Positions 1-64,000 of a stretch of 64,000 nt of DNA are shown here, piece after piece. The stretch comes from an uncultured bacterium. Its GTDB lineage: Bacteria; Nitrospirota; Thermodesulfovibrionia; Thermodesulfovibrionales; Thermodesulfovibrionaceae. Each line of letters starts with the position of its first letter. The stretch's first letter is position 1. Position numbers and translations under genes: made by a program. The stretch covers positions 27,116 to 91,115 of the forward strand of contig CALLBR010000004.1 in the NCBI GenBank assembly GCA_937998865.1. Reading direction: 5' to 3'. The notes under the pieces were generated by a model. That model was given only the letters and a program-made list of their open reading frames with translations. It was not told where the DNA came from and searched no databases.

Positions 1-391
1 TTGCAGCATACATAAATCCTGCATCAGCAATTAATAAAGGCCGAGAAGCTAATTCCTCTAGGGTTAGAAGAATTTTATTGCACCAATCAGCATCAGGCAT
101 AAGATAGTGAAAAGCTAAGGTAGTAAAAAATTTTTTTCTTAAGTCCTTTACTAAGAACTCATAAAGCCTTCTACTTCCATGCCCTTCTCCCGTATCTCCA
201 ACAAGATAAGCATAGGGGAGAGGTTTTTCAAGAAATTCCATCACTTCTATGGCTGAGGCAATCAGAGCTGGTGTTCCTCTTTGAATTGAGATCTCCCTTT
301 CTTCTAAGTATAAACTTCCTCTTTTTTTGTAAACTATTCCAAATAGGAGTGGAAAATTTTCATCTGGCACTGTGCCTATGATTGCGAGCAT
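1..391 (-). CDS. Partial CDS (C-terminus beyond window), conserved protein next to the yedE/tusA cluster; possibly carbohydrate-kinase-like
   Basis: Open minus-strand frame from ATG at 391 to the window edge (MLAIIGTVPDENFPLLFGIVYKKRGSLYLEE...LVGDTGEGHGSRRLYEFL), overlapping the stop of the next minus-strand gene; family assignment uncertain. Confidence 0.7.
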   Translation of the reverse strand, partial: MLAIIGTVPDENFPLLFGIVYKKRGSLYLEEREISIQRGTPALIASAIEVMEFLEKPLPYAYLVGDTGEGHGSRRLYEFLVKDLRKKFFTTLAFHYLMPDADWCNKILLTLEELASRPLLIADAGFMYAA

Positions 392-939
392 AATTCTTTA
401 ATTTTATCATAGGCTAACTGTAAAGCGTATCCACAGAGGGTGTGACCAATAAATCTTGGTTCTTTTGCCTCGTTAATTCTCTTCCCTACAAGCATGGCTG
501 CTAAGTAAGGAACATCAGGGCATCCTCCTCCTGATATGTTTACAATTATCTGTGAAGATTTATGCACAGTAATTTTCATATTGGCTGCTCTAACCATCAA
601 GAAATTTCCGAAATCTTTCACATGAAAAAGGTCAACAGGTTTTAGTCCTTCCTCATCAGATAGTACCCATTCAAGGGGAGGAAGTCCATGAGAGTCTAAA
701 ATATTTAAAATCCCCATAGAATGAACTATGGGGATTTCTATAGCAAGATCACATCCTTTTCTAATGTGAGCTGGAGGTCCCAAAACTTTTATGTTGTAAC
801 CTTTTTCTCTGAGGATATTTTCAGCTCTTATTACTTCTGAGGTATTGTCAAAAATAAGAAGAGCTTTGTCCTTTTCCTTTGATGATACTTTTCCTTTTTT
901 TTGTTTTCCTTTTCTGAATAAACTCTCAAGAATTTTCAT
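376..939 (-). CDS. DUF3343-type putative Se/S carrier-like protein
   Basis: 187 aa ORF; motif KALLIFDNTSEVIRAENILREKGYNIKVLGPP followed by conserved C-terminal region; adjacent to TusA and YedE genes. Confidence 0.75.
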   Translation of the reverse strand: MKILESLFRKGKQKKGKVSSKEKDKALLIFDNTSEVIRAENILREKGYNIKVLGPPAHIRKGCDLAIEIPIVHSMGILNILDSHGLPPLEWVLSDEEGLKPVDLFHVKDFGNFLMVRAANMKITVHKSSQIIVNISGGGCPDVPYLAAMLVGKRINEAKEPRFIGHTLCGYALQLAYDKIKELCSQS

Positions 940-940
940 T

Positions 941-1159
941 TTACTCCTTTTTTATCTTTATTCTGTAACCAGAACCCTCTGTGATTATGTCTACTATTGA
1001 CCATCCCATAGATGAGGCTGCTCTTGATACATTTTCTTTAGAAGTGTCTGTATCAACTAAAATTTCTATTTCACCTTTGTCAAGCCTCTTAATTGCCTCA
1101 AGAGTTAAAAGCACAGGTTCAGGACATGAAAGTCCTTTTGCATCAACAATCTCAGCCAT
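941..1159 (-). CDS. TusA/YedF-family sulfurtransferase-like protein
   Basis: MAEIVDAKGLSCPEPVLLTLEAIKRL: canonical TusA CPxP-type motif; internal start preferred over the 1198 ORF start. Confidence 0.9.
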   Translation of the reverse strand: MAEIVDAKGLSCPEPVLLTLEAIKRLDKGEIEILVDTDTSKENVSRAASSMGWSIVDIITEGSGYRIKIKKE

Positions 1160-1161
1160 TT

Positions 1162-2259
1162 TTACCTCCTTCTCATTGTAAATCCTATTATTACGCAAAC
1201 AATTAAACCAATTGCTGTGGCTATTGCTCCATTAGGACCTATTCCTGCTGGAGAGCTGGCAAGTCCAAAATTATGGGCTACTGCTGCACCAACTATCATA
1301 CCAGTAGCAAAAATTGCTGCATCTCCATCTCCTTCTCCTGCCATGAAAAGCTGTCTTCCAGGACAGCCACCTGCTAGTGTAAAAGCAAGTCCGGCAAGAC
1401 TCATACCAAGAAAGTTCCATAGTTGCATTGAATGAGAAATGGGTTGTTTTTCAAAACCCGGGTTAAATTGGCCCAGTATTAGATTTGTTATAATTGCAGC
1501 AAGAAAAAGGGCAGCTACTCCTGAAAATAGATGTCCTTGTTTAAACAAGATGAGATCTCTAAAGGCACCCATTGTGCAGAATCGGCTTCTCTGGGCTAGG
1601 ATTCCAATAATTAAACCTACTGCAAGAGATATAAAAAGAGGAGCATGCTGAGAACCTGGTCCTTTTAAACTATAAAACAGTAACATTCCCCTTGCTTCTC
1701 CTTCTGGCTTGGGATCAATAAGGAGAAGTATCAATAATCCAAACATGAGTAAGGGGAAGCCTAATCCCATAGCCTTTGATTGACTTAGCTGAGTTCTTCC
1801 TAAGGAATATCCTGCCTTTAAAAATCTTGTGCCTATCCAAATACCAAAAGCAAGCCCAAGAAGTCCAAAAATTGCATTACCATCACCACCAGCAAGTCTG
1901 AGAAGTGTTCTCCATGGACATCCTAAGAATACTAAAGCACCAATCATAGCAAAGACACCAAGAATAAATCTAATGAAAGGTGCAGAGCCACCTCTTGGTC
2001 TGAATTCTTTAAGAGAAATAGCAGAAAGAAAAGCACCAAGAACAAAACCAATGATTTCAGGTCTAAGATATTGGACAACTGAAGCTCTGTGAAAACCTAA
2101 GGCACCAGCAATGTCTCTCTCCATACAGGCTACGCATATGCCCATATTGGGAGGATTGCCTAATTTTTGAAGGATTGGTGCTAAGATACCGATGATTAAT
2201 CCCACGAAAATAATTCCCTTTCTTGTGGCAAAAAAGTTTTTAAGTGCATCCATCCCCAT
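1162..2259 (-). CDS. yedE: YeeE/YedE-family membrane transporter (putative selenium transporter)
   Basis: 365 aa multi-TM protein with GGCPGRQLFMAGEGDGDAAIFATGM and QRSRFCTMGAFRD motifs typical of YedE; linked to TusA/DUF3343. Confidence 0.88.
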   Translation of the reverse strand: MGMDALKNFFATRKGIIFVGLIIGILAPILQKLGNPPNMGICVACMERDIAGALGFHRASVVQYLRPEIIGFVLGAFLSAISLKEFRPRGGSAPFIRFILGVFAMIGALVFLGCPWRTLLRLAGGDGNAIFGLLGLAFGIWIGTRFLKAGYSLGRTQLSQSKAMGLGFPLLMFGLLILLLIDPKPEGEARGMLLFYSLKGPGSQHAPLFISLAVGLIIGILAQRSRFCTMGAFRDLILFKQGHLFSGVAALFLAAIITNLILGQFNPGFEKQPISHSMQLWNFLGMSLAGLAFTLAGGCPGRQLFMAGEGDGDAAIFATGMIVGAAVAHNFGLASSPAGIGPNGAIATAIGLIVCVIIGFTMRRR

Positions 2260-2482
2260 TTTCCTCCAATGATTTTTTGAATTTTGAAATATGTTACCTA
2301 AAGTCTGTTTTTGAGTAAAATATTTTTTATCTATAGATTTTGTCTTTATGTATAGAAAATACCAATTTTAAGTTTCTCTGGATCTCCTTTTTTGCCATTG
2401 CAAGCCTTTTTTTCCCTGAAATTGTTAGCTTCATCCATGTCAAAGTGAAGACTGCCTTCCCAGTTATTGTTAGCTTTTCCTG

Positions 2483-2633
2483 TCCTTGCGATGGCTTTCT
2501 CTTATCGTTATTGCAATGGTTTTTCTTTAATCTTCCTTCCTATGGTTTTTCTCTTATCGTCATTGCGATGGCTTTCTCTTATCGTCATTGCTATTTTTTC
2601 TCTTATCGTTAATGCGATGGTTTTCTCTTATCG
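2483..2633. repeat. Degenerate tandem array, about 6 units of about 25 bp (consensus TCATTGCGATGGTTTTCTCTTATCG)
   Basis: Units at 2483-2507, 2508-2532, 2533-2559, 2560-2584, 2585-2608 and 2609-2633 read directly from sequence. Confidence 0.85.
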
Positions 2634-2768
2634 TCATTGCGAGGGTGCGAAAGCACCCGAAGCAATCTCGCCTCTCTCCCTCTTATAGAAAAAGACTCCA
2701 ATTAGATTGCCGCAGAAGCCTAAAGAATTCCTTTCAACAGCGGATTGTCATGGAGTCCTCAGGACTCC
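2634..2768. repeat. Dispersed-repeat/MITE-like element (CATTGCGAG...GAAGCAATCT type) with hairpins
   Basis: GGGTGC-GAAA-GCACCC hairpin 2643-2658; GCAATCT 2662-2668 inverted with AGATTGC 2704-2710; GGAGTCC-TCA-GGACTCC palindrome 2752-2768. Confidence 0.75.
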
Positions 2769-2899
2769 TTGAGATGAAGGAGAGAAGAAAAGCAGGCTTA
2801 CAAGCACGCAAGAGGCTCTAGAATTCCTCTCTAAACTATTGGCTATCTTACAATAGAGAAAAGTAATCTATTTTTTAGGTATAATATTCTTTACTGCCT

Positions 2900-4192
2900 A
2901 TGGACAGAGTAATTACGAAAGCAAAAGCATTAAAAGGAGAAATAACTCCTCCCCCTGATAAATCCATATCTCACAGAGCAGTAATGTTTGCCTCCTTAGC
3001 AAAAGGTGTTTCCCTAATAAGAAATTTTCTCTGGGCACAAGATCCTGTAAGCACTTTGAAAGCAATGAAATCCTTAGGTGTAGAAGTGGAAATAAATAAA
3101 ACTAAAGAAATTAAAGTATTTGGTAAGGGTTTGTATTCTCTTAAAGAACCAGTAGATGTAATTGATTGTGGGAATTCAGGAACTACAATGAGACTCTTGA
3201 GCGGAATCTTAGCTGGACAAACTTTTTTAAGCATTCTTACTGGAGATGAATCACTTAGAAATAGACCTATGAAAAGAATAATAAAGCCTCTCTCTATGAT
3301 GGGAGCAGAAATTTTGGGAAGGCAAGAAAATTCTCTCCCCCCTCTTGTTATAAAAGGCGGAAAACTAAAGGGAATAACCTATGAAATGCCAATAGCCAGT
3401 GCACAAGTTAAAAGTTGTCTTTTACTTGCAGGACTTTATGCTGAGGGAAAAACAGTTATTACAGAACCTCACAAAAGCCGAGATCATACAGAAAAGATTT
3501 TAAAAAGCATGGGCGCTAAAATTGAAATTAAAGGCAACTGTGTAGAAATATCTTCCTTGAAAAAAGATCTTAATTCTATTGAAATAACAGTTCCTGCTGA
3601 CTTTTCCTCTGCTGCTTTTTTTATAGCAGGTGCTTTACTTGTGGAGGGCTCTGAGATAATCATAAAAAATGTTTGCCTTAATGAGACTCGCATAGGGTTT
3701 TTAGATGTTCTAAGAGAAATGGGAGCTACTGTGGAAGTTTTAGACCTCAGAATTCAGGCTGGAGAACCTGTAGGAGATCTTAAAGTAAAAAGTAATAAAT
3801 ACCTAAGGGGTGTCACTGTTAGTGGTAGCCTTGTACCGAGACTAATAGATGAATTTCCCATCTTATGCGTTGTGGCTACTCAAGCAGAAGGAGAGACAAT
3901 TATTAGGGACGCAAAAGATTTAAGGGCTAAAGAATCAGACAGGATTAGAGCAATGAAAACAGAATTGGAGAAAATGGGAGTTAACATTGAGGAGTTTGAA
4001 GATGGTGTATGTATAAAAGGTCCCTGTAAATTGAAAGCTGCTGAGGTGTACTCATACAAAGATCATAGGATTGCTATGGCTTTAACCATTGGAGGACTTC
4101 TTGCTGAGGGAGAAACAAAAATATTGGAAGCCCAGTGTGTTGATATTTCTTTCCCAGAATTTTATGAAATTTTGGAGAGGTTACAAATTTGA
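2900..4192 (+). CDS. aroA: 3-phosphoshikimate 1-carboxyvinyltransferase (EPSP synthase)
   Basis: PPPDKSISHRAVMFASLAKG, GNSGTTMRLLSGILAG, LRAKESDRIRAM, SYKDHRIAMAL motifs. Confidence 0.97.
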   Translation: MDRVITKAKALKGEITPPPDKSISHRAVMFASLAKGVSLIRNFLWAQDPVSTLKAMKSLGVEVEINKTKEIKVFGKGLYSLKEPVDVIDCGNSGTTMRLLSGILAGQTFLSILTGDESLRNRPMKRIIKPLSMMGAEILGRQENSLPPLVIKGGKLKGITYEMPIASAQVKSCLLLAGLYAEGKTVITEPHKSRDHTEKILKSMGAKIEIKGNCVEISSLKKDLNSIEITVPADFSSAAFFIAGALLVEGSEIIIKNVCLNETRIGFLDVLREMGATVEVLDLRIQAGEPVGDLKVKSNKYLRGVTVSGSLVPRLIDEFPILCVVATQAEGETIIRDAKDLRAKESDRIRAMKTELEKMGVNIEEFEDGVCIKGPCKLKAAEVYSYKDHRIAMALTIGGLLAEGETKILEAQCVDISFPEFYEILERLQI

Positions 4193-4857
4193 AGAGAGTA
4201 ATAGCTATAGACGGTCCTTCAGGTGCTGGTAAGAGCTCCGTATCTAAAGCAGTTGCAAGGCAGCTAGGTTTCTATTATCTTGACACTGGTGCCCTTTACA
4301 GGGCAGTGGCTTACCATTTTTTGAAAATATTTGGTAGCAAGACAGATTTTACTGCGATGCCTGAAGAGGCTATAAAAAAAGAGCTAAGCAATGTAAAAAT
4401 CCTATATGACAAGGGCGAGGTCTATCTTTTTTCTGAGAATATTACGAATTTAATTAGAGATCCTCTTGTAGGAACTGCCACATCTCAGCTTTCTGCCAAA
4501 AAAGTTATAAGAGAGTTTCTATTACCCTTACAGAGAGAATTTGCAGAAAGACACAACACTGTTGCTGAGGGAAGAGACATGACTACAGTTGTTTTCCCTG
4601 ATGCCTGGAAAAAATTCTATTTAGATGCTTCCCTTGAGGTTAGAGCAAAAAGAAGGTATGAACAACTATTAAGCTTGGGCAAGGAAGTCACTTTTGATGA
4701 GGCTTTAAGGGATGTATTTGAGAGAGATGAAAGAGATTCTAAAAGAGAGGAATCACCTTTAATTAAATCAAAGGATGCTTTTTATATCGATACTTCAAAT
4801 CTCTCTTTTGATGAAGTTATAAAGATTGTTTTAAAAAAAGTTGCAGAGGATAGTTAA
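4189..4857 (+). CDS. cmk: Cytidylate kinase
   Basis: IAIDGPSGAGKSSVSKAVARQLGFYYLDTGALYRAVA; TTG start overlapping aroA. Confidence 0.96.
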   Translation: MKRVIAIDGPSGAGKSSVSKAVARQLGFYYLDTGALYRAVAYHFLKIFGSKTDFTAMPEEAIKKELSNVKILYDKGEVYLFSENITNLIRDPLVGTATSQLSAKKVIREFLLPLQREFAERHNTVAEGRDMTTVVFPDAWKKFYLDASLEVRAKRRYEQLLSLGKEVTFDEALRDVFERDERDSKREESPLIKSKDAFYIDTSNLSFDEVIKIVLKKVAEDS

Positions 4858-4880
4858 TATCTTGTATTATCAAAAACAGT

Positions 4881-5726
4881 ATGGAAAAAGAAATTTTTCT
4901 TGTGGAAGGTGCGGGTTTCTGCTTTGGTGTTAAAAGAGCTATTGATATTGCCTTTGATGTAGCTGATAAAAATAAGGAAGGTGTTTTTACCTTAGGTCCT
5001 ATTATTCATAATCCTCAAGTAGTAGAAAAGTTAAGGGAATTAGGTGTTAATCCTTTAGAAGATATTTCAGATAGATTAGATATAAAGAGGCTGATTATAA
5101 GAGCCCATGGTATTCCAAAGGGTAAACTGGAAGAATTAAAAAATTATGGTTTTGAAATAATTGATGCTACCTGCCCTTTTGTAAAAAAAGCTCAAAAAAT
5201 TGCTGAGAAATTGGCATTAGAGGACTATCAAGTTATAATAATAGGAGACAAAAATCATCCTGAAGTAAAAGGAATACTAAGCTATGCTGGAGAAAAAGCA
5301 GTGGTTATTACAAATAGTGAAGATATTCCTTACATAAACAGAAGAATAGGAATAATTCAGCAAACAACTCAACCTCTTTTAAAGGTAAAAGAAATCCTTA
5401 ATGGTATAATTAATTCCTTGAGCGAGTTTGAAGAGTTGAGAATTTTTAATACTCTGTGTAACTTTACTTCAAAAAGATTAGAAGCTACTGAAAAAGTTGC
5501 GAAAGAGGTAGATATTATGATTGTAATAGGTGGTAAAAATAGTGCAAACACAACTCAATTGGCAAATTTGTGTAGGAAAATTGGGGTTAAAACCTTTCAT
5601 ATAGAGGATGCAAAGGAAATAAACAGTGATTGGTTTGCAGGGGTAAAGAAAATAGGCATTACTGCAGGGGCATCTACCCCTAATTGGATAATTAATGAGA
5701 TTGTTGATAAAATAAAATGTTTATAA
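4881..5726 (+). CDS. ispH: 4-hydroxy-3-methylbut-2-enyl diphosphate reductase
   Basis: GFCFGVKRAI, RAHGIPK, DATCPFVKK, GASTPNWIINEI motifs. Confidence 0.97.
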   Translation: MEKEIFLVEGAGFCFGVKRAIDIAFDVADKNKEGVFTLGPIIHNPQVVEKLRELGVNPLEDISDRLDIKRLIIRAHGIPKGKLEELKNYGFEIIDATCPFVKKAQKIAEKLALEDYQVIIIGDKNHPEVKGILSYAGEKAVVITNSEDIPYINRRIGIIQQTTQPLLKVKEILNGIINSLSEFEELRIFNTLCNFTSKRLEATEKVAKEVDIMIVIGGKNSANTTQLANLCRKIGVKTFHIEDAKEINSDWFAGVKKIGITAGASTPNWIINEIVDKIKCL

Positions 5727-5745
5727 ATTAAGGAGGAACAGTAAC

Positions 5746-7344
5746 ATGCAGAATCAGATCAGTGAAAAACAAGAACTGGAAAGCCTCTATGAAAGCTCTC
5801 TATCTCATGTAGAAAGGGGAGAGATTGTAAAGGGCAAAATAATTGGTATAAGAAACGATGGAATCATTGTAGATGTATGTTATAAGTTTGAAGGAATTAT
5901 TCCTCTTAGCGACTTTTCTGAGGAAGAGCTTAAATCTATTAAAGAGGGAGACGAAATTGAAGTTTTCATTGAAAAGATAGATGATGCTCAAGGTGCAATA
6001 TATCTCTCAAGAGATCGTGCGGTAAAAATAAGAGCTTGGGAAGTTCTCATGGATGCTGCTGATAAAAAGACAGCCATTGAGGTAACAGTTTCAGGCAAAA
6101 CAAAAGGAGGACTTTTAGCTTCTTACAGAGGAATTAAAGGTTTTATTCCTGCCTCCTTGTTAGAGATTAAAAGACCTAAAAATCTTGACGATTATATTGG
6201 TAAAACTCTCAAAGTTAGAGTTGAAAAAATAGAGCCCCCTAAAAATTTATATGGTTCTTGGAAAAATCTTAAGACAACCTTAGTATTTTCAAGAAAAGAT
6301 TACCTTGAGGAAGAAAAGGAGAGAATTAAGAGAGAACTTGCTGAAAAAGTTACAGAGGGTTCAAGAATAAAAGGAGTGGTCAAAAACTTAACAAAATACG
6401 GTGTTTTTGTAGATCTTGGAGGAATTGATGGTTTTCTCCATATATCGAATATTTCCTGGGGTAAAGTAAAAAATCCTTCTGAGTACTTTGAGGTTGGCAA
6501 GGAATATGAATTTGTAGTTCTAAAAGCAGATTTGGAAAATGATAGGATAACTCTTGGTTATAAACAGAAAAAACCTGATCCTTGGGAGAATATTGACAAG
6601 AAATATCAACCAGGCATGAAAGTAAGAGGTAAAGTAACTCGAATTGAAGAGTTTGGAATTTTTGTGGAGCTGGAAGAGGGAGTGGAAGGACTTGTTCATG
6701 TGAGCGAGCTTGACTGGGTTACTCCAAAAAATCCCTCCTATTATGCTGAAATTGATGACTGGTTAAATTTAAAAATAATAGACATAGATAAGGAGAGTAG
6801 AAAAATCTCTCTGAGCCTGAAACAGTTAAAACCAAAGCCTTGGGAAGTGGTAGCAAGGAAGTATAAAGTAGGAGATAGAGTGGTAGGAAAGGTTAAAACT
6901 ATCACAGACTTTGGTATATTTGTAAGATTGCCCGAGGGAGTAGATGGCTTAATTCATATTTCAGATATTTCTTGGACAAAACATATTGACCATCCTTCTG
7001 AACTTTTCAAGAAGGGTCAAAGAATAGAAGCAGTTATAACGAATCTTGATCCTGAAAATGAAAAGCTTTCTCTAAGTATAAAGCATTTAACTGAAGATCC
7101 TTGGCTTAAAGAAATCCCTGAAAAATTTAAGATAGGGCAGATTTATACAGCAAAAGTTATTAAGAAAACAGAGCATGGTCTTTTTGTAGATTTAGAGGGA
7201 ATTGTAGAGGGACTTGTTTATAATTCTGAAATCAATAAGGAGAAAGCAGTGAAAGAGGGTGATGAAATAAAAGTATTGGTTATTAAAGTAGATCCTGAAA
7301 AGAGAAAGATAGGTTTAAGCATGAAAAAAGCTGAGGAAGAATGA
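5746..7344 (+). CDS. rpsA: 30S ribosomal protein S1 (multiple S1 domains)
   Basis: Repeated S1 motifs (GVFVDLGGIDGFLHISNISW; GIFVELEEGVEGLVHVSEL; GIFVRLPEGVDGLIHISDISW); SD aaggagg. Confidence 0.96.
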   Translation: MQNQISEKQELESLYESSLSHVERGEIVKGKIIGIRNDGIIVDVCYKFEGIIPLSDFSEEELKSIKEGDEIEVFIEKIDDAQGAIYLSRDRAVKIRAWEVLMDAADKKTAIEVTVSGKTKGGLLASYRGIKGFIPASLLEIKRPKNLDDYIGKTLKVRVEKIEPPKNLYGSWKNLKTTLVFSRKDYLEEEKERIKRELAEKVTEGSRIKGVVKNLTKYGVFVDLGGIDGFLHISNISWGKVKNPSEYFEVGKEYEFVVLKADLENDRITLGYKQKKPDPWENIDKKYQPGMKVRGKVTRIEEFGIFVELEEGVEGLVHVSELDWVTPKNPSYYAEIDDWLNLKIIDIDKESRKISLSLKQLKPKPWEVVARKYKVGDRVVGKVKTITDFGIFVRLPEGVDGLIHISDISWTKHIDHPSELFKKGQRIEAVITNLDPENEKLSLSIKHLTEDPWLKEIPEKFKIGQIYTAKVIKKTEHGLFVDLEGIVEGLVYNSEINKEKAVKEGDEIKVLVIKVDPEKRKIGLSMKKAEEE

Positions 7345-8198
7345 AAAATAAAAGTTTAAAAATTCTTTTCATCATCCTTGGTTCGATTTTTTTTATAAGT
7401 TTTCTTGCAATGCTTATGGAAAGTGGGCTTTCCGCAGGTAAAATAGCTGTAGTCCATGTAAAGGGAGTTCTTATTGAATCGTCATCCATAATTGATGAAA
7501 TAAAGCAATACAGAAAGAATTCTGCCATCAAGGCAATTATTTTGAGAGTTGACAGCCCTGGAGGAGCTGTTGTCCCTTCTCAAGAGATTTATGAGGAGAT
7601 AAAGAGGACCACAAAGGTTAAGCCTGTTGTTGTTTCCATGGGATCAGTGGCAGCCTCTGGAGGATATTATATATCTTGTCCTGCAACAAAAATTATCGCA
7701 AATCCAGGCACTTTAACAGGTTCAATTGGGGTATTAATAGAGCTACCGAATATAAAGGGGCTTCTGGATAAAATAGGCGTAAAAGCTGAAGTTATAAAGA
7801 GTGGAAAGTATAAAGATATCACTTCTCCTTTCAAAAATATCCAACCTGATGAAAAGGAGGTATTGCAGAGGTTAATCGATGATGTTCATGAACAATTTGT
7901 TAAGGCTGTCTCTGAAGGTAGAAAAATTCCCTTAGAAAATGTAAGGAAAATTGCAGATGGTAGAGTATTCACAGGAAATAAAGCAAAAGAGTTAGGTTTA
8001 ATTGATGAGATAGGAGATTTTGAATATGCAGTAAAAGTGGCAGCTCAATTAGGAAAAATAAGGGGAGAACCTGAAATAGTATATAAAAAGACAAGCATAA
8101 TAAAGGAACTATTTAAAGGAGATACAGAGTCTCTTATGAGAAGAATAATACCTCATCTGCAGATTTATTACCTTTATTCACCCCAAATAAAAGATTAA
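7341..8198 (+). CDS. sppA: Signal peptide peptidase SppA
   Basis: RVDSPGGAVVPSQEIYEEIK, SMGSVAASGGYYISC catalytic motif, GSIGV. Confidence 0.95.
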   Translation: MKNKSLKILFIILGSIFFISFLAMLMESGLSAGKIAVVHVKGVLIESSSIIDEIKQYRKNSAIKAIILRVDSPGGAVVPSQEIYEEIKRTTKVKPVVVSMGSVAASGGYYISCPATKIIANPGTLTGSIGVLIELPNIKGLLDKIGVKAEVIKSGKYKDITSPFKNIQPDEKEVLQRLIDDVHEQFVKAVSEGRKIPLENVRKIADGRVFTGNKAKELGLIDEIGDFEYAVKVAAQLGKIRGEPEIVYKKTSIIKELFKGDTESLMRRIIPHLQIYYLYSPQIKD

Positions 8199-8211
8199 AG
8201 GAGGAAAGAAA

Positions 8212-8490
8212 ATGAAAAGATCAGAACTAATTGAAAAGTTAACTGAAAAGATAGAATATCTTACAAAAAAACAGGTAGAAACTATAGTAGATATGGTTTT
8301 CGAAAGAATGAGCGAGACACTACAAAAAGGAGAAAAAATAGAGCTTAGAGGATTCGGTAAATTTAAGGTGAAAGTAAGAAATGCTAGGATTGCAAGAAAT
8401 CCTAAAACAGGAGAAAAAGTAGAAGTTCCTCCCCAAAAATCTATTCATTTTAAAATGAGCAAGGCATTAAAGGATGCGTTGAACAAGTGA
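8212..8490 (+). CDS. HU/IHF-family DNA-binding protein
   Basis: MKRSELIEKL...EKIELRGFGKFKVKVRNARIARNPKTGEKVEVPP. Confidence 0.95.
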   Translation: MKRSELIEKLTEKIEYLTKKQVETIVDMVFERMSETLQKGEKIELRGFGKFKVKVRNARIARNPKTGEKVEVPPQKSIHFKMSKALKDALNK

Positions 8491-8491
8491 A

Positions 8492-9412
8492 GTGCTACTT
8501 CGGGTAGAAAATCTTAGTGTTTATTATCAAAAATTTCCTTATCTTGAAGACATCAATTTTTCCATAGAGAGAGGAGAAATATTCTCCATAGTAGGGGAGA
8601 GCGGAAGTGGAAAGACTCTAACGGGTCTTTCATTAATAAATTTACTGCCGCCGTATTTTAAAAGTAAGGGTAAAATTTTTTTTGATAATACTAACCTCTT
8701 AGATTTACCAGAGTTTAAACTAAGAAATATTAGAGGTAAGAGGATTTCTATGGTTTTTCAAGATCCCTCTACCTCCCTGAATCCTGTAATGAAAGTATGC
8801 AATCAGATTGCAGAAATGCTTATTTATCATTTTAATTTGTCTAAAAAAGAAGCCTTAATGAAAACAATGGAAATTCTTGAGCGCTTAAAGATATCTCATG
8901 TTGCAAATTCCTATCCACATCAGCTTTCAGGTGGAATGAAACAAAGAATAATGATAGGAATGGCTATAGCTTGTAGTCCTGAATTAATAATTGCTGACGA
9001 GCCAACTACAGCATTAGATGTTACTGTTCAAGAGGAGATTCTTGATTTGTTGTATTATTTAACAAAAAATGACAAGAAATCTTTACTTTTAATTTCTCAT
9101 GATATAAACATAGTGTCAGAATATGCAGATAGAATTATGGTAATGTATGCTGGAAGAATTCTCGAAGAAGGTGGTATGGAGGAAGTTTATAAAAATCCTC
9201 TGCATCCCTATACAAAAGCTCTTTTTAAATGTATACCTTCTGAAGGGGAGAAAATTGAAGGAATTCCTGGTAGTATTCCCAACCTAAAGGCTCTACCTGA
9301 GGGCTGTATTTTCCATCCAAGATGTGAATTTAAAAAACCTCTTTGCAAGAAGAAAATTCCTAGTTATGTCATGGTTTCTCAGAACCATTATGTGCGGTGT
9401 TTGCTTTTTTAA
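8492..9412 (+). CDS. Oligopeptide/dipeptide ABC transporter ATP-binding protein (OppD/DppD-like)
   Basis: Walker A GESGSGKTLTG, LSGGMKQRIMI signature, C-terminal oligopeptide_HPY region PEGCIFHPRCEF; GTG start. Confidence 0.92.
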   Translation: MLLRVENLSVYYQKFPYLEDINFSIERGEIFSIVGESGSGKTLTGLSLINLLPPYFKSKGKIFFDNTNLLDLPEFKLRNIRGKRISMVFQDPSTSLNPVMKVCNQIAEMLIYHFNLSKKEALMKTMEILERLKISHVANSYPHQLSGGMKQRIMIGMAIACSPELIIADEPTTALDVTVQEEILDLLYYLTKNDKKSLLLISHDINIVSEYADRIMVMYAGRILEEGGMEEVYKNPLHPYTKALFKCIPSEGEKIEGIPGSIPNLKALPEGCIFHPRCEFKKPLCKKKIPSYVMVSQNHYVRCLLF

Positions 9413-9608
9413 GATCATCATTAAAAGATGTTCATTTTTTGAGAAATTTTATTTTCCCTATGATTAGCAGGAGTTTTTTCATTGCCATTGTAAAGGTTCT
9501 TACATACTTTGCTTGTAGAAATCTTATATTTTTAAACCCTTTTGCTTTTAATTTCTAAATCTCTCCTTCCTTGTAGGATGCTTTTAATGCTCATACTCCA
9601 ATGCCATT

Positions 9609-9734
9609 GCAAGGAACGTAAGCGATTATGAAAAAAGACGCAAGGAGGTTACTTCACCCTCCTAAAGGCATCCTTGCTTTTAAAGAATAAAAAAGGACTG
9701 ATCAGAATGAAAAAGAAAGAAAAGGTGTCCTTGC
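9609..9734. repeat. Nested inverted repeats of GCAAGGA/TCCTTGC in intergenic region
   Basis: GCAAGGA at 9609-9615 and 9640-9646; TCCTTGC at 9671-9677 and 9728-9734; left part resembles degenerate CATTGCRAGGAACGTAAGCGA dispersed repeats. Confidence 0.6.
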
Positions 9735-9889
9735 AGCTTCCGATTGATTCGCAGTCCCAATGCAACCTTTTTTGAATATTAAGAATAACGTATCTACTCT
9801 TAAAAGTCTTCTCCTCAAGCGATATGCTTTTTAAGAAATTATCATAAATGTAAAATTTAAAAGAGGAAACTCAAATTACGAAAAAAGGG

Positions 9890-9918
9890 TTGACAAAATT
9901 TTACAGATTTTGTAAGCT
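9890..9918 (+). promoter_or_regulatory. Putative sigma70 promoter for rho (TTGACA-17-TAAGCT)
   Basis: Perfect -35 with 17-bp spacer; -10 weak. Confidence 0.5.
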
Positions 9919-10043
9919 TAAATTGTATCAACTTTTACCCTCCTGAGGGGTTATAAACTAACTATATTTTGGGGAAGTTTGAAATATCTCTATAAAAAGT
10001 GATGATCTTCCTTCTAAAAAATCCATAATTGAGGTAATTTTAT

Positions 10044-11315
10044 ATGGAAAATAATAATATTCCGATTTCAATCTCAGAGCTGAAACAGAAGAAACTTTCT
10101 GATCTTCTTGAAATGGCGAAGGATCTAAACATTGAAAATCCTACTTCACTAAAAAAACAGGACTTAATTTTTGCCATACTCCAAAGCCAGATTGAAAAAA
10201 TAGGAACAGTATATGGTTCTGGAGTTTTAGAGATTCTCTCTGAAGGATTCGGCTTTCTTAGAAGTCCTGATTACAGTTATCTACCAAGCCCTGATGATAT
10301 TTATGTTTCTCCATCTCAGATAAGAAAATTTGGACTCAGAACAGGAGATCTCATTACAGGCCAGATAAGACCGCCTAAGGAAAACGAGAGATATTTTGCT
10401 TTACTTAAAGTAGAGACAATCAATGGGAAAAAGGTTGAGGACATTATTACAAGACCCCTCTTTGATAACCTTACACCTTATTATCCTACGGAGAAAATTA
10501 AGCTGGAATATAATCCTACAGATTACTCAACAAGGGTAATGGATTTATTAACTCCTGTTGGTAAAGGTCAGCGTGGACTCATAGTGGCTGCACCAAGAAC
10601 AGGAAAAACCATGCTCCTACAATCTATTGCAAAGGCTATTAAGAAAAATCATCCAGAGATATATCTGATGATTTTATTGATAGATGAAAGACCGGAGGAA
10701 GTGACAGACTGGAAAAGACAGGTTACAGGTGCAGAAATTATAAGCTCCACTTTTGATGAACCTGCCCAGAGACATTGCCAAGTATCTGAGATGGTTATTG
10801 AGAGAGCTAAAAGACTTGTGGAAGAAGGTATTGATGTGGTTATACTTCTTGATAGTTTAACAAGACTTGCAAGAGCCTACAATGCAATAACACCCTCATC
10901 AGGTAAAGTCCTTTCAGGTGGACTTGAAGCCACAGCATTACAAAGACCAAAGAGATTTTTTGGAACAGCAAGAAACATTGAAGAAGGTGGTTCAATTACA
11001 GTAATTGCAACTGCCCTTGTTGAGACAGGCAGTAGAATGGATGATGTAATTTTTGAAGAGTTTAAAGGCACTGGTAACATGGAAGTTCATCTTGACAGAA
11101 AACTTGCAGATAAGAGAATATTCCCAAGCATTGATATTGGCTCTTCAGGAACAAGAAAGGAAGAATTGCTACTGCCACCAGAAGTTCTTAATAAGGTTTG
11201 GATTTTACGAAAAGTTTTAAGCACCTTAAGTCCTATTGAAGCCATGGAGTTTCTTCTAAGCAAACTTAAAGGAACTAAATCAAATAAAGAATTCCTCGAG
11301 ATGATGAACAAATGA
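10044..11315 (+). CDS. rho: Transcription termination factor Rho
   Basis: [69 protein letters not shown]. Confidence 0.98.
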
Positions 11316-11710
11316 TGAAAACAGAGGATTATTGCTTTGTCTGTGGTAAGCAAAATCCTGTGGGACTGAAAGCTCAATTTAAATCTACAGCAGGGAAGTC
11401 TTATGCAGAACTTAGACTATCAAAAGAATATCAGGGATGGAGTGGAATTATTCACGGAGGAATTATTGCTGCTCTTCTTGATGAAGCCTGTGTTTATGCT
11501 GGAAATTCCTTAGGTTATAATACAGTTACAGCGGAATTAAGGGTGCGCTTCAAGAAGCCCATTGAACCAGAAGAAAAGATTCTTGTAGAAGCTGAGGCAA
11601 ATCTTGTAAAATCAAAGTTAATTGAAGCAAGGGCTAAAATAAAGGATTCTCAAGGTGATTTAGTTGCTGAGGCGCAAGGCAAGTTAATAATAAAGGAAAA
11701 AAGAGAGTGA
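11312..11710 (+). CDS. PaaI/hotdog-fold thioesterase
   Basis: [25 protein letters not shown] hotdog thioesterase motif. Confidence 0.9.
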
Positions 11711-14700
11711 TTTTAAGGTTTTATAGAAAAAGTGCTCTTTCCGATTATAAGAAAAGAGAGCTTTTAAAAAAAGTTCAATCAGAAATCTCCAGTAAAATCC
11801 AAGATATTGAGTCAGAGTTCTGTTTTTATGTGCTTCTTACTGAGAGTTTAACTTCTCAAGAAGAAGAAGTTTTAAAATGGCTTCTTTCTGAGACTTTTGA
11901 ACCACATAATTTTTCAATAAAAAGTTTCCTTAATGATCAAGAAGGCCTTATCTTTGAAGTAGGTCCAAGACTTAATTTTTCCACAGCTTGGTCCACTTGT
12001 GCTGTTTCAATTTTTCAAAGCATAGGAATAAATAAAATTCAGAGAATAGAACGATCTCGTAGATATTGCTTATTTCCGAAACTTAGTGATTTTCCTGAAA
12101 ATAAATTTATCAATATGATCCATGACAGAATGACAGAATGTATCTATCAAAAACCTCTTGAAGATTTTTCTCATGGTATAAAACCAAAGCCAGTAAAAAT
12201 AATACCAGTTCTTGAAGAAGGTAGATCAGCTTTGGAAAAAATTAATCATGAACTGGGCTTAGGATGGGATGAATGGGATATAGATCTCTATCTTAAACTT
12301 TTTAGAGACAAACTCAAGAGAAATCCTACTGATGTAGAGTGCTTTGATCTTGCTCAGTCAAATAGTGAACATTCAAGACATTGGTTTTTTAGAGGTATTT
12401 TGCTTATAGATGGAAACCCTGTAGAAAAATCTTTATTTGAAATTGTAAAAGAGCCCCTTAAAAGGAATTACAGAAATTCAGTGATTGCCTTTAAGGATAA
12501 TTCAAGCGCTATATATGGAGCAAAAATCAACTATCTGAAGCCAAAAAGTCCTGGAAGTCCTTGTCCTTTCGAGATCAAAAAAAGACTAAATCACTTGATT
12601 TTTACAGCAGAAACTCATAACTTTCCCACAGGTGTAGCTCCTTTCCCTGGAGCTGAGACAGGTACAGGTGGAAGAATTCGTGATGTGCATGCCACGGGAA
12701 AGGGAGCTTTAACTATAGCTGGAACTGCAGCATACTGTGTGGGTAATCTCTATATTCCAGGATATGAACTACCTTGGGAAGACAAATCTTTTCAGTATCC
12801 TAGTAATTTAGCTAAACCTCTTCAGATAGAAATTGAAGCAAGCAACGGTGCCTCAGACTATGGAAATAAATTTGGAGAACCAGTCATTGCAGGATTTACT
12901 CGATCTTTTGGAATGAGGCTTACTGATGGAGAAAGGATAGAATGGGTAAAGCCAATCATGTTTACTGGTGGCATAGGCCAAATAGATTCAATTCATACGG
13001 AAAAAGATTTACCTAAGAAGGGAATGTATGTAGTAAAAATTGGTGGTCCTGCCTATAGAATTGGAATAGGGGGAGGATCTGCTTCTTCAGTAGTGTCAGG
13101 AGAACTCAGTGAAGAACTGGACTTCAATGCTGTTCAACGCGGCGATGCTGAAATGGAAAATAAACTCAACCGAGTTGTTCGTGCCTGTGTGGAGCTTGGA
13201 AAGAGAAATCCTATTATAAGTATTCATGACCAAGGTGCAGGAGGAAATTGCAATGTAGTCAAAGAACTGGTTTATCCAGAAGGAGCTAAGATTGATATAA
13301 GAAAAGTAATACTTGGTGATGAAACTCTTTCAGTTCTTGAAATATGGGGTGCTGAATATCAGGAAAACGACGCCATTCTTATAAAAAAGGAAAATATAAA
13401 TTTATTCAATGAAATCTGTAAAAGAGAACGTCTTCCTTGGTCAATTATTGGAGAAGTTACAGGTGATGGAAGACTCATAGTTTTTGATAGCCAAGATGGA
13501 AGAGTATTAGTGGATTTTGTCCTAAAAGATGTTCTTGGTGAGATACCAAAAAAAGAGTTTAGGCTTGAGACTATAGACAGAAAACTGGAACCTCTTAAAA
13601 TCCCTCAAGATTTAACGATTAAAGAAGCATTGAATCGTGTGTTAAGACTTCTTTCAGTAGGTTCCAAAAGATTTCTAACCAATAAAGTTGATCGCTCTGT
13701 TACAGGACTTATTGTAAGACAACAGTGTACCGGTCCGGTAGGACTCACTGTTTCTGATGTTTGTGTAGTAGCACAAAGTTATTTTAATAAAAAAGGAATC
13801 GCTCATGCTATTGGAGAACAACCTATAAAGGGCTTAATCCATCCTGAAGCAATGGCAAGACTTTCAATAACTGAGGCATTGACAAACATAGTTTGGGCAA
13901 AAATTACAGCCTTGGAAGATATAAAATGCTCTGCCAACTGGATGTGGGCTGCAAAGCTTCCTGGAGAGGGAGTAAGGCTTTACAGAGCTGCGAAGGCAAT
14001 GGCAGATTTTATGATTAAACTTGGAATAGCCATAGACGGTGGTAAAGATTCTCTATCCATGGCAGCGAAAGCAAAGACTAAGGAAGGCATAGAAGTTATT
14101 AAATCACCTGGTAGTCTTGTCATCTCAGCTTATGCACCCTGTCCAGATATTAACAAAGTAATCACTCCTGATATTAAAGCTCCAGGCGAGAGTTTAATTA
14201 TCTTCATTGATTTATCTAAAGGAAAGAGAAGACTGGGTGGGACAGCTTTTGCCCAATGTTTTGCCCAATTGGGGGATAAATGTCCAGACATGGAAGATCC
14301 AATGCTTTTGAAAAAAGCTTTTAATAAAGTGCAGACCTTAATAGATAAAAATTTAATTCTTGCAGGCCATGATGTATCAGATGGCGGACTCATAACTGCT
14401 CTCTTAGAGATGGCTTTTTCAGGAAGTGGTGGGTTAAGGATTAAAATAGAGCAGGGAGAATCAATTATTCCCGAGCTTTTCAGTGAAGAACCGGGCTTGC
14501 TCATTGAAGTTCATAAAAGAAAAGTTAAAAAATTGAAAAATTTTCTTAAGGAAGAAGAAATCCCCTTTTATGAAATTGCTGAAACACTCTGCGAAGATTT
14601 AATTGAAATAGATCACAAAGGGAAAAAAGTTTTCTCCGAAGAGATGACAAAATTAAGGGATCTCTGGGAAGAGACAAGCTATCAAATTGACAGGCTTCAG

Positions 14701-15609
14701 GCAAATCCTGAATGTGTGGATGAAGAAAAAAAGGTTATTTATGGAAGAAAAGCACCTAAATATGAATTAACTTTTATGCCTGAAAAAACACCCACAGTAA
14801 TAATAAAAAAGGCAAAAAAGCCCCTTGTAGCTATTATTAGGGAAGAGGGTAGTAATGGGGATAGAGAAATGGCAGCAGCTTTTTATCTTGCAGGTTTTGA
14901 GCCATGGGATATATGTATGCAAGATCTAATAGACAGAAAAATTTCTCTAAAAGGATTCAAGGGAATAGCTTTTGTGGGAGGATTTAGTTTTGCTGATGTG
15001 CTTGATTCAGCAAAAGGATGGTCTGGTTGTATAAGATTCTCTCATCTACAGAGAGAATTTGAAGAATTTTACAAAAGAAAGGATACATTTAGTCTTGGTG
15101 TTTGCAATGGCTGCCAACTTATGGCACTTTTAGGGTGGGTTCCTATTAAGGGTCTTGAAGATACAAGACAACCTCGCTTCATATGGAATAAATCAGGTAG
15201 ATTTGAGTCACGTTGGTGCACAGTGAAAATCCTTCCCTCTCCTTCAATTATGCTCAAAGGAATGGAAGGTTCTCAATTTGGTGTTTGGGTAGCCCATGGA
15301 GAGGGTAGAGCCTATTTTCCTGATGAAAATATTCTAAAAGAGGTTTTATCAAGAGGTCTTGCTCCAATTCGTTATGTGGATGACGAAGGGAACATTACAG
15401 AGACTTATCCCTTTAATCCAAATGGTTCTCCTTATGGAATTACTGCTTTGTGCACTGAAGATGGTCGTCATCTTGCAATGATGCCTCATCCAGAAAGAGC
15501 ATTTTTGCTTTGGCAATGGCAGTGGATTCCAAAAGATTGGAGCAAATTTAAAGCTTCACCTTGGCTTAAGCTTTTCCAAAATGCAAGGATTTGGTGCGAT
15601 AGCTTTTAA
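11707..15609 (+). CDS. purL: Phosphoribosylformylglycinamidine synthase, long single-chain form
   Basis: 1300 aa; AETHNFPTGVAPFPGAETGTGGRIRD; C-terminal glutaminase GVCNGCQLMALLG and MMPHPERAFL; GTG start. Confidence 0.95.
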   Translation: MILRFYRKSALSDYKKRELLKKVQSEISSKIQDIESEFCFYVLLTESLTSQEEEVLKWLLSETFEPHNFSIKSFLNDQEGLIFEVGPRLNFSTAWSTCAVSIFQSIGINKIQRIERSRRYCLFPKLSDFPENKFINMIHDRMTECIYQKPLEDFSHGIKPKPVKIIPVLEEGRSALEKINHELGLGWDEWDIDLYLKLFRDKLKRNPTDVECFDLAQSNSEHSRHWFFRGILLIDGNPVEKSLFEIVKEPLKRNYRNSVIAFKDNSSAIYGAKINYLKPKSPGSPCPFEIKKRLNHLIFTAETHNFPTGVAPFPGAETGTGGRIRDVHATGKGALTIAGTAAYCVGNLYIPGYELPWEDKSFQYPSNLAKPLQIEIEASNGASDYGNKFGEPVIAGFTRSFGMRLTDGERIEWVKPIMFTGGIGQIDSIHTEKDLPKKGMYVVKIGGPAYRIGIGGGSASSVVSGELSEELDFNAVQRGDAEMENKLNRVVRACVELGKRNPIISIHDQGAGGNCNVVKELVYPEGAKIDIRKVILGDETLSVLEIWGAEYQENDAILIKKENINLFNEICKRERLPWSIIGEVTGDGRLIVFDSQDGRVLVDFVLKDVLGEIPKKEFRLETIDRKLEPLKIPQDLTIKEALNRVLRLLSVGSKRFLTNKVDRSVTGLIVRQQCTGPVGLTVSDVCVVAQSYFNKKGIAHAIGEQPIKGLIHPEAMARLSITEALTNIVWAKITALEDIKCSANWMWAAKLPGEGVRLYRAAKAMADFMIKLGIAIDGGKDSLSMAAKAKTKEGIEVIKSPGSLVISAYAPCPDINKVITPDIKAPGESLIIFIDLSKGKRRLGGTAFAQCFAQLGDKCPDMEDPMLLKKAFNKVQTLIDKNLILAGHDVSDGGLITALLEMAFSGSGGLRIKIEQGESIIPELFSEEPGLLIEVHKRKVKKLKNFLKEEEIPFYEIAETLCEDLIEIDHKGKKVFSEEMTKLRDLWEETSYQIDRLQANPECVDEEKKVIYGRKAPKYELTFMPEKTPTVIIKKAKKPLVAIIREEGSNGDREMAAAFYLAGFEPWDICMQDLIDRKISLKGFKGIAFVGGFSFADVLDSAKGWSGCIRFSHLQREFEEFYKRKDTFSLGVCNGCQLMALLGWVPIKGLEDTRQPRFIWNKSGRFESRWCTVKILPSPSIMLKGMEGSQFGVWVAHGEGRAYFPDENILKEVLSRGLAPIRYVDDEGNITETYPFNPNGSPYGITALCTEDGRHLAMMPHPERAFLLWQWQWIPKDWSKFKASPWLKLFQNARIWCDSF

Positions 15610-15610
15610 A

Positions 15611-16819
15611 TTATCTTCCTACAACCTCACCTAATTTGAAGATAGGTAAATACAATGAAATTACTATAAAGCCTATAGTAACACCCAAAAATACTATTAA
15701 GGCTGGTTCAAGCATATTCATGAGGTTAGCAACAGCATTATCAACTTCTTCGTCGTAAAAATCAGATACTTTGTTTAACATTTCATCTGTTGCTCCTGTG
15801 GATTCACCCACGCTTACCATCTGGATGAATACTGAATGGAAAAGATCTGGTTTTAATTTCAATACCTCTGTAAGAGATTTCCCTGCAGTTATATCCCTTA
15901 TCATTTCTATTACCACATCCTCTATCACTTTATTTCCTGATGCTTTTGCAGAAATTTCCATACTGTTGAGAATTGGTACACCGCTTCCAAGCAAAGTGCC
16001 CAGAGTTCTGGCAAATCTGGAAAGAGAGGATTTAAGTATAATGGATCCTAAAAGTGGTAATTTAAGTAAGATTTTATCAGTGATTTTTTTACCATTGGAT
16101 GTTTTGCGAAACAATCTTAAGAAAATAAAAAATCCTATAATTCCAATCAAAATAAATATTCCAGTTTGAACCATGAAATTACTTAAAGCAATTGTAATTC
16201 TTGTGGGGAGGGGTAATTGTAAACCCATTTCACCAAACAGTTTGGCAAAGGTGGGAATTACAAAGATCATTATAATTGCCACTACTAATACAGCTACCCC
16301 TATTACAATAGTAGGATAAATCATAGCGCTTATAATTTTTCTCTTTAGTTTAATTATTTTCTCAAAATAATCAGCCATTCGGAAAAGAACTTTATCAAGC
16401 ATACCACCTTCTTCACCAGCTCTCACCATGTTAATATAAAGGGAATTAAATACTTTGGGATGTTTTCGCATAGCCTCTGCAAGGGAGTAACCTTTCTCTA
16501 TGTCATTTCTCATTTGGATTAGCACTTTCCTGAAATTTTTATTTTTTATTTGTCCTATTAAGGCTTCAAAGGCTTGAACAATAGGTACTCCTGAGGAAAA
16601 AAGAGTGGCAAATTGACGGGTAAAGAAAAGAATTTCTTTCTGCGAAACTCCTCCTCTAAGTCTGAAAATTTTCCCTTCTTCTTTCTCTTTTATAGAGCTG
16701 GGGATAATACCTTGCTTTCTAAGGGTTAAGATTAAATCGCCTTCACTGGGAGCTTCTGTTTCTCCACTAACAATTACTCCGTCTTCTGTTCTACCTTTCC
16801 AGATAAAAATTGTGGGCAT
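15611..16819 (-). CDS. pilC: Type II secretion / type IV pilus inner membrane protein (GspF/PilC)
   Basis: FTRQFATLFSSGVPIVQAFEAL; MVRAGEEGGMLDKVL; second T2SF domain. Confidence 0.92.
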   Translation of the reverse strand: MPTIFIWKGRTEDGVIVSGETEAPSEGDLILTLRKQGIIPSSIKEKEEGKIFRLRGGVSQKEILFFTRQFATLFSSGVPIVQAFEALIGQIKNKNFRKVLIQMRNDIEKGYSLAEAMRKHPKVFNSLYINMVRAGEEGGMLDKVLFRMADYFEKIIKLKRKIISAMIYPTIVIGVAVLVVAIIMIFVIPTFAKLFGEMGLQLPLPTRITIALSNFMVQTGIFILIGIIGFFIFLRLFRKTSNGKKITDKILLKLPLLGSIILKSSLSRFARTLGTLLGSGVPILNSMEISAKASGNKVIEDVVIEMIRDITAGKSLTEVLKLKPDLFHSVFIQMVSVGESTGATDEMLNKVSDFYDEEVDNAVANLMNMLEPALIVFLGVTIGFIVISLYLPIFKLGEVVGR

Positions 16820-16842
16820 TATCTTAACCTCTTTGAAGCTTT

Positions 16843-17160
16843 TTAAAAGATTACAATTTTTATTCCAAAAAATGCAAGTACCAGAGGTAAAATAAGAGTA
16901 AAGATTTTCAGAAAATTTTTCATTGAATTTCCTTTAACATATTCTGTAATTAAACCATTAATTCCATAAAAACCGTGAAAGAGGGCAGAAAGGAGAAACA
17001 ATATATTGAAAATCTTCCAAGAGGGATCAGCAAGTCTTTGCATTACAGCTTCATAGGAATAATTATCATGGCCTAAAAAATGCATTTGTATAAAATGATA
17101 CATTAAACCAAATAGAAGAATTATACCTGTTACTCTATGTAAAAGCCAGCTAAACATCAA
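16843..17160 (-). CDS. sdhD: Succinate dehydrogenase hydrophobic anchor subunit (SdhD-like)
   Basis: FSWLLHRVTGIILLFGLMYHFIQMH; operon position after sdhC. Confidence 0.85.
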   Translation of the reverse strand: MMFSWLLHRVTGIILLFGLMYHFIQMHFLGHDNYSYEAVMQRLADPSWKIFNILFLLSALFHGFYGINGLITEYVKGNSMKNFLKIFTLILPLVLAFFGIKIVIF

Positions 17161-17501
17161 ATCACCTCCCTAAGAAAATAAAAAGCCCCAATAATCCATA
17201 ATAAAGCTACTGCTATGGCACCTATATATGCCATAGTTTTCTGATATTTTGTTGATATCCCTAATTCAAGTAGGGTAATTCTTAATCCTGCAAAGACATG
17301 TTTGAGAATTATGGCAAAAAGAATTAGTTCTCCAACTTTTAAAAGAGGATTTTTCATGATTGCCATGATTTTATTGTATGCTGTTGGATCTTTTAGATGA
17401 CTCAATACAAAAATATGGGCTATTAAATAAAAAGTAAGTATTATCCCAGTAATTCTATGGGTAATCCATGCTAAGGAACCGACGTTCCAACGGTATCTCA
17501 T
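17157..17501 (-). CDS. sdhC: Succinate dehydrogenase cytochrome b subunit (SdhC-like)
   Basis: SLAWITHRITGIILTFYLIAHIFVLSHL; LKHVFAGLRITLLEL. Confidence 0.88.
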   Translation of the reverse strand: MRYRWNVGSLAWITHRITGIILTFYLIAHIFVLSHLKDPTAYNKIMAIMKNPLLKVGELILFAIILKHVFAGLRITLLELGISTKYQKTMAYIGAIAVALLWIIGAFYFLREVI

Positions 17502-18217
17502 TCCTGTCCTCCTTTAAATCCTTTTTTTATAGCAAGTCTTTTGAGTTTTAGTATGTGTTTGGTAATATCTATTTCCTTAGGACAGACCTCTACACAATTA
17601 AAAATTGAATGACAACGCCAAATACCATCTTGACCTGCAATAGCCTTTAGTCTTTGTTCTGTAGCTTTGTCTCTTGTATCAAATAGAAATCTATAGGCTT
17701 TAAGCAGAGCAGAAGGACCTAAATATTCTTTATCAGACCAAAAGACTGGACAAGAGGTAGTGCAACTTCCACACATGATACAGGTTATAGATTCAAGAAT
17801 TTTATGCTGATCTTCGGGAGACTGAATTCTCTCTCTTTGCGGTGGTGGTTCTTCATTTATTAGATAAGGTAATACTTTATCGTTCTTCTGAAAGAATAGA
17901 GTCATGTCTACTACTAAGTCTTTTATTACAGGTAAAGAGGGAAGAGGCTCAATTTCAATTATTTCTGGTAAATCTTTTACAAGAGTTTGGCAGGCAAGTC
18001 TATTTTTTCCATTAATTTTCATAGCACAGGAACCACATACGCCATGGGCACAGGATTTTCTAAATGTTAAAGTTCCGTCCATTGTTTCCTTGATTTTTAT
18101 GAGTCCATCTAAAACTCTTTCCATGTTGTTGAGTTTTACTCTAAATTCATCCCATCTTGTTATAGGTTTTTCATTAGGTAAATATCTTTTTATTTTAAAG
18201 GTATAATATTTGCTCAT
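17498..18217 (-). CDS. sdhB: Succinate dehydrogenase/fumarate reductase iron-sulfur subunit
   Basis: SCAHGVCGSCAMKINGKNRLACQT; CIMCGSCTTSCPVFW; CHSIFNCVEVCPKEID. Confidence 0.96.
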   Translation of the reverse strand: MSKYYTFKIKRYLPNEKPITRWDEFRVKLNNMERVLDGLIKIKETMDGTLTFRKSCAHGVCGSCAMKINGKNRLACQTLVKDLPEIIEIEPLPSLPVIKDLVVDMTLFFQKNDKVLPYLINEEPPPQRERIQSPEDQHKILESITCIMCGSCTTSCPVFWSDKEYLGPSALLKAYRFLFDTRDKATEQRLKAIAGQDGIWRCHSIFNCVEVCPKEIDITKHILKLKRLAIKKGFKGGQE

Positions 18218-19950
18218 TAGTATTTCCTCTCCTCCGGCTTAAATCTTGTTATTTTAACAGGCTTGTATTTGAAAGTGATACCTTTTTCCCTTTGAAAGGC
18301 TAAAGTATGCTTCATCCAATTTTCATCATCTCTTTTTGGATAATCTTCTCTGTAGTGAGCACCTCTGCTTTCTGTTCTCTGTAAAGCACTGGAAGCAATA
18401 ACTTCTGCTAAGGTTAGCATATGACCAAGTTCAATGGCTTCAAGAAGATCAGTATTGAAAGTCTTTGATTTATCTGTAATTTCTATTTCTTTATACCTTT
18501 CTTTTAAGGTTTTTATTTCATCTATAAGTAATTTCAATTCCTTTTCTGTTCTGAAAACTGAGCATTTGTCCATCATGGCTTGTTGAAGATCTTTTCTTAT
18601 AGAAGCTACTGTCTCTTTTCCTTTGTTATTTTTGAGCATCTCTAAACATTCTGTAATTAGAGCTACTCTTTCCCTCTTTACTTTACCTTTTGTAGAATTC
18701 TTAAGAATGGAACTGGCCGCTTTTCCTGCTCTTCTTCCAAATACTACGGTATCTAAAAGAGAATTACATCCTAATCTATTGGCTCCATGAACTGAAACAC
18801 AGGCGCATTCACCAGCTGCAAAAAGTCCTTGTATAAAAGAACCGTCCACATCCCTTAGAACTCTTCCGTCAATATCTGTTGGAATTCCACCCATCGCATA
18901 ATGAGCAGTGGGAACAACAGGTATAGGTGCTTCTGAAGGGTCAATTCCCATGTAAATTTTACAGAAGGTTGATATTTCAGGAAGTCTCTCATTAAGGATT
19001 TTCTTATCTACGTGCCTTAGATCAAGATAGACATAATCTTTTCCGTCGATTCCTCTTCCTTCTCTTATTTCACTGAGAATTGCACGAGATACCATGTCTC
19101 TTGGCGCAAGATCTTTTATTGTAGGAGCATATCTCTCCATAAATCTTTCACCTTTACCATTTATAAGAATTCCGCCTTCACCCCTTGCTCCTTCAGTAAT
19201 TAGAATTCCCAGTCCATAAAGTCCCGTAGGATGAAATTGGAAGAATTCCATATCTTCAAGCGGTAAACCTTGCCTAAAAAGCATGCTTAAACATTCACCA
19301 GTGCTTGCATAAGCATTAGAGGTGACTTTAAAAATTTTACCGTAGCCGCCACTGGCTATAATAACTACTTTTGCTTCAAAGACATGAAGTGAGCCATCTT
19401 TTATATTAATGGCTATGACGCCTTGAATTGCTTGGTTTTCAATAACTATGTCAAGAACTTGAAATTCTTGGAAAAATCTTACACCTCTTAGTTGACATTG
19501 CTCATAGAGAGCAAAAAGTACAGCATGTCCAGTTCTGTCAGCAGAATAACAAGCACGTCTTACTGGTGCTTTGCCAAACTCCTTTGTATGCCCGCCAAAC
19601 CTTCTTTGAGCAATTTTGCCCTCAGGAGTACGAGAGAAAGGGACTCCCATATGTTCTAACTCAATAATAGTGGGTATGGCATCATAACACATAATTTCAA
19701 TCGCATCTTGATCTCCGAGAAAATCACTTCCTTTTACAGTGTCATAAGTATGCCATTCAGGACTATCTTCTTCTTCATTTCCCAGGGCAGCTCCAATTCC
19801 TCCCTGCGCTGCTGTAGAGTGAGAACGAGTAGGATAAAGCTTACTTAAAACTCCTACAGTTCCCTTTCCTGTACATTCAATGGCAGCACGGCATCCTGCA
19901 AGGCCTGAACCAATGATAATAGTGTCAAAATAATGTTTGTTGATCTCCAT
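18217..19950 (-). CDS. sdhA: Succinate dehydrogenase/fumarate reductase flavoprotein subunit
   Basis: IIIGSGLAGCRAAIE; HSTAAQGGIGAALGN; FFQFHPTGLYG; TAHYAMGGIPT; ESRGAHYREDYP. Confidence 0.97.
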   Translation of the reverse strand: MEINKHYFDTIIIGSGLAGCRAAIECTGKGTVGVLSKLYPTRSHSTAAQGGIGAALGNEEEDSPEWHTYDTVKGSDFLGDQDAIEIMCYDAIPTIIELEHMGVPFSRTPEGKIAQRRFGGHTKEFGKAPVRRACYSADRTGHAVLFALYEQCQLRGVRFFQEFQVLDIVIENQAIQGVIAINIKDGSLHVFEAKVVIIASGGYGKIFKVTSNAYASTGECLSMLFRQGLPLEDMEFFQFHPTGLYGLGILITEGARGEGGILINGKGERFMERYAPTIKDLAPRDMVSRAILSEIREGRGIDGKDYVYLDLRHVDKKILNERLPEISTFCKIYMGIDPSEAPIPVVPTAHYAMGGIPTDIDGRVLRDVDGSFIQGLFAAGECACVSVHGANRLGCNSLLDTVVFGRRAGKAASSILKNSTKGKVKRERVALITECLEMLKNNKGKETVASIRKDLQQAMMDKCSVFRTEKELKLLIDEIKTLKERYKEIEITDKSKTFNTDLLEAIELGHMLTLAEVIASSALQRTESRGAHYREDYPKRDDENWMKHTLAFQREKGITFKYKPVKITRFKPEERKY

Positions 19951-19964
19951 CAGCCGCTCCTTAT

Positions 19965-19992
19965 TTGCAAAAATTATTTTATTTTGTATAAT
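19965..19992 (+). promoter_or_regulatory. Putative promoter TTGCAA-16-TATAAT for malic enzyme
   Basis: Consensus -10, near-consensus -35, followed by SD tataggagg. Confidence 0.65.
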
Positions 19993-20027
19993 TTATTACA
20001 CACTATGTCAAGTATAGGAGGACAAAA

Positions 20028-21431
20028 ATGGGATATGTTCCAAGCCCCAGCTATAGTATAACACTAAGGGTAGAGATTGAAAACAAAATAGGTATGTTTG
20101 CAAAAATCGCTTCTGCTATAAGTGGTGCTGGTGGAGATTTAGGTTCCATTGATATTGTTAAGGTAGAGAAAGGACGAATTATAAGGGACATAACAGTAAA
20201 TGCTCGCAATGAAGAGCATGAGAAAAAAATAATTAAAGCCTTAAAACACATTGAGGGTGTGAAAATTTTAAGAGTTATGGATAGAACCTTTCTTGTTCAT
20301 GAAGGCGGTAAAATTGGAATATACAACAGGATAAATGTTAAAGGTAGAGAAGATCTTTCAAGAGTTTATACGCCTGGTGTTGCTCGAGTTTGTCTTGATA
20401 TCTATAAAAATCCTGATCATGTGTATCGTTATACGATTAAGGGAAATACAGTAGCGGTTATAACAGATGGTACCGCGGTGCTAGGACTTGGAAATATTGG
20501 ACCTGATGCAGCAATGCCAGTGATGGAAGGAAAGTGTATGCTTTTCAAAGAGTTTGGCGGTGTTGATGCCTTTCCAATAGCAATAAGAACAACAGATGTG
20601 GATGAACTTGTTGATATAATTAAAAAAATCTCGACTCCCTTCGGAGGTATCAATCTTGAGGATATTGCTGCTCCACGATGTTTTGAAGTGGAGAGAAGAC
20701 TTCGTGAAGAACTTAATATACCAGTAATTCACGATGATCAGCATGGTACAGCCATTGTAGTCTTAGCTGCATTGATAAATGTAGGGAGGATCTTAAAAAG
20801 AGATATAAGGGATTTAAAAATTGTCATAGCAGGAGCCGGTGCTGCAGGAACCGCTACTGCTTATATGTTATTAGACTATGGCATAAAAGATATAGTTGTC
20901 TGTGACAGATCTGGGGTTGTTTACGAAGGCAGACAACAGGATATCGATCCTTACAAGGAAGAATTAGCAAAGGTAACTAATCCACGAAAAATAAAAGGAA
21001 GTCTATCAGATGCTCTTGTAGGTGCTGATGTATTTATTGGACTTTCTGCTCCTAACATTGTTAGACCAGAGGATATTGAGAAAATGGCAAAAGACAGGAT
21101 AGTTTTTGCCCTGGCAAACCCAGATCCTGAAATTGCTCCAGAACTTGCCATGCCACTTGTAAGAATTATGGCAACAGGAAGATCCGATTATCCCAATCAG
21201 ATTAATAATGTTCTTGCTTTTCCAGGATTATTCAAAGGACTTCTTGAGGTACGGGCAAAGGGAGTGGATAAAGAGATATTTTTTACTGCCTCCAATGCCA
21301 TTGCTAATATAATCAAAGATGAAGAACTGAATGAAGATTATATTATTCCCAGCATTTTTAACAAGAAAGTAGCTCAGGTAGTATCTCATGCAGTGGCAGA
21401 AAAGGCAAGGAAATTAAAATTAGCAAGATAA
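20028..21431 (+). CDS. NAD-dependent malic enzyme with N-terminal ACT domain
   Basis: N-terminal ACT-like LRVEIENKIGMFAKIASAISGAGGDLGSIDIV; YTPGVARVC; TDGTAVLGLGNIGPDAAMPVMEGK; DDQHGTAIV. Confidence 0.95.
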   Translation: MGYVPSPSYSITLRVEIENKIGMFAKIASAISGAGGDLGSIDIVKVEKGRIIRDITVNARNEEHEKKIIKALKHIEGVKILRVMDRTFLVHEGGKIGIYNRINVKGREDLSRVYTPGVARVCLDIYKNPDHVYRYTIKGNTVAVITDGTAVLGLGNIGPDAAMPVMEGKCMLFKEFGGVDAFPIAIRTTDVDELVDIIKKISTPFGGINLEDIAAPRCFEVERRLREELNIPVIHDDQHGTAIVVLAALINVGRILKRDIRDLKIVIAGAGAAGTATAYMLLDYGIKDIVVCDRSGVVYEGRQQDIDPYKEELAKVTNPRKIKGSLSDALVGADVFIGLSAPNIVRPEDIEKMAKDRIVFALANPDPEIAPELAMPLVRIMATGRSDYPNQINNVLAFPGLFKGLLEVRAKGVDKEIFFTASNAIANIIKDEELNEDYIIPSIFNKKVAQVVSHAVAEKARKLKLAR

Positions 21432-21437
21432 TTAATA

Positions 21438-21466
21438 TTGACTTTTTTGGAATTTTTTAATATTAT
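21438..21466 (+). promoter_or_regulatory. Putative promoter TTGACT-17-TATTAT for TAXI-TRAP operon
   Basis: Near-consensus -35/-10 with 17-bp spacer, 29 bp before the ATG with SD aaggaggg. Confidence 0.7.
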
Positions 21467-21495
21467 CATTAAAATCCTAAATAAGGAGGGGGTCC

Positions 21496-22506
21496 ATGAA
21501 AAGAGCTTTGTTGATTTTATTGAGTACCTTTTTTATTCTTTTCCTGTTTTTTGGCATTACCCCAACCTCTGAAGCTTCGAAGAAGTTTTATGTTAAATGG
21601 GGTGCTACCTCTGTCCGTTCTGGTCTTTATGCAAACACTGTTGCTATGGCAAAGGTGGTAAATAAAGCATATCCAGGCGAGATAGAAGTTACCGTTGTGG
21701 AGACGGGTGGATTTCTTGAGAATCTTTCAAGACTGCAAAGAAAAGCAATCCATATGGGACCAGCCGATGCTGCAGCAGGATATGCCAATTACATGGGAAT
21801 AATTGACTACCAAGGGAAAGCCAATCCTAATCTTAGAACCCTTTGGGGTGGCTACATTACTCCTATTCACATTGTAGTGAGTGAAAAAAGTGGTGTTAAG
21901 GATGTGAAACAGTTAAATGGTGTGGATTTTGCTATGAATCCCGGTACAACTTCAGGAAGAGTTGTAGAACTCTTTTTTAAAGCCTTAAATATTAACCCAA
22001 ATTACAAAATGATGGGAATAGGTGCCAGTGTGGATGCCATGAAATCAGGTGTTGTAAAAGGCTGGTATAAAGCAGGATATAAAGATGCTGCTATTCTAGA
22101 TCTTGAGGCAAATATGGATATAATAATACTTCCAGTATCTAAGGAACTTATAGATCAATTCAATAAGGTTTATCCTGGACAGGGATTGATGATGGACATC
22201 CCTGCAGGATTATTTAAGAGTGTTAAGAAGTCTCAACCAAGCTTAGCTTATGTGGTAACAGACTTTGTTGATAAAGATGTACCAGAGGATGTAGTTTTTA
22301 AGATTGTAAAAGCAGTTTATGAGAACAGAAAAGAGATTGTAGGTTCTCTCGCCACTTTAAAAGAGGGTAATTTTGAGGATATGTTTGGGATGGCTGTAAA
22401 ATATGGTAATGTGCCATTACATCCGGGAGCAGTTAAATTCTACAGAGATGTTTTGAAAGTTAAGATACCAGATAAACTAATACCTCCAGAGATGAAAAAG
22501 AAATAG
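21496..22506 (+). CDS. TAXI-family TRAP transporter solute-binding protein
   Basis: Signal peptide; KFYVKWGATSVRSGLYANTVAMAKVVNKAYPGEIEVTVVETGG; adjacent to TRAP fused permease. Confidence 0.9.
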   Translation: MKRALLILLSTFFILFLFFGITPTSEASKKFYVKWGATSVRSGLYANTVAMAKVVNKAYPGEIEVTVVETGGFLENLSRLQRKAIHMGPADAAAGYANYMGIIDYQGKANPNLRTLWGGYITPIHIVVSEKSGVKDVKQLNGVDFAMNPGTTSGRVVELFFKALNINPNYKMMGIGASVDAMKSGVVKGWYKAGYKDAAILDLEANMDIIILPVSKELIDQFNKVYPGQGLMMDIPAGLFKSVKKSQPSLAYVVTDFVDKDVPEDVVFKIVKAVYENRKEIVGSLATLKEGNFEDMFGMAVKYGNVPLHPGAVKFYRDVLKVKIPDKLIPPEMKKK

Positions 22507-22515
22507 GAGGCTAAA

Positions 22516-22878
22516 ATGAGAGAGAAAATTTTGATGGTAGCTCTTTTTATAATTGTCATACCCCTTTTTGCTTTTGCTCAACCAACAGTAACAATAACTC
22601 CAGCCAAAGGTGAACCTGCAACAGAAATAACCATAGAGGGAATAGGATTTCAACCTAAGGAAGATATTGATATTGTTATAACTCTTGATGAGGGTGAAAA
22701 GGTAGGTCTAGGAACAGAAAAGGTTGATGTAATAACCACTGATGATAAGGGAATGTTTTCAGTAAAATCTGGTATACCCATAAACGCAAAACCAGGCAAA
22801 CATAAAATAGAGATAATTGGTAATAAAGGTAGCGAAGTGGAGATATTTATAGAAGTACTACCAAAGGAAAAGAAATAA
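22516..22878 (+). CDS. Small secreted Ig-like (IPT/TIG-like) protein in TRAP operon
   Basis: Signal peptide then PTVTITPAKGEPATEITIEGIGFQPKEDIDIVI; located between SBP and permease genes. Confidence 0.8.
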   Translation: MREKILMVALFIIVIPLFAFAQPTVTITPAKGEPATEITIEGIGFQPKEDIDIVITLDEGEKVGLGTEKVDVITTDDKGMFSVKSGIPINAKPGKHKIEIIGNKGSEVEIFIEVLPKEKK

Positions 22879-22901
22879 GTTAAGGAGGCTTAAGAAGACT
22901 A

Positions 22902-24857
22902 ATGCGTGAATTAAGAGGGCTATGGAAGTTAATTCTAAATATTCTTGTTGGATTATGGGGATTGTTTATCCTATATACAGCTCTTTTGCACGCCCTGCAT
23001 CCTCTTTTGCAGGGCGGTATCTCTCTTTCTATAGGTCTGGCTATTGTTTTTTTAGTTTATCCCTTTTCAAAAAGAATGTTAAAATGGAATGTTCCTAAAA
23101 TATTCCAGTACCTTATTACAGGTACCAAGAATGCTCCTTCGCTGGTTGATCTGATCTTTCTAGCCATGAGTCTCATTCCTTGTATTTACATCATGATTCA
23201 TTGGGAAGATATAGTAAGGAATCCGGGAGTTTTTGAGGATTATCATTTAATTTTAGCAGTTTTACTTGTAATAGCTCTTTTAGAGGGAACAAGAAGAGCT
23301 TTAGGGTTAACAATACCTATTCTTGTATTATTCTTCATTCTCTATACAATTTATGGACCTAATATTCCGGGAAGATTTGGCCATCCTGGCTTTAGTTTCA
23401 CTGATATACTTTATCAGTTATACCTAATGACTGAGGGAATATGGGGTCTGCTCACTGATATGGCAAGTAGAATAATAGCACCTTTTATAATCTTTGGTCC
23501 TATCCTTTTTGCCACAGGAGTTGGTTCTACTGTTATGGAACTTTCCACATACTTTGGAGGGAAAATAAGAGGTGGTCCAGGTCATGTGGCAGTAATTTCA
23601 AGTTCACTTTTTGGAATGCTCAGCGGTTCTTCTGTGGCAAATGCTGCTACAACTGGTTCCTTTACAATCCCTCTTATGAAAAAGTTTGGTTTTTCCAGAT
23701 CTTTTGCAGCAGCTGTTGAAGCTGCTGCTTCCTCTGGTGGACAAATCATGCCTCCAATAATGGGAGCTGGTTGTTTTATAATGGCTGAATTTCTTAATAT
23801 TCCCTATACCAGTATCATGATTGCAGGGTTAATTCCTGCTTTAATCTACTTTGCTGGTATTGCTGCCGGAATATGGATAGAAGCTGGTAGAACAGGCATG
23901 GGTAAACTTCCAAAGGAACTCATGCCTGAGCTAAAAAATATTCTAAAACCGAATAAAATTTTAGGCTTTTTCTTACCTATTGGTACCTTAGGTGTTTTAC
24001 TCTTCATGTTTTTTCCTGCCCAAATATGTGCTGCCTGGGCAATTGTTGTGTCTGTCTTATTTTTCCTATTTTTTGGAGGTCCACTAAAGATAAGAGATGT
24101 ATGGAATAGAGCAAAATCAATCTGGGGTGGACTCTATGAGGGTATTGTCAAAGCATTGGCGTGGCTAATGATAATGATGGCCTGTGTGCAGATTGCTGTA
24201 AGTCTTATTTCTCTTACAGGTTTTGGAGTAAAAGTTTCCGAATTAATTATTGAAATATCAGGCTACAATTTATATCTTGCCTTAATTGCTACAATGCTTA
24301 CTGCCATAATTCTTGGAATGGGAATGACAACTACAGCTGCCTATGTTATTGCAGCTGCTGTTTTGGTGCCAGCCTTACAGCAAATGGGGATTAATCCATT
24401 AGCAGCTCATCTTTTCATCTTTTACTTTGCCATTAAGTCAGGTTTAACACCACCTGTGTGCATAACTGTTTTTACCACTACTGCTATTGCTGGTGGAAGC
24501 TGGATAAAGGCTGCATGGAATTCAATGAAATTAGGAATTGGCGGATATATAATGCCATTTTTCTTTATATTCGTACCGTCCTACTTGATGAAAGGTCCTG
24601 CCTGGGAGGTTTTATTCATTTTTATAGGTGCCTTTGTTGCTATGTTTGCTATTGAGGCAGGAGTTCTTGGTTATTGGAAGAAACCAGCCACTCCTCTTGA
24701 AAGGGCTTTATACATCTCTGGAGGCTTGATAATGATGGCTCCTGGACATTGGACTTTTGTGGGATTAGCAATTTTTGCCTTAGGACTTTTATTGGAAAAA
24801 TTTGATGTACAAATACCTATTATAGCTAAAAGACCAGTACAGATATTAAAAAAATAA
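22902..24857 (+). CDS. TRAP transporter fused permease (DctQ-DctM, 4TM/12TM)
   Basis: GRFGHPGFSFTDILYQLYLMTEGIWG; GSSVANAATTGSFTIPLMKKFGF; VEAAASSGGQIMPPIMGAG. Confidence 0.95.
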   Translation: MRELRGLWKLILNILVGLWGLFILYTALLHALHPLLQGGISLSIGLAIVFLVYPFSKRMLKWNVPKIFQYLITGTKNAPSLVDLIFLAMSLIPCIYIMIHWEDIVRNPGVFEDYHLILAVLLVIALLEGTRRALGLTIPILVLFFILYTIYGPNIPGRFGHPGFSFTDILYQLYLMTEGIWGLLTDMASRIIAPFIIFGPILFATGVGSTVMELSTYFGGKIRGGPGHVAVISSSLFGMLSGSSVANAATTGSFTIPLMKKFGFSRSFAAAVEAAASSGGQIMPPIMGAGCFIMAEFLNIPYTSIMIAGLIPALIYFAGIAAGIWIEAGRTGMGKLPKELMPELKNILKPNKILGFFLPIGTLGVLLFMFFPAQICAAWAIVVSVLFFLFFGGPLKIRDVWNRAKSIWGGLYEGIVKALAWLMIMMACVQIAVSLISLTGFGVKVSELIIEISGYNLYLALIATMLTAIILGMGMTTTAAYVIAAAVLVPALQQMGINPLAAHLFIFYFAIKSGLTPPVCITVFTTTAIAGGSWIKAAWNSMKLGIGGYIMPFFFIFVPSYLMKGPAWEVLFIFIGAFVAMFAIEAGVLGYWKKPATPLERALYISGGLIMMAPGHWTFVGLAIFALGLLLEKFDVQIPIIAKRPVQILKK

Positions 24858-24882
24858 AGCAATTGAATAATAAGTTTTTAAA

Positions 24883-24920
24883 GGAGCTCTAGAATTTAAC
24901 AAGAGCTCCAATTTTATTTT
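24883..24920 (+). terminator. Rho-independent terminator after TRAP operon
   Basis: GGAGCTCT (24883-24890) / AGAGCTCC (24902-24909) perfect 8-bp stem followed by ATTTTATTTT. Confidence 0.85.
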
Positions 24921-24934
24921 CCTATGTCCAAAAC

Positions 24935-24965
24935 TTGACTTTTTTGTCAGGCTTTAAGATATTAT
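24935..24965 (+). promoter_or_regulatory. Putative promoter TTGACT-19-TATTAT directly abutting the HDAC-family start codon
   Basis: -10 ends 5 nt before ATG 24971; spacer longer than ideal. Confidence 0.5.
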
Positions 24966-24970
24966 TGTTT

Positions 24971-25888
24971 ATGAATAGAAAAGTTGCTTTCATTTATGAT
25001 GATATCTACTTGAGACATGAAACTCCTCATGGACATCCTGAATCGAAAGAGAGGCTTGTTGCCATTATAAATCAATTAAAAGCAGCAGGTTTGTGGGATA
25101 AACTTCTCCATCTGAAACCAAGAAAAGCAACCATTGAGGAATTATCATTAGTGCATGAACCTAATTACATTGAAAGAATTAAGAATTCATCACCTGGATA
25201 TGTGGACCCTGATACTTATGTTTGTGAAAATACCTATGAAGTTGCCCTATATGCTGTTGGTGGAGTTTTGGAATCCATTGACGGGGTTTACAAAAAAGAA
25301 TTTGATAGGGCTTTTTGTGCAGTAAGACCACCAGGTCATCATGCTGAGATGGATGCTGCTATGGGTTTTTGTATTTTTAACAATATTGCCATAGGTGCAG
25401 CCTATGCTAAAAAATTAGGTTACAAAAAAATTTTTATAATAGACTTTGATGTACACCATGGAAATGGAACTCAGCACATTTTTGAGGATGATTGTGCTGT
25501 TTTCTATTTTAGTTCCCATCAATTTCCCTTTTATCCTGGAACAGGCAGGGAGTTGGAAATTGGTAAGGGACCAGGAGAGGGTTGCACATACAATGTTCAA
25601 CTCAGAGCAGGTTCTGGTACTCGGGAATATTTAACAGTTTTTCAAGATATACTTCCACAAAAAATTAGAGAGTATAAACCTGATCTAATACTTGTCTCAG
25701 CTGGTTATGATATGCATCAGGATGATCCCATGAGTTATATAAATGTAACAACAGAAGGAGTAAGAAGTATTGTAAGAAGTATTATTAATTCATCATATGC
25801 TCCTAAGATATTCGTTCTCGAAGGTGGCTATAATCTTCAATCCTTAGCAGAATGCGTTCAAGTAACTATTGAGGAGTTACTGAATTAG
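24971..25888 (+). CDS. Histone deacetylase/AcuC-family deacetylase
   Basis: VAFIYDDIYLRHETPHGHPESKERL; RPPGHHAEMDAAMGFCIFNNIAIGA; DFDVHHGNGTQHIF; start re-assigned to MNRKVAF. Confidence 0.93.
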   Translation: MNRKVAFIYDDIYLRHETPHGHPESKERLVAIINQLKAAGLWDKLLHLKPRKATIEELSLVHEPNYIERIKNSSPGYVDPDTYVCENTYEVALYAVGGVLESIDGVYKKEFDRAFCAVRPPGHHAEMDAAMGFCIFNNIAIGAAYAKKLGYKKIFIIDFDVHHGNGTQHIFEDDCAVFYFSSHQFPFYPGTGRELEIGKGPGEGCTYNVQLRAGSGTREYLTVFQDILPQKIREYKPDLILVSAGYDMHQDDPMSYINVTTEGVRSIVRSIINSSYAPKIFVLEGGYNLQSLAECVQVTIEELLN

Positions 25889-26307
25889 TCTTTCCACAAA
25901 AACAATCCAGTATCCTCATTAAAGATTCTTTCATAAGCTTCTCCATCCAGCTCAATAATTTCAAACTCAAAGGCAAAAACATCTGCTTCAAAGAGATGTC
26001 CACCTATGGATGAGTAATCTTCTCTTGATAGAATTATATGTAAATGGGCAAAAGGTTCATTTTCTTTTATTGAAATATTTCCCTTAAGAGATGAGATTTC
26101 CATGGGCTCTTTGAATTCTTTCCACATATACTGTCTATTTTTTTGATCATAGTAGCCAATTTTTGCTCTACTTACAGCTCCTATTCCGCTAATAAGTCCT
26201 GCCTTTATAGACTTTTCTTTTAGAATTTTTGTGATTTCTGATATTATTTCATCTCCTTTCAGAAGTCTTCCTTTTATGACTCTTTTGATTTTAAAATCTC
26301 TAAACAT
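25885..26307 (-). CDS. PPC/DUF296-domain (PCC) DNA-binding-like protein
   Basis: KAGLISGIGAVSRAKIGYYD; HLHIILSREDYSSIGGHLFEADVFA. Confidence 0.85.
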   Translation of the reverse strand: MFRDFKIKRVIKGRLLKGDEIISEITKILKEKSIKAGLISGIGAVSRAKIGYYDQKNRQYMWKEFKEPMEISSLKGNISIKENEPFAHLHIILSREDYSSIGGHLFEADVFAFEFEIIELDGEAYERIFNEDTGLFLWKD

Positions 26308-26309
26308 TT

Positions 26310-28436
26310 TTAGCCCTTCTTTAGTCTTTCTGCGAGTATTTCTATAGAATGTCTCACTTGCAGAGATAATCCTTCTTTGTCAACGCCTCCTCTAATTTGC
26401 ATAACACAGCCAGGACAGTCTGTGCATACCAGTTTAACTTCTGTTTTCTTAATATTTTCTAATTTTCTTTTTAGAATTGTCTTTGAAATCTCTGGGAATT
26501 TTAGAGAATAGGAGCCTCCCATGCCACAGCAGGTATCAGACTCAAACATCTCTACGAGATTTAGTCCTGCACTTATTAAGCTTTCTCTAGGTTCTTTATA
26601 TATTCCAAGACTTCTTATGAGATGACATGGATCATGATAGGTAAAGCTTTCTTGGGGGGTGGATTTAAACTTAATTTTGTCCTCTCTTATAAGTTTATTT
26701 ATCAATTCAGAGGCATCTTTTACCTTTTTTGCCAATACTTCAGCCTTTTTAATTAATTCTTCATTGAAATTTTGCTCCAGAAGGTCTTTGGTAAACTGCT
26801 TTTTCAAGGCTACAGTACAAGTAGGACAGGCAGAGATTACATAATCAGCCTCTGTGGTAAGAAGGGCTTCAATGTTCTGTTTTGCGTTATTTGCTGCCAC
26901 ATCCATTACACCAGAGTATCGGGCTGGAGCTCCACAGCATGTTTGCTCTATAGGGAACAATACCTCTATTCCTGCAGAATTTAAGAGTTTTACCAGAGCT
27001 TCACCAATCTCTGGATAGGCAAAGTCAATTAAACAGCCAGCAAAAAAAATGACTTTTTTGTCAAATTTAGGTTGTATAATCTTTTTAAATCTATCCCTAA
27101 AAGGAACATCGGAAATGGCAGGTAGACTTCTGCCTTCAGTTAAATCTGAAAGGAAGAAAGGAAGATGTCTTATAAATCCTTCTTTTTCAATGGGTTTTTG
27201 AAATTTAGAGGCAGCTTTTAAAATAGAATGAAAGAGTTTTCTGTTATTCACTATTGAGTAAATCACTTTGGTTTTAAAGTTTAATCCCTCTTCTTTAGCG
27301 AGTCTTTTTCTAATCTCTAATATAAGCCCTGGAATATCGATCTTACCAGGACATACTTTTACACAATTACCACACTGTATGCATAGCCCCTGAATGTCTT
27401 TAGAGGCTTTTAGTCCTTCTGTCCAAGCAGTAAGTATGGTGCCAATACCACCAGTGTATACTTTGCCGAATACATGTCCTCCGATAAGCCTAAAAACAGG
27501 GCATACATTAAGGCAAGAAGCGCAACGAATGCATTGGAATGTTTGCTTAAAATTAGGATCTTTTGCCATAGCACTGCGATTATTGTCAAAAAGTATTATG
27601 TGGAACTCTTTTTGTGAACCATCAAAATGAGTATAGGGTTTGTTAACAAAGGATATATAGCTTGTAATTAATTGAGCTGTGGCACTTCTTGGTAAAGCTC
27701 TGATTATTGGGAAAATGTCTTCAAATTTAGCAACCAGTTTTTCTACACCAACTACAGCTACGTGAATTTTTGGTAAAGCCATTGTAAGCCTTGCGTTTCC
27801 TTCATTGGTAAAAATTAAAAGAGTTCCTGTTTCAGCTACTGCAATGTTTGCACCTGTTATACCCATGTCAGCAGCAAGAAATTTTCTCCTCAGATGCTTT
27901 CTTGCAAATTTCACCATTTTGGAAATATCAGGTTCTATAGGCTCTACTTTTTTTGTAAAAACCTCTGAAACATCATATCTTGTAAGATGAATTGCAGGAA
28001 GGACCATGTGAGAAGGTCTCTGGCCTGCCAATTGAATTATCCATTCTCCAAGATCAGTTTCGTTTACTTCTATTCCCTCTTCTCTTAGATATTTATTTAG
28101 ATGAATCTCTTCTGTTGCCATAGATTTAGATTTAACTATGCTTTTAACATTGTTTTTCTTTGCAAGATCTATGATGTATTTTCTGACCTCATCAGGTTTT
28201 GTTGTATAGAAAACCTTTGCGCCATTTTCTTGAGCTGATTTAATAAAAGTGTCTATTATTTCGTTAAGATTCTCAGCCACATAGGCTTTCAAGGAGGCAA
28301 TTTTATCTCTAATTTCCTCAAAATCAAGTCCTTCATAGGCTTTACGTCTACTCACTGAATAAGCTTCTGAAAAACGAGTTAATGCTCCTGCAAGATTTGC
28401 ATTCTGGAGTGCTCTTTTTATTTCTTCTTTAATCAT
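26310..28436 (-). CDS. LUD-domain / 4Fe-4S / CCG-domain fused lactate-utilization protein (LutB/LldF-like, with C-terminal CCG domains)
   Basis: KSKSMATEEIHLN, AVAETGTLLIFTNEGNARL; CIRCASCLNVCPVFRLIGG; CIQCGNCVKVCP; CCG motifs FAGCLIDFAYPE, CTDCPGCVMQI. Confidence 0.92.
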   Translation of the reverse strand: MIKEEIKRALQNANLAGALTRFSEAYSVSRRKAYEGLDFEEIRDKIASLKAYVAENLNEIIDTFIKSAQENGAKVFYTTKPDEVRKYIIDLAKKNNVKSIVKSKSMATEEIHLNKYLREEGIEVNETDLGEWIIQLAGQRPSHMVLPAIHLTRYDVSEVFTKKVEPIEPDISKMVKFARKHLRRKFLAADMGITGANIAVAETGTLLIFTNEGNARLTMALPKIHVAVVGVEKLVAKFEDIFPIIRALPRSATAQLITSYISFVNKPYTHFDGSQKEFHIILFDNNRSAMAKDPNFKQTFQCIRCASCLNVCPVFRLIGGHVFGKVYTGGIGTILTAWTEGLKASKDIQGLCIQCGNCVKVCPGKIDIPGLILEIRKRLAKEEGLNFKTKVIYSIVNNRKLFHSILKAASKFQKPIEKEGFIRHLPFFLSDLTEGRSLPAISDVPFRDRFKKIIQPKFDKKVIFFAGCLIDFAYPEIGEALVKLLNSAGIEVLFPIEQTCCGAPARYSGVMDVAANNAKQNIEALLTTEADYVISACPTCTVALKKQFTKDLLEQNFNEELIKKAEVLAKKVKDASELINKLIREDKIKFKSTPQESFTYHDPCHLIRSLGIYKEPRESLISAGLNLVEMFESDTCCGMGGSYSLKFPEISKTILKRKLENIKKTEVKLVCTDCPGCVMQIRGGVDKEGLSLQVRHSIEILAERLKKG

Positions 28437-28447
28437 TAAAAGTCCTC

Positions 28448-28984
28448 CTATAAATTATCTACTACTAAAATTAAAAGCCTTTCAGGACCATGCACACCTA
28501 TTGTTAAAACTCTCTCAATGTCTGCAGTTCTGCTTGGTCCACTTATAATGGTCATGTAAGGAATTTTTGAAATGGGAATTTTTTTCATAACCTCTTCTAA
28601 GGTAGGCTCAATTCTATTTAGGGGTAAAATAGCTATGTGAATCTCTGGTAAAATAGAACAAAGCCTTTTAAAAATACTATCAGAAATCTCTACAATGCTT
28701 CCAGTTTCTGCAATGCCATAATCTACCTCATTTATTCCAATTTTTGCTGAGGATGCTGAGTTTTGATCTATGTTGAATTCAATTTGAGGGACTTCTTTTA
28801 GCAAGGAATCCTTGTCAACACCATCAAGAAAAGGAGACTCATGCCATACCACTTCTTTGGTTGAAGTACCTTGTGTATTTTTTGCTATTAAATCTTTTAT
28901 AAAATCAATTGCCTCTGCTTTGCTATTGAAATAATGGACCTCAGCATTAATTGCCTCAGCCTTTTGTTTAAAAAGTTCAAACAT
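28448..28984 (-). CDS. LUD-domain lactate utilization protein C (LutC/LldG-like)
   Basis: GINEVDYGIAETGSIVEISD; SGPSRTADIERVLTIGVHGPERLLILVVDN. Confidence 0.92.
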   Translation of the reverse strand: MFELFKQKAEAINAEVHYFNSKAEAIDFIKDLIAKNTQGTSTKEVVWHESPFLDGVDKDSLLKEVPQIEFNIDQNSASSAKIGINEVDYGIAETGSIVEISDSIFKRLCSILPEIHIAILPLNRIEPTLEEVMKKIPISKIPYMTIISGPSRTADIERVLTIGVHGPERLLILVVDNL

Positions 28985-29025
28985 TAATAATCCTCCTCAT
29001 TTTTAAGAAATCAAAAGCTTTAACT

Positions 29026-30351
29026 TTAATTTTCTGCTCTGTATGATTGGGCAAGGAGGCTAACTGTATGAATAACTTTACAGTTTCCACCAAATCTATG
29101 GAGCCCTTCAAAAAGCTCCATCATGCAAGCAGGACAGCCTGTGCATACAGCATCTGCTTCTGTAGTCTTTATATCATCTATCTTAGATTTTGATATTTTG
29201 AGAGCTGTATTAGAATGAGTAAGATGATAGCTTCCTCCACTACCACAGCAGGCATCAGGTTTTTTCATCTCTAATAGAGTTATTCCTGGAATCATTTTTA
29301 TTAATTGTCGCGGCTCGTTGAAGACTTTCATTGATTTTTTAAGGTGACAGGAATCATGATAGGTTACTTTTAATTCCACTTTTCCTTTTGGTTTTTCAAA
29401 TTTGATAACTTTCAGAAGAAAGCTTGATATGTCATAGACTTTTTCAGCCCATTTCTTTGCTTTCTCTTCATAATCCGTTCCTTCCAGTATTATGGGATAT
29501 TCATGTTTTAAGGCACTTCCACAAGAACCGCAGACTGTAATAATATATTGGGCATTACTTTTTTCAAAAGCATCAATATTTCTCTTTGCTAATTCTCTTG
29601 CTGACTCTATATCACCATGAACCATAACAGGCATACCACAGCAGTTTTGGTTCTTAGGAGTTATTACGGTAGTATTATTTCTTTGAAGGACATAAATTAG
29701 GTCATCTCCTACTTCAGGATAAAGATAATTCACCGAACATCCTGTGAAGAATATGGCAGTACATTGAGGATCCTTAGCTTCTATTTTTTCTTTAACCTTA
29801 TCTCTAAAGCTTTCCTTAGAAAGTTCAGGCACAATGAATTTTTCATCAAGTCTTGGATTTATGGTTTTTAAAAATCCTTTTGGTTTTCTTTTCTTATGAC
29901 CTTCAGATTTAAGGAAAAATCCTTGCATGGCTGCAAAGGCTTTCATCCCTTTGTCAAAAAGCTCAGGATTTTTTAAAAGCCCAAAGAGAGCTTTTTTCAC
30001 GAAGGGTAAGCCTTTTTTCTTTACAATAGCTGACCTTAAGCCAAGAATTATTCTGTCAAAACGGACCCCTGAAGGGCAAGCCATCATGCAGGATTTACAT
30101 ACAAGGCAGTTAAATATAAGTTTCACAAGTGTTTCATCATCAATATCTATTTCATCCTTTAGAACTGCCTCACCCAGGGCAATTTTTCCTCGAGCTACTG
30201 AGGCTTCCTTTTTTTCTACGTTATAAATAGGACATACAGACATACAGTTACCACATTTCATGCATCTAATTAATTCTCTCTTTAGGGTTTCCATATCATC
30301 AAAAACAGTTTTAACTGATGCCTGGGCCATTTTAGTCCTCCATAGGCACAA
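29026..30351 (-). CDS. (Fe-S)-binding CCG-domain oxidoreductase subunit (GlcF-like)
   Basis: CMKCGNCMSVCPIYNVEKKE; CLVCKSCMMACPSGVRFDRI; FTGCSVNYLYPEVG; CTGCPACMMEL. Confidence 0.92.
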   Translation of the reverse strand: MCLWRTKMAQASVKTVFDDMETLKRELIRCMKCGNCMSVCPIYNVEKKEASVARGKIALGEAVLKDEIDIDDETLVKLIFNCLVCKSCMMACPSGVRFDRIILGLRSAIVKKKGLPFVKKALFGLLKNPELFDKGMKAFAAMQGFFLKSEGHKKRKPKGFLKTINPRLDEKFIVPELSKESFRDKVKEKIEAKDPQCTAIFFTGCSVNYLYPEVGDDLIYVLQRNNTTVITPKNQNCCGMPVMVHGDIESARELAKRNIDAFEKSNAQYIITVCGSCGSALKHEYPIILEGTDYEEKAKKWAEKVYDISSFLLKVIKFEKPKGKVELKVTYHDSCHLKKSMKVFNEPRQLIKMIPGITLLEMKKPDACCGSGGSYHLTHSNTALKISKSKIDDIKTTEADAVCTGCPACMMELFEGLHRFGGNCKVIHTVSLLAQSYRAEN

Positions 30352-31723
30352 GTTTTCCCGGGTTGAGTATATTATCAGGATCTAAAGCTTGCTTTATTCT
30401 TCTCATTGTCTCTACACCAGATCGTCCAATTTCATTTTTTAAATACTTTATTTTTGCTACTCCAATTCCATGTTCACCAGAGAGAGTTCCGCCTAAGGAA
30501 AGGGCTATCTCAAAGATTTCATCTACTGCTTTGTGAAGTCTCTCCATTTCATCTTTATCCATAGGATCCACTAAAATTGTGGGATGAAGATTTCCATCAC
30601 CGGCATGACCAAAAGTTCCAATCATGAGATTATATTTTTTTGCAATATTTTGAATTGCAATTAACATGTCAACAAGCTTTGTTCTTGGAACAGTGGCATC
30701 TTCTAAAACAGTGGATGGTTTTACTTGCGCAAGGGCTGGAAGGGCTGCTCGACGGGCTGCCCATAAGGAGTCTCTCTCAGAGTCTGTTTCAGCAATTTTG
30801 TAGCTACCATTATTTTGCTTTATTATTTCAACACATTTTTCAGCTTCCCAAAGTACTGAATCTTGTCCCATACCATCTACTTCAATTAATAAAAGAGCTT
30901 CTACATCAGTAGGTAGTCCTACTTTTGCATAATTTTCCACAGTGTGAATTGTAACTTTGTCCATTATTTCAAGAGTTGCAGGTATTACATGATTACGGAC
31001 AATATCTGTAACAGTTTTTCCTGCCTCTTCAAGTTTATTGAAGAATGCAATCATTGCTTTACGATATTTTGGAGCAGGAATAAGTTTGCAGATAATTTCC
31101 GTTATTATTCCTAGCGTGCCTTCAGAACCTACAAAAAGATGAGTAAAGTCATAAGCTGTCACATTTTTAACTGTTTTACCTCCAAAACGAAATACTTCAC
31201 CTGTAGGCATTACTACTTCCATTCCCATAATATAATGCTTTGTAACTCCATATTTGAGACCTCTAAGTCCACCAGAATTCTCTGCTACAGAACCTCCTAC
31301 TGTGGCAGTAGCCATAGAGCCTGGATCTGGTGGATAGAGTAATCCATATTTTGATACAGCTGCATTTAAGTCAGCAATTATTACACCGGGCTGAACAGTG
31401 GCTGTTAAATTGTCTGGATCTATTTCAATTATTTTATTCATCTTTTGGAAAGATATGACTACTCCTTTGCTGAGAGGAACAGGTCCACCACTCAGTGAGG
31501 TGCCTGAACCTCTGGGGTATATAGGGGTCTTTGTTTGTCTTGCAAGAAATATTAATTCCTGAATTTGTTTTGTATTTTCAGGGAAAACCACTGCCCCGGG
31601 AATTTCACGGGGTATCCCGGGGGTGGCATCGTAGCTGTAAGCTATTAGCTCAGCTTTATCAGTAAGAACATTATCACTACCAAAAATGTTCTTACATTTT
31701 TCAATGAATGTTTTATCAATCAT
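30332..31723 (-). CDS. FAD-linked oxidase, lactate/glycolate dehydrogenase (GlcD-like)
   Basis: PRGSGTSLSGGPVPLSKGVVISFQKMNKI; GTFGHAGDGNLHPTILVD; LSGEHGIG; LDPDNILNPGK. Confidence 0.95.
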   Translation of the reverse strand: MIDKTFIEKCKNIFGSDNVLTDKAELIAYSYDATPGIPREIPGAVVFPENTKQIQELIFLARQTKTPIYPRGSGTSLSGGPVPLSKGVVISFQKMNKIIEIDPDNLTATVQPGVIIADLNAAVSKYGLLYPPDPGSMATATVGGSVAENSGGLRGLKYGVTKHYIMGMEVVMPTGEVFRFGGKTVKNVTAYDFTHLFVGSEGTLGIITEIICKLIPAPKYRKAMIAFFNKLEEAGKTVTDIVRNHVIPATLEIMDKVTIHTVENYAKVGLPTDVEALLLIEVDGMGQDSVLWEAEKCVEIIKQNNGSYKIAETDSERDSLWAARRAALPALAQVKPSTVLEDATVPRTKLVDMLIAIQNIAKKYNLMIGTFGHAGDGNLHPTILVDPMDKDEMERLHKAVDEIFEIALSLGGTLSGEHGIGVAKIKYLKNEIGRSGVETMRRIKQALDPDNILNPGKLVPMED

Positions 31724-33486
31724 CTTGCAACTCCTTTACCTACTAATCTTGATACTAAAACTATGAATATGGAAACTGCGAAAGTAATAATCAAATAAGT
31801 AACTCCTTCTGTAGAGGGAGCAGCTGCTGCTGGTTTAGCTGCTTGTACTGCAGTTTGCACTGCTTGTTCCCATTGAGGAATCATCCATGTGAATACATAA
31901 GCCTGAAGCATTGCTATAACTCCCATTATAAAGGTGAGAATTATAGAATGCTTAAGAGTAAATCTAAATATATCACCTTCATGACCAACATAACCAGTAG
32001 CAGCTGTAGCAACAGCAATGGATTGGGGTGATATCATTTTTCCAAAGACTCCTCCAGAGGAATTAGTAGCTACTGTAAGGACAGGGTCAATCCCAAGCTG
32101 ACGAGCTGTTACTTCCTGAAGCTTACCAAACAAAGCGTTTGAAGAAGTATCAGAACCTGTCATGAAGACTCCAAGCCATCCAAGAAATGCAGCGAAAAGT
32201 GGGAATACAGTACCTGTTGACGCAAAGGCATAGCCAAGGGTTATAGCCATTCCAGAGAAATTGTAAAGATATGCAAATCCAAGAATTGTTCCTATGGTTA
32301 CTATAGGCCATTTAAGCTGATTAAGGGTTCTTCCTGCAACCTTTAAAGCTGTACTTAAGGATGCTCCCATTACAGGGATTGATAGAATTCCTGCAAAAAG
32401 TATTGCTGTGCCAGCAGCAGACAAAATATTAAAAGCATAAACAGCAGCCTTTGGTTTACCAAGATGGTCTATGACCATTTTATCAAGACCTGTGATAGGA
32501 AATTTTATAGTGGCAATTTGATCGAGATAGGCTTTTACTGGTTTAATTCCCCAGGCAGCAACAAAAATTGACAGAAGTATAAAAGGTGCCCAAGCACGAA
32601 ATACTTGCCCTAAGGTATAATTCAGACAAGCTTTACCTTCAACACAAACTTCATGGGAAAAGGTCCAAGACTCTTTTGGATGCCATATTTTTACAAAAAT
32701 AACGGTTGCTAAAATTGAAATAATAGCAGATAAAATGTCAGGAAGATATGGACCCACATAATTTGAAACTATGAATTGAGTGAGGGCAAAGGAGCCACCA
32801 CTTACAAGAAGAACAGGCCAGATCTCTATTGTTTTCTTCCATCCAGCCATTACCACTACCATATAAAAAGGAACTAAAACACTAAAGAAGGGTAGTTGTC
32901 TACCTACCATTTTACTCAAAGCCATAAGATCTACTCCTGAGACTCCAGCACCTACAACAATTGGAATACCTATTGCACCAAAGGCAACAGGAGCTGTATT
33001 AGCGATCAAGCATATGCCGCAAGCATAGATAGGATTAAAACCTAAACCTGCAAGCATAGCAGCAGAGATTGCCACAGGTGTTCCGAATCCTGCAGCTCCT
33101 TCAAGAAAGGCACCAAAGGAAAAGGCAATTATAACTGCTTGAATTCTTCTGTCATCTGTGATTGTAGCAAGAGAGTTCTTAATAATTTCGAACTGCTTTG
33201 TCTCTACGGATAAGTTGTAAATGTAAACTGCTGTGACAACAATCCAACAAACAGGCCAGAGTCCAAAGATAAAACCATTGAAAGTAGAGAGAATTGCTAA
33301 ATTTACAGGCATTCCATAAGCAACAATAGAGATTAACATGGCAATGACAACTGCTGAAATAGCTGCCCAGTGACCTTTCATTCTTTTGTAGGCAAGTGCC
33401 CAAAATAGATAAAAGATAGGCACTGCTGCTACAAGAGCACTTAGAGCAAGACTACCAAGAGGATCAATATTGATGTTCCATTGCAT
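31720..33486 (-). CDS. lctP: L-lactate permease
   Basis: LctP-family: AFSFGAFLEGAAGFGTPVAISAAMLAGLGFNP; GSDTSSNALFGKLQEVTARQLG; NSSGGVFGKMISPQSIAVA. Confidence 0.96.
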   Translation of the reverse strand: MQWNINIDPLGSLALSALVAAVPIFYLFWALAYKRMKGHWAAISAVVIAMLISIVAYGMPVNLAILSTFNGFIFGLWPVCWIVVTAVYIYNLSVETKQFEIIKNSLATITDDRRIQAVIIAFSFGAFLEGAAGFGTPVAISAAMLAGLGFNPIYACGICLIANTAPVAFGAIGIPIVVGAGVSGVDLMALSKMVGRQLPFFSVLVPFYMVVVMAGWKKTIEIWPVLLVSGGSFALTQFIVSNYVGPYLPDILSAIISILATVIFVKIWHPKESWTFSHEVCVEGKACLNYTLGQVFRAWAPFILLSIFVAAWGIKPVKAYLDQIATIKFPITGLDKMVIDHLGKPKAAVYAFNILSAAGTAILFAGILSIPVMGASLSTALKVAGRTLNQLKWPIVTIGTILGFAYLYNFSGMAITLGYAFASTGTVFPLFAAFLGWLGVFMTGSDTSSNALFGKLQEVTARQLGIDPVLTVATNSSGGVFGKMISPQSIAVATAATGYVGHEGDIFRFTLKHSIILTFIMGVIAMLQAYVFTWMIPQWEQAVQTAVQAAKPAAAAPSTEGVTYLIITFAVSIFIVLVSRLVGKGVAR

Positions 33487-33548
33487 AAAAACCTCCTTAT
33501 TATGAAATTTTTTATTAATTATGCATGTTTAAGGATTAAATGTAAATC

Positions 33549-33579
33549 GGAAAAATCTTACAATCTGTAGGATTTTTCC
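33549..33579. promoter_or_regulatory. Inverted repeat GGAAAAATC-N13-GATTTTTCC between argF end and lctP start
   Basis: Perfect 9-bp arms 33549-33557 and 33571-33579; terminator or operator. Confidence 0.6.
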
Positions 33580-34490
33580 TACAAGGTAAGAAGAAACTCT
33601 AGGATAGCTTTTGATGTATGGAGTCTGTTTTCTGCTTGATCAAATACTACGCTTTGCGGTCCATCTAGGACATCATCGGTTATTTCTTCTCCTCTATGAG
33701 CAGGTAAACAGTGCATTACTATAGCATCAGCCTTGGCATATTTTAAAAGATTAGAATTTACTTGAAAGCCTTTAAACTTTTCCCTTTTTTCAATCTTTTC
33801 CTCTTCACCCATACTAAGCCAAACATCAGTGTAGATAACATCCGCATCTTCTACTGCCTGGAAGGGATTATTAAAAATATTCACTTCTGTGAAGGATCTT
33901 GCTTTTTTGATAGACTCTTCAAGTGGTTCATAACCTGCCGGTGTTGCTACATTGATCTTTAAGCCTGTAAGTGCACAGGCTTCAATAAGTGAGTTAGCCA
34001 CATTATTGCCGTCTCCTACATAAGCCACTTTAATGTTTTCAAGGCTGCCTTTTTTCTCTAATATGGTAAGAATGTCTGCTGTTGCTTGGCAGGGATGATG
34101 AAGGTCTGTTAAGGCATTTATTACAGGCACACGAGCATATGCTGAGAATTCTTCAAGGGTTTTATGAAAAAAGGTTCTTATTACTATGGCATCTAAATAA
34201 CGAGATAAAACTCTGGCAGTATCTCCTATTGTTTCTCCCCGGCATAGCTGTAATTCTTTTGGGCTGAGATAAATAGCATGTCCACCTAGTTGATACACAG
34301 CAACTTCAAAGGAAACTCGAGTTCTTGTAGAGGGTTTTTCAAATATCATCCCCACATTTTTCCCTAACAGAGCATAATTTGAAGATTCTTTTGACTCTTT
34401 TAAGTTTTTTGCTCTTTGGATTATATGAAGGAATTCATCTTTTGAAAAATCAAATACTTTCAAGTAATCTCTTTTAACTTTTGGCTTCAT
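33579..34490 (-). CDS. argF: Ornithine carbamoyltransferase
   Basis: FEKPSTRTRVSFEVAVYQLGGHAIYL; HPCQATADILTILE; MHCLPAHRGEEI. Confidence 0.97.
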   Translation of the reverse strand: MKPKVKRDYLKVFDFSKDEFLHIIQRAKNLKESKESSNYALLGKNVGMIFEKPSTRTRVSFEVAVYQLGGHAIYLSPKELQLCRGETIGDTARVLSRYLDAIVIRTFFHKTLEEFSAYARVPVINALTDLHHPCQATADILTILEKKGSLENIKVAYVGDGNNVANSLIEACALTGLKINVATPAGYEPLEESIKKARSFTEVNIFNNPFQAVEDADVIYTDVWLSMGEEEKIEKREKFKGFQVNSNLLKYAKADAIVMHCLPAHRGEEITDDVLDGPQSVVFDQAENRLHTSKAILEFLLTL

Positions 34491-35679
34491 TGAATACCTC
34501 GTTAAGTATTTTTATGGCCTCCTCTATGTCTTCTTTCTCTATTATCAAGGGTGGAGTGAATCTTAATACCTTACCATCGCCAGCAGTACCGATTAAGAGT
34601 CCCTTCTCTAAGCATTTTTTTACTATCTCACTTCCATCTATAAAAAGTTCCATTCCAATTAAGAGTCCTAATCCTCTTATTTCTTTAATTATTTGGGGAT
34701 GTTTCTCTTTTAAGGAGTTAAGTTTTTTTATAAAGTATTTGGAAATTCTCTCGCAGTGATTAAGAAAGTAGCCATCCTCCAGGATTGTTTCAAGAGTTGC
34801 TACAGCAGAAGCACAAGCAACTGGATTTCCTCCGAAAGTAGAGGCATGCGTTTTAGGAGCAAAGGCCTTAGAGATTTCTTCCTTTGTGAGTATCGCTCCA
34901 ATAGGAATTCCACCTCCAAGTCCTTTTGCTAAAGTCATTATATCAGGTTCTATTCCAAAGTGTTCGTAAGCAAAAAGTTTACCTGTTCTACCAATGCCAG
35001 TTTGAACTTCATCAAGAATGAGAAGTATTCCCTTTTCATTACAGATTTCTCTAACTTTTTTTAGATAATCTTTGTCAGGCACATTAATACCACCTTCAGC
35101 CTGAATTGGTTCTAAAATAACTGCACAAGTTTTATTTGTGATAGCCTCATAAATAGCCTGGGCATCATTGTAAGGAACAAATTTTACTCCACTAAGTAAA
35201 GGTTCAAATCCCTCATGGTATTTTTCTTGACCAGTTACACTTAAACTCCCAAAGGTTCTACCGTGAAAGGACTTAAAAGTGGAGATGAATTCAAATCTTT
35301 CCTTACCAAACTTTTTCTTCATGTATATACGTGCAAGTTTTAATGCACCTTCAATTGCTTCAGTGCCTGAATTACAAAAGAAGACCCTGTCAGCAAAGGA
35401 ATTTTTTATTAAAATATGGGCTAAAGCAATCTGTGGTTCAGTATAGTAAAGATTTGAAGTATGGATTAATCTTTGAACTTGCTTTTGGATAGCCACCACT
35501 ACTTTTCTTGGGCAATGGCCCAGAACATTAACAGCTATCCCAGCAAGGAAATCTAAGTATTCTTTGCCTTCTACATCCCAGACTCTTGCTCCTCTGCCTT
35601 TTCTTAGAACAATTGGATATCTTTTATAGGTAGGAATAAAAAGCTTCTCAGAAAGATTCATTATTTCCCTTTCTTCCAT
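34474..35679 (-). CDS. argD: Acetylornithine/N-succinyldiaminopimelate aminotransferase (true start possibly the internal ATG, MNLSEKL)
   Basis: FLAGIAVNVLGHCP; FFCNSGTEAIEGALKLAR; LILDEVQTGIGRTGKLFAYEHFG; HASTFGGNPVACA. Confidence 0.96.
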   Translation of the reverse strand: MEEREIMNLSEKLFIPTYKRYPIVLRKGRGARVWDVEGKEYLDFLAGIAVNVLGHCPRKVVVAIQKQVQRLIHTSNLYYTEPQIALAHILIKNSFADRVFFCNSGTEAIEGALKLARIYMKKKFGKERFEFISTFKSFHGRTFGSLSVTGQEKYHEGFEPLLSGVKFVPYNDAQAIYEAITNKTCAVILEPIQAEGGINVPDKDYLKKVREICNEKGILLILDEVQTGIGRTGKLFAYEHFGIEPDIMTLAKGLGGGIPIGAILTKEEISKAFAPKTHASTFGGNPVACASAVATLETILEDGYFLNHCERISKYFIKKLNSLKEKHPQIIKEIRGLGLLIGMELFIDGSEIVKKCLEKGLLIGTAGDGKVLRFTPPLIIEKEDIEEAIKILNEVFNEAKS

Positions 35680-35715
35680 AAAGATTTATATTACCACAAA
35701 AGTGCTTGTAAATGG

Positions 35716-35721
35716 TATAAT
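35716..35721 (+). promoter_or_regulatory. Extended -10 (TGG-TATAAT) ending 5 nt before ATG of 5-FCL gene
   Basis: tgGTATAATttttaaATG context; no SD present. Confidence 0.55.
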
Positions 35722-35726
35722 TTTAA

Positions 35727-36311
35727 ATGTTTATTTCCCAAAATTCTGAAATTTCTCAAAAGAGTGAGATAAGGAAAATAATCCTTAAATTAAGGAATGA
35801 GATAAATCCACAAATAAGGAAAATCAAAGATGAGCAAATTACTTTTAGATTTATGGAATTTGTGGAGCAAAGGAAAATAAGATCTATTCTTCTTTATGCT
35901 TCTTATGGTAGTGAAGTGGACTGTTGGAGGATATTTCATCAATGCAAGGAAAAATCAATAAGAACATCTTTTCCAAAGGTTAACGAAAAAGAGAAGATTC
36001 TTGAAATTTATTGGGTTGAAAATCTAAACCAAATTTCTCCAGGTTACAAATCAATCCCAGAGCCTCATGATGGTTTAAGGGCATCCATAGAAGAGATAGA
36101 TTTAATTGCTGTACCAGGAGTAGCTTTTGACTTAAATTGTAACAGAATTGGCTATGGAGGAGGATTTTATGATAGACTTCTTTTATTTAAAAAAGGATTA
36201 GCCATAGGACTGGCTTATGAAGAACAAATTGTTGAAAAAATTCCAGTAGAACCCTTTGACATAAGGGTTGACTTAATAATTACAGATGAGAGGGTTATAA
36301 GCTGTGTTTGA
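35727..36311 (+). CDS. 5-formyltetrahydrofolate cyclo-ligase
   Basis: [42 protein letters not shown]. Confidence 0.93.
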
Positions 36312-36870
36312 CAAGAAAAAAATAGAAGAAGGTATAAGACTCTTCTTAGAGGGAATTGGAGAGGATATTAGAAGACCAGGCATTAAGGATACACCAAAGC
36401 GTATTGCAAGAATGTGTGAAGAGATCTTTAGAGGTTTACTTCCTCCAGAAGAAGACCTTCTTAAGTGTATTGAAGGTGAATCTCACGATGAAATGGTTTT
36501 AATAAAGAATATTCCCTTTTATTCCATATGTGAGCATCATCTTTTGCCCTTTTTTGGTTATGCTCACATTGCATATATACCTGATGGTAGAATAGTAGGA
36601 TTAAGTGAGTTACCTAAAGCTCTTGATTATTTTGCCAAAAGGCCACAGGTTCAGGAGAGACTAACAAGCCAGTTAGCAAATTTACTAATGGAGAGATTAA
36701 AACCAAAAGGATGTATTGTAGTGATAGAAGCTGAACATTTATGCATGAGCATGAGAGGTATCAAAAAGCCTGGTTGTAAGACAGTTACCTCTGCAGTTAG
36801 AGGTATTTTCAGAAAGAGTCAAACAACCCGACAAGAAGCCTTAGAGCTTATTAATAAAAAGGAGGACTAA
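36304..36870 (+). CDS. folE: GTP cyclohydrolase I
   Basis: [57 protein letters not shown]. Confidence 0.96.
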
Positions 36871-37730
36871 TGGGATATACATTAATCAATGGTAAATTTC
36901 TTGCCTCTATAATAAAAGAGGACTTAAAGCTAGAGATTGAGTCTCTAAAGAAAAAGGGAATAATGCCATCTTTAGCAGTCATTCTTGTAGGCCAAAATAA
37001 AGCATCAGAAAAATATGTATCTTTCAAGGAAAAAACTTGTCAGGAAATAGGAATAAAAAGCATTGTATTTAAATTTTCTGAAGATACAGAAGAGGAAGAA
37101 ATAACTAAATTAATTGATGAATTAAACAGTAATCCTTCTGTAAATGGAATTCTTGTTCAATTACCCTTACCAAAGCATATAGATCAAAATAATCTTTTGC
37201 TAAAAATTGATCCTTTCAAAGACGTAGATGGTTTCACGCCCTATTGTCTTGGTAAACTTTTAATGGATGAACCCTTATTTATACCCTGTACACCCAAGGG
37301 AATTTTAAGAATGTTGGATATATACGAAATAGGAATCGAGGGGAAAAAGGCGGTTATTGTGGGAAGAAGCATAATAGTAGGTAAACCTCTCTCCTTATTG
37401 TTACTAAAGAGAAATGCAACTGTCACTATCTGTCACAGTAAAACAGAATCTTTAGGAGAAATTACCAGAAGAGCTGATATTTTATGTGTGGCTGTTGGAA
37501 AACCCAATTTTATTACTGAAGATATGGTCAAGGAGGGTGCAGTTGTAATAGATATCGGTATAAATGTAAGTGCGTATGGTAAAATTATTGGAGATGTTGA
37601 TTTTGAAAGAGTTAAAGAAAAAGCATCTTTTATAACTCCTGTACCCGGTGGCGTAGGACCAATGACTATCGCAATGCTAATGGAAAATACAATTTTTGCT
37701 ACAAAATTACAGAAGGGATTAATCGTATGA
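36870..37730 (+). CDS. folD: Bifunctional methylenetetrahydrofolate dehydrogenase/cyclohydrolase
   Basis: ILVGQNKASEKYVSFKEKTCQEIGI; GILVQLPLPKHID; DVDGF; PGGVGPMTIAMLMENT. Confidence 0.96.
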   Translation: MGYTLINGKFLASIIKEDLKLEIESLKKKGIMPSLAVILVGQNKASEKYVSFKEKTCQEIGIKSIVFKFSEDTEEEEITKLIDELNSNPSVNGILVQLPLPKHIDQNNLLLKIDPFKDVDGFTPYCLGKLLMDEPLFIPCTPKGILRMLDIYEIGIEGKKAVIVGRSIIVGKPLSLLLLKRNATVTICHSKTESLGEITRRADILCVAVGKPNFITEDMVKEGAVVIDIGINVSAYGKIIGDVDFERVKEKASFITPVPGGVGPMTIAMLMENTIFATKLQKGLIV

Positions 37731-38386
37731 TTGTTTCTAAGAAGAAACCAATTGAAGATATATCTCAATTCCTCAATAGATATAATTCATTTTTTTTAAT
37801 TGGATGTTCTGAATGTGCCAGTTTATGTGGAACAGGTAATGAAGAGGCAATTTTAAATTTAAAAGAGTGGCTTGAAAAGGAAGGCAAAAAAGTTACTGGT
37901 TGGTTTATCGCTAAAACAGGTTGTCAAATTTTAGGAACAAAAAAAGAGGTTTCAAAATATAAGGATCTCATTCATGAGTCCGAGTGTATCTTAGTTCTTT
38001 CATGTGGAGCAGGAACTCAAAGTATTGTGGAGCTTTTTGAAGACAAGCCTGTAATTCCTACCAATGATACTTTATTTATTGGCAATATGCGACGATTTAA
38101 AGAATTTGAAGAGAAGTGTAAAGCCTGTGGAGAATGTTTTCTTGCAATTACAGGCGTTTGTGTTGTTACCCTTTGCCCAAAGTCTATGTTAAATGGACCT
38201 TGTGGAGGGTATAAAAATGGAAAATGTGAGGTAAATCCTCAAAGGAAATGTGTTTGGATAACAGCATTTTCTATCTTACAGAAAAGAGGAGTTGTTGATA
38301 GCTTTTATGAAAGCCTTTTGGGACCAAAAGACTGGTCAAAAGCAAGTTCACCAAGAAATTATAAGGCTATGGAGAAAGGAAGTTGA
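37727..38386 (+). CDS. metV: MetV-like zinc/cysteine-rich methylenetetrahydrofolate reductase-associated protein
   Basis: Cys-rich: CSECASLCGTGNEEA; CKACGECFLAITGVCVVTLCPKSMLNGPCGGYKNGKCEV; directly upstream of metF. Confidence 0.88.
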   Translation: MIVSKKKPIEDISQFLNRYNSFFLIGCSECASLCGTGNEEAILNLKEWLEKEGKKVTGWFIAKTGCQILGTKKEVSKYKDLIHESECILVLSCGAGTQSIVELFEDKPVIPTNDTLFIGNMRRFKEFEEKCKACGECFLAITGVCVVTLCPKSMLNGPCGGYKNGKCEVNPQRKCVWITAFSILQKRGVVDSFYESLLGPKDWSKASSPRNYKAMEKGS

Positions 38387-39261
38387 ACATATTCAAGGAG
38401 AAACTCTTGGGCAATGAATTTGTCATAACCGTAGAACTTACTCCACCTAAAGGTCCTGATGTTACAGTCATGCTTAATAAATTAGAGGGATTAAAGGATT
38501 TAGTTGATGCTGTTAATTTTACTGATAGTCCCTCAGCAAAAATGCGACTTTCCTCTACAGCAGCCTGTAAATTAGCTTTAGAGAGGAAAATAGTACCGGT
38601 ACTGCAAATGACCTGTAGGGATCGTAACAGAATAGCTCTTCAGTCGGATCTTCTAGGAGCTCATGCTTTGGGTATAAGAAATGTTTTAGTTATGACAGGA
38701 GATCATCCTATCTGGGGTGATCACAAGGAGGCTAAACCAGTATATGATTTAGACTCGTCCCATTTGTTGAAAATAATTAAAAATTTAAATAAAGGTAAGG
38801 ACATGAATGAAAACTCCTTAAATGGAAAGACAGATTTTTTTGTTGGTGCTGTTGTAAATCCTAATGTAGAACCTCTCATGCCCCAATTAAAGAGATTTGA
38901 GCAAAAATTTTATTGTGGAGCAGAATTTTTTCAAACACAGATGATTTTTGAACTAGAGAGGTTAAAAAGATTTTTAGATTATGCTCATAAATATGATGGA
39001 ATTAAAATCATCGTAGGACTTATAATTATAAAAACAAAAAAAATGTTAAATTATATAGCAGAGAAAATCCCTGGTGTTGCGGTGCCCCAAGGCTTAATAG
39101 AGAAAGTAAGTAAACTCAAGGATGAAGATGTGGAAAAATTTGGTATAGATTTTGCGTTAGAAATTAGCAGGCAGATAATAGACAGAAAGATGGCCCATGG
39201 AATTCACATTATGGCTATTTCTAAGGTGGAAGATGTGAAAAATTTTTTAAATTCATTATAA
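38383..39261 (+). CDS. metF: Methylenetetrahydrofolate reductase
   Basis: VITVELTPPKGPDV; PVLQMTCRDRNRIALQSDLLGAHALGIRNVLVMTGDHP. Confidence 0.94.
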   Translation: MNIFKEKLLGNEFVITVELTPPKGPDVTVMLNKLEGLKDLVDAVNFTDSPSAKMRLSSTAACKLALERKIVPVLQMTCRDRNRIALQSDLLGAHALGIRNVLVMTGDHPIWGDHKEAKPVYDLDSSHLLKIIKNLNKGKDMNENSLNGKTDFFVGAVVNPNVEPLMPQLKRFEQKFYCGAEFFQTQMIFELERLKRFLDYAHKYDGIKIIVGLIIIKTKKMLNYIAEKIPGVAVPQGLIEKVSKLKDEDVEKFGIDFALEISRQIIDRKMAHGIHIMAISKVEDVKNFLNSL

Positions 39262-39277
39262 GGAAAGGACAATTAAT

Positions 39278-40990
39278 ATGGGTGTAGTAGGTGCTACATC
39301 TTTGGGTCAATACCTGGTTAAGAAGGGAGTTATTACTGAAGAACAACTACTTCAGGCTGTTAAATTACAAAAAATTGAAGGTATTAAAATAGGCTCAGCT
39401 TTAATGAGGCTGGGCTATATTGATGAGAATAAATTATTTAACGCTTTAAGTGAAATGCATGGTTTTCCTTTAATAAATATTTTAAAAGTGGAAAAGGATC
39501 TTCAAGTTGTTAAACTAATTCCTAAGGAAATAATGAAAAAGTACAAAGTTGTTCCTTTTGGGAAAGAGGGAAATACTATTAAAGTAGCGATATGTGATCC
39601 CTCAAACACCATAGTGGATTTTGTAAAATTTCTTCTTACTGGTTTTAATTTACAGATTTACTTAGCAAAATACTCAGAAATGCTGAAATATCTATACGAA
39701 GCAGACAAGAGAGAAGATTCAGAAGAGAAAAACCTTGAGCAATTAGATGAATTAGTAGAAAGTGCTGTAGTAGATATGGCATTGGTAGAGGAAACGGAGT
39801 CAAAAGATGAAGAGACTGTGAAAGTAGATGCCCCAATTATAAAACTTGCAAATCAGATTATTAATGATGCAATTAAAACAAAAGCAAGTGATATTCATAT
39901 AGAGCCTCATGAAAAGGGAGTTACTGTAAGATATAGAATAGATGGAGTTCTTCATAATGTGAAAAATCTCCCTAGCCAGATTAAAAGCGCCTTAACAACT
40001 CGTTTCAAAATTATGGCACACTTGGATATATCAGAGAGGCGTCTTCCTCAAGACGGTAGGATTAGGATGAAACATGGAGATAAAGCGGTAGATTTTAGAG
40101 TTTCTTCTTTACCAATAATACATGGTGAGAAAATAGTCCTAAGAATTCTTGAAAAAAGTTCTTTACAGCTTGATCTGACAAAGCTTGGTTTTGAAGAGAT
40201 TTCTTTAAAATTTTTTCTTGAAGCTTTAGAAAAACCATACGGAATGATTCTTGTTACAGGTCCAACAGGATCTGGTAAAACAACTACACTTTATTCTGCT
40301 TTAATGAAATTAAATAAACCAGAAGTTAACATAATGACAGTTGAGGATCCAGTAGAATATAGTTTCCAAGGAATTAACCAAGTTCAAGTTAAAGAAGAGA
40401 TTGGGCTTACATTTGCATCAGCCTTAAGAGCTTTCCTTAGACAGGATCCCGACATAATAATGGTAGGTGAGATAAGAGATTTTGAAACAGCAGAGATTGC
40501 GGTAAAGGCAGCTCTTACAGGTCATCTTGTACTAAGCACTCTTCATACTAATGATGCACCAAGTACAATAACAAGATTAATAAACATGGGTATAGAGCCA
40601 TTTTTGATATCTTCCTCAGTTTTGCTTGTAGTTGCCCAAAGATTAGTCAGAAAACTTTGTCCTAATTGCAAAAGGGAAGAGACAGTTTCTAAGGAAACTT
40701 TGTTGAAATTAGGATTTACTGAAAAGGAAGTGGAGAATTTAAAAGTATACGGTCCTACGGGTTGTTCAGAGTGTAATTTTACAGGTTATAAAGGAAGAAT
40801 TGCCTTATATGAAGTAATGCCCATAACAGATGAAATTAGGGAGTTGATTCTTACGGGTGCCACATCCCTTGAAATTAAGAGAGAAGCAATAAAACAGGGT
40901 ATGTTAACCCTGAGAAAAAGTGGATTAAATAAAATAATGCAAGGAATAACATCTCTTAAAGAAGTTCTAAAAGCATCTGTCGAGGATTAA
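39278..40990 (+). CDS. pilB: Type IV pilus assembly / type II secretion ATPase (PilB/GspE)
   Basis: ASDIHIEPHEKGVTVRYRIDGVLH; TGPTGSGKTTTLYSAL; RQDPDIIMVGEIRDFETAEIA; CPNC..CSEC zinc motif. Confidence 0.95.
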   Translation: MGVVGATSLGQYLVKKGVITEEQLLQAVKLQKIEGIKIGSALMRLGYIDENKLFNALSEMHGFPLINILKVEKDLQVVKLIPKEIMKKYKVVPFGKEGNTIKVAICDPSNTIVDFVKFLLTGFNLQIYLAKYSEMLKYLYEADKREDSEEKNLEQLDELVESAVVDMALVEETESKDEETVKVDAPIIKLANQIINDAIKTKASDIHIEPHEKGVTVRYRIDGVLHNVKNLPSQIKSALTTRFKIMAHLDISERRLPQDGRIRMKHGDKAVDFRVSSLPIIHGEKIVLRILEKSSLQLDLTKLGFEEISLKFFLEALEKPYGMILVTGPTGSGKTTTLYSALMKLNKPEVNIMTVEDPVEYSFQGINQVQVKEEIGLTFASALRAFLRQDPDIIMVGEIRDFETAEIAVKAALTGHLVLSTLHTNDAPSTITRLINMGIEPFLISSSVLLVVAQRLVRKLCPNCKREETVSKETLLKLGFTEKEVENLKVYGPTGCSECNFTGYKGRIALYEVMPITDEIRELILTGATSLEIKREAIKQGMLTLRKSGLNKIMQGITSLKEVLKASVED

Positions 40991-42574
40991 ATGTCATTGG
41001 ATATCTATACTGACTATCTTATTATAGGCAGCGGTGTTGCAGGACTTAGAGCAGCTATTGAGATGTCAAAAAGTGGAAATGTTCTGGTTGTCACAAAAGA
41101 TTTGCCTACAGAAAGCTCTACAGAGTATGCGCAGGGAGGAATAGCCGTAGCACTAAGCGACGAAGATGAAATAGGTATACATTATGAAGATACTATAAAA
41201 GCAGGTGATGGTCTTTGTAATGAAGAGGCAGTAAAAGTCTTAGTGTCAGAAGGACCTGACCGGATAATTGAATTAATAAATTGGGGAGTTGAATTTGATA
41301 GAGAGGGAACTAAATTATCTTTTACTTTAGAGGGCGCTCATTCAAGAAAAAGAATACTCCATGCCCACGGAGATTCCACAGGAAAAGAAATTGAGAGAGT
41401 TTTAATAAACAAAGTATCTACAATAGATAGTGTCAAAAAAGCTTCTTTTACGATGGCCATAGATTTAATTGTGGATGACCAAAGATGCTATGGTGCTTTT
41501 TTGCTGAGAGACAAAGAAATAATTAGATGCTTTGCAAAAGCTACTTTTTTAGCAACAGGTGGAGCAGGCCAAGTTTATTCCCGAACAACTAATCCAAGAG
41601 TTATAACAGGAGATGGCATGGCAATGGCATTTAGAGCTTTTGCTCATCTAAAAGATATGGAGTTTGTTCAATTCCATCCTACTGCTCTTTATAAGAAAGA
41701 GGCTCCTCAATTTTTGCTAAGTGAGGCAATGAGAGGAGAAGGAGCTATTCTAAGAAATATTCACGGTGAAGCTTTCATGAAAAATTATCATCCTTTAGGG
41801 GATTTAGCTCCAAGGGATGTAGTTTCGAGGGCTATAATTTCAGAAATGGTTCGGACCAATGCTCCCTTTGTTTACTTAGACTTAACTCATCTGGAAGAGA
41901 ATTTTTTAAAGAAGAGATTCCCACACATCTATAGGACTTGTTTAAGTTTTAATATTAATATTGCTCACCATAAGATTCCTGTATCTCCTGCAGCTCATTA
42001 CATTATGGGTGGAGTTGAAACAAATATTGATGGAGAAACAAACATAGAGGGACTTTTTGCTGCTGGTGAAGTAGCTTGTACCGGTGTTCATGGGGCAAAC
42101 AGATTAGCAAGTAATAGTCTTCTGGAAGGACTTGTTTTTGGCTATAGAGCAGCAAAAGGTGCAATTAAATATGTAGAGGGTTTTGAAATCTTTAAGTTTA
42201 AAAAAGATTTTCCAATGGTAGGTAAAATTGAAAATTTAGATCCAACAGAGATGAATAGTATAAAAAAGCAGTTCAGAGAAATAATGTGGAATAGAGTTGG
42301 AGTCATAAGATGTGCAGAATCCCTTAATAATGCAAAATCTTTTATTCAACCCCTTTATGAGAGGTTTTCTTCATCTTTATTTCTAGATCCTTTTTCTGTA
42401 GAGCTTAAAAATATGATAACAGTGGGATTTTTAATTACAGAATCAGCTTTAGCTAGAAAAAACAGCGTGGGTGCTCATTATAGAACTGATTACAAAGATA
42501 AATCAGGAAATTGGAAGAATCACACTATAATAAAAAGGAAAGACAATGATATACAATTCATATCAAAATGTTAA
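40991..42574 (+). CDS. nadB: L-aspartate oxidase
   Basis: YLIIGSGVAGLRAAIEM; STEYAQGGIAVAL; HGANRLASNSLLEGLVFGYRAA; SVGAHYRTDY. Confidence 0.94.
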   Translation: MSLDIYTDYLIIGSGVAGLRAAIEMSKSGNVLVVTKDLPTESSTEYAQGGIAVALSDEDEIGIHYEDTIKAGDGLCNEEAVKVLVSEGPDRIIELINWGVEFDREGTKLSFTLEGAHSRKRILHAHGDSTGKEIERVLINKVSTIDSVKKASFTMAIDLIVDDQRCYGAFLLRDKEIIRCFAKATFLATGGAGQVYSRTTNPRVITGDGMAMAFRAFAHLKDMEFVQFHPTALYKKEAPQFLLSEAMRGEGAILRNIHGEAFMKNYHPLGDLAPRDVVSRAIISEMVRTNAPFVYLDLTHLEENFLKKRFPHIYRTCLSFNINIAHHKIPVSPAAHYIMGGVETNIDGETNIEGLFAAGEVACTGVHGANRLASNSLLEGLVFGYRAAKGAIKYVEGFEIFKFKKDFPMVGKIENLDPTEMNSIKKQFREIMWNRVGVIRCAESLNNAKSFIQPLYERFSSSLFLDPFSVELKNMITVGFLITESALARKNSVGAHYRTDYKDKSGNWKNHTIIKRKDNDIQFISKC

Positions 42575-43989
42575 GAAGAGCTAAAATAGTCTGTACTATA
42601 GGTCCTTCCACAGAGAAAAGAGAAGTGATCAGACAGTTAATTCTGTCTGGCATGGATGTAGCTCGATTAAATTTTTCCCATGGCAGTTATGAATGGTTCA
42701 GAAAAATAATCAAAATTATTAGAGAAGAATCAGAAAAACTTTCTAAGTCTATAAGTATAATACAGGATCTCCAGGGCATTAAAATACGAATAGGAGATGT
42801 TGAGGGTGGACAGACAGAATTAATTGATGGAGAGTTAATAGAGATTTTCCATGGCCATGAAGTCTCCACAAATAAGCGCCTATACATATCTTATCCTTCA
42901 CTATTGGAGGATGTTAGAGCAGAAGAGGAAATTTTAATAGATGATGGACTTTTAAAGATAAAAGTCATTGAAAAACATAAGGATAGACTCGTGGGTGTAA
43001 TTGTGGAAGGAGGGATTTTAAAATCTAAAAAGGGTGTAAATTTACCTCATACAAGAACCACTATAAGTTCTTTTACAGAAAAAGACAAAAGAGACCTTTT
43101 ATTTGGTATAGATCAAGGTGTTGATTATGTAGCTGTTTCTTTCATTAGAAACAAAAGTGATTTATTGAGAATTAAAAACTGGGCAAAGGAAAATAATATT
43201 GAATTACCTCCGCTCATAGCTAAAATAGAAAAAAGAGAAGCTTTAGAAAATATTAATGAAATACTTGATTGCTGTGATGGAATTATGGTTGCAAGAGGTG
43301 ATTTAGGGGTGGAATTGCCTACAGAGGAAGTTCCTGTATATCAGAAAATGCTCATAGAAATTGCTAATCAGAAAAAAAAGTTAGTCATAACTGCTACCCA
43401 AATGCTTGAATCAATGCGGGAGCATTCAAGACCTACAAGAGCAGAGGCAACTGATGTGGCAAATGCTGTGCTTGATGGTACTGATGCTTTAATGCTTTCT
43501 GCAGAGACAACTACAGGTAAGTATCCTATAGAATCAGTTAGAACAATGGATTCAATAATAAGATACACGGAGGAAAAATTAGGAAAAAACATATTATCAC
43601 CCTTCAAAGTGAGCACCTATTTTCCAGAAGCAATAGCATCAGGAGCAGTAAGAGTTGCTCAAGATATTGAAGCTAAGGCTATTGTAGTTTTTTCTCATTC
43701 AGGATTCTCTGCTTTACTAATCTCAAAACTTAGACCTCAAATGCCCATAGTTACTTTTACTCCAGATTACAAAGTATATCTTCGACTTTCTTTACTTTGG
43801 GCAGTTATTCCTATGCATATTCCTTCTCAAATAGACGTAATTGACGATATTTTCCTAAAAGAGACAGAAGATAGACTTAAGAGTCTGAATCTTGTAAGAA
43901 ATGGGGATGCTGTTGTATTTGTTGCAAGCTCTCCTTTCATGGGCAACAAAAACGTCATTAGACTTCATAAAATTGGAGATCCTTTATAG
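42568..43989 (+). CDS. pyk: Pyruvate kinase
   Basis: KIVCTIGPSTEKREVIRQLILSGMDVARLNFSHG; GIMVARGDLGVELP; TRAEATDVANAVLDGTDALMLSAETT. Confidence 0.97.
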   Translation: MLRRAKIVCTIGPSTEKREVIRQLILSGMDVARLNFSHGSYEWFRKIIKIIREESEKLSKSISIIQDLQGIKIRIGDVEGGQTELIDGELIEIFHGHEVSTNKRLYISYPSLLEDVRAEEEILIDDGLLKIKVIEKHKDRLVGVIVEGGILKSKKGVNLPHTRTTISSFTEKDKRDLLFGIDQGVDYVAVSFIRNKSDLLRIKNWAKENNIELPPLIAKIEKREALENINEILDCCDGIMVARGDLGVELPTEEVPVYQKMLIEIANQKKKLVITATQMLESMREHSRPTRAEATDVANAVLDGTDALMLSAETTTGKYPIESVRTMDSIIRYTEEKLGKNILSPFKVSTYFPEAIASGAVRVAQDIEAKAIVVFSHSGFSALLISKLRPQMPIVTFTPDYKVYLRLSLLWAVIPMHIPSQIDVIDDIFLKETEDRLKSLNLVRNGDAVVFVASSPFMGNKNVIRLHKIGDPL

Positions 43990-44892
43990 GAGTAAGTCGT
44001 TGTAAGGATAGTTTCTGAGGTAAGAGATAAATTCTTCTACTGCAGGAGAAAGAATTGAATTTTTTGGTAAAACAATGTAGAAATCTCTTGTTATTTTACC
44101 CTCTTTAAGTTTCAGAATTTTTAAGTTTCCACAGGATATTTCCTTTCTAATTGCCCATTTAGAGACAATAGAAAGCCCCATGCCTCTTTCCACAGCTTCT
44201 TTAATTGAACCAGTTGACCCTAAAATCAGAGCAATATGTAGATCAGAAATAGTGAGACCATTGTCAGCAAAAAATTTTTCAATAATAGCTCTTGTGCTTG
44301 AACCTTCCTCTCTTATGACAAAAGGCTCTTTTACTAAATCATATAGAGAGAAGGTTTTCTGTTTTGTTAAGGGATGATCCGCTGGACATATTACACAGAG
44401 TTCGTCAGAGATGATGGATTCTATATTAAATTTACTCTTTCCTGGCATTTCAGAAATAATTCCAAAATCTATCATGCTTGTGGAGAGCATTTCTAAGATT
44501 TTTTTCGCATTACCAATTGAAATACTAACCCTAATTTTGGGATGCTTCTTTTTGAAGTCTACTGCTACTGCAGGAAGAATGTAATTTCCTACAGTTGTAC
44601 CAGCTCCTATTTTAACACATCCTTTTATCAAACCAGTTATTTTACCAATCTCTTTAGCAGCTTCTGCATACAAGGTTAATATCTCTTTAGCATACTTATA
44701 AAGAATTTCACCCGCTGGGGTAAGGGTTATGGTACCAGAAGAGCGATCAAAGAGTTTGGTCTCATAAAGTTCCTCTAAAGCTTGAATTTGAAGGCTTACT
44801 GCTGGTTGGGTAAGATGAATAATTTCAGATGTTTTAGAAAAACTTTTGGTTTCAGCGACAGTGCAAAAAATCTTTAATTTATGGTCTTCCAT
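43984..44892 (-). CDS. LysR-family transcriptional regulator
   Basis: MEDHKLKIFCTVAETKSFSKTSEIIHLTQPAVSLQIQALEELYETKLFDRS; start re-assigned from 44931 to the ATG at 44892. Confidence 0.93.
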   Translation of the reverse strand: MEDHKLKIFCTVAETKSFSKTSEIIHLTQPAVSLQIQALEELYETKLFDRSSGTITLTPAGEILYKYAKEILTLYAEAAKEIGKITGLIKGCVKIGAGTTVGNYILPAVAVDFKKKHPKIRVSISIGNAKKILEMLSTSMIDFGIISEMPGKSKFNIESIISDELCVICPADHPLTKQKTFSLYDLVKEPFVIREEGSSTRAIIEKFFADNGLTISDLHIALILGSTGSIKEAVERGMGLSIVSKWAIRKEISCGNLKILKLKEGKITRDFYIVLPKNSILSPAVEEFISYLRNYPYNDLLL

Positions 44893-44940
44893 AGTAAAAT
44901 AAATTTTAGCATAAAAAATTTTAATATTCAAGTAAAATAA

Positions 44941-45004
44941 TACCCCCTATGTTGACATCCAAATTAATCATATTTTAAACTATAAAAAAAGAGTTAAGGG
45001 GGTA
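44941..45004 (+). promoter_or_regulatory. Promoter of CsoR-like gene (TTGACA 44952-44957, TAAACT 44976-44981) flanked by TACCCCC / GGGGGTA inverted repeats (putative operator)
   Basis: TACCCCC 44941-44947 and GGGGGTA 44998-45004; right arm may double as the SD. Confidence 0.55.
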
Positions 45005-45014
45005 AGGTATAAAG

Positions 45015-45275
45015 ATGGATAATAAAACCAAGTTGATGCAGAGGTTAAAGAGAATAGAGGGGCAAATAAGAGGACTTCAAAAAATGATTGAATCTGGCAG
45101 ATCCTGTGAGGAGATTATTACTCAATTTGCTTCTATAAATGGTGCTTTAAAGGGAGCAGGGTTGATGATTGTAAAGTTTTATATTAAAGACTGTTTAACT
45201 AAAAATGAAAGCTCTCATGAAGAAATTGAGAAAGATATAGAGAAAGTTATTAAAACATATATATCAGCTGTTTAG
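45015..45275 (+). CDS. CsoR/FrmR/CstR-family repressor
   Basis: KTKLMQRLKRIEGQIRGLQKMIESGRSCEEIITQFASINGAL; Cys31 and Cys60 present, CsoR His position is Tyr56. Confidence 0.92.
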   Translation: MDNKTKLMQRLKRIEGQIRGLQKMIESGRSCEEIITQFASINGALKGAGLMIVKFYIKDCLTKNESSHEEIEKDIEKVIKTYISAV

Positions 45276-45286
45276 GAGGTGATCTT

Positions 45287-45469
45287 ATGCCCTTATATGA
45301 ATAAAGATGTAAAAAATGTAACAATACTTTCGAGTTTTACAAGCCAATTAATAGAAAAGACGAAAAACAAAAGTGTCCTCTCTGTGGAAATTTTGAGACA
45401 GAGCGTTTAATCTCTTCATTTTTAAATAAGTCAGGCAGCTGTAGTTTTTCCTACAATTTCGGTAGTTGA
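45287..45469 (+). pseudogene. FmdB-family zinc-ribbon protein with in-frame TAA at codon 6
   Basis: MPLYE*RCKKCNNTFEFYKPINRKDEKQKCPLCGNFETERLIS...; TAA at 45302-45304 where the family has MPxYEYRC. Confidence 0.85.
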
Positions 45470-45504
45470 AAAGTAAAGTAGTCGGTAGTTTACCGAAGGA
45501 GGAT

Positions 45505-46462
45505 ATGATGAATTTATCAAGAAGAGGTTTTTTTGACATTATCATCTGTATTTTGTAGCACTCTTTTATTAGGCAATTATGTGGATGCTTCTAAAGGTAA
45601 ATATGCTACTTTAGTTGATATTGATAAATGTGACGGTTGTAAGGATGAATCTATACCACTCTGCACAAAGGCTTGCAGAGAATACAATAAAGATAGAATC
45701 CCAGAACCTCAAAAACCAATTTTACCCTATTGGCCAAGAAAGACTTATGAAGATTGGTCTAATAAAAGAGATAAAATCGACACCTTAACACCTTACAATT
45801 GGATATTTATTCAAAAAGTTAAAATTGAAGATGAAGAAATTTTTATTCCTCGAAGATGTATGCACTGTGATAATCCTCCTTGTGTTCGGCAGTGTCCCTT
45901 TGGCGCATTATCTAAGTATTCTGAGGGAAATTCTGTAATTAATGATAAATTATGTTTTGGTGGAGCAAAATGCAGAGATGTTTGTCCTTAGCATATTCCT
46001 CAAAGACAAGCTGAAGTTGGAATTTATCTGAAGATCTTGCCTAAGTATGCTGGAGGCGGAGTAATGTATAAATGTGATTTATGCAAAGATCGAATAAAAA
46101 AGGGACAAGAACCAGCCTGTGTTGTTGCTTGTAAAGAACGACTGGGAGAAAAAGCAGTATTTACTTTTGGTTTAAGAGAACAAATTTATGATATGACATT
46201 GAAGAGAGCAAAGAATGAAGGATTATACATATATGGTGATAGACAGAACGGAGGAACTTCAACTCTTTACCTTTCTAAAATTCCCTTTGAAAGGATAAAC
46301 AATGCTCTTAAAGCCCATAATGAGAGATTTCAAATGCCTCTAAAGGTGGAAAATAAAATAGAGTCTACCTTTAATCCAATTGGTAAAGTAGCGCTCCTTT
46401 CTGGAGCTTTATCCATGGTGGGAGCTATTGTGGGAGCAATAAAATCTAAGAAAAATCCATAA
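45505..46462 (+). pseudogene. Tat-exported 4Fe-4S ferredoxin-type oxidoreductase subunit, frameshifted in poly-T and with internal TAG
   Basis: M(M)NLSRRGF [T7 run 45528-45534 shift] LTLSSVFCSTLLLGNYVDASKGKYATLVDIDKCDGC... CRDVCP*(TAG 45989-45991)HIPQRQAEVGIYLKILPKYAGGGVMYKCDLC; homology continues through both lesions. Confidence 0.85.
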
Positions 46463-46475
46463 AAGGAGGAAAACA

Positions 46476-47149
46476 ATGAAAAGTAAAATAAGAAGACACA
46501 GTAAAATAGAACTTATAGAGCATTGGAGTATTGCTTTGTCAGGTATTGTACTTCTTTTTACTGGTTTAGGTTGTTTACCTCTTTACAAAATATAAGTGAA
46601 ATACCAGGTTTTGCTTGGACAGCTGATTTTTACAATGTTACTCTTATTCATTACATTGCTTCAATAGTATTTCTTTGTGGTGTTGTCTTTCATATTTTTT
46701 ATCATGGACTAAGAAAAGATTATGGTCTTTTGCCCAAAAAGGGAGATATTTCAAAGGGTATTAAAGTTTTATTGGCAATGATAGGTATTGGGAAAGAACC
46801 ACCTTCAGAGAAATATCTACCAGAACAGAGAATTGCCTATGTAGGAATTGGATTTGTCATAATTTTACTTCTCATAACAGGTATAATAAAAATTCTAAAA
46901 AATTTGGAGTGGATTTTATTATCGCCAGAAGTGGAAAGCATAAACACTATAATTCATACTCTTTCAGGTTTTCTTTTTTTGCTTGCCTTCATAGTTCATG
47001 TAGGTACAGTACTAATTTTTCCTTCAAATTGGCCTCTTTTGAAAAGCATGTTTACTGGTTATGTAGATGAGGAAGATGCTAAGCACAGACATTCTTTATG
47101 GTATAACAAGATTAAAAGAGATTTGACTGCTATAATTTTGGGCAAGTAA
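46476..47149 (+). pseudogene. Cytochrome b-type membrane subunit (FDH gamma/cytochrome b561-like), frameshifted near 46580-46600
   Basis: MKSKIRRHSKIELIEHWSIALSGIVLLFTGLGCLPLYK then stop at 46593-46595; continues in another frame as NISEIPGFAWTADFYNVTLIHYIASIVFL. Confidence 0.82.
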
Positions 47150-47230
47150 AAATTTATTTATTTTTTATCAGAGGTTTTTTTGAGGTTCAACATAGTTTTC
47201 AACAAAAAATGTTAAAAGATAGAAAAAGCT

Positions 47231-47470
47231 CTATAAAGAAATAAATTTTTTGTGAATTTTCTCCCTAATTTGTTCATCTGTGGCATCGGGTTCAGACAGA
47301 AAAAGTTCCATGAGTCTCACGTTGTTATGAGATAGACAATTGGGGCATCTGTCTTGAATATGGATTGTAAAACAATCTAAGCAAAACAAAGCAGATCTTA
47401 GAGGAATAAGGCATTTCCCAAATTTTTCTTTAATGCTACATTTTTCTTCAATCTCATAGATTTTTTTCAT
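47231..47470 (-). CDS. Small hypothetical protein with two CxxC (zinc ribbon-like)
   Basis: MKKIYEIEEKCSIKEKFGKCLIPLRSALFCLDCFTIHIQDRCPNCLSHNNVRLMELF; no SD or synteny check possible. Confidence 0.55.
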   Translation of the reverse strand: MKKIYEIEEKCSIKEKFGKCLIPLRSALFCLDCFTIHIQDRCPNCLSHNNVRLMELFLSEPDATDEQIREKIHKKFISL

Positions 47471-47528
47471 AAACGATTTTAACACATATTGCAATAAGAG
47501 TGTTAAAATTTTTAAAATATATTATCTT

Positions 47529-47602
<74 letters not shown>

Positions 47603-47604
47603 TT

Positions 47605-47681
47605 GGCGGATGTAGCTCAACGGTTAGAGCACTGGACTGTGGCTCCAGGTGCTGCGGGTTCGAGTCCCGTCATCCGCCCCA
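47605..47681 (+). tRNA. tRNA-His (anticodon GTG), G-1 and CCA encoded
   Basis: G-GCGGATG...CTGGA-CTGTGGC-TCCAG...GGTTCGAGTCC...CATCCGC-C-CCA. Confidence 0.95.
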
Positions 47682-47685
47682 TTGT

Positions 47686-47706
47686 AAAGTCCGTTGAGAC
47701 TTTTTT
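47686..47706 (+). terminator. Short terminator-like hairpin after tRNA-His
   Basis: AAAGTC-CGTTGA-GACTTT followed by T-run. Confidence 0.5.
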
Positions 47707-47800
47707 GCATCTTCATTCAGACAAAAGACTCTTAGCCCAAACTCCCATTTCCATATTTAATCAACCCTATTTATTAGCAATTATGGATAGAGGTTTTGTA

Positions 47801-47828
47801 TTGACAAAAGGATATAAAAAGAGATAAT
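47801..47828 (+). promoter_or_regulatory. Putative promoter TTGACA-16-GATAAT for Mla operon
   Basis: Perfect -35, -10 ends 11 nt before ATG 47840. Confidence 0.6.
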
Positions 47829-47839
47829 TTAAAACTTCA

Positions 47840-48610
47840 ATGAAATCAATTTTTAGATATTTAGGAATTAATGTATTAAATTTGTTTGTCTTCTTAGGAA
47901 AAATGTTTTTATTTCTCACGGAGATATTCTATTGTCTCCTAATTCCTCCTTTTAGATTTAAAAATTTATTGAGGCAGATAAGATTCTTCGGAAATAAGTC
48001 TATGATTGTTGTTGTTTTTACGGGTGCTTTCAGTGGGATGGTATTGGCTCTGCAGGGTTTTTATGCTCTCAACAAATTTGGAGCTGAAGCTTTATTAGGT
48101 CCTGTGGTAGCTCTCTCTCTAATTAGAGAGCTTGGTCCTGTTTTATGTGCTTTAATGGTTACAGGAAGGGCAGGTTCGGCAATAACTGCAGAAATCGGGA
48201 TTATGAAGATTACTGAACAGCTTGATGCTCTTACTGTTATGGCAGTAAATCCAATGAAATATGTAGTTGTTCCAAATATTCTTGCTGGTGTAATAACTTT
48301 TCCTCTCCTTACTGCTATATTTGATGTAATAGGAATTTACGGTGGTTACTTAGTTTCTGTTCATGCTTTGGGGCTAAGTGAAGGAACATACTTTGCACAA
48401 ATGGAACTATATGTTGATATGGAGGACATTAGAATTGGTTTATATAAAGCGTTAAGCTTCGGACTGCTTGTAAGTTGGATTTGCACTTTCATGGGCTATA
48501 ATGCAGGTTATGGTGCAAGAGGTGTTAGTAAAGCCACTACAAATGCTGTAGTGCTCTCTTCAGTAGTAATTCTTTTGTGGGACTACATGCTTGGAGCTTT
48601 TCTTTTATGA
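47840..48610 (+). CDS. mlaE: MlaE-family ABC transporter permease
   Basis: VVVFTGAFSGMVLALQGFYALNKFGAEALLGPVVALSLIRELGPVLCALMVTGRAGSAITAEIG. Confidence 0.95.
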   Translation: MKSIFRYLGINVLNLFVFLGKMFLFLTEIFYCLLIPPFRFKNLLRQIRFFGNKSMIVVVFTGAFSGMVLALQGFYALNKFGAEALLGPVVALSLIRELGPVLCALMVTGRAGSAITAEIGIMKITEQLDALTVMAVNPMKYVVVPNILAGVITFPLLTAIFDVIGIYGGYLVSVHALGLSEGTYFAQMELYVDMEDIRIGLYKALSFGLLVSWICTFMGYNAGYGARGVSKATTNAVVLSSVVILLWDYMLGAFLL

Positions 48611-49362
48611 TTGAGATAAAAAACCTCTATAAATCTTTTGGAAAACAAGAAGTTTTAAGAGGTGTTAATCTTGTAATCCAAGAAGGCCAGGTAACAGCAA
48701 TTATTGGAAGAAGTGGGGGAGGTAAATCAGTCCTCTTGAAACATATTGTGGGGTTACTAAAGCCTGACAGAGGAAGTATTTTCATAAAGGGAGAAGATAT
48801 AACTAAGCTCAAAGGCAATAAGCTTGATCAAATAAGAAGCCAAATTGGAGTAGTCTTTCAGGGAGGAGCACTTTTTGATTCCATGACAGTTTATGAAAAT
48901 GTTGCCTTTCCCTTGAGAGAGAAAACAAAGCTTGATAAAAATGTTATTCATGAGGCTGTGCTAAAGTCTCTTCATGATGTTGGATTAGATGGTATGGAGT
49001 ATAAATATCCAGCGGAACTAAGCGGAGGAATGCGTAAAAGAGTTGCTCTTGCCAGAGCTCTTATTGGAAAACCCAAGATAATACTTTTCGATGAACCCAC
49101 CACTGGACTTGATCCAATTTTAGTACGTTCCATACACAAACTTATTAAAAATACTCAGAAGCAGTATGGGTTCACAGGCTTAATAATTAGTCATGAAATT
49201 CCTGAAATATTTGAGATTTCAGATACTGTTGCCCTACTTCACGAAGGTACGATTATAGAGGTGGGAACTCCCCAAGAGATTCAAGAAAGTGATAACATTA
49301 TTGTAAAAAAATTTATAAAGGGAATAGAACAGGGAGGTAATAATGAAACGGGAAAATCTTGA
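48607..49362 (+). CDS. mlaF: MlaF-family ABC transporter ATP-binding protein
   Basis: MIEIKNLYKSFGKQEVLRGVNL; GRSGGGKSVLLKHIVGLL; LSGGMRKRVALARAL; start re-assigned from 48577. Confidence 0.95.
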   Translation: MIEIKNLYKSFGKQEVLRGVNLVIQEGQVTAIIGRSGGGKSVLLKHIVGLLKPDRGSIFIKGEDITKLKGNKLDQIRSQIGVVFQGGALFDSMTVYENVAFPLREKTKLDKNVIHEAVLKSLHDVGLDGMEYKYPAELSGGMRKRVALARALIGKPKIILFDEPTTGLDPILVRSIHKLIKNTQKQYGFTGLIISHEIPEIFEISDTVALLHEGTIIEVGTPQEIQESDNIIVKKFIKGIEQGGNNETGKS

Positions 49363-49786
49363 AATAGCTGTGGGAATATTTGTTTTTATTGGAATTATAG
49401 CTTTAGGTTATCTTTCCTTTAAGCTGGGTAAAGTTAATCTCTTTTCTACTGGAGCTTATACTTTATATGCTGAGTTTGATAAGGTAGGAGGAATCAAGAA
49501 AGGCTCTATTGTTGAAATTGCAGGCGTTCCTGTGGGATCAGTTGAAAAAATTGAAATTAATGAGAAATATCATGCAGTGGTTTCAATTAAAATTGACAGT
49601 TCTATTAAAATCCCTGAAGATTCAATTGCATCTGTTAGAACTAAGGGACTTATTGGAGAAAAATATATCCAGATTACTCCAGGAGGCTCTGAGCAATTTT
49701 TATCAAAGGGAGATAAAATTAGAGAAACAGAATCATCAATAGACATAGAGGAGGTGTTATCTAAGTATGTTTTCGGTAAAATTTAA
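49343..49786 (+). CDS. mlaD: MlaD (MCE-domain) protein
   Basis: LEIAVGIFVFIGIIALGYLSFKLGK; YAEFDKVGGIKKGSIVEIAGVPVGSVEKIEI. Confidence 0.94.
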   Translation: MKRENLEIAVGIFVFIGIIALGYLSFKLGKVNLFSTGAYTLYAEFDKVGGIKKGSIVEIAGVPVGSVEKIEINEKYHAVVSIKIDSSIKIPEDSIASVRTKGLIGEKYIQITPGGSEQFLSKGDKIRETESSIDIEEVLSKYVFGKI

Positions 49787-51131
49787 AACTTTATTAATTC
49801 TGGTATTTTTTTTATTTACAGGAATCTGCCATGCTGAGGATGTGATTACTCTTGATCTTAAAGCGTGTATTGATAGAGTTATTAAATTTCATCCTGAGAT
49901 AGGTGAATACAAAAAAAATATTGAAATTTATAAGGCAAAACTTAGTCAAGCTGAAAGTGCTCTTTTACCTCAAATCGAGCTGATAGCTCTTGGAGGACCT
50001 TCTCCCAAAGCAGAAAAAGAGGCTATTTCACCTGAAATAAAGACAGATGTGAAGTCTTCAACAATCAATGGCCTTTTTGGGATGATCACTCTGCAAGTGA
50101 TACAGCCGATTTATACTTTTGGAAAACTCTCAGGTTACAGGACTGCTGCAGAAGGGGGAATGAAAGTCTCCGAGGCAGAGCTTGAAAAAAAACGTTCTGA
50201 GTTAATCCTGAAAACTAAAGAACTTTACTGGAGTTTAGCTTTAGTAAGAGATTTAAAAGCATTGGCAACAGAGATTAACGATGAACTTCAAAAGGCAATA
50301 AAGAGAACTGAAGAAGACTTAAAAAAGGATATACCTTCTGCAGATGAACTGACTCTTTACAAACTTAGAACATTTCTGGGGGAGGTAAAGAGAAATTTAA
50401 ATGAAATAGAGAAAAACGAAGCAATCCTTACAGAAGCAATTAAATTTATGACAGGTATTCCCTTATCTCAGAAAGTTAATATACTAACCTTTCCTCTTCA
50501 ATACGAAGAAGCTTACATCAATAAAGAGGATATGATAAATAAAGCTTTTAATTTAAGGCCGGAGATGACTCAAATAAAAGAGGGTCTCAAAGCAAAAGAA
50601 GCCCTTATAGAAGTAGAAAAGAGTAATCTTTATCCTCAAATTTTTGCTCTATTGAAAGGCAATTTTTCAAGTGCTACTAACAGAGATAGAATTCATAATC
50701 CCTATATTACAGATCCTTTAAACTCTTCATATATGGCTGTTGTCGTAGGAATGAAACTCAACATTGATTTTGGAATCACTAAAGGTAAAATAAAAGAAGC
50801 CCAGATAGAATATGAAAAGATTCTGGAGAAAAAAAAGCTTGCTGAGAAAGGTATTCCAGTTCAGATTACAAAGGCTTATTTAGAGTATTTGGAAGCAACA
50901 AAGAGTGCAAAAGACATGGAAGAGGCTTATCAGAATGCCAAAAAATGGCTTATAAGTGCAGATGCAAACCTTGACATGGGAATTGGAGAGACTAAGGATT
51001 TAGCAGATGCTGTGCTTGCCTATGCAACAACGAGAATAAATCAATTGAAATCTCTATATAATCAAAAAATGGCCTTGGCAAATTTATTACATGCTTCTGG
51101 ATTTGATAAAGAGGAAAGGGAGGAGAAGTAA
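49767..51131 (+). CDS. TolC-family outer membrane protein
   Basis: Signal peptide; ITLDLKACIDRVIKFHPEIGEYKKNIEIYKAKLSQAESALLPQIEL; two OEP repeats. Confidence 0.9.
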   Translation: MFSVKFKTLLILVFFLFTGICHAEDVITLDLKACIDRVIKFHPEIGEYKKNIEIYKAKLSQAESALLPQIELIALGGPSPKAEKEAISPEIKTDVKSSTINGLFGMITLQVIQPIYTFGKLSGYRTAAEGGMKVSEAELEKKRSELILKTKELYWSLALVRDLKALATEINDELQKAIKRTEEDLKKDIPSADELTLYKLRTFLGEVKRNLNEIEKNEAILTEAIKFMTGIPLSQKVNILTFPLQYEEAYINKEDMINKAFNLRPEMTQIKEGLKAKEALIEVEKSNLYPQIFALLKGNFSSATNRDRIHNPYITDPLNSSYMAVVVGMKLNIDFGITKGKIKEAQIEYEKILEKKKLAEKGIPVQITKAYLEYLEATKSAKDMEEAYQNAKKWLISADANLDMGIGETKDLADAVLAYATTRINQLKSLYNQKMALANLLHASGFDKEEREEK

Positions 51132-51745
51132 TGATGATTAAAAATATTATCATTTTCTCATTAATACTATTATTTTTTAACTTAGATATTTCCTTTTCAG
51201 CTACATCACCCCAGGAACAGATAAAAAAAACCATTGACAGTGTTTTACAAATTGTAAAGGATCCAAAATTTAAAGGTAAGGAAAATACACAAAAAAGAAG
51301 AGCGGCTTTAAGAAATGAAATAAGTAAGGTCTTTGATTTTGAAGAGATGTCAAAACGTTCCTTAGGAATTTATTGGAGAGAGAGAACTCCCCACGAAAAA
51401 AAGGAATTTGTAGAGCTTTATAGAGATTTATTAGAAAGATCCTATGTGGGTAAAATTGAATCATATACCAATGAAAAAATCATTTACTATGATGAAAAGA
51501 TCGAAAATAAATATGCAGAAGTTAAGACAAAAATAGTTACCAGCGACAAAAGGGAAATTCCTATAGATTACAAACTTTATTTTGATGGCAGGGATTGGAA
51601 GGTATACGATGTGGTAATTGAAGGTGTAAGTCTGGTGAGTAACTATCGCTCTCAATTTAATAAAATAATTCGGAATCAATCTTATGAAGAGCTTATTAAA
51701 AGAATGAAAGCGAAACAACAAGAGGAACTCTTAAGGGAGAAATAA
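51131..51745 (+). CDS. mlaC: MlaC/Ttg2D-family ABC transporter substrate-binding protein
   Basis: RRAALRNEISKVFDFEEMSKRSLGIYWRERTPHEKKEFVELYRDLLERSYVGKI. Confidence 0.93.
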   Translation: MMIKNIIIFSLILLFFNLDISFSATSPQEQIKKTIDSVLQIVKDPKFKGKENTQKRRAALRNEISKVFDFEEMSKRSLGIYWRERTPHEKKEFVELYRDLLERSYVGKIESYTNEKIIYYDEKIENKYAEVKTKIVTSDKREIPIDYKLYFDGRDWKVYDVVIEGVSLVSNYRSQFNKIIRNQSYEELIKRMKAKQQEELLREK

Positions 51746-52258
51746 ATGAAAACCATTGCTTTACTTGAAAAAAATAAGGTTTTACATAGGATGATTAGAG
51801 ATTCTCTTTCTCCTGATATAAGGATTAAAGAAATAAGTGATGCTCATGACTTCATAAGGAACTATGACAAAATAAATCCCTCTTTAATTGTTTTAGATGA
51901 AAATTTTGCAGAAATACAAACTCTTGATTTTTGTATAATGATAAGAGAGAAACGCTCCCTTCTTACGCCCATTTTATTGGTTCTAAATTTTTACTCCACT
52001 ATGGATTTAGAAAGGTTAAAAAACTTAGGTATTCACCATTTAGTTAAACCAGTGCCCAAGGAAGTGATGTTAGAGAAGATAGAATCCTTTTTCAAACCAT
52101 TTGTTTCACTAAAAATAAAAGAAGCAGAAATGATAGAAAAAAGTCAATTTTCTTCTCTTACGGAGAGTTTAAAGCCTATCATAAGGGATGAAGTAAAGAG
52201 AGAGATTTTAAACATTTTTAAACAATTCATGGAGGTTGTGGAGAAAAGAAATGGTTGA
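51746..52258 (+). CDS. Receiver-domain protein without recognised output domain
   Basis: N-terminal receiver-like fold with Asp (SLIVLDENFAE) and Lys (HHLVKPVPKE); helical C-terminus. Confidence 0.7.
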   Translation: MKTIALLEKNKVLHRMIRDSLSPDIRIKEISDAHDFIRNYDKINPSLIVLDENFAEIQTLDFCIMIREKRSLLTPILLVLNFYSTMDLERLKNLGIHHLVKPVPKEVMLEKIESFFKPFVSLKIKEAEMIEKSQFSSLTESLKPIIRDEVKREILNIFKQFMEVVEKRNG

Positions 52259-55079
52259 AGGAAATCTTTCTATTTCAGAAACTTATAACTCTGAAAAAAT
52301 TGAGACAAATCTTTATAATTTTTGGCAAGAAAAAGGATATTTTACCCCTTCCCTTGATTCTAACAAACCTTGCTATTGCATTGTTATTCCTCCACCTAAT
52401 GTTACAGGAACTCTTCACATGGGACATGCTTTAAATGCCACATTACAGGATATCTTAATCCGCTGGAGAAGGATGCTTGGGTATGCTGCTTTGTGGATCC
52501 CTGGAACAGATCATGCCGGTATTGCCACCCAGAATGTAGTGGAGAGACAACTTCTTCAGGATGGTTTAGACAGATATACTTTGGGAAGAGATGCATTTCT
52601 AATGAGAGTCTGGCAATGGAAGGAATCTTGTGGGGGAAGAATAATAGATCAACTTAAAAGATTAGGTGCATCCTGCGACTGGTCACGTCTTCGTTTCACT
52701 ATGGATGAAGGGTTAAGTAAGGCTGTTAAAGAGGTTTTTATAAGGCTTTTTGAAGAGGGATTAATATACAGAGATTTAAGGCTTATTAACTGGTGTCCAA
52801 GATGTCATACTGCTTTGTCAGACCTTGAGGTTGAGCACGAAGAAGCAGAAGGTAAGCTTTATTACATCAAATATCCTTTTAAAGATGAGCCTGATAAATA
52901 CATTACCGTTGCCACTACAAGACCAGAGACAATGCTGGGAGATACTGCAGTTGCTGTAAATCCTGAAGACAAAAGGTATAAAAATCTTATTGGGAAAACC
53001 CTTGTGCTTCCCCTTATGAACAGAGAAATCCCATTAATTGCTGATAGTTCAGTTGATATGGAATTTGGAACTGGTGCAGTAAAAATAACGCCATCCCATG
53101 ATTTTAATGATGCTGAAGTTGCTCAGAGAAATAATCTTCCTTATGTTTGTGTCATAGATGAAGACGGTAAAATGACTGAACAAGCTGGTAATTACAGAGG
53201 ATTAGACAGGTATGAAGCAAGAACAAGAATAATAAATGATTTAACAGACCTTGGGCTTCTTGAAAGGATTGAGAAACATAAACATTCAGTAGGTCATTGC
53301 TATAGATGTAAAACAGTAATAGAACCATTTCAAACTGTTCAGTGGTATGTGAAGATAAAACCTCTGGCAGAGGAGGCAGTAAGGGTTGTTGAAGAAGGCA
53401 AAATAAAATTCATTCCAGAGGGATGGGTAAATAACTATTATGCTTGGATGCGAGATATTAAAGACTGGTGCATATCTCGTCAACTTTGGTGGGGACATCG
53501 AATTCCTGTCTGGTATTGCACAAAATGCAAAACTGATGATGGAAGACAGCAAGGTGATTTGATAGAGATTCTTTTTTACAAGCCCTTAACACTTAATGGC
53601 AAGGAAATATGGGGAGGAAGTTTTAATGAATTAAGAAACCTAGGCATTTCAAAAGAAGAGATAGAGCAGAGAGCAAAAATTGTAAAAATTCCAAAAGAAA
53701 TCATACCCTTTGCAAGCAGACAGGAAATTAGAGCATGCCCTCAATGCGGAAGTGAAGAGATAATTCAAGATCCTGATGTTTTAGATACATGGTTTTCTTC
53801 AGCTTTATGGCCCTTTTCAACGCTCGGATGGCCTGAACAAACAGAGGATTTAAAGAGATTTTATCCCACAGATGTTCTTGTAACAGGTTTTGACATAATA
53901 TTTTTCTGGGTTGCAAGAATGATTATGATGGGTTTGAAATTCATGCAGGATGTTCCCTTTAGAGATATATATATTCATGCTCTTGTGAGGGATTCTAAAG
54001 GACAAAAAATGAGCAAATCAAAGGGAAATGTTATAGACCCTCTTGTGATGATTGATAAATATGGTGCTGATGCTTTTAGGTTTACCTTGGCAGCTTTTGC
54101 AGCTCAGGGAAGAGACATAAAGTTTTCAGAAGAAAGAGTAGAAGGCTACAGACATTTTATAAATAAAATGTGGAATGCCCTAAAATTCATCATGACCTTT
54201 AGACATTTTAGGACTAAAGATGTGATTACTGTAGAGGAAGTAAAAAGCTTAAAAGATAAATGGATTTTATCAAAACTATATGATGCTATATATGAGACAA
54301 ATAGAGCTTTAGAAGCTTATAGATTTAATGATGCAGCTGGAGCAATTTACCAGTTCCTCTGGCATGAATTTTGTGACTGGTACATTGAGCTTTCAAAAGT
54401 TATTTTGTATGCTCAAGAGGAAGAAAAGGAAGACACTGTTAATTGTCTTTTCTACGTATTTGAGAACATTCTTAAGCTTCTTCATCCCTTTATGCCTTTT
54501 GTTACAGAGGAAATTTGGCTTAATATTTTGAAAAAAGAAAAATCCCTTATGATTTCTTCCTATCCCACTGTGAAAAATTTGATTAGAGATGAAGAAGCTA
54601 TAAAAAAAATGGCTTATATAATTGATGCTATATCAGGAATAAGAAGCATTAGAGGTGAATTAAACATTTCTCCTGCTTTAAACATTGAAGTTTTTATAAA
54701 GCCTTTAACAAAGGAAGTAGAAGAAATTCTCAGATATGGCTCTAAATTCATAATGAAACTTGCTAAAGCAAGTAAGGTTAACATAGCAAAGGAGATAGTA
54801 AGAGAAAAAGGTTCAGCAATGTATGTTCAAAGAGATTATGAGATTTACATACCATTGAAAGATCTTATCGATATTGGTCAGGAAAAAAGAAGACTTACAA
54901 AGGAGCTTCAGAAGACTGAAGAGAATATAAAATTTTTAAATAAAAAACTGATGAACGAAGACTTTATTAGAAACGCTCCCAAGGAAGTGGTGGAAAAAGA
55001 TAAAATAAAATATGAAGAGCTATTGATAAGAAGTGATAAAATAAAAAAGAATCTTGAAGTAATTGAAGAAATATCATAG
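52251..55079 (+). CDS. valS: Valyl-tRNA synthetase
   Basis: PPPNVTGTLHMGHALNATLQDILIRW; KMSKSKGNVIDPL; C-terminal coiled coil; start re-assigned. Confidence 0.97.
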   Translation: MVEGNLSISETYNSEKIETNLYNFWQEKGYFTPSLDSNKPCYCIVIPPPNVTGTLHMGHALNATLQDILIRWRRMLGYAALWIPGTDHAGIATQNVVERQLLQDGLDRYTLGRDAFLMRVWQWKESCGGRIIDQLKRLGASCDWSRLRFTMDEGLSKAVKEVFIRLFEEGLIYRDLRLINWCPRCHTALSDLEVEHEEAEGKLYYIKYPFKDEPDKYITVATTRPETMLGDTAVAVNPEDKRYKNLIGKTLVLPLMNREIPLIADSSVDMEFGTGAVKITPSHDFNDAEVAQRNNLPYVCVIDEDGKMTEQAGNYRGLDRYEARTRIINDLTDLGLLERIEKHKHSVGHCYRCKTVIEPFQTVQWYVKIKPLAEEAVRVVEEGKIKFIPEGWVNNYYAWMRDIKDWCISRQLWWGHRIPVWYCTKCKTDDGRQQGDLIEILFYKPLTLNGKEIWGGSFNELRNLGISKEEIEQRAKIVKIPKEIIPFASRQEIRACPQCGSEEIIQDPDVLDTWFSSALWPFSTLGWPEQTEDLKRFYPTDVLVTGFDIIFFWVARMIMMGLKFMQDVPFRDIYIHALVRDSKGQKMSKSKGNVIDPLVMIDKYGADAFRFTLAAFAAQGRDIKFSEERVEGYRHFINKMWNALKFIMTFRHFRTKDVITVEEVKSLKDKWILSKLYDAIYETNRALEAYRFNDAAGAIYQFLWHEFCDWYIELSKVILYAQEEEKEDTVNCLFYVFENILKLLHPFMPFVTEEIWLNILKKEKSLMISSYPTVKNLIRDEEAIKKMAYIIDAISGIRSIRGELNISPALNIEVFIKPLTKEVEEILRYGSKFIMKLAKASKVNIAKEIVREKGSAMYVQRDYEIYIPLKDLIDIGQEKRRLTKELQKTEENIKFLNKKLMNEDFIRNAPKEVVEKDKIKYEELLIRSDKIKKNLEVIEEIS

Positions 55080-55089
55080 GAGGAAAGAG

Positions 55090-55572
55090 ATGGATAAAAA
55101 AATAGAGATTGAGAGCCAAAATATGGACATAGTGGAGGCAGAATTTTTAACAGTAAAACAGAGTACTATAAGGGCTGTAGAAGCAGGAAAAGTAGAGATG
55201 CAACAAGTTTGTACCCTAAGTGTTGATTCTGAGAAGTCTGAAATGACCCAAGGATTAATAGGCTTTGTAAAGGCCAAAGAATTAAATATGAATCAATGCG
55301 TTAGCGGAATCTCCATGGGAGAAAAAGCCCATATAAATTTTTCTCTTTGTCCCTTAGCCATTGGAAACGAAGAATCTAATATTGAGAAATCAGCTGTAGG
55401 AGTTTTAATGGGAAGTAATATTAAAGCAGAGAATTCAGCTGCTTTTATAATAGTAGGTAAGAATATAGAAGGAAACATAACAACTCTCTTTGATTGGAAA
55501 AGTGCCCTTGCAGTTACAGCGGTGGCAGGGGGAATTTTTGGACTTCTTAGGCTTTTTCTTAAGAAAAAATAA
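55090..55572 (+). CDS. Hypothetical protein with quasi-repetitive (beta-helix-like) body and C-terminal TM anchor
   Basis: Periodic V/I-G/S pattern (KVEMQQVCTLSV..., ELNMNQCVSGISM..., NIEKSAVGVLMG...) ending in ALAVTAVAGGIFGLLRLFLKKK. Confidence 0.75.
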   Translation: MDKKIEIESQNMDIVEAEFLTVKQSTIRAVEAGKVEMQQVCTLSVDSEKSEMTQGLIGFVKAKELNMNQCVSGISMGEKAHINFSLCPLAIGNEESNIEKSAVGVLMGSNIKAENSAAFIIVGKNIEGNITTLFDWKSALAVTAVAGGIFGLLRLFLKKK

Positions 55573-55574
55573 TA

Positions 55575-56432
55575 ATGTTTACTCTCTTTATTGATGATAT
55601 TTTCAAGCTTGCTATCCTAGAAGATGTGGGATATGGAGATATAACATCTCAATTAGTAATTCCTCCAAAATCTTTTGCAGTAGCTCAAATAATAGCAAAA
55701 GAAGACTTTCTTCTGGCAGGTATGCCTTTTATCAGGAGATTTTTTAATCTGTTGGCAGAATACTTTCATTTTCCTGAAGAAAAGCTCAATTTTACTGAAC
55801 ACCGTAAAGATGGAGATTTTATCAATAAGGGTACAATTATTGCTGAAATAAAGGGAGAGGCAATGCTAATTCTTGCAGGAGAAAGAATTGCCCTTAACAT
55901 TCTTCAAAGGCTTTCAGGAATTGCCACACTAACAGCAGAGTTTGTAAAAAAAGTAGAAGGCTTTGAAGTAAAAATCCTTGATACTCGAAAAACAACACCA
56001 GGATTGAGATTTATGGAAAAATATGCAGTTAAGATTGGAGGAGGCTTTAATCATCGCTTTTCTCTCTATGATGCAATTTTAATAAAAGACAATCACATTA
56101 AAATCGCAGGCTCTGTAAAGCAGGCAATAGAGAGGGTAAAGAAAATCAATATTCATCAAAAAATAGAGATTGAAGTTAAAAATCTTGACGAACTTAAAGA
56201 AGCTGTTGAATCTGGAGTAGATATTGTAATGCTTGATAACATGGATATTGAAACTTTGAAAAAGGCAGTAAAGATAGCAAAAGGTAAAGTACTTCTTGAA
56301 GCTTCAGGAGGAGTAAATCTCTTAAATGTAAGGGAAATAGCTTCCACAGGAGTAGATTTTATATCAATTGGAGCTCTGACTCATTCTGCAAAGGCTGTTG
56401 ATATAAGCATGAAAATTAAGGAGGTATTATGA
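55575..56432 (+). CDS. nadC: Nicotinate-nucleotide pyrophosphorylase (carboxylating)
   Basis: LEDVGYGDITSQLVIP; LAGERIALNILQRLSGIATLT; DTRKTTPGLRFMEKYAVKIGGGFNHRFSLYDAILIKDNHI. Confidence 0.97.
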   Translation: MFTLFIDDIFKLAILEDVGYGDITSQLVIPPKSFAVAQIIAKEDFLLAGMPFIRRFFNLLAEYFHFPEEKLNFTEHRKDGDFINKGTIIAEIKGEAMLILAGERIALNILQRLSGIATLTAEFVKKVEGFEVKILDTRKTTPGLRFMEKYAVKIGGGFNHRFSLYDAILIKDNHIKIAGSVKQAIERVKKINIHQKIEIEVKNLDELKEAVESGVDIVMLDNMDIETLKKAVKIAKGKVLLEASGGVNLLNVREIASTGVDFISIGALTHSAKAVDISMKIKEVL

Positions 56433-57457
56433 CAATTACCTATAAAAAAGCTGGTGTTGACATTGATGAGGCTGACAGATTTGTAAATATGATTTCTCCT
56501 ATGGTCAAAAAAACCTTTCGTAAAGAAGTATTAACCAATATTGGGCTTTTTGCAGGACTTTTCAAACTAAATACAAAAAAATATAAAAATCCTATTCTTG
56601 TGAGCGGCACAGATGGTGTAGGAACAAAATTAAAGATAGCCTTCATGGCAGACAAACATGATACTGTTGGTATAGACCTTGTTGCTATGTGTGTGAATGA
56701 CATATTAACCTTAGGAGCAGAACCTCTTTTTTTTCTTGATTATTTTGCCACAGGAAAGTTAAAAGCAGAAAAAGCTTCTGAAATTATAAGAGGAATAGTG
56801 GAAGGCTGTAAACAGGCAGGATGTGCCTTAATCGGTGGAGAGACAGCAGAACTTCCGGGATTTTATAAGGAAGATGAATACGATCTTGCTGGGTTTGCTG
56901 TTGGGGTTGTGGAAAAAAATAAAATTATAAATGGTTCTCAAATAAAGGAGGGTGATGTAGTTTTAGGAGTGGCTTCTTCTGGTTTACATAGCAATGGTTT
57001 TTCTCTTGTAAGAAAAGTCTTATTGGAAATTGGCAAATTTGATATCGACCATTACATACCTGAACTTCAATGTACCTTAGGAGAGGAATTACTTAAACCA
57101 ACTGAAATATATGTGAAAGCTTATTTTGCTCTTAAAGATAAAATAAAAATAAAGGGAATGGCTCACATTACTGGTGGTGGAATTCCGGGAAATTTACCAA
57201 GAATATTCTCATCAGGTCTGACAGCTGTTATATATAAGAATAGCTGGCAGTGCCCACCTATTTTCCCGTTGATTCAGAAGTTAGGAAAAATTGAGGAATC
57301 AGAGATGTACAAAGTTTTCAATATGGGAATAGGTTATATTTTTATAATAAGTAATAAAGATGCAAAGAGAGCAATCAGTATTTTGAAGAGAAAGAGTTAC
57401 ACAGCTTATATAATTGGTGAAATAGTTAAAGGTGAAGAGAAAGTAATTTTAAAATGA
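56429..57457 (+). CDS. purM: Phosphoribosylformylglycinamidine cyclo-ligase
   Basis: TYKKAGVDIDEADRFV; VSGTDGVGTKLKIAF; GLHSNGFSLVRKV; MAHITGGGIPGNLPR. Confidence 0.97.
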   Translation: MTITYKKAGVDIDEADRFVNMISPMVKKTFRKEVLTNIGLFAGLFKLNTKKYKNPILVSGTDGVGTKLKIAFMADKHDTVGIDLVAMCVNDILTLGAEPLFFLDYFATGKLKAEKASEIIRGIVEGCKQAGCALIGGETAELPGFYKEDEYDLAGFAVGVVEKNKIINGSQIKEGDVVLGVASSGLHSNGFSLVRKVLLEIGKFDIDHYIPELQCTLGEELLKPTEIYVKAYFALKDKIKIKGMAHITGGGIPGNLPRIFSSGLTAVIYKNSWQCPPIFPLIQKLGKIEESEMYKVFNMGIGYIFIISNKDAKRAISILKRKSYTAYIIGEIVKGEEKVILK

Positions 57458-58611
57458 GAGTATTTCAAACTGAAACAAAATTTGGAGAGATTTTTTTAAA
57501 ATTCATTGAGAACTATGTTGATCCTCTAATTGTTTATGAACCAGAGCGCTATGAAATTTTATATATAAACGAAAAAGCAAGAGATTTTCTCGATAACTCT
57601 TTAGATTTTTCAAGAATCTTTAAAGAAGAAGAATACCTTAATTTAATAAAACTTATAAGAGATTGCCACCACATAGAAGAAAACAGAGCTATTACTTTTC
57701 AGAAAAGAGAGGGAGAAAGTGGAATTTTATTATTTAATCTTTATCCAATAGCTGACGGAGAAAACAGATTTGTTATTTTAACTTTCAGGGATATTACTAA
57801 TAAAATTAAACAAAAAGAGGAAAAACGAAGAAAAAATGCTCATCTTATATTTCAAGATAAATTGAAATCCATAGACCTTGTCACATCAAGTATTTACCAT
57901 GAAATTAATAATATTTGCAATTTTATGTCAAATAATTTGAGGATTTTACTTCCTATTTGGAACGATATTTTTAATCTAATCAAAGAATATGAAAAGGAAA
58001 ATGGAGAATTTATTTTAGGAGGAGTATTGTCTTCAGAAATTGACAAAATAATTCCGAGGCTGATGATCTCTATATTAGAGGGGATGAACAGAATTACTCA
58101 AAGAATTGACAACTTTAGAGACTATATAAGAGAGGGCCTTAGATCAACTTCTTCAATTATTGATGTTAATGAAACCATAAAAAAAGTGGTAAATATTTTA
58201 AATCATCAGATATTTCTTTATACTGAAAATTTTGACCTTGCCCTGGATGAATCTTTACCTAAAATAAAAGTAAACTTACAAAAGTTTGAACAAGTTCTAA
58301 TAAATTTATTAATAAATGCTCTTCAGGCATTGCCTAATAGAAATCGCGGTGTCCACATCATAACAGCTCGACAAGAAAATAGAGTTTTGATAGAGATTAA
58401 AGATGAGGGAATAGGAATTCCTAAGAGTATAATGCCCTATATTTTTGAACCATTTTTCTCCACAAAGTATGCCACTGGAGGATCAGGTCTAGGGCTTTAT
58501 TTAGCAAAATCTATAATTGATGAATTTGGTGGTGAAATAATTATAAACTCAGAAGAAAATAAAGGTACTACTATAAAGATTTATTTACCTTATGAGGATG
58601 AAAGTGGATAA
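57454..58611 (+). CDS. PAS-like sensor histidine kinase
   Basis: H-box SSIYHEINNICNF; N/G boxes QVLINLLINALQALP, DEGIGIPKSIMPYIFEPFFSTKYATGGSGLGLYLAKSII. Confidence 0.92.
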   Translation: MRVFQTETKFGEIFLKFIENYVDPLIVYEPERYEILYINEKARDFLDNSLDFSRIFKEEEYLNLIKLIRDCHHIEENRAITFQKREGESGILLFNLYPIADGENRFVILTFRDITNKIKQKEEKRRKNAHLIFQDKLKSIDLVTSSIYHEINNICNFMSNNLRILLPIWNDIFNLIKEYEKENGEFILGGVLSSEIDKIIPRLMISILEGMNRITQRIDNFRDYIREGLRSTSSIIDVNETIKKVVNILNHQIFLYTENFDLALDESLPKIKVNLQKFEQVLINLLINALQALPNRNRGVHIITARQENRVLIEIKDEGIGIPKSIMPYIFEPFFSTKYATGGSGLGLYLAKSIIDEFGGEIIINSEENKGTTIKIYLPYEDESG

Positions 58612-60040
58612 TTTTAATTATAGCGTTGCTATAGTTGATGACGAAAAAGAAGCCCTTTACACCTATTCAATTATGTTAAAACAAGCGGGGATAAAAGACA
58701 TTACACTCATTGAAGATCCCAGAGAACTTCCCATATTACTTAGAGAAAGGTCCTTTTCTCTAATTTTACTAGATTTATCTATGCCTTTTATTTCAGGGTT
58801 CGAACTCCTTAAGTTTTTAACTTTAGAATATCCGGAAATACCCATTATAATAATCACGGCAATAAAAGAAATAGATACAGCTGTAGAATGTATTAAAATG
58901 GGAGCCTGTGATTATCTTGTCAAACCAATTGAAAAAAATAAAATCATTTCTTCTATAAAGAAAGTTCTCGAAATGAATCGACTTAAAGAGGAGATCAAAG
59001 GGTTAAAACATAGACTTATTGAAGACAAATTGGAATATGAAGAAGCCTTTTCTGAAATAATTACCATTAACCAAAAAATGCGAGGAATATTTAAATACAT
59101 AGAAGTAGTATCAAAAACGGATCAGCCTATTTTAATCACAGGAGAGACAGGCACAGGCAAGGAACTTATTGCTCGAGCAATACATAAAGTCAGCAGCAAA
59201 AAGGGAGATTTTGTTGCAGTAAACGTGGCAGGTCTTGATGATACTATGTTTTCTGACACGCTTTTTGGTCACAGGAAAGGTGCTTTCACTGGAGCTATAT
59301 CACCCCGCGAAGGACTTATAGCTAAGGCTAAAGAAGGGACCCTTTTTCTTGATGAAATAGGTGATATTACTGAAGCTTCTCAACTTAAACTCTTACGAGT
59401 CCTTCAAGAGAAAGTTTACTATCCGCTTGGTTCTGATTTGCCGAAATCTACTGATGCAAGAATCATCGTGGCAACAAATCAGGATATTCATGAATTAGTT
59501 AAAAATGGAAAATTCAGAAAGGACTTATTTTTCAGACTGAAAGCTCATCACATTCATTTACCTCCTCTTAGAGAGAGAAAAGATGATATACCTCTCTTAG
59601 TAGAACATTTTATTTCAGAGTCAGCTAATTCATTAGGAAAGAAAGCACCTAAATATCCACCAGAATTAATAATACTTTTAATGAACTATGATTTCCCCGG
59701 TAATATTAGAGAATTAAAAATGATGATATATGACGCTGTTGCAAGGTGTTCTTCTCAATTTTTATCATTAGATATATTCAAAGATATGATAGACATTAGT
59801 AATTCAATAGACAATAACCTGAAAAGCGAGATTGTGAAATTTTATATTCAAATGAGATTTCCCGAGAAATTACCGACTTTAAAAGAGATGGAGAATTTAC
59901 TTATCAAAGAAGCCCTCAGAAGGTCAAAAGGGAATCAGGGTATTGCAGCAACAATGCTTGGAATAACAAGACAGGCTTTAAATAAAAGATTAAAGAAATT
60001 AACTACCCCTGAAATAAATTTTTACAAATCTCAGAATTAG
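58592..60040 (+). CDS. Sigma-54-dependent response regulator (NtrC family)
   Basis: Receiver SLILLDLSMPFISGFELL; AAA+ ITGETGTGKELIARAIH, LFGHRKGAFTGAISPREGLI; C-terminal Fis-type HTH NQGIAATMLGITRQALNKRLKK. Confidence 0.95.
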   Translation: MRMKVDNFNYSVAIVDDEKEALYTYSIMLKQAGIKDITLIEDPRELPILLRERSFSLILLDLSMPFISGFELLKFLTLEYPEIPIIIITAIKEIDTAVECIKMGACDYLVKPIEKNKIISSIKKVLEMNRLKEEIKGLKHRLIEDKLEYEEAFSEIITINQKMRGIFKYIEVVSKTDQPILITGETGTGKELIARAIHKVSSKKGDFVAVNVAGLDDTMFSDTLFGHRKGAFTGAISPREGLIAKAKEGTLFLDEIGDITEASQLKLLRVLQEKVYYPLGSDLPKSTDARIIVATNQDIHELVKNGKFRKDLFFRLKAHHIHLPPLRERKDDIPLLVEHFISESANSLGKKAPKYPPELIILLMNYDFPGNIRELKMMIYDAVARCSSQFLSLDIFKDMIDISNSIDNNLKSEIVKFYIQMRFPEKLPTLKEMENLLIKEALRRSKGNQGIAATMLGITRQALNKRLKKLTTPEINFYKSQN

Positions 60041-60135
60041 CAAAAATTTTTTCACCCCCCTAATAAGATAATTCCTTGAACATATTGGAAATTTCTATGG
60101 TATGGTAATTGATTATAGAAAATATTTTAGATGAG

Positions 60136-60177
60136 CCGATTAAATTTTCCATACTGCCCCCAAAAAATTTTAATCGG
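60136..60177 (+). repeat. Inverted repeat CCGATTAAATTTT-N15-AAAATTTTAATCGG in FDH leader
   Basis: Arms 60136-60148 and 60164-60177, one-base bulge. Confidence 0.75.
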
Positions 60178-60184
60178 TGATGGA

Positions 60185-60232
60185 GGGTTGTTTTTGAGGT
60201 ACTTAACCTCAAAACAACCCTTATTTTTTTTT
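60185..60232 (+). terminator. Strong intrinsic terminator-like hairpin in FDH leader (possible attenuator)
   Basis: GGGTTGTTTTTGAGGT-ACTTA-ACCTCAAAACAACCC with TTATTTTTTTTT tail, about 27 nt before the FDH start codon. Confidence 0.85.
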
Positions 60233-60259
60233 GAAAAAAACTAAAAAGGAGGAGGTTCT

Positions 60260-63200
60260 ATGGAGTTGACAAGGCGAAGTTTCTTAAAGCTCTCCACAGG
60301 CGCTTTGCTTCTCAGTTCAATTGGTCTTAATCTTGAGCCAGCAAAGGCATACGCTGCTGAACTGAGAACAAAAGGCGCTAAGGAGACAACTACAGTATGT
60401 CCTTACTGTTCTGTAGGGTGTAGTATTATTGTTTCTGTGAAAGATGGTAAGGTTATTAACACAGAGGGTGACCCTGATAGTCCTATTAATGAAGGATCTC
60501 TTTGTCCGAAGGGGGCTTCAATCTATCAAATGGCAAATAATCCTTACAGACTAACTGAACCCCTTTACAGAGCACCTGGAGCAAATCAATGGAAGAAAAT
60601 CTCATGGGAAGAGGCATTAGATAAGATTGCAAAGCTAGTTAAAAAGACAAGAGACAAATATTTTATGGTAAAGAATGAAAAAGGTCAAGTAGTAAATAGA
60701 ATTGATGCTATTGCCCATGTGGGTTCAGCTGCCCTTGATAATGAGGAATGTTATCTTCTACAAAAATTAATGCGTTCTTGGGGGCTTGTTTATATTGAAC
60801 ATCAAGCCCGTATATGACACTCCCCCTCTGTAGCGGCTCTGGCAGAGTCGTTTGGTAGAGGAGCAATGACCAATCAATTTAACGACCTTAAAAATGCTGA
60901 TGTAATTCTCATAATGGGTGGAAATCCCGCAGAAAATCATCCTATTGCGATGAAGTGGATAATGAGAGCAAAAGAAGAAAGAGGTGCTAAGCTTGTTGTT
61001 GTTGATCCTAAATTCACAAGAACTGCCTCCAAGGCAGATCTCTATGTTCCAATCCGTTCCGGGACTGATATCGTATTTCTAGGTGGACTAATAAAGTATA
61101 TAATAGACAACAACTTATACTTTAAAGATTATGTTCTTAACTATACTGACGCATCTTTTCTGGTTGATCCTAACTTTAAACTTCCTGATGAATTAGATGG
61201 AGTATTCTCTGGTTATGATGAGAAAAAGAGAGCTTATGATAAATCCACTTGGAAATATCAACTTGATGAAAATGGAGTTCCTAAAAAAGATCCTTCATTG
61301 CAGCATCCAAATTGTGTATTTCAACTTTTGAAGAGACATTACACGAGATATACAATAGATACTGTTTCTGACATAACTGGAGCTCCTAAGGATAAAATTG
61401 AAGAATGTTATAAGATTCTTGCTTCCACAGGCAAACCAGACAAAGTAATGACAGAATGTTATGCCATGGGTTGGACGCAGCATACTGTGGGTACCCAAAA
61501 TATAAGAGCATTCACCATAATTCAACTTCTACTTGGCAATGTGGGAATGGCTGGAGGAGGTGTTAACGCTCTCAGAGGTGAGTCCAATGTTCAGGGTGCC
61601 ACAGATGCAGGACTTCTTTTCCATATCTTGACTGGATATAATCCAACCCCTGTGGCCAGTGATGTTGATCTTAAGACCTATATTGAAAAATATACGCCAA
61701 AAACAAAAGAGCCAAAAAGTGTTAACTGGTTGTCTAATAGACCTAAGTACATAATCAGTTATCTAAAGGCATTGTATGGAGACAAAGCTACTAAGGAAAA
61801 TGATTTCTGTTACAGTTATTTACCTAAGAGAGATGATGGTCAAAACTGTTCTTGGCTTATGATTTTTGATCAGATGTACCAAGGTAAGATTAAAGGGTTC
61901 TTTGCTTGGGGACAGAATCCTGCCTGTTCTGGTGCTAACTCAAACAAAACAAGAAGAGCTCTTGCTAAACTTGATTGGCTTGTTTGTGTAAATCTTTTTG
62001 ATAATGAAACTGCTTCCTTCTGGCGTGGACCAGGAATGGATCCAAAGAAGATTAAAACAGAAGTATTTCTGCTTCCATGTGCTTCCTCAGTGGAAAAGGA
62101 AGGAAGCATCACGAATTCTGGCAGAATAGCACAATGGAGATACAAAGCAGTTAATCCTTATGGTAAATCATTGCCTGATGCAGAGATTATGAATGAATTA
62201 TACTTTAGAGTTAAAAAGTTGTATGAAAAAGAAAAAGGAGCATTTCCAGAGCCCATAATCAATCTTACTTGGAATTATGGAGAGGCCGACAAGAATGGAA
62301 AAATCAAACATATAGACATTCACAAAGTTGCAAAAGAAATAAATGGTTATTTCACTTCAGACATACCTGAACATCCTGTTGATAAGAAAGCTTATAAAAA
62401 AGGTCAGCAGATTCCCAGCTTTGTTTACTTAAAAGATGATGGAAGTACTGCTTGCGGAAACTGGATTTATTGTGGTAGCTACACCGAGGCAGGAAACATG
62501 ATGGCAAGAAGAGGAAAAGAAGATCCCACAGGACTAGGTTTATTCTCTAACTGGGCATGGTCTTGGCCTGTAAATAGAAGAATTATTTACAACCGAGCAA
62601 GTGTAGATCCACAGGGTAATCCATGGGATCCAAAGAGACCATTAATTAAATGGGATGCGGCTAACAAGAAATGGGTAGGAGATGTACCAGATGGTCCGGC
62701 TCCACCTCTTGCTTTGGAAGGTGGAAAACTTCCATTTATTATGAAACCTCTAGGTGTAGGAGCCCTATTTGGACCAGGTTTAGCAGATGGACCTTTCCCA
62801 ACTCATTATGAACCTCTGGAATGTCCATTCCAGGAAAATCCTCTATATAAGAAACACAGAATTAATCCAACAGTGAAAATTTTTGATACGGAAGAGGATG
62901 TCTTTGTTTTCTGTGATACAAGATATCCTTATGTTGGAACTACCTATAGAGTAACTGAACACTGGCAGACAGGAGTTATGACAAGACATTCTGACTGGCT
63001 CCGTGAGCTTGAACCTCAAATTTTTGCAGAAATAGATCCAGTTCTTGCAAAAGAAAAGGGGATTAAAAGCGGTGATAAAGTTATTGTATCCTCAGCAAGA
63101 GGAAAAATCTGGGCAATTGCTATAGTAACACCAAGACTTCAGCCCATGAAAGTTTTAGGACAGACAATACATATTGTAGGCTTGCCATGGCATTATGGAT

Positions 63201-63322
63201 GGAGATTCCCTGAAGATGGTTCAGGTGGAGATAGTGCAAATCTTCTTACACCAACAATAGGTGATGCAAATACCATGATACCTGAGTCTAAGGCATTCAT
63301 GGTAAACATAGAGAAGGCATAG
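60260..63322 (+). CDS. fdnG: Formate dehydrogenase (FdnG/FdoG-like) catalytic subunit, Tat-exported selenoprotein; Sec at UGA 60815-60817
   Basis: Tat signal MELTRRSFLKLS; CPYCSVGCSIIV; HQARI-U-HSPSVAALAESFGRGAMTN continuous through TGA; ORF track splits it at the UGA. Confidence 0.95.
60815..60850 (+). promoter_or_regulatory. Sec UGA and putative bacterial SECIS hairpin
   Basis: CTCTG (60826-60830) / CAGAG (60843-60847) stem with GGCTCT loop region immediately 3' of TGA. Confidence 0.7.
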
Positions 63323-63332
63323 GAGGTAAAAG

Positions 63333-64000
63333 ATGGCACGTAAGGGATTGTTAATAACACCAGATATATGCATAGGATGCAGAGCTTGTCAGGTAGCCTG
63401 CAAAGAATGGAATCAACTTCCTGCTAGTAAAACAAAAAACAATGGTACCCATGAAAATCCTCCAGACCTTGATGAAAATACCTATAACAGAATTAAATTT
63501 ATAGAGCATGCTGATACAAAAGGAGTAAGATGGCTTTTTGTAAGCCATCGTTGTATGCATTGTGGTGAACCTGCTTGTGTTAGCATATGTCCAGTTGCAG
63601 CATTAATTAAGGACAAAGAGACAGGGATTGTGTATTATGATAAAAAGAAATGTATAGCCTGTCATGCCTGTAGAACAGCCTGTCCCTATGATATACCGAG
63701 GTATGATCAGGGAGGTAAAGGTAAGATTTCGAAATGTCATTTTTGTATTGACAGAGTAAAGGCAGGACTTACTCCAGCCTGTGCAAAGACTTGTCCTACA
63801 GATGCAATAAAGTACGGAGATAGAGATGCTCTTATAAAGGAAGCGAAAGGGAAGGGATTCAAGCTTTATGGAGAGACAGAATTTGGAGGACTTGGAGTAG
63901 TCTTTGCACTTAAGGATTCACCAAAGGTATACAAACTTGCTGAGAATCCTCGAATACCAGAGACAGCCCTGTTTTGGGGTTCTGTGTTGAAGACTCTTGT
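63333..64000 (+). CDS. fdnH: Formate dehydrogenase iron-sulfur subunit (FdnH-like), truncated by window end
   Basis: MARKGLLITPDICIGCRACQVACKEWNQLP; CMHCGEPACVSICPVAALIK; CIACHACRTACPYDIPRYD; open to window end so absent from ORF track. Confidence 0.93.
   Translation, partial: MARKGLLITPDICIGCRACQVACKEWNQLPASKTKNNGTHENPPDLDENTYNRIKFIEHADTKGVRWLFVSHRCMHCGEPACVSICPVAALIKDKETGIVYYDKKKCIACHACRTACPYDIPRYDQGGKGKISKCHFCIDRVKAGLTPACAKTCPTDAIKYGDRDALIKEAKGKGFKLYGETEFGGLGVVFALKDSPKVYKLAENPRIPETALFWGSVLKTL

Follow-up and report, generated by a model that had tools for sequence, protein, structure and literature searches.

The best solved relatives of the two central proteins at the locus described here belong to formate dehydrogenase-N, where FdnH (1kqf_B) corresponds to the Fe-S protein and FdnI (1kqf_C) to the cytochrome. 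Like in that enzyme, a Tat-exported, C-terminally anchored protein with four Fe-S clusters forms a pair with a cytochrome of the b type that has about 218 amino acids, and the intact Fe-S protein indeed has a twin-arginine signal as well as a hydrophobic C-terminal segment. In contrast to FdnGHI, however, there is no catalytic alpha subunit beside the pair, and genes of an FmdB-family protein and a CsoR-type regulator are attached. When the intact proteins of the nearest relative, the sister genome, were tested against the NCBIfam cut-offs, the FDH-beta model gave 76.7 bits (cut-off 334.7) and the FDH-gamma model 74.1 bits (cut-off 115.85). The best full-length NCBIfam matches of the Fe-S protein are HmcB and HybA, but also these remain under the cut-offs (109.5 versus 420 bits and 87.2 versus 263 bits, respectively), and the membrane partner is a cytochrome of the b561 type, unlike the NrfD/HybB-like partners of the Hmc and Hyb systems. 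With scores below these thresholds, the pair is thus FdnHI-like and lies outside the curated families.

Another known situation to which the locus can be compared is the formation of pseudogenes in respiratory operons by lineage-specific loss, where frameshifts, nonsense changes and deletions are clustered in the same way and the sister copies are intact. The window, which is the whole stretch of 64,000 nucleotides that was analysed, belongs to a Thermodesulfovibrio (Nitrospirota), as judged from named homologues. Its csoR-fmdB-FeS-cytB cassette does not differ in kind from such pseudogenised operons, and what is notable is the repeated loss of one cassette within a genus. It is very likely that this cassette is a recently pseudogenised operon in which fmdB, FeS and cytB are disabled. 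Literature searches found no published account of the cassette or its decay.

The cassette and its lesions

The gene order is pyruvate kinase, LysR, csoR, fmdB, FeS, cytB and a small cysteine-rich gene, and all cassette features described in the following are on the + strand. The first cassette gene encodes an intact CsoR/FrmR-type repressor of 86 amino acids (45015-45275; Pfam PF02583, E 1.7e-25), which is unbroken in the window and in the sister and adjoins the cassette in most genomes of the genus. It is followed by three adjacent genes that carry six disabling changes, which were called by alignment with the sister genome G009 and two further genomes. The fmdB-family zinc-ribbon gene (45287-45469; TIGR02605, E 2.3e-16 on read-through) has a TAA at codon 6 (45302-45304), where three relatives have TAT and the frame is open. 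The Fe-S protein gene (45508-46462, HmcB/HybA/FdnH-like, for a Tat-exported, C-terminally anchored protein with four [4Fe-4S] clusters) contains a +1 frameshift, an internal TAG and a premature TAA. In the gene of the b-type cytochrome (46476-47149, formate-dehydrogenase-gamma/Ni_hydr_CYTB-like; PF01292, E 7.3e-16; TIGR01583, E 4.6e-13), alignment with relatives reveals a 7-nt deletion with its junction at 46589/46590, so that only a stub of 39 amino acids is read from the ATG and the rest lies in another frame; moreover, the stop codon is lost (TTG at 47123-47125, TAG in the sister), and the frame runs on to a TAA at 47147-47149.

The first-pass annotation had described the Fe-S gene as that of a Tat-exported protein with a frameshift in a run of seven T and with a Trp codon changed to TAG, and both lesions are real, but the damage was understated, as it extends to the decay of a three-gene operon and is recurrent across the genus. 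The T7 run at 45528-45534, within the twin-arginine signal peptide, and the out-of-frame LTLSSVFCS are exactly where and as they had been given. From the start codon, which is the ATG at 45505 or at 45508, the gene translates to MNLSRRGFFDIIICIL and a stop, whereas the other frame is open just past the T7 run with LTLSSVFCS, reaches the TAG at 45989-45991 and ends at the TAA at 46460-46462, where the sister has CAA and by which the last 8 residues are lost. The orthologues of ten other Thermodesulfovibrio genomes are open at the start and have M-x-x-SRRGF-L/F or SRRNF-F in a single open frame, so the SRRGF-type N-terminus is genuine in the genus, and in these relatives the signal peptide is read in frame without a T7 tract. 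Among 80 homologues, from loci in Nitrospirota, Thermodesulfobacteriota, Firmicutes and others, 74 carry the motif [SNT]RRxF, and at the TAG position all 80 have Trp; a natural gene boundary at 45991 is found in none of the orthologues, so neither of the two findings that would have spoken against the first-pass description applies. Close homologues with 66-91% identity, the 91% being that to the sister, were detected in 11 genomes of the same genus, and an internal stop is reported among these for G006 only, while in G003 the contig ends inside the gene.

Conditional expression or recoding

As the frameshift does sit in a T7 run and the genome is AT-rich, it could be supposed that the Fe-S protein is made conditionally, being turned on or off by slippage at this run, either in replication or in transcription, which had also been considered in the first-pass annotation. 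Runs of A or T with at least seven letters occur 64 times in the window, so a T7 is common here, and it is shorter than the nine nucleotides from which, according to a survey of 108 genomes, selection against slippage is most often evident (PMC1088944). The tract is also not conserved, as the relatives have TTCTT, TTTCC, TTTTTA and the like in frame, with at most five T or with an interrupted run. Moreover, a change in the run length does not restore the full frame, because the TAG at 45989 remains in the restored frame, and the stop at codon 6 of fmdB and the 7-nt deletion in cytB are beyond the reach of the T tract. A gene that is toggled at the T7 run is therefore extremely improbable, and one candidate for a slippage-regulated Tat protein is removed.

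The conserved frame continues for 156 codons past the TAG, and this would fit with a decoding of the TAG as an amino acid, by a suppressor tRNA or a changed code. However, many intact genes of the window terminate in TAG, none of the homologues has a TAG at the Trp site, and a recoded TAG would not repair the TAA codons and frameshifts, by which all three genes would remain broken. This leaves recoding with practically no likelihood.

Comparison with the nearest relative

The assembly that contains the window (1.75 Mb, 99.9% complete) consists of 46 contigs, and an indel in a homopolymer is a classic error, so mistakes of sequencing, assembly or binning in this draft genome have to be considered. 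Contig 1 of G009 (51,272 bp) could be aligned end to end with positions 12324-63605 of the window at 93.2% identity, and this colinear stretch of 51.27 kb gives the background rate of lesions. It contains 48 ORFs of the sister, of which only those of FmdB, the Fe-S protein and cytochrome b are disabled in the window. In the other 45 ORFs there is neither an uncompensated internal frameshift nor an internal stop, and whatever else was flagged there concerns minor changes at the C-terminus or stops that precede the probable true start. Unpaired frameshifting indels well inside genes number just two, both of them in the cassette, and single-base indels were seen otherwise at the extreme ends of two genes. 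As no other gene is disabled in this comparison, the clustering of the lesions is not due to chance, and as random assembly error would not leave the other 45 ORFs untouched, it is the operon that has been pseudogenised and not the assembly that is noisy. The substitutions and the 7-nt deletion are outside homopolymers and all lie in three genes of one operon, and the same locus has decayed in other genomes as well, which makes errors in the draft very unlikely. A closely related genome can hence settle a draft-genome observation of a frameshift plus a stop.

Some minor differences to the sister were found elsewhere in the stretch. Pairs of opposite 1-nt indels, 7-11 nt apart and keeping the frame, are present at three coding sites, 14619/14629, 22556/22563 and 26852/26863, and these are either real compensated frameshifts or alignment effects. 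In the gene at 48577-49362 (+), which is an ABC transporter ATPase gene by its sequence motifs only, the stop codon of the sister is changed to CAG, so that the product is about 10 residues longer than that of the sister and the gene overlaps with the next one.

Age of the decay

The disabling took place on the branch to this Thermodesulfovibrio species after its split from the nearest relative. It involved, in fmdB, FeS and cytB, one insertion of 1 nt, one deletion of 7 nt, the loss of a stop codon and three nonsense changes, while the CsoR-type regulator was spared. Pairwise dN/dS is 0.16, 0.15 and 0.13 for the three genes versus a window median of 0.097. When the changes were polarised with four outgroups and nonsense changes were left out, the ratio of nonsynonymous to synonymous changes on the window branch was 27:30 for the three genes and 26:70 for the neighbours (Fisher P 0.014), and on the sister branch it was 19:36 versus 15:67. 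The three genes thus evolve fast also on the branch where they are intact, and the difference between their two branches is not significant (P 0.18). As dN/dS is only mildly above the median and the sister branch is also fast, few neutral substitutions have accumulated relative to the six lesions, and the branch figures suggest that the decay is recent relative to the species split, with selection acting along most of the branch. The ratio of the six disabling changes (45287-47149) to the modest nonsynonymous excess looks high for a simple neutral decay, although the numbers are small.

Recurrent loss in Thermodesulfovibrio

The FeS-cytB pair is intact at the same site in G002, G004, G008 (strain N1), G009, G011, G012, G013 and G014, and besides the sister at least seven genomes of the genus have open orthologues in colinear order. 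In G010 (L109:9251-10666), FeS continues without a break of the frame into cytB at its residue 66 owing to an in-frame deletion, and this may be a fusion protein or a relic. A remnant is left in G015, with 27 codons of the Fe-S gene including a stop, joined to a cytochrome gene with three stops, and G001 and G007 have lost both genes of the pair. G006 has a degraded copy elsewhere in the genome, and in G005 no orthologue was found, the LysR marker being absent there as well. When a tree was built from the two flanking genes, pyruvate kinase and LysR, G000, G010, G001, G006 and G007 together with G015 came out as separate tips, which indicates at least four, and probably five, independent losses of the pair among 15 Thermodesulfovibrio genomes. 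The position of G001 in this tree has weak support (38), and several genomes are incomplete drafts. The repeated loss of the module in this genus is gene loss of an ordinary, recurrent kind and does not represent a regulated switch.

The zinc-ribbon gene fmdB has been retained intact in G001, G015 and G007 (loci L122, L123 and L124) after the loss of the FeS/cytochrome pair, and may therefore have a role of its own.

Possible function of the intact module

The Tat signal, the C-terminal hydrophobic segment and the similarity of the cytochrome to the gamma subunit of formate dehydrogenase-N, which reduces quinone, suggest that the working module most likely took up electrons from a donor in the periplasm and delivered them to the quinone pool. 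Only the FeS-cytB pair is constant when the neighbours at homologous loci are clustered (72 of 78), whereas csoR is present at 21 loci and fmdB at 10 or more, and there is no recurrent catalytic subunit among the neighbours of the 80 homologous loci; at most of the loci, no catalytic gene accompanies the pair. A conserved Fe-S/cytochrome b pair without a catalytic subunit, occurring from Nitrospirota to Firmicutes and repeatedly discarded by Thermodesulfovibrio, is a useful by-product of this analysis. The counts of catalytic genes support no particular partner for the pair, and also the presence or absence of PF00374 (NiFe hydrogenase) and PF00384 (molybdopterin) does not separate genomes with an intact cassette from those with a broken one.

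For strain N1, a periplasmic uptake hydrogenase and a formate dehydrogenase without membrane subunits have been described, and Hmc has been proposed as the route, with no mention of the FeS/cytochrome b pair in the section consulted of that genome paper (PMC5165239). The pair could be an alternative entry from the periplasm to the quinones that is redundant with Hmc. Thermodesulfovibrio also has other routes, namely Hmc and periplasmic cytochromes, which may make the module dispensable in some niches, and such a redundancy might be the cause of the repeated loss. It may tentatively be considered, although it is rather doubtful, that csoR-fmdB-FeS-cytB is an uncharacterised niche-dependent periplasm-to-quinone module and possibly the membrane partner reported lacking for the periplasmic formate dehydrogenase and uptake hydrogenase of Thermodesulfovibrio, in which case the repeated losses would indicate lineages in which these electrons are channelled through Hmc. 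The natural series of losses can be compared with growth phenotypes, such as the use of H2, formate and thiosulfate, and this may lead to the role of the module.

No molybdopterin gene adjoins the cassette, and the nearest one in the window, about 13 kb away, is that of a selenocysteine-containing formate dehydrogenase alpha subunit with an Fe-S gene of its own, which begins at 63351. This alpha subunit gene (60260-63322, +; TIGR01553, 1192.6 bits) is formed by the ORFs 60260-60817 and 60866-63322, which are joined through a single in-frame TGA at 60815-60817, and it would be split by a gene caller that does not consider selenocysteine.
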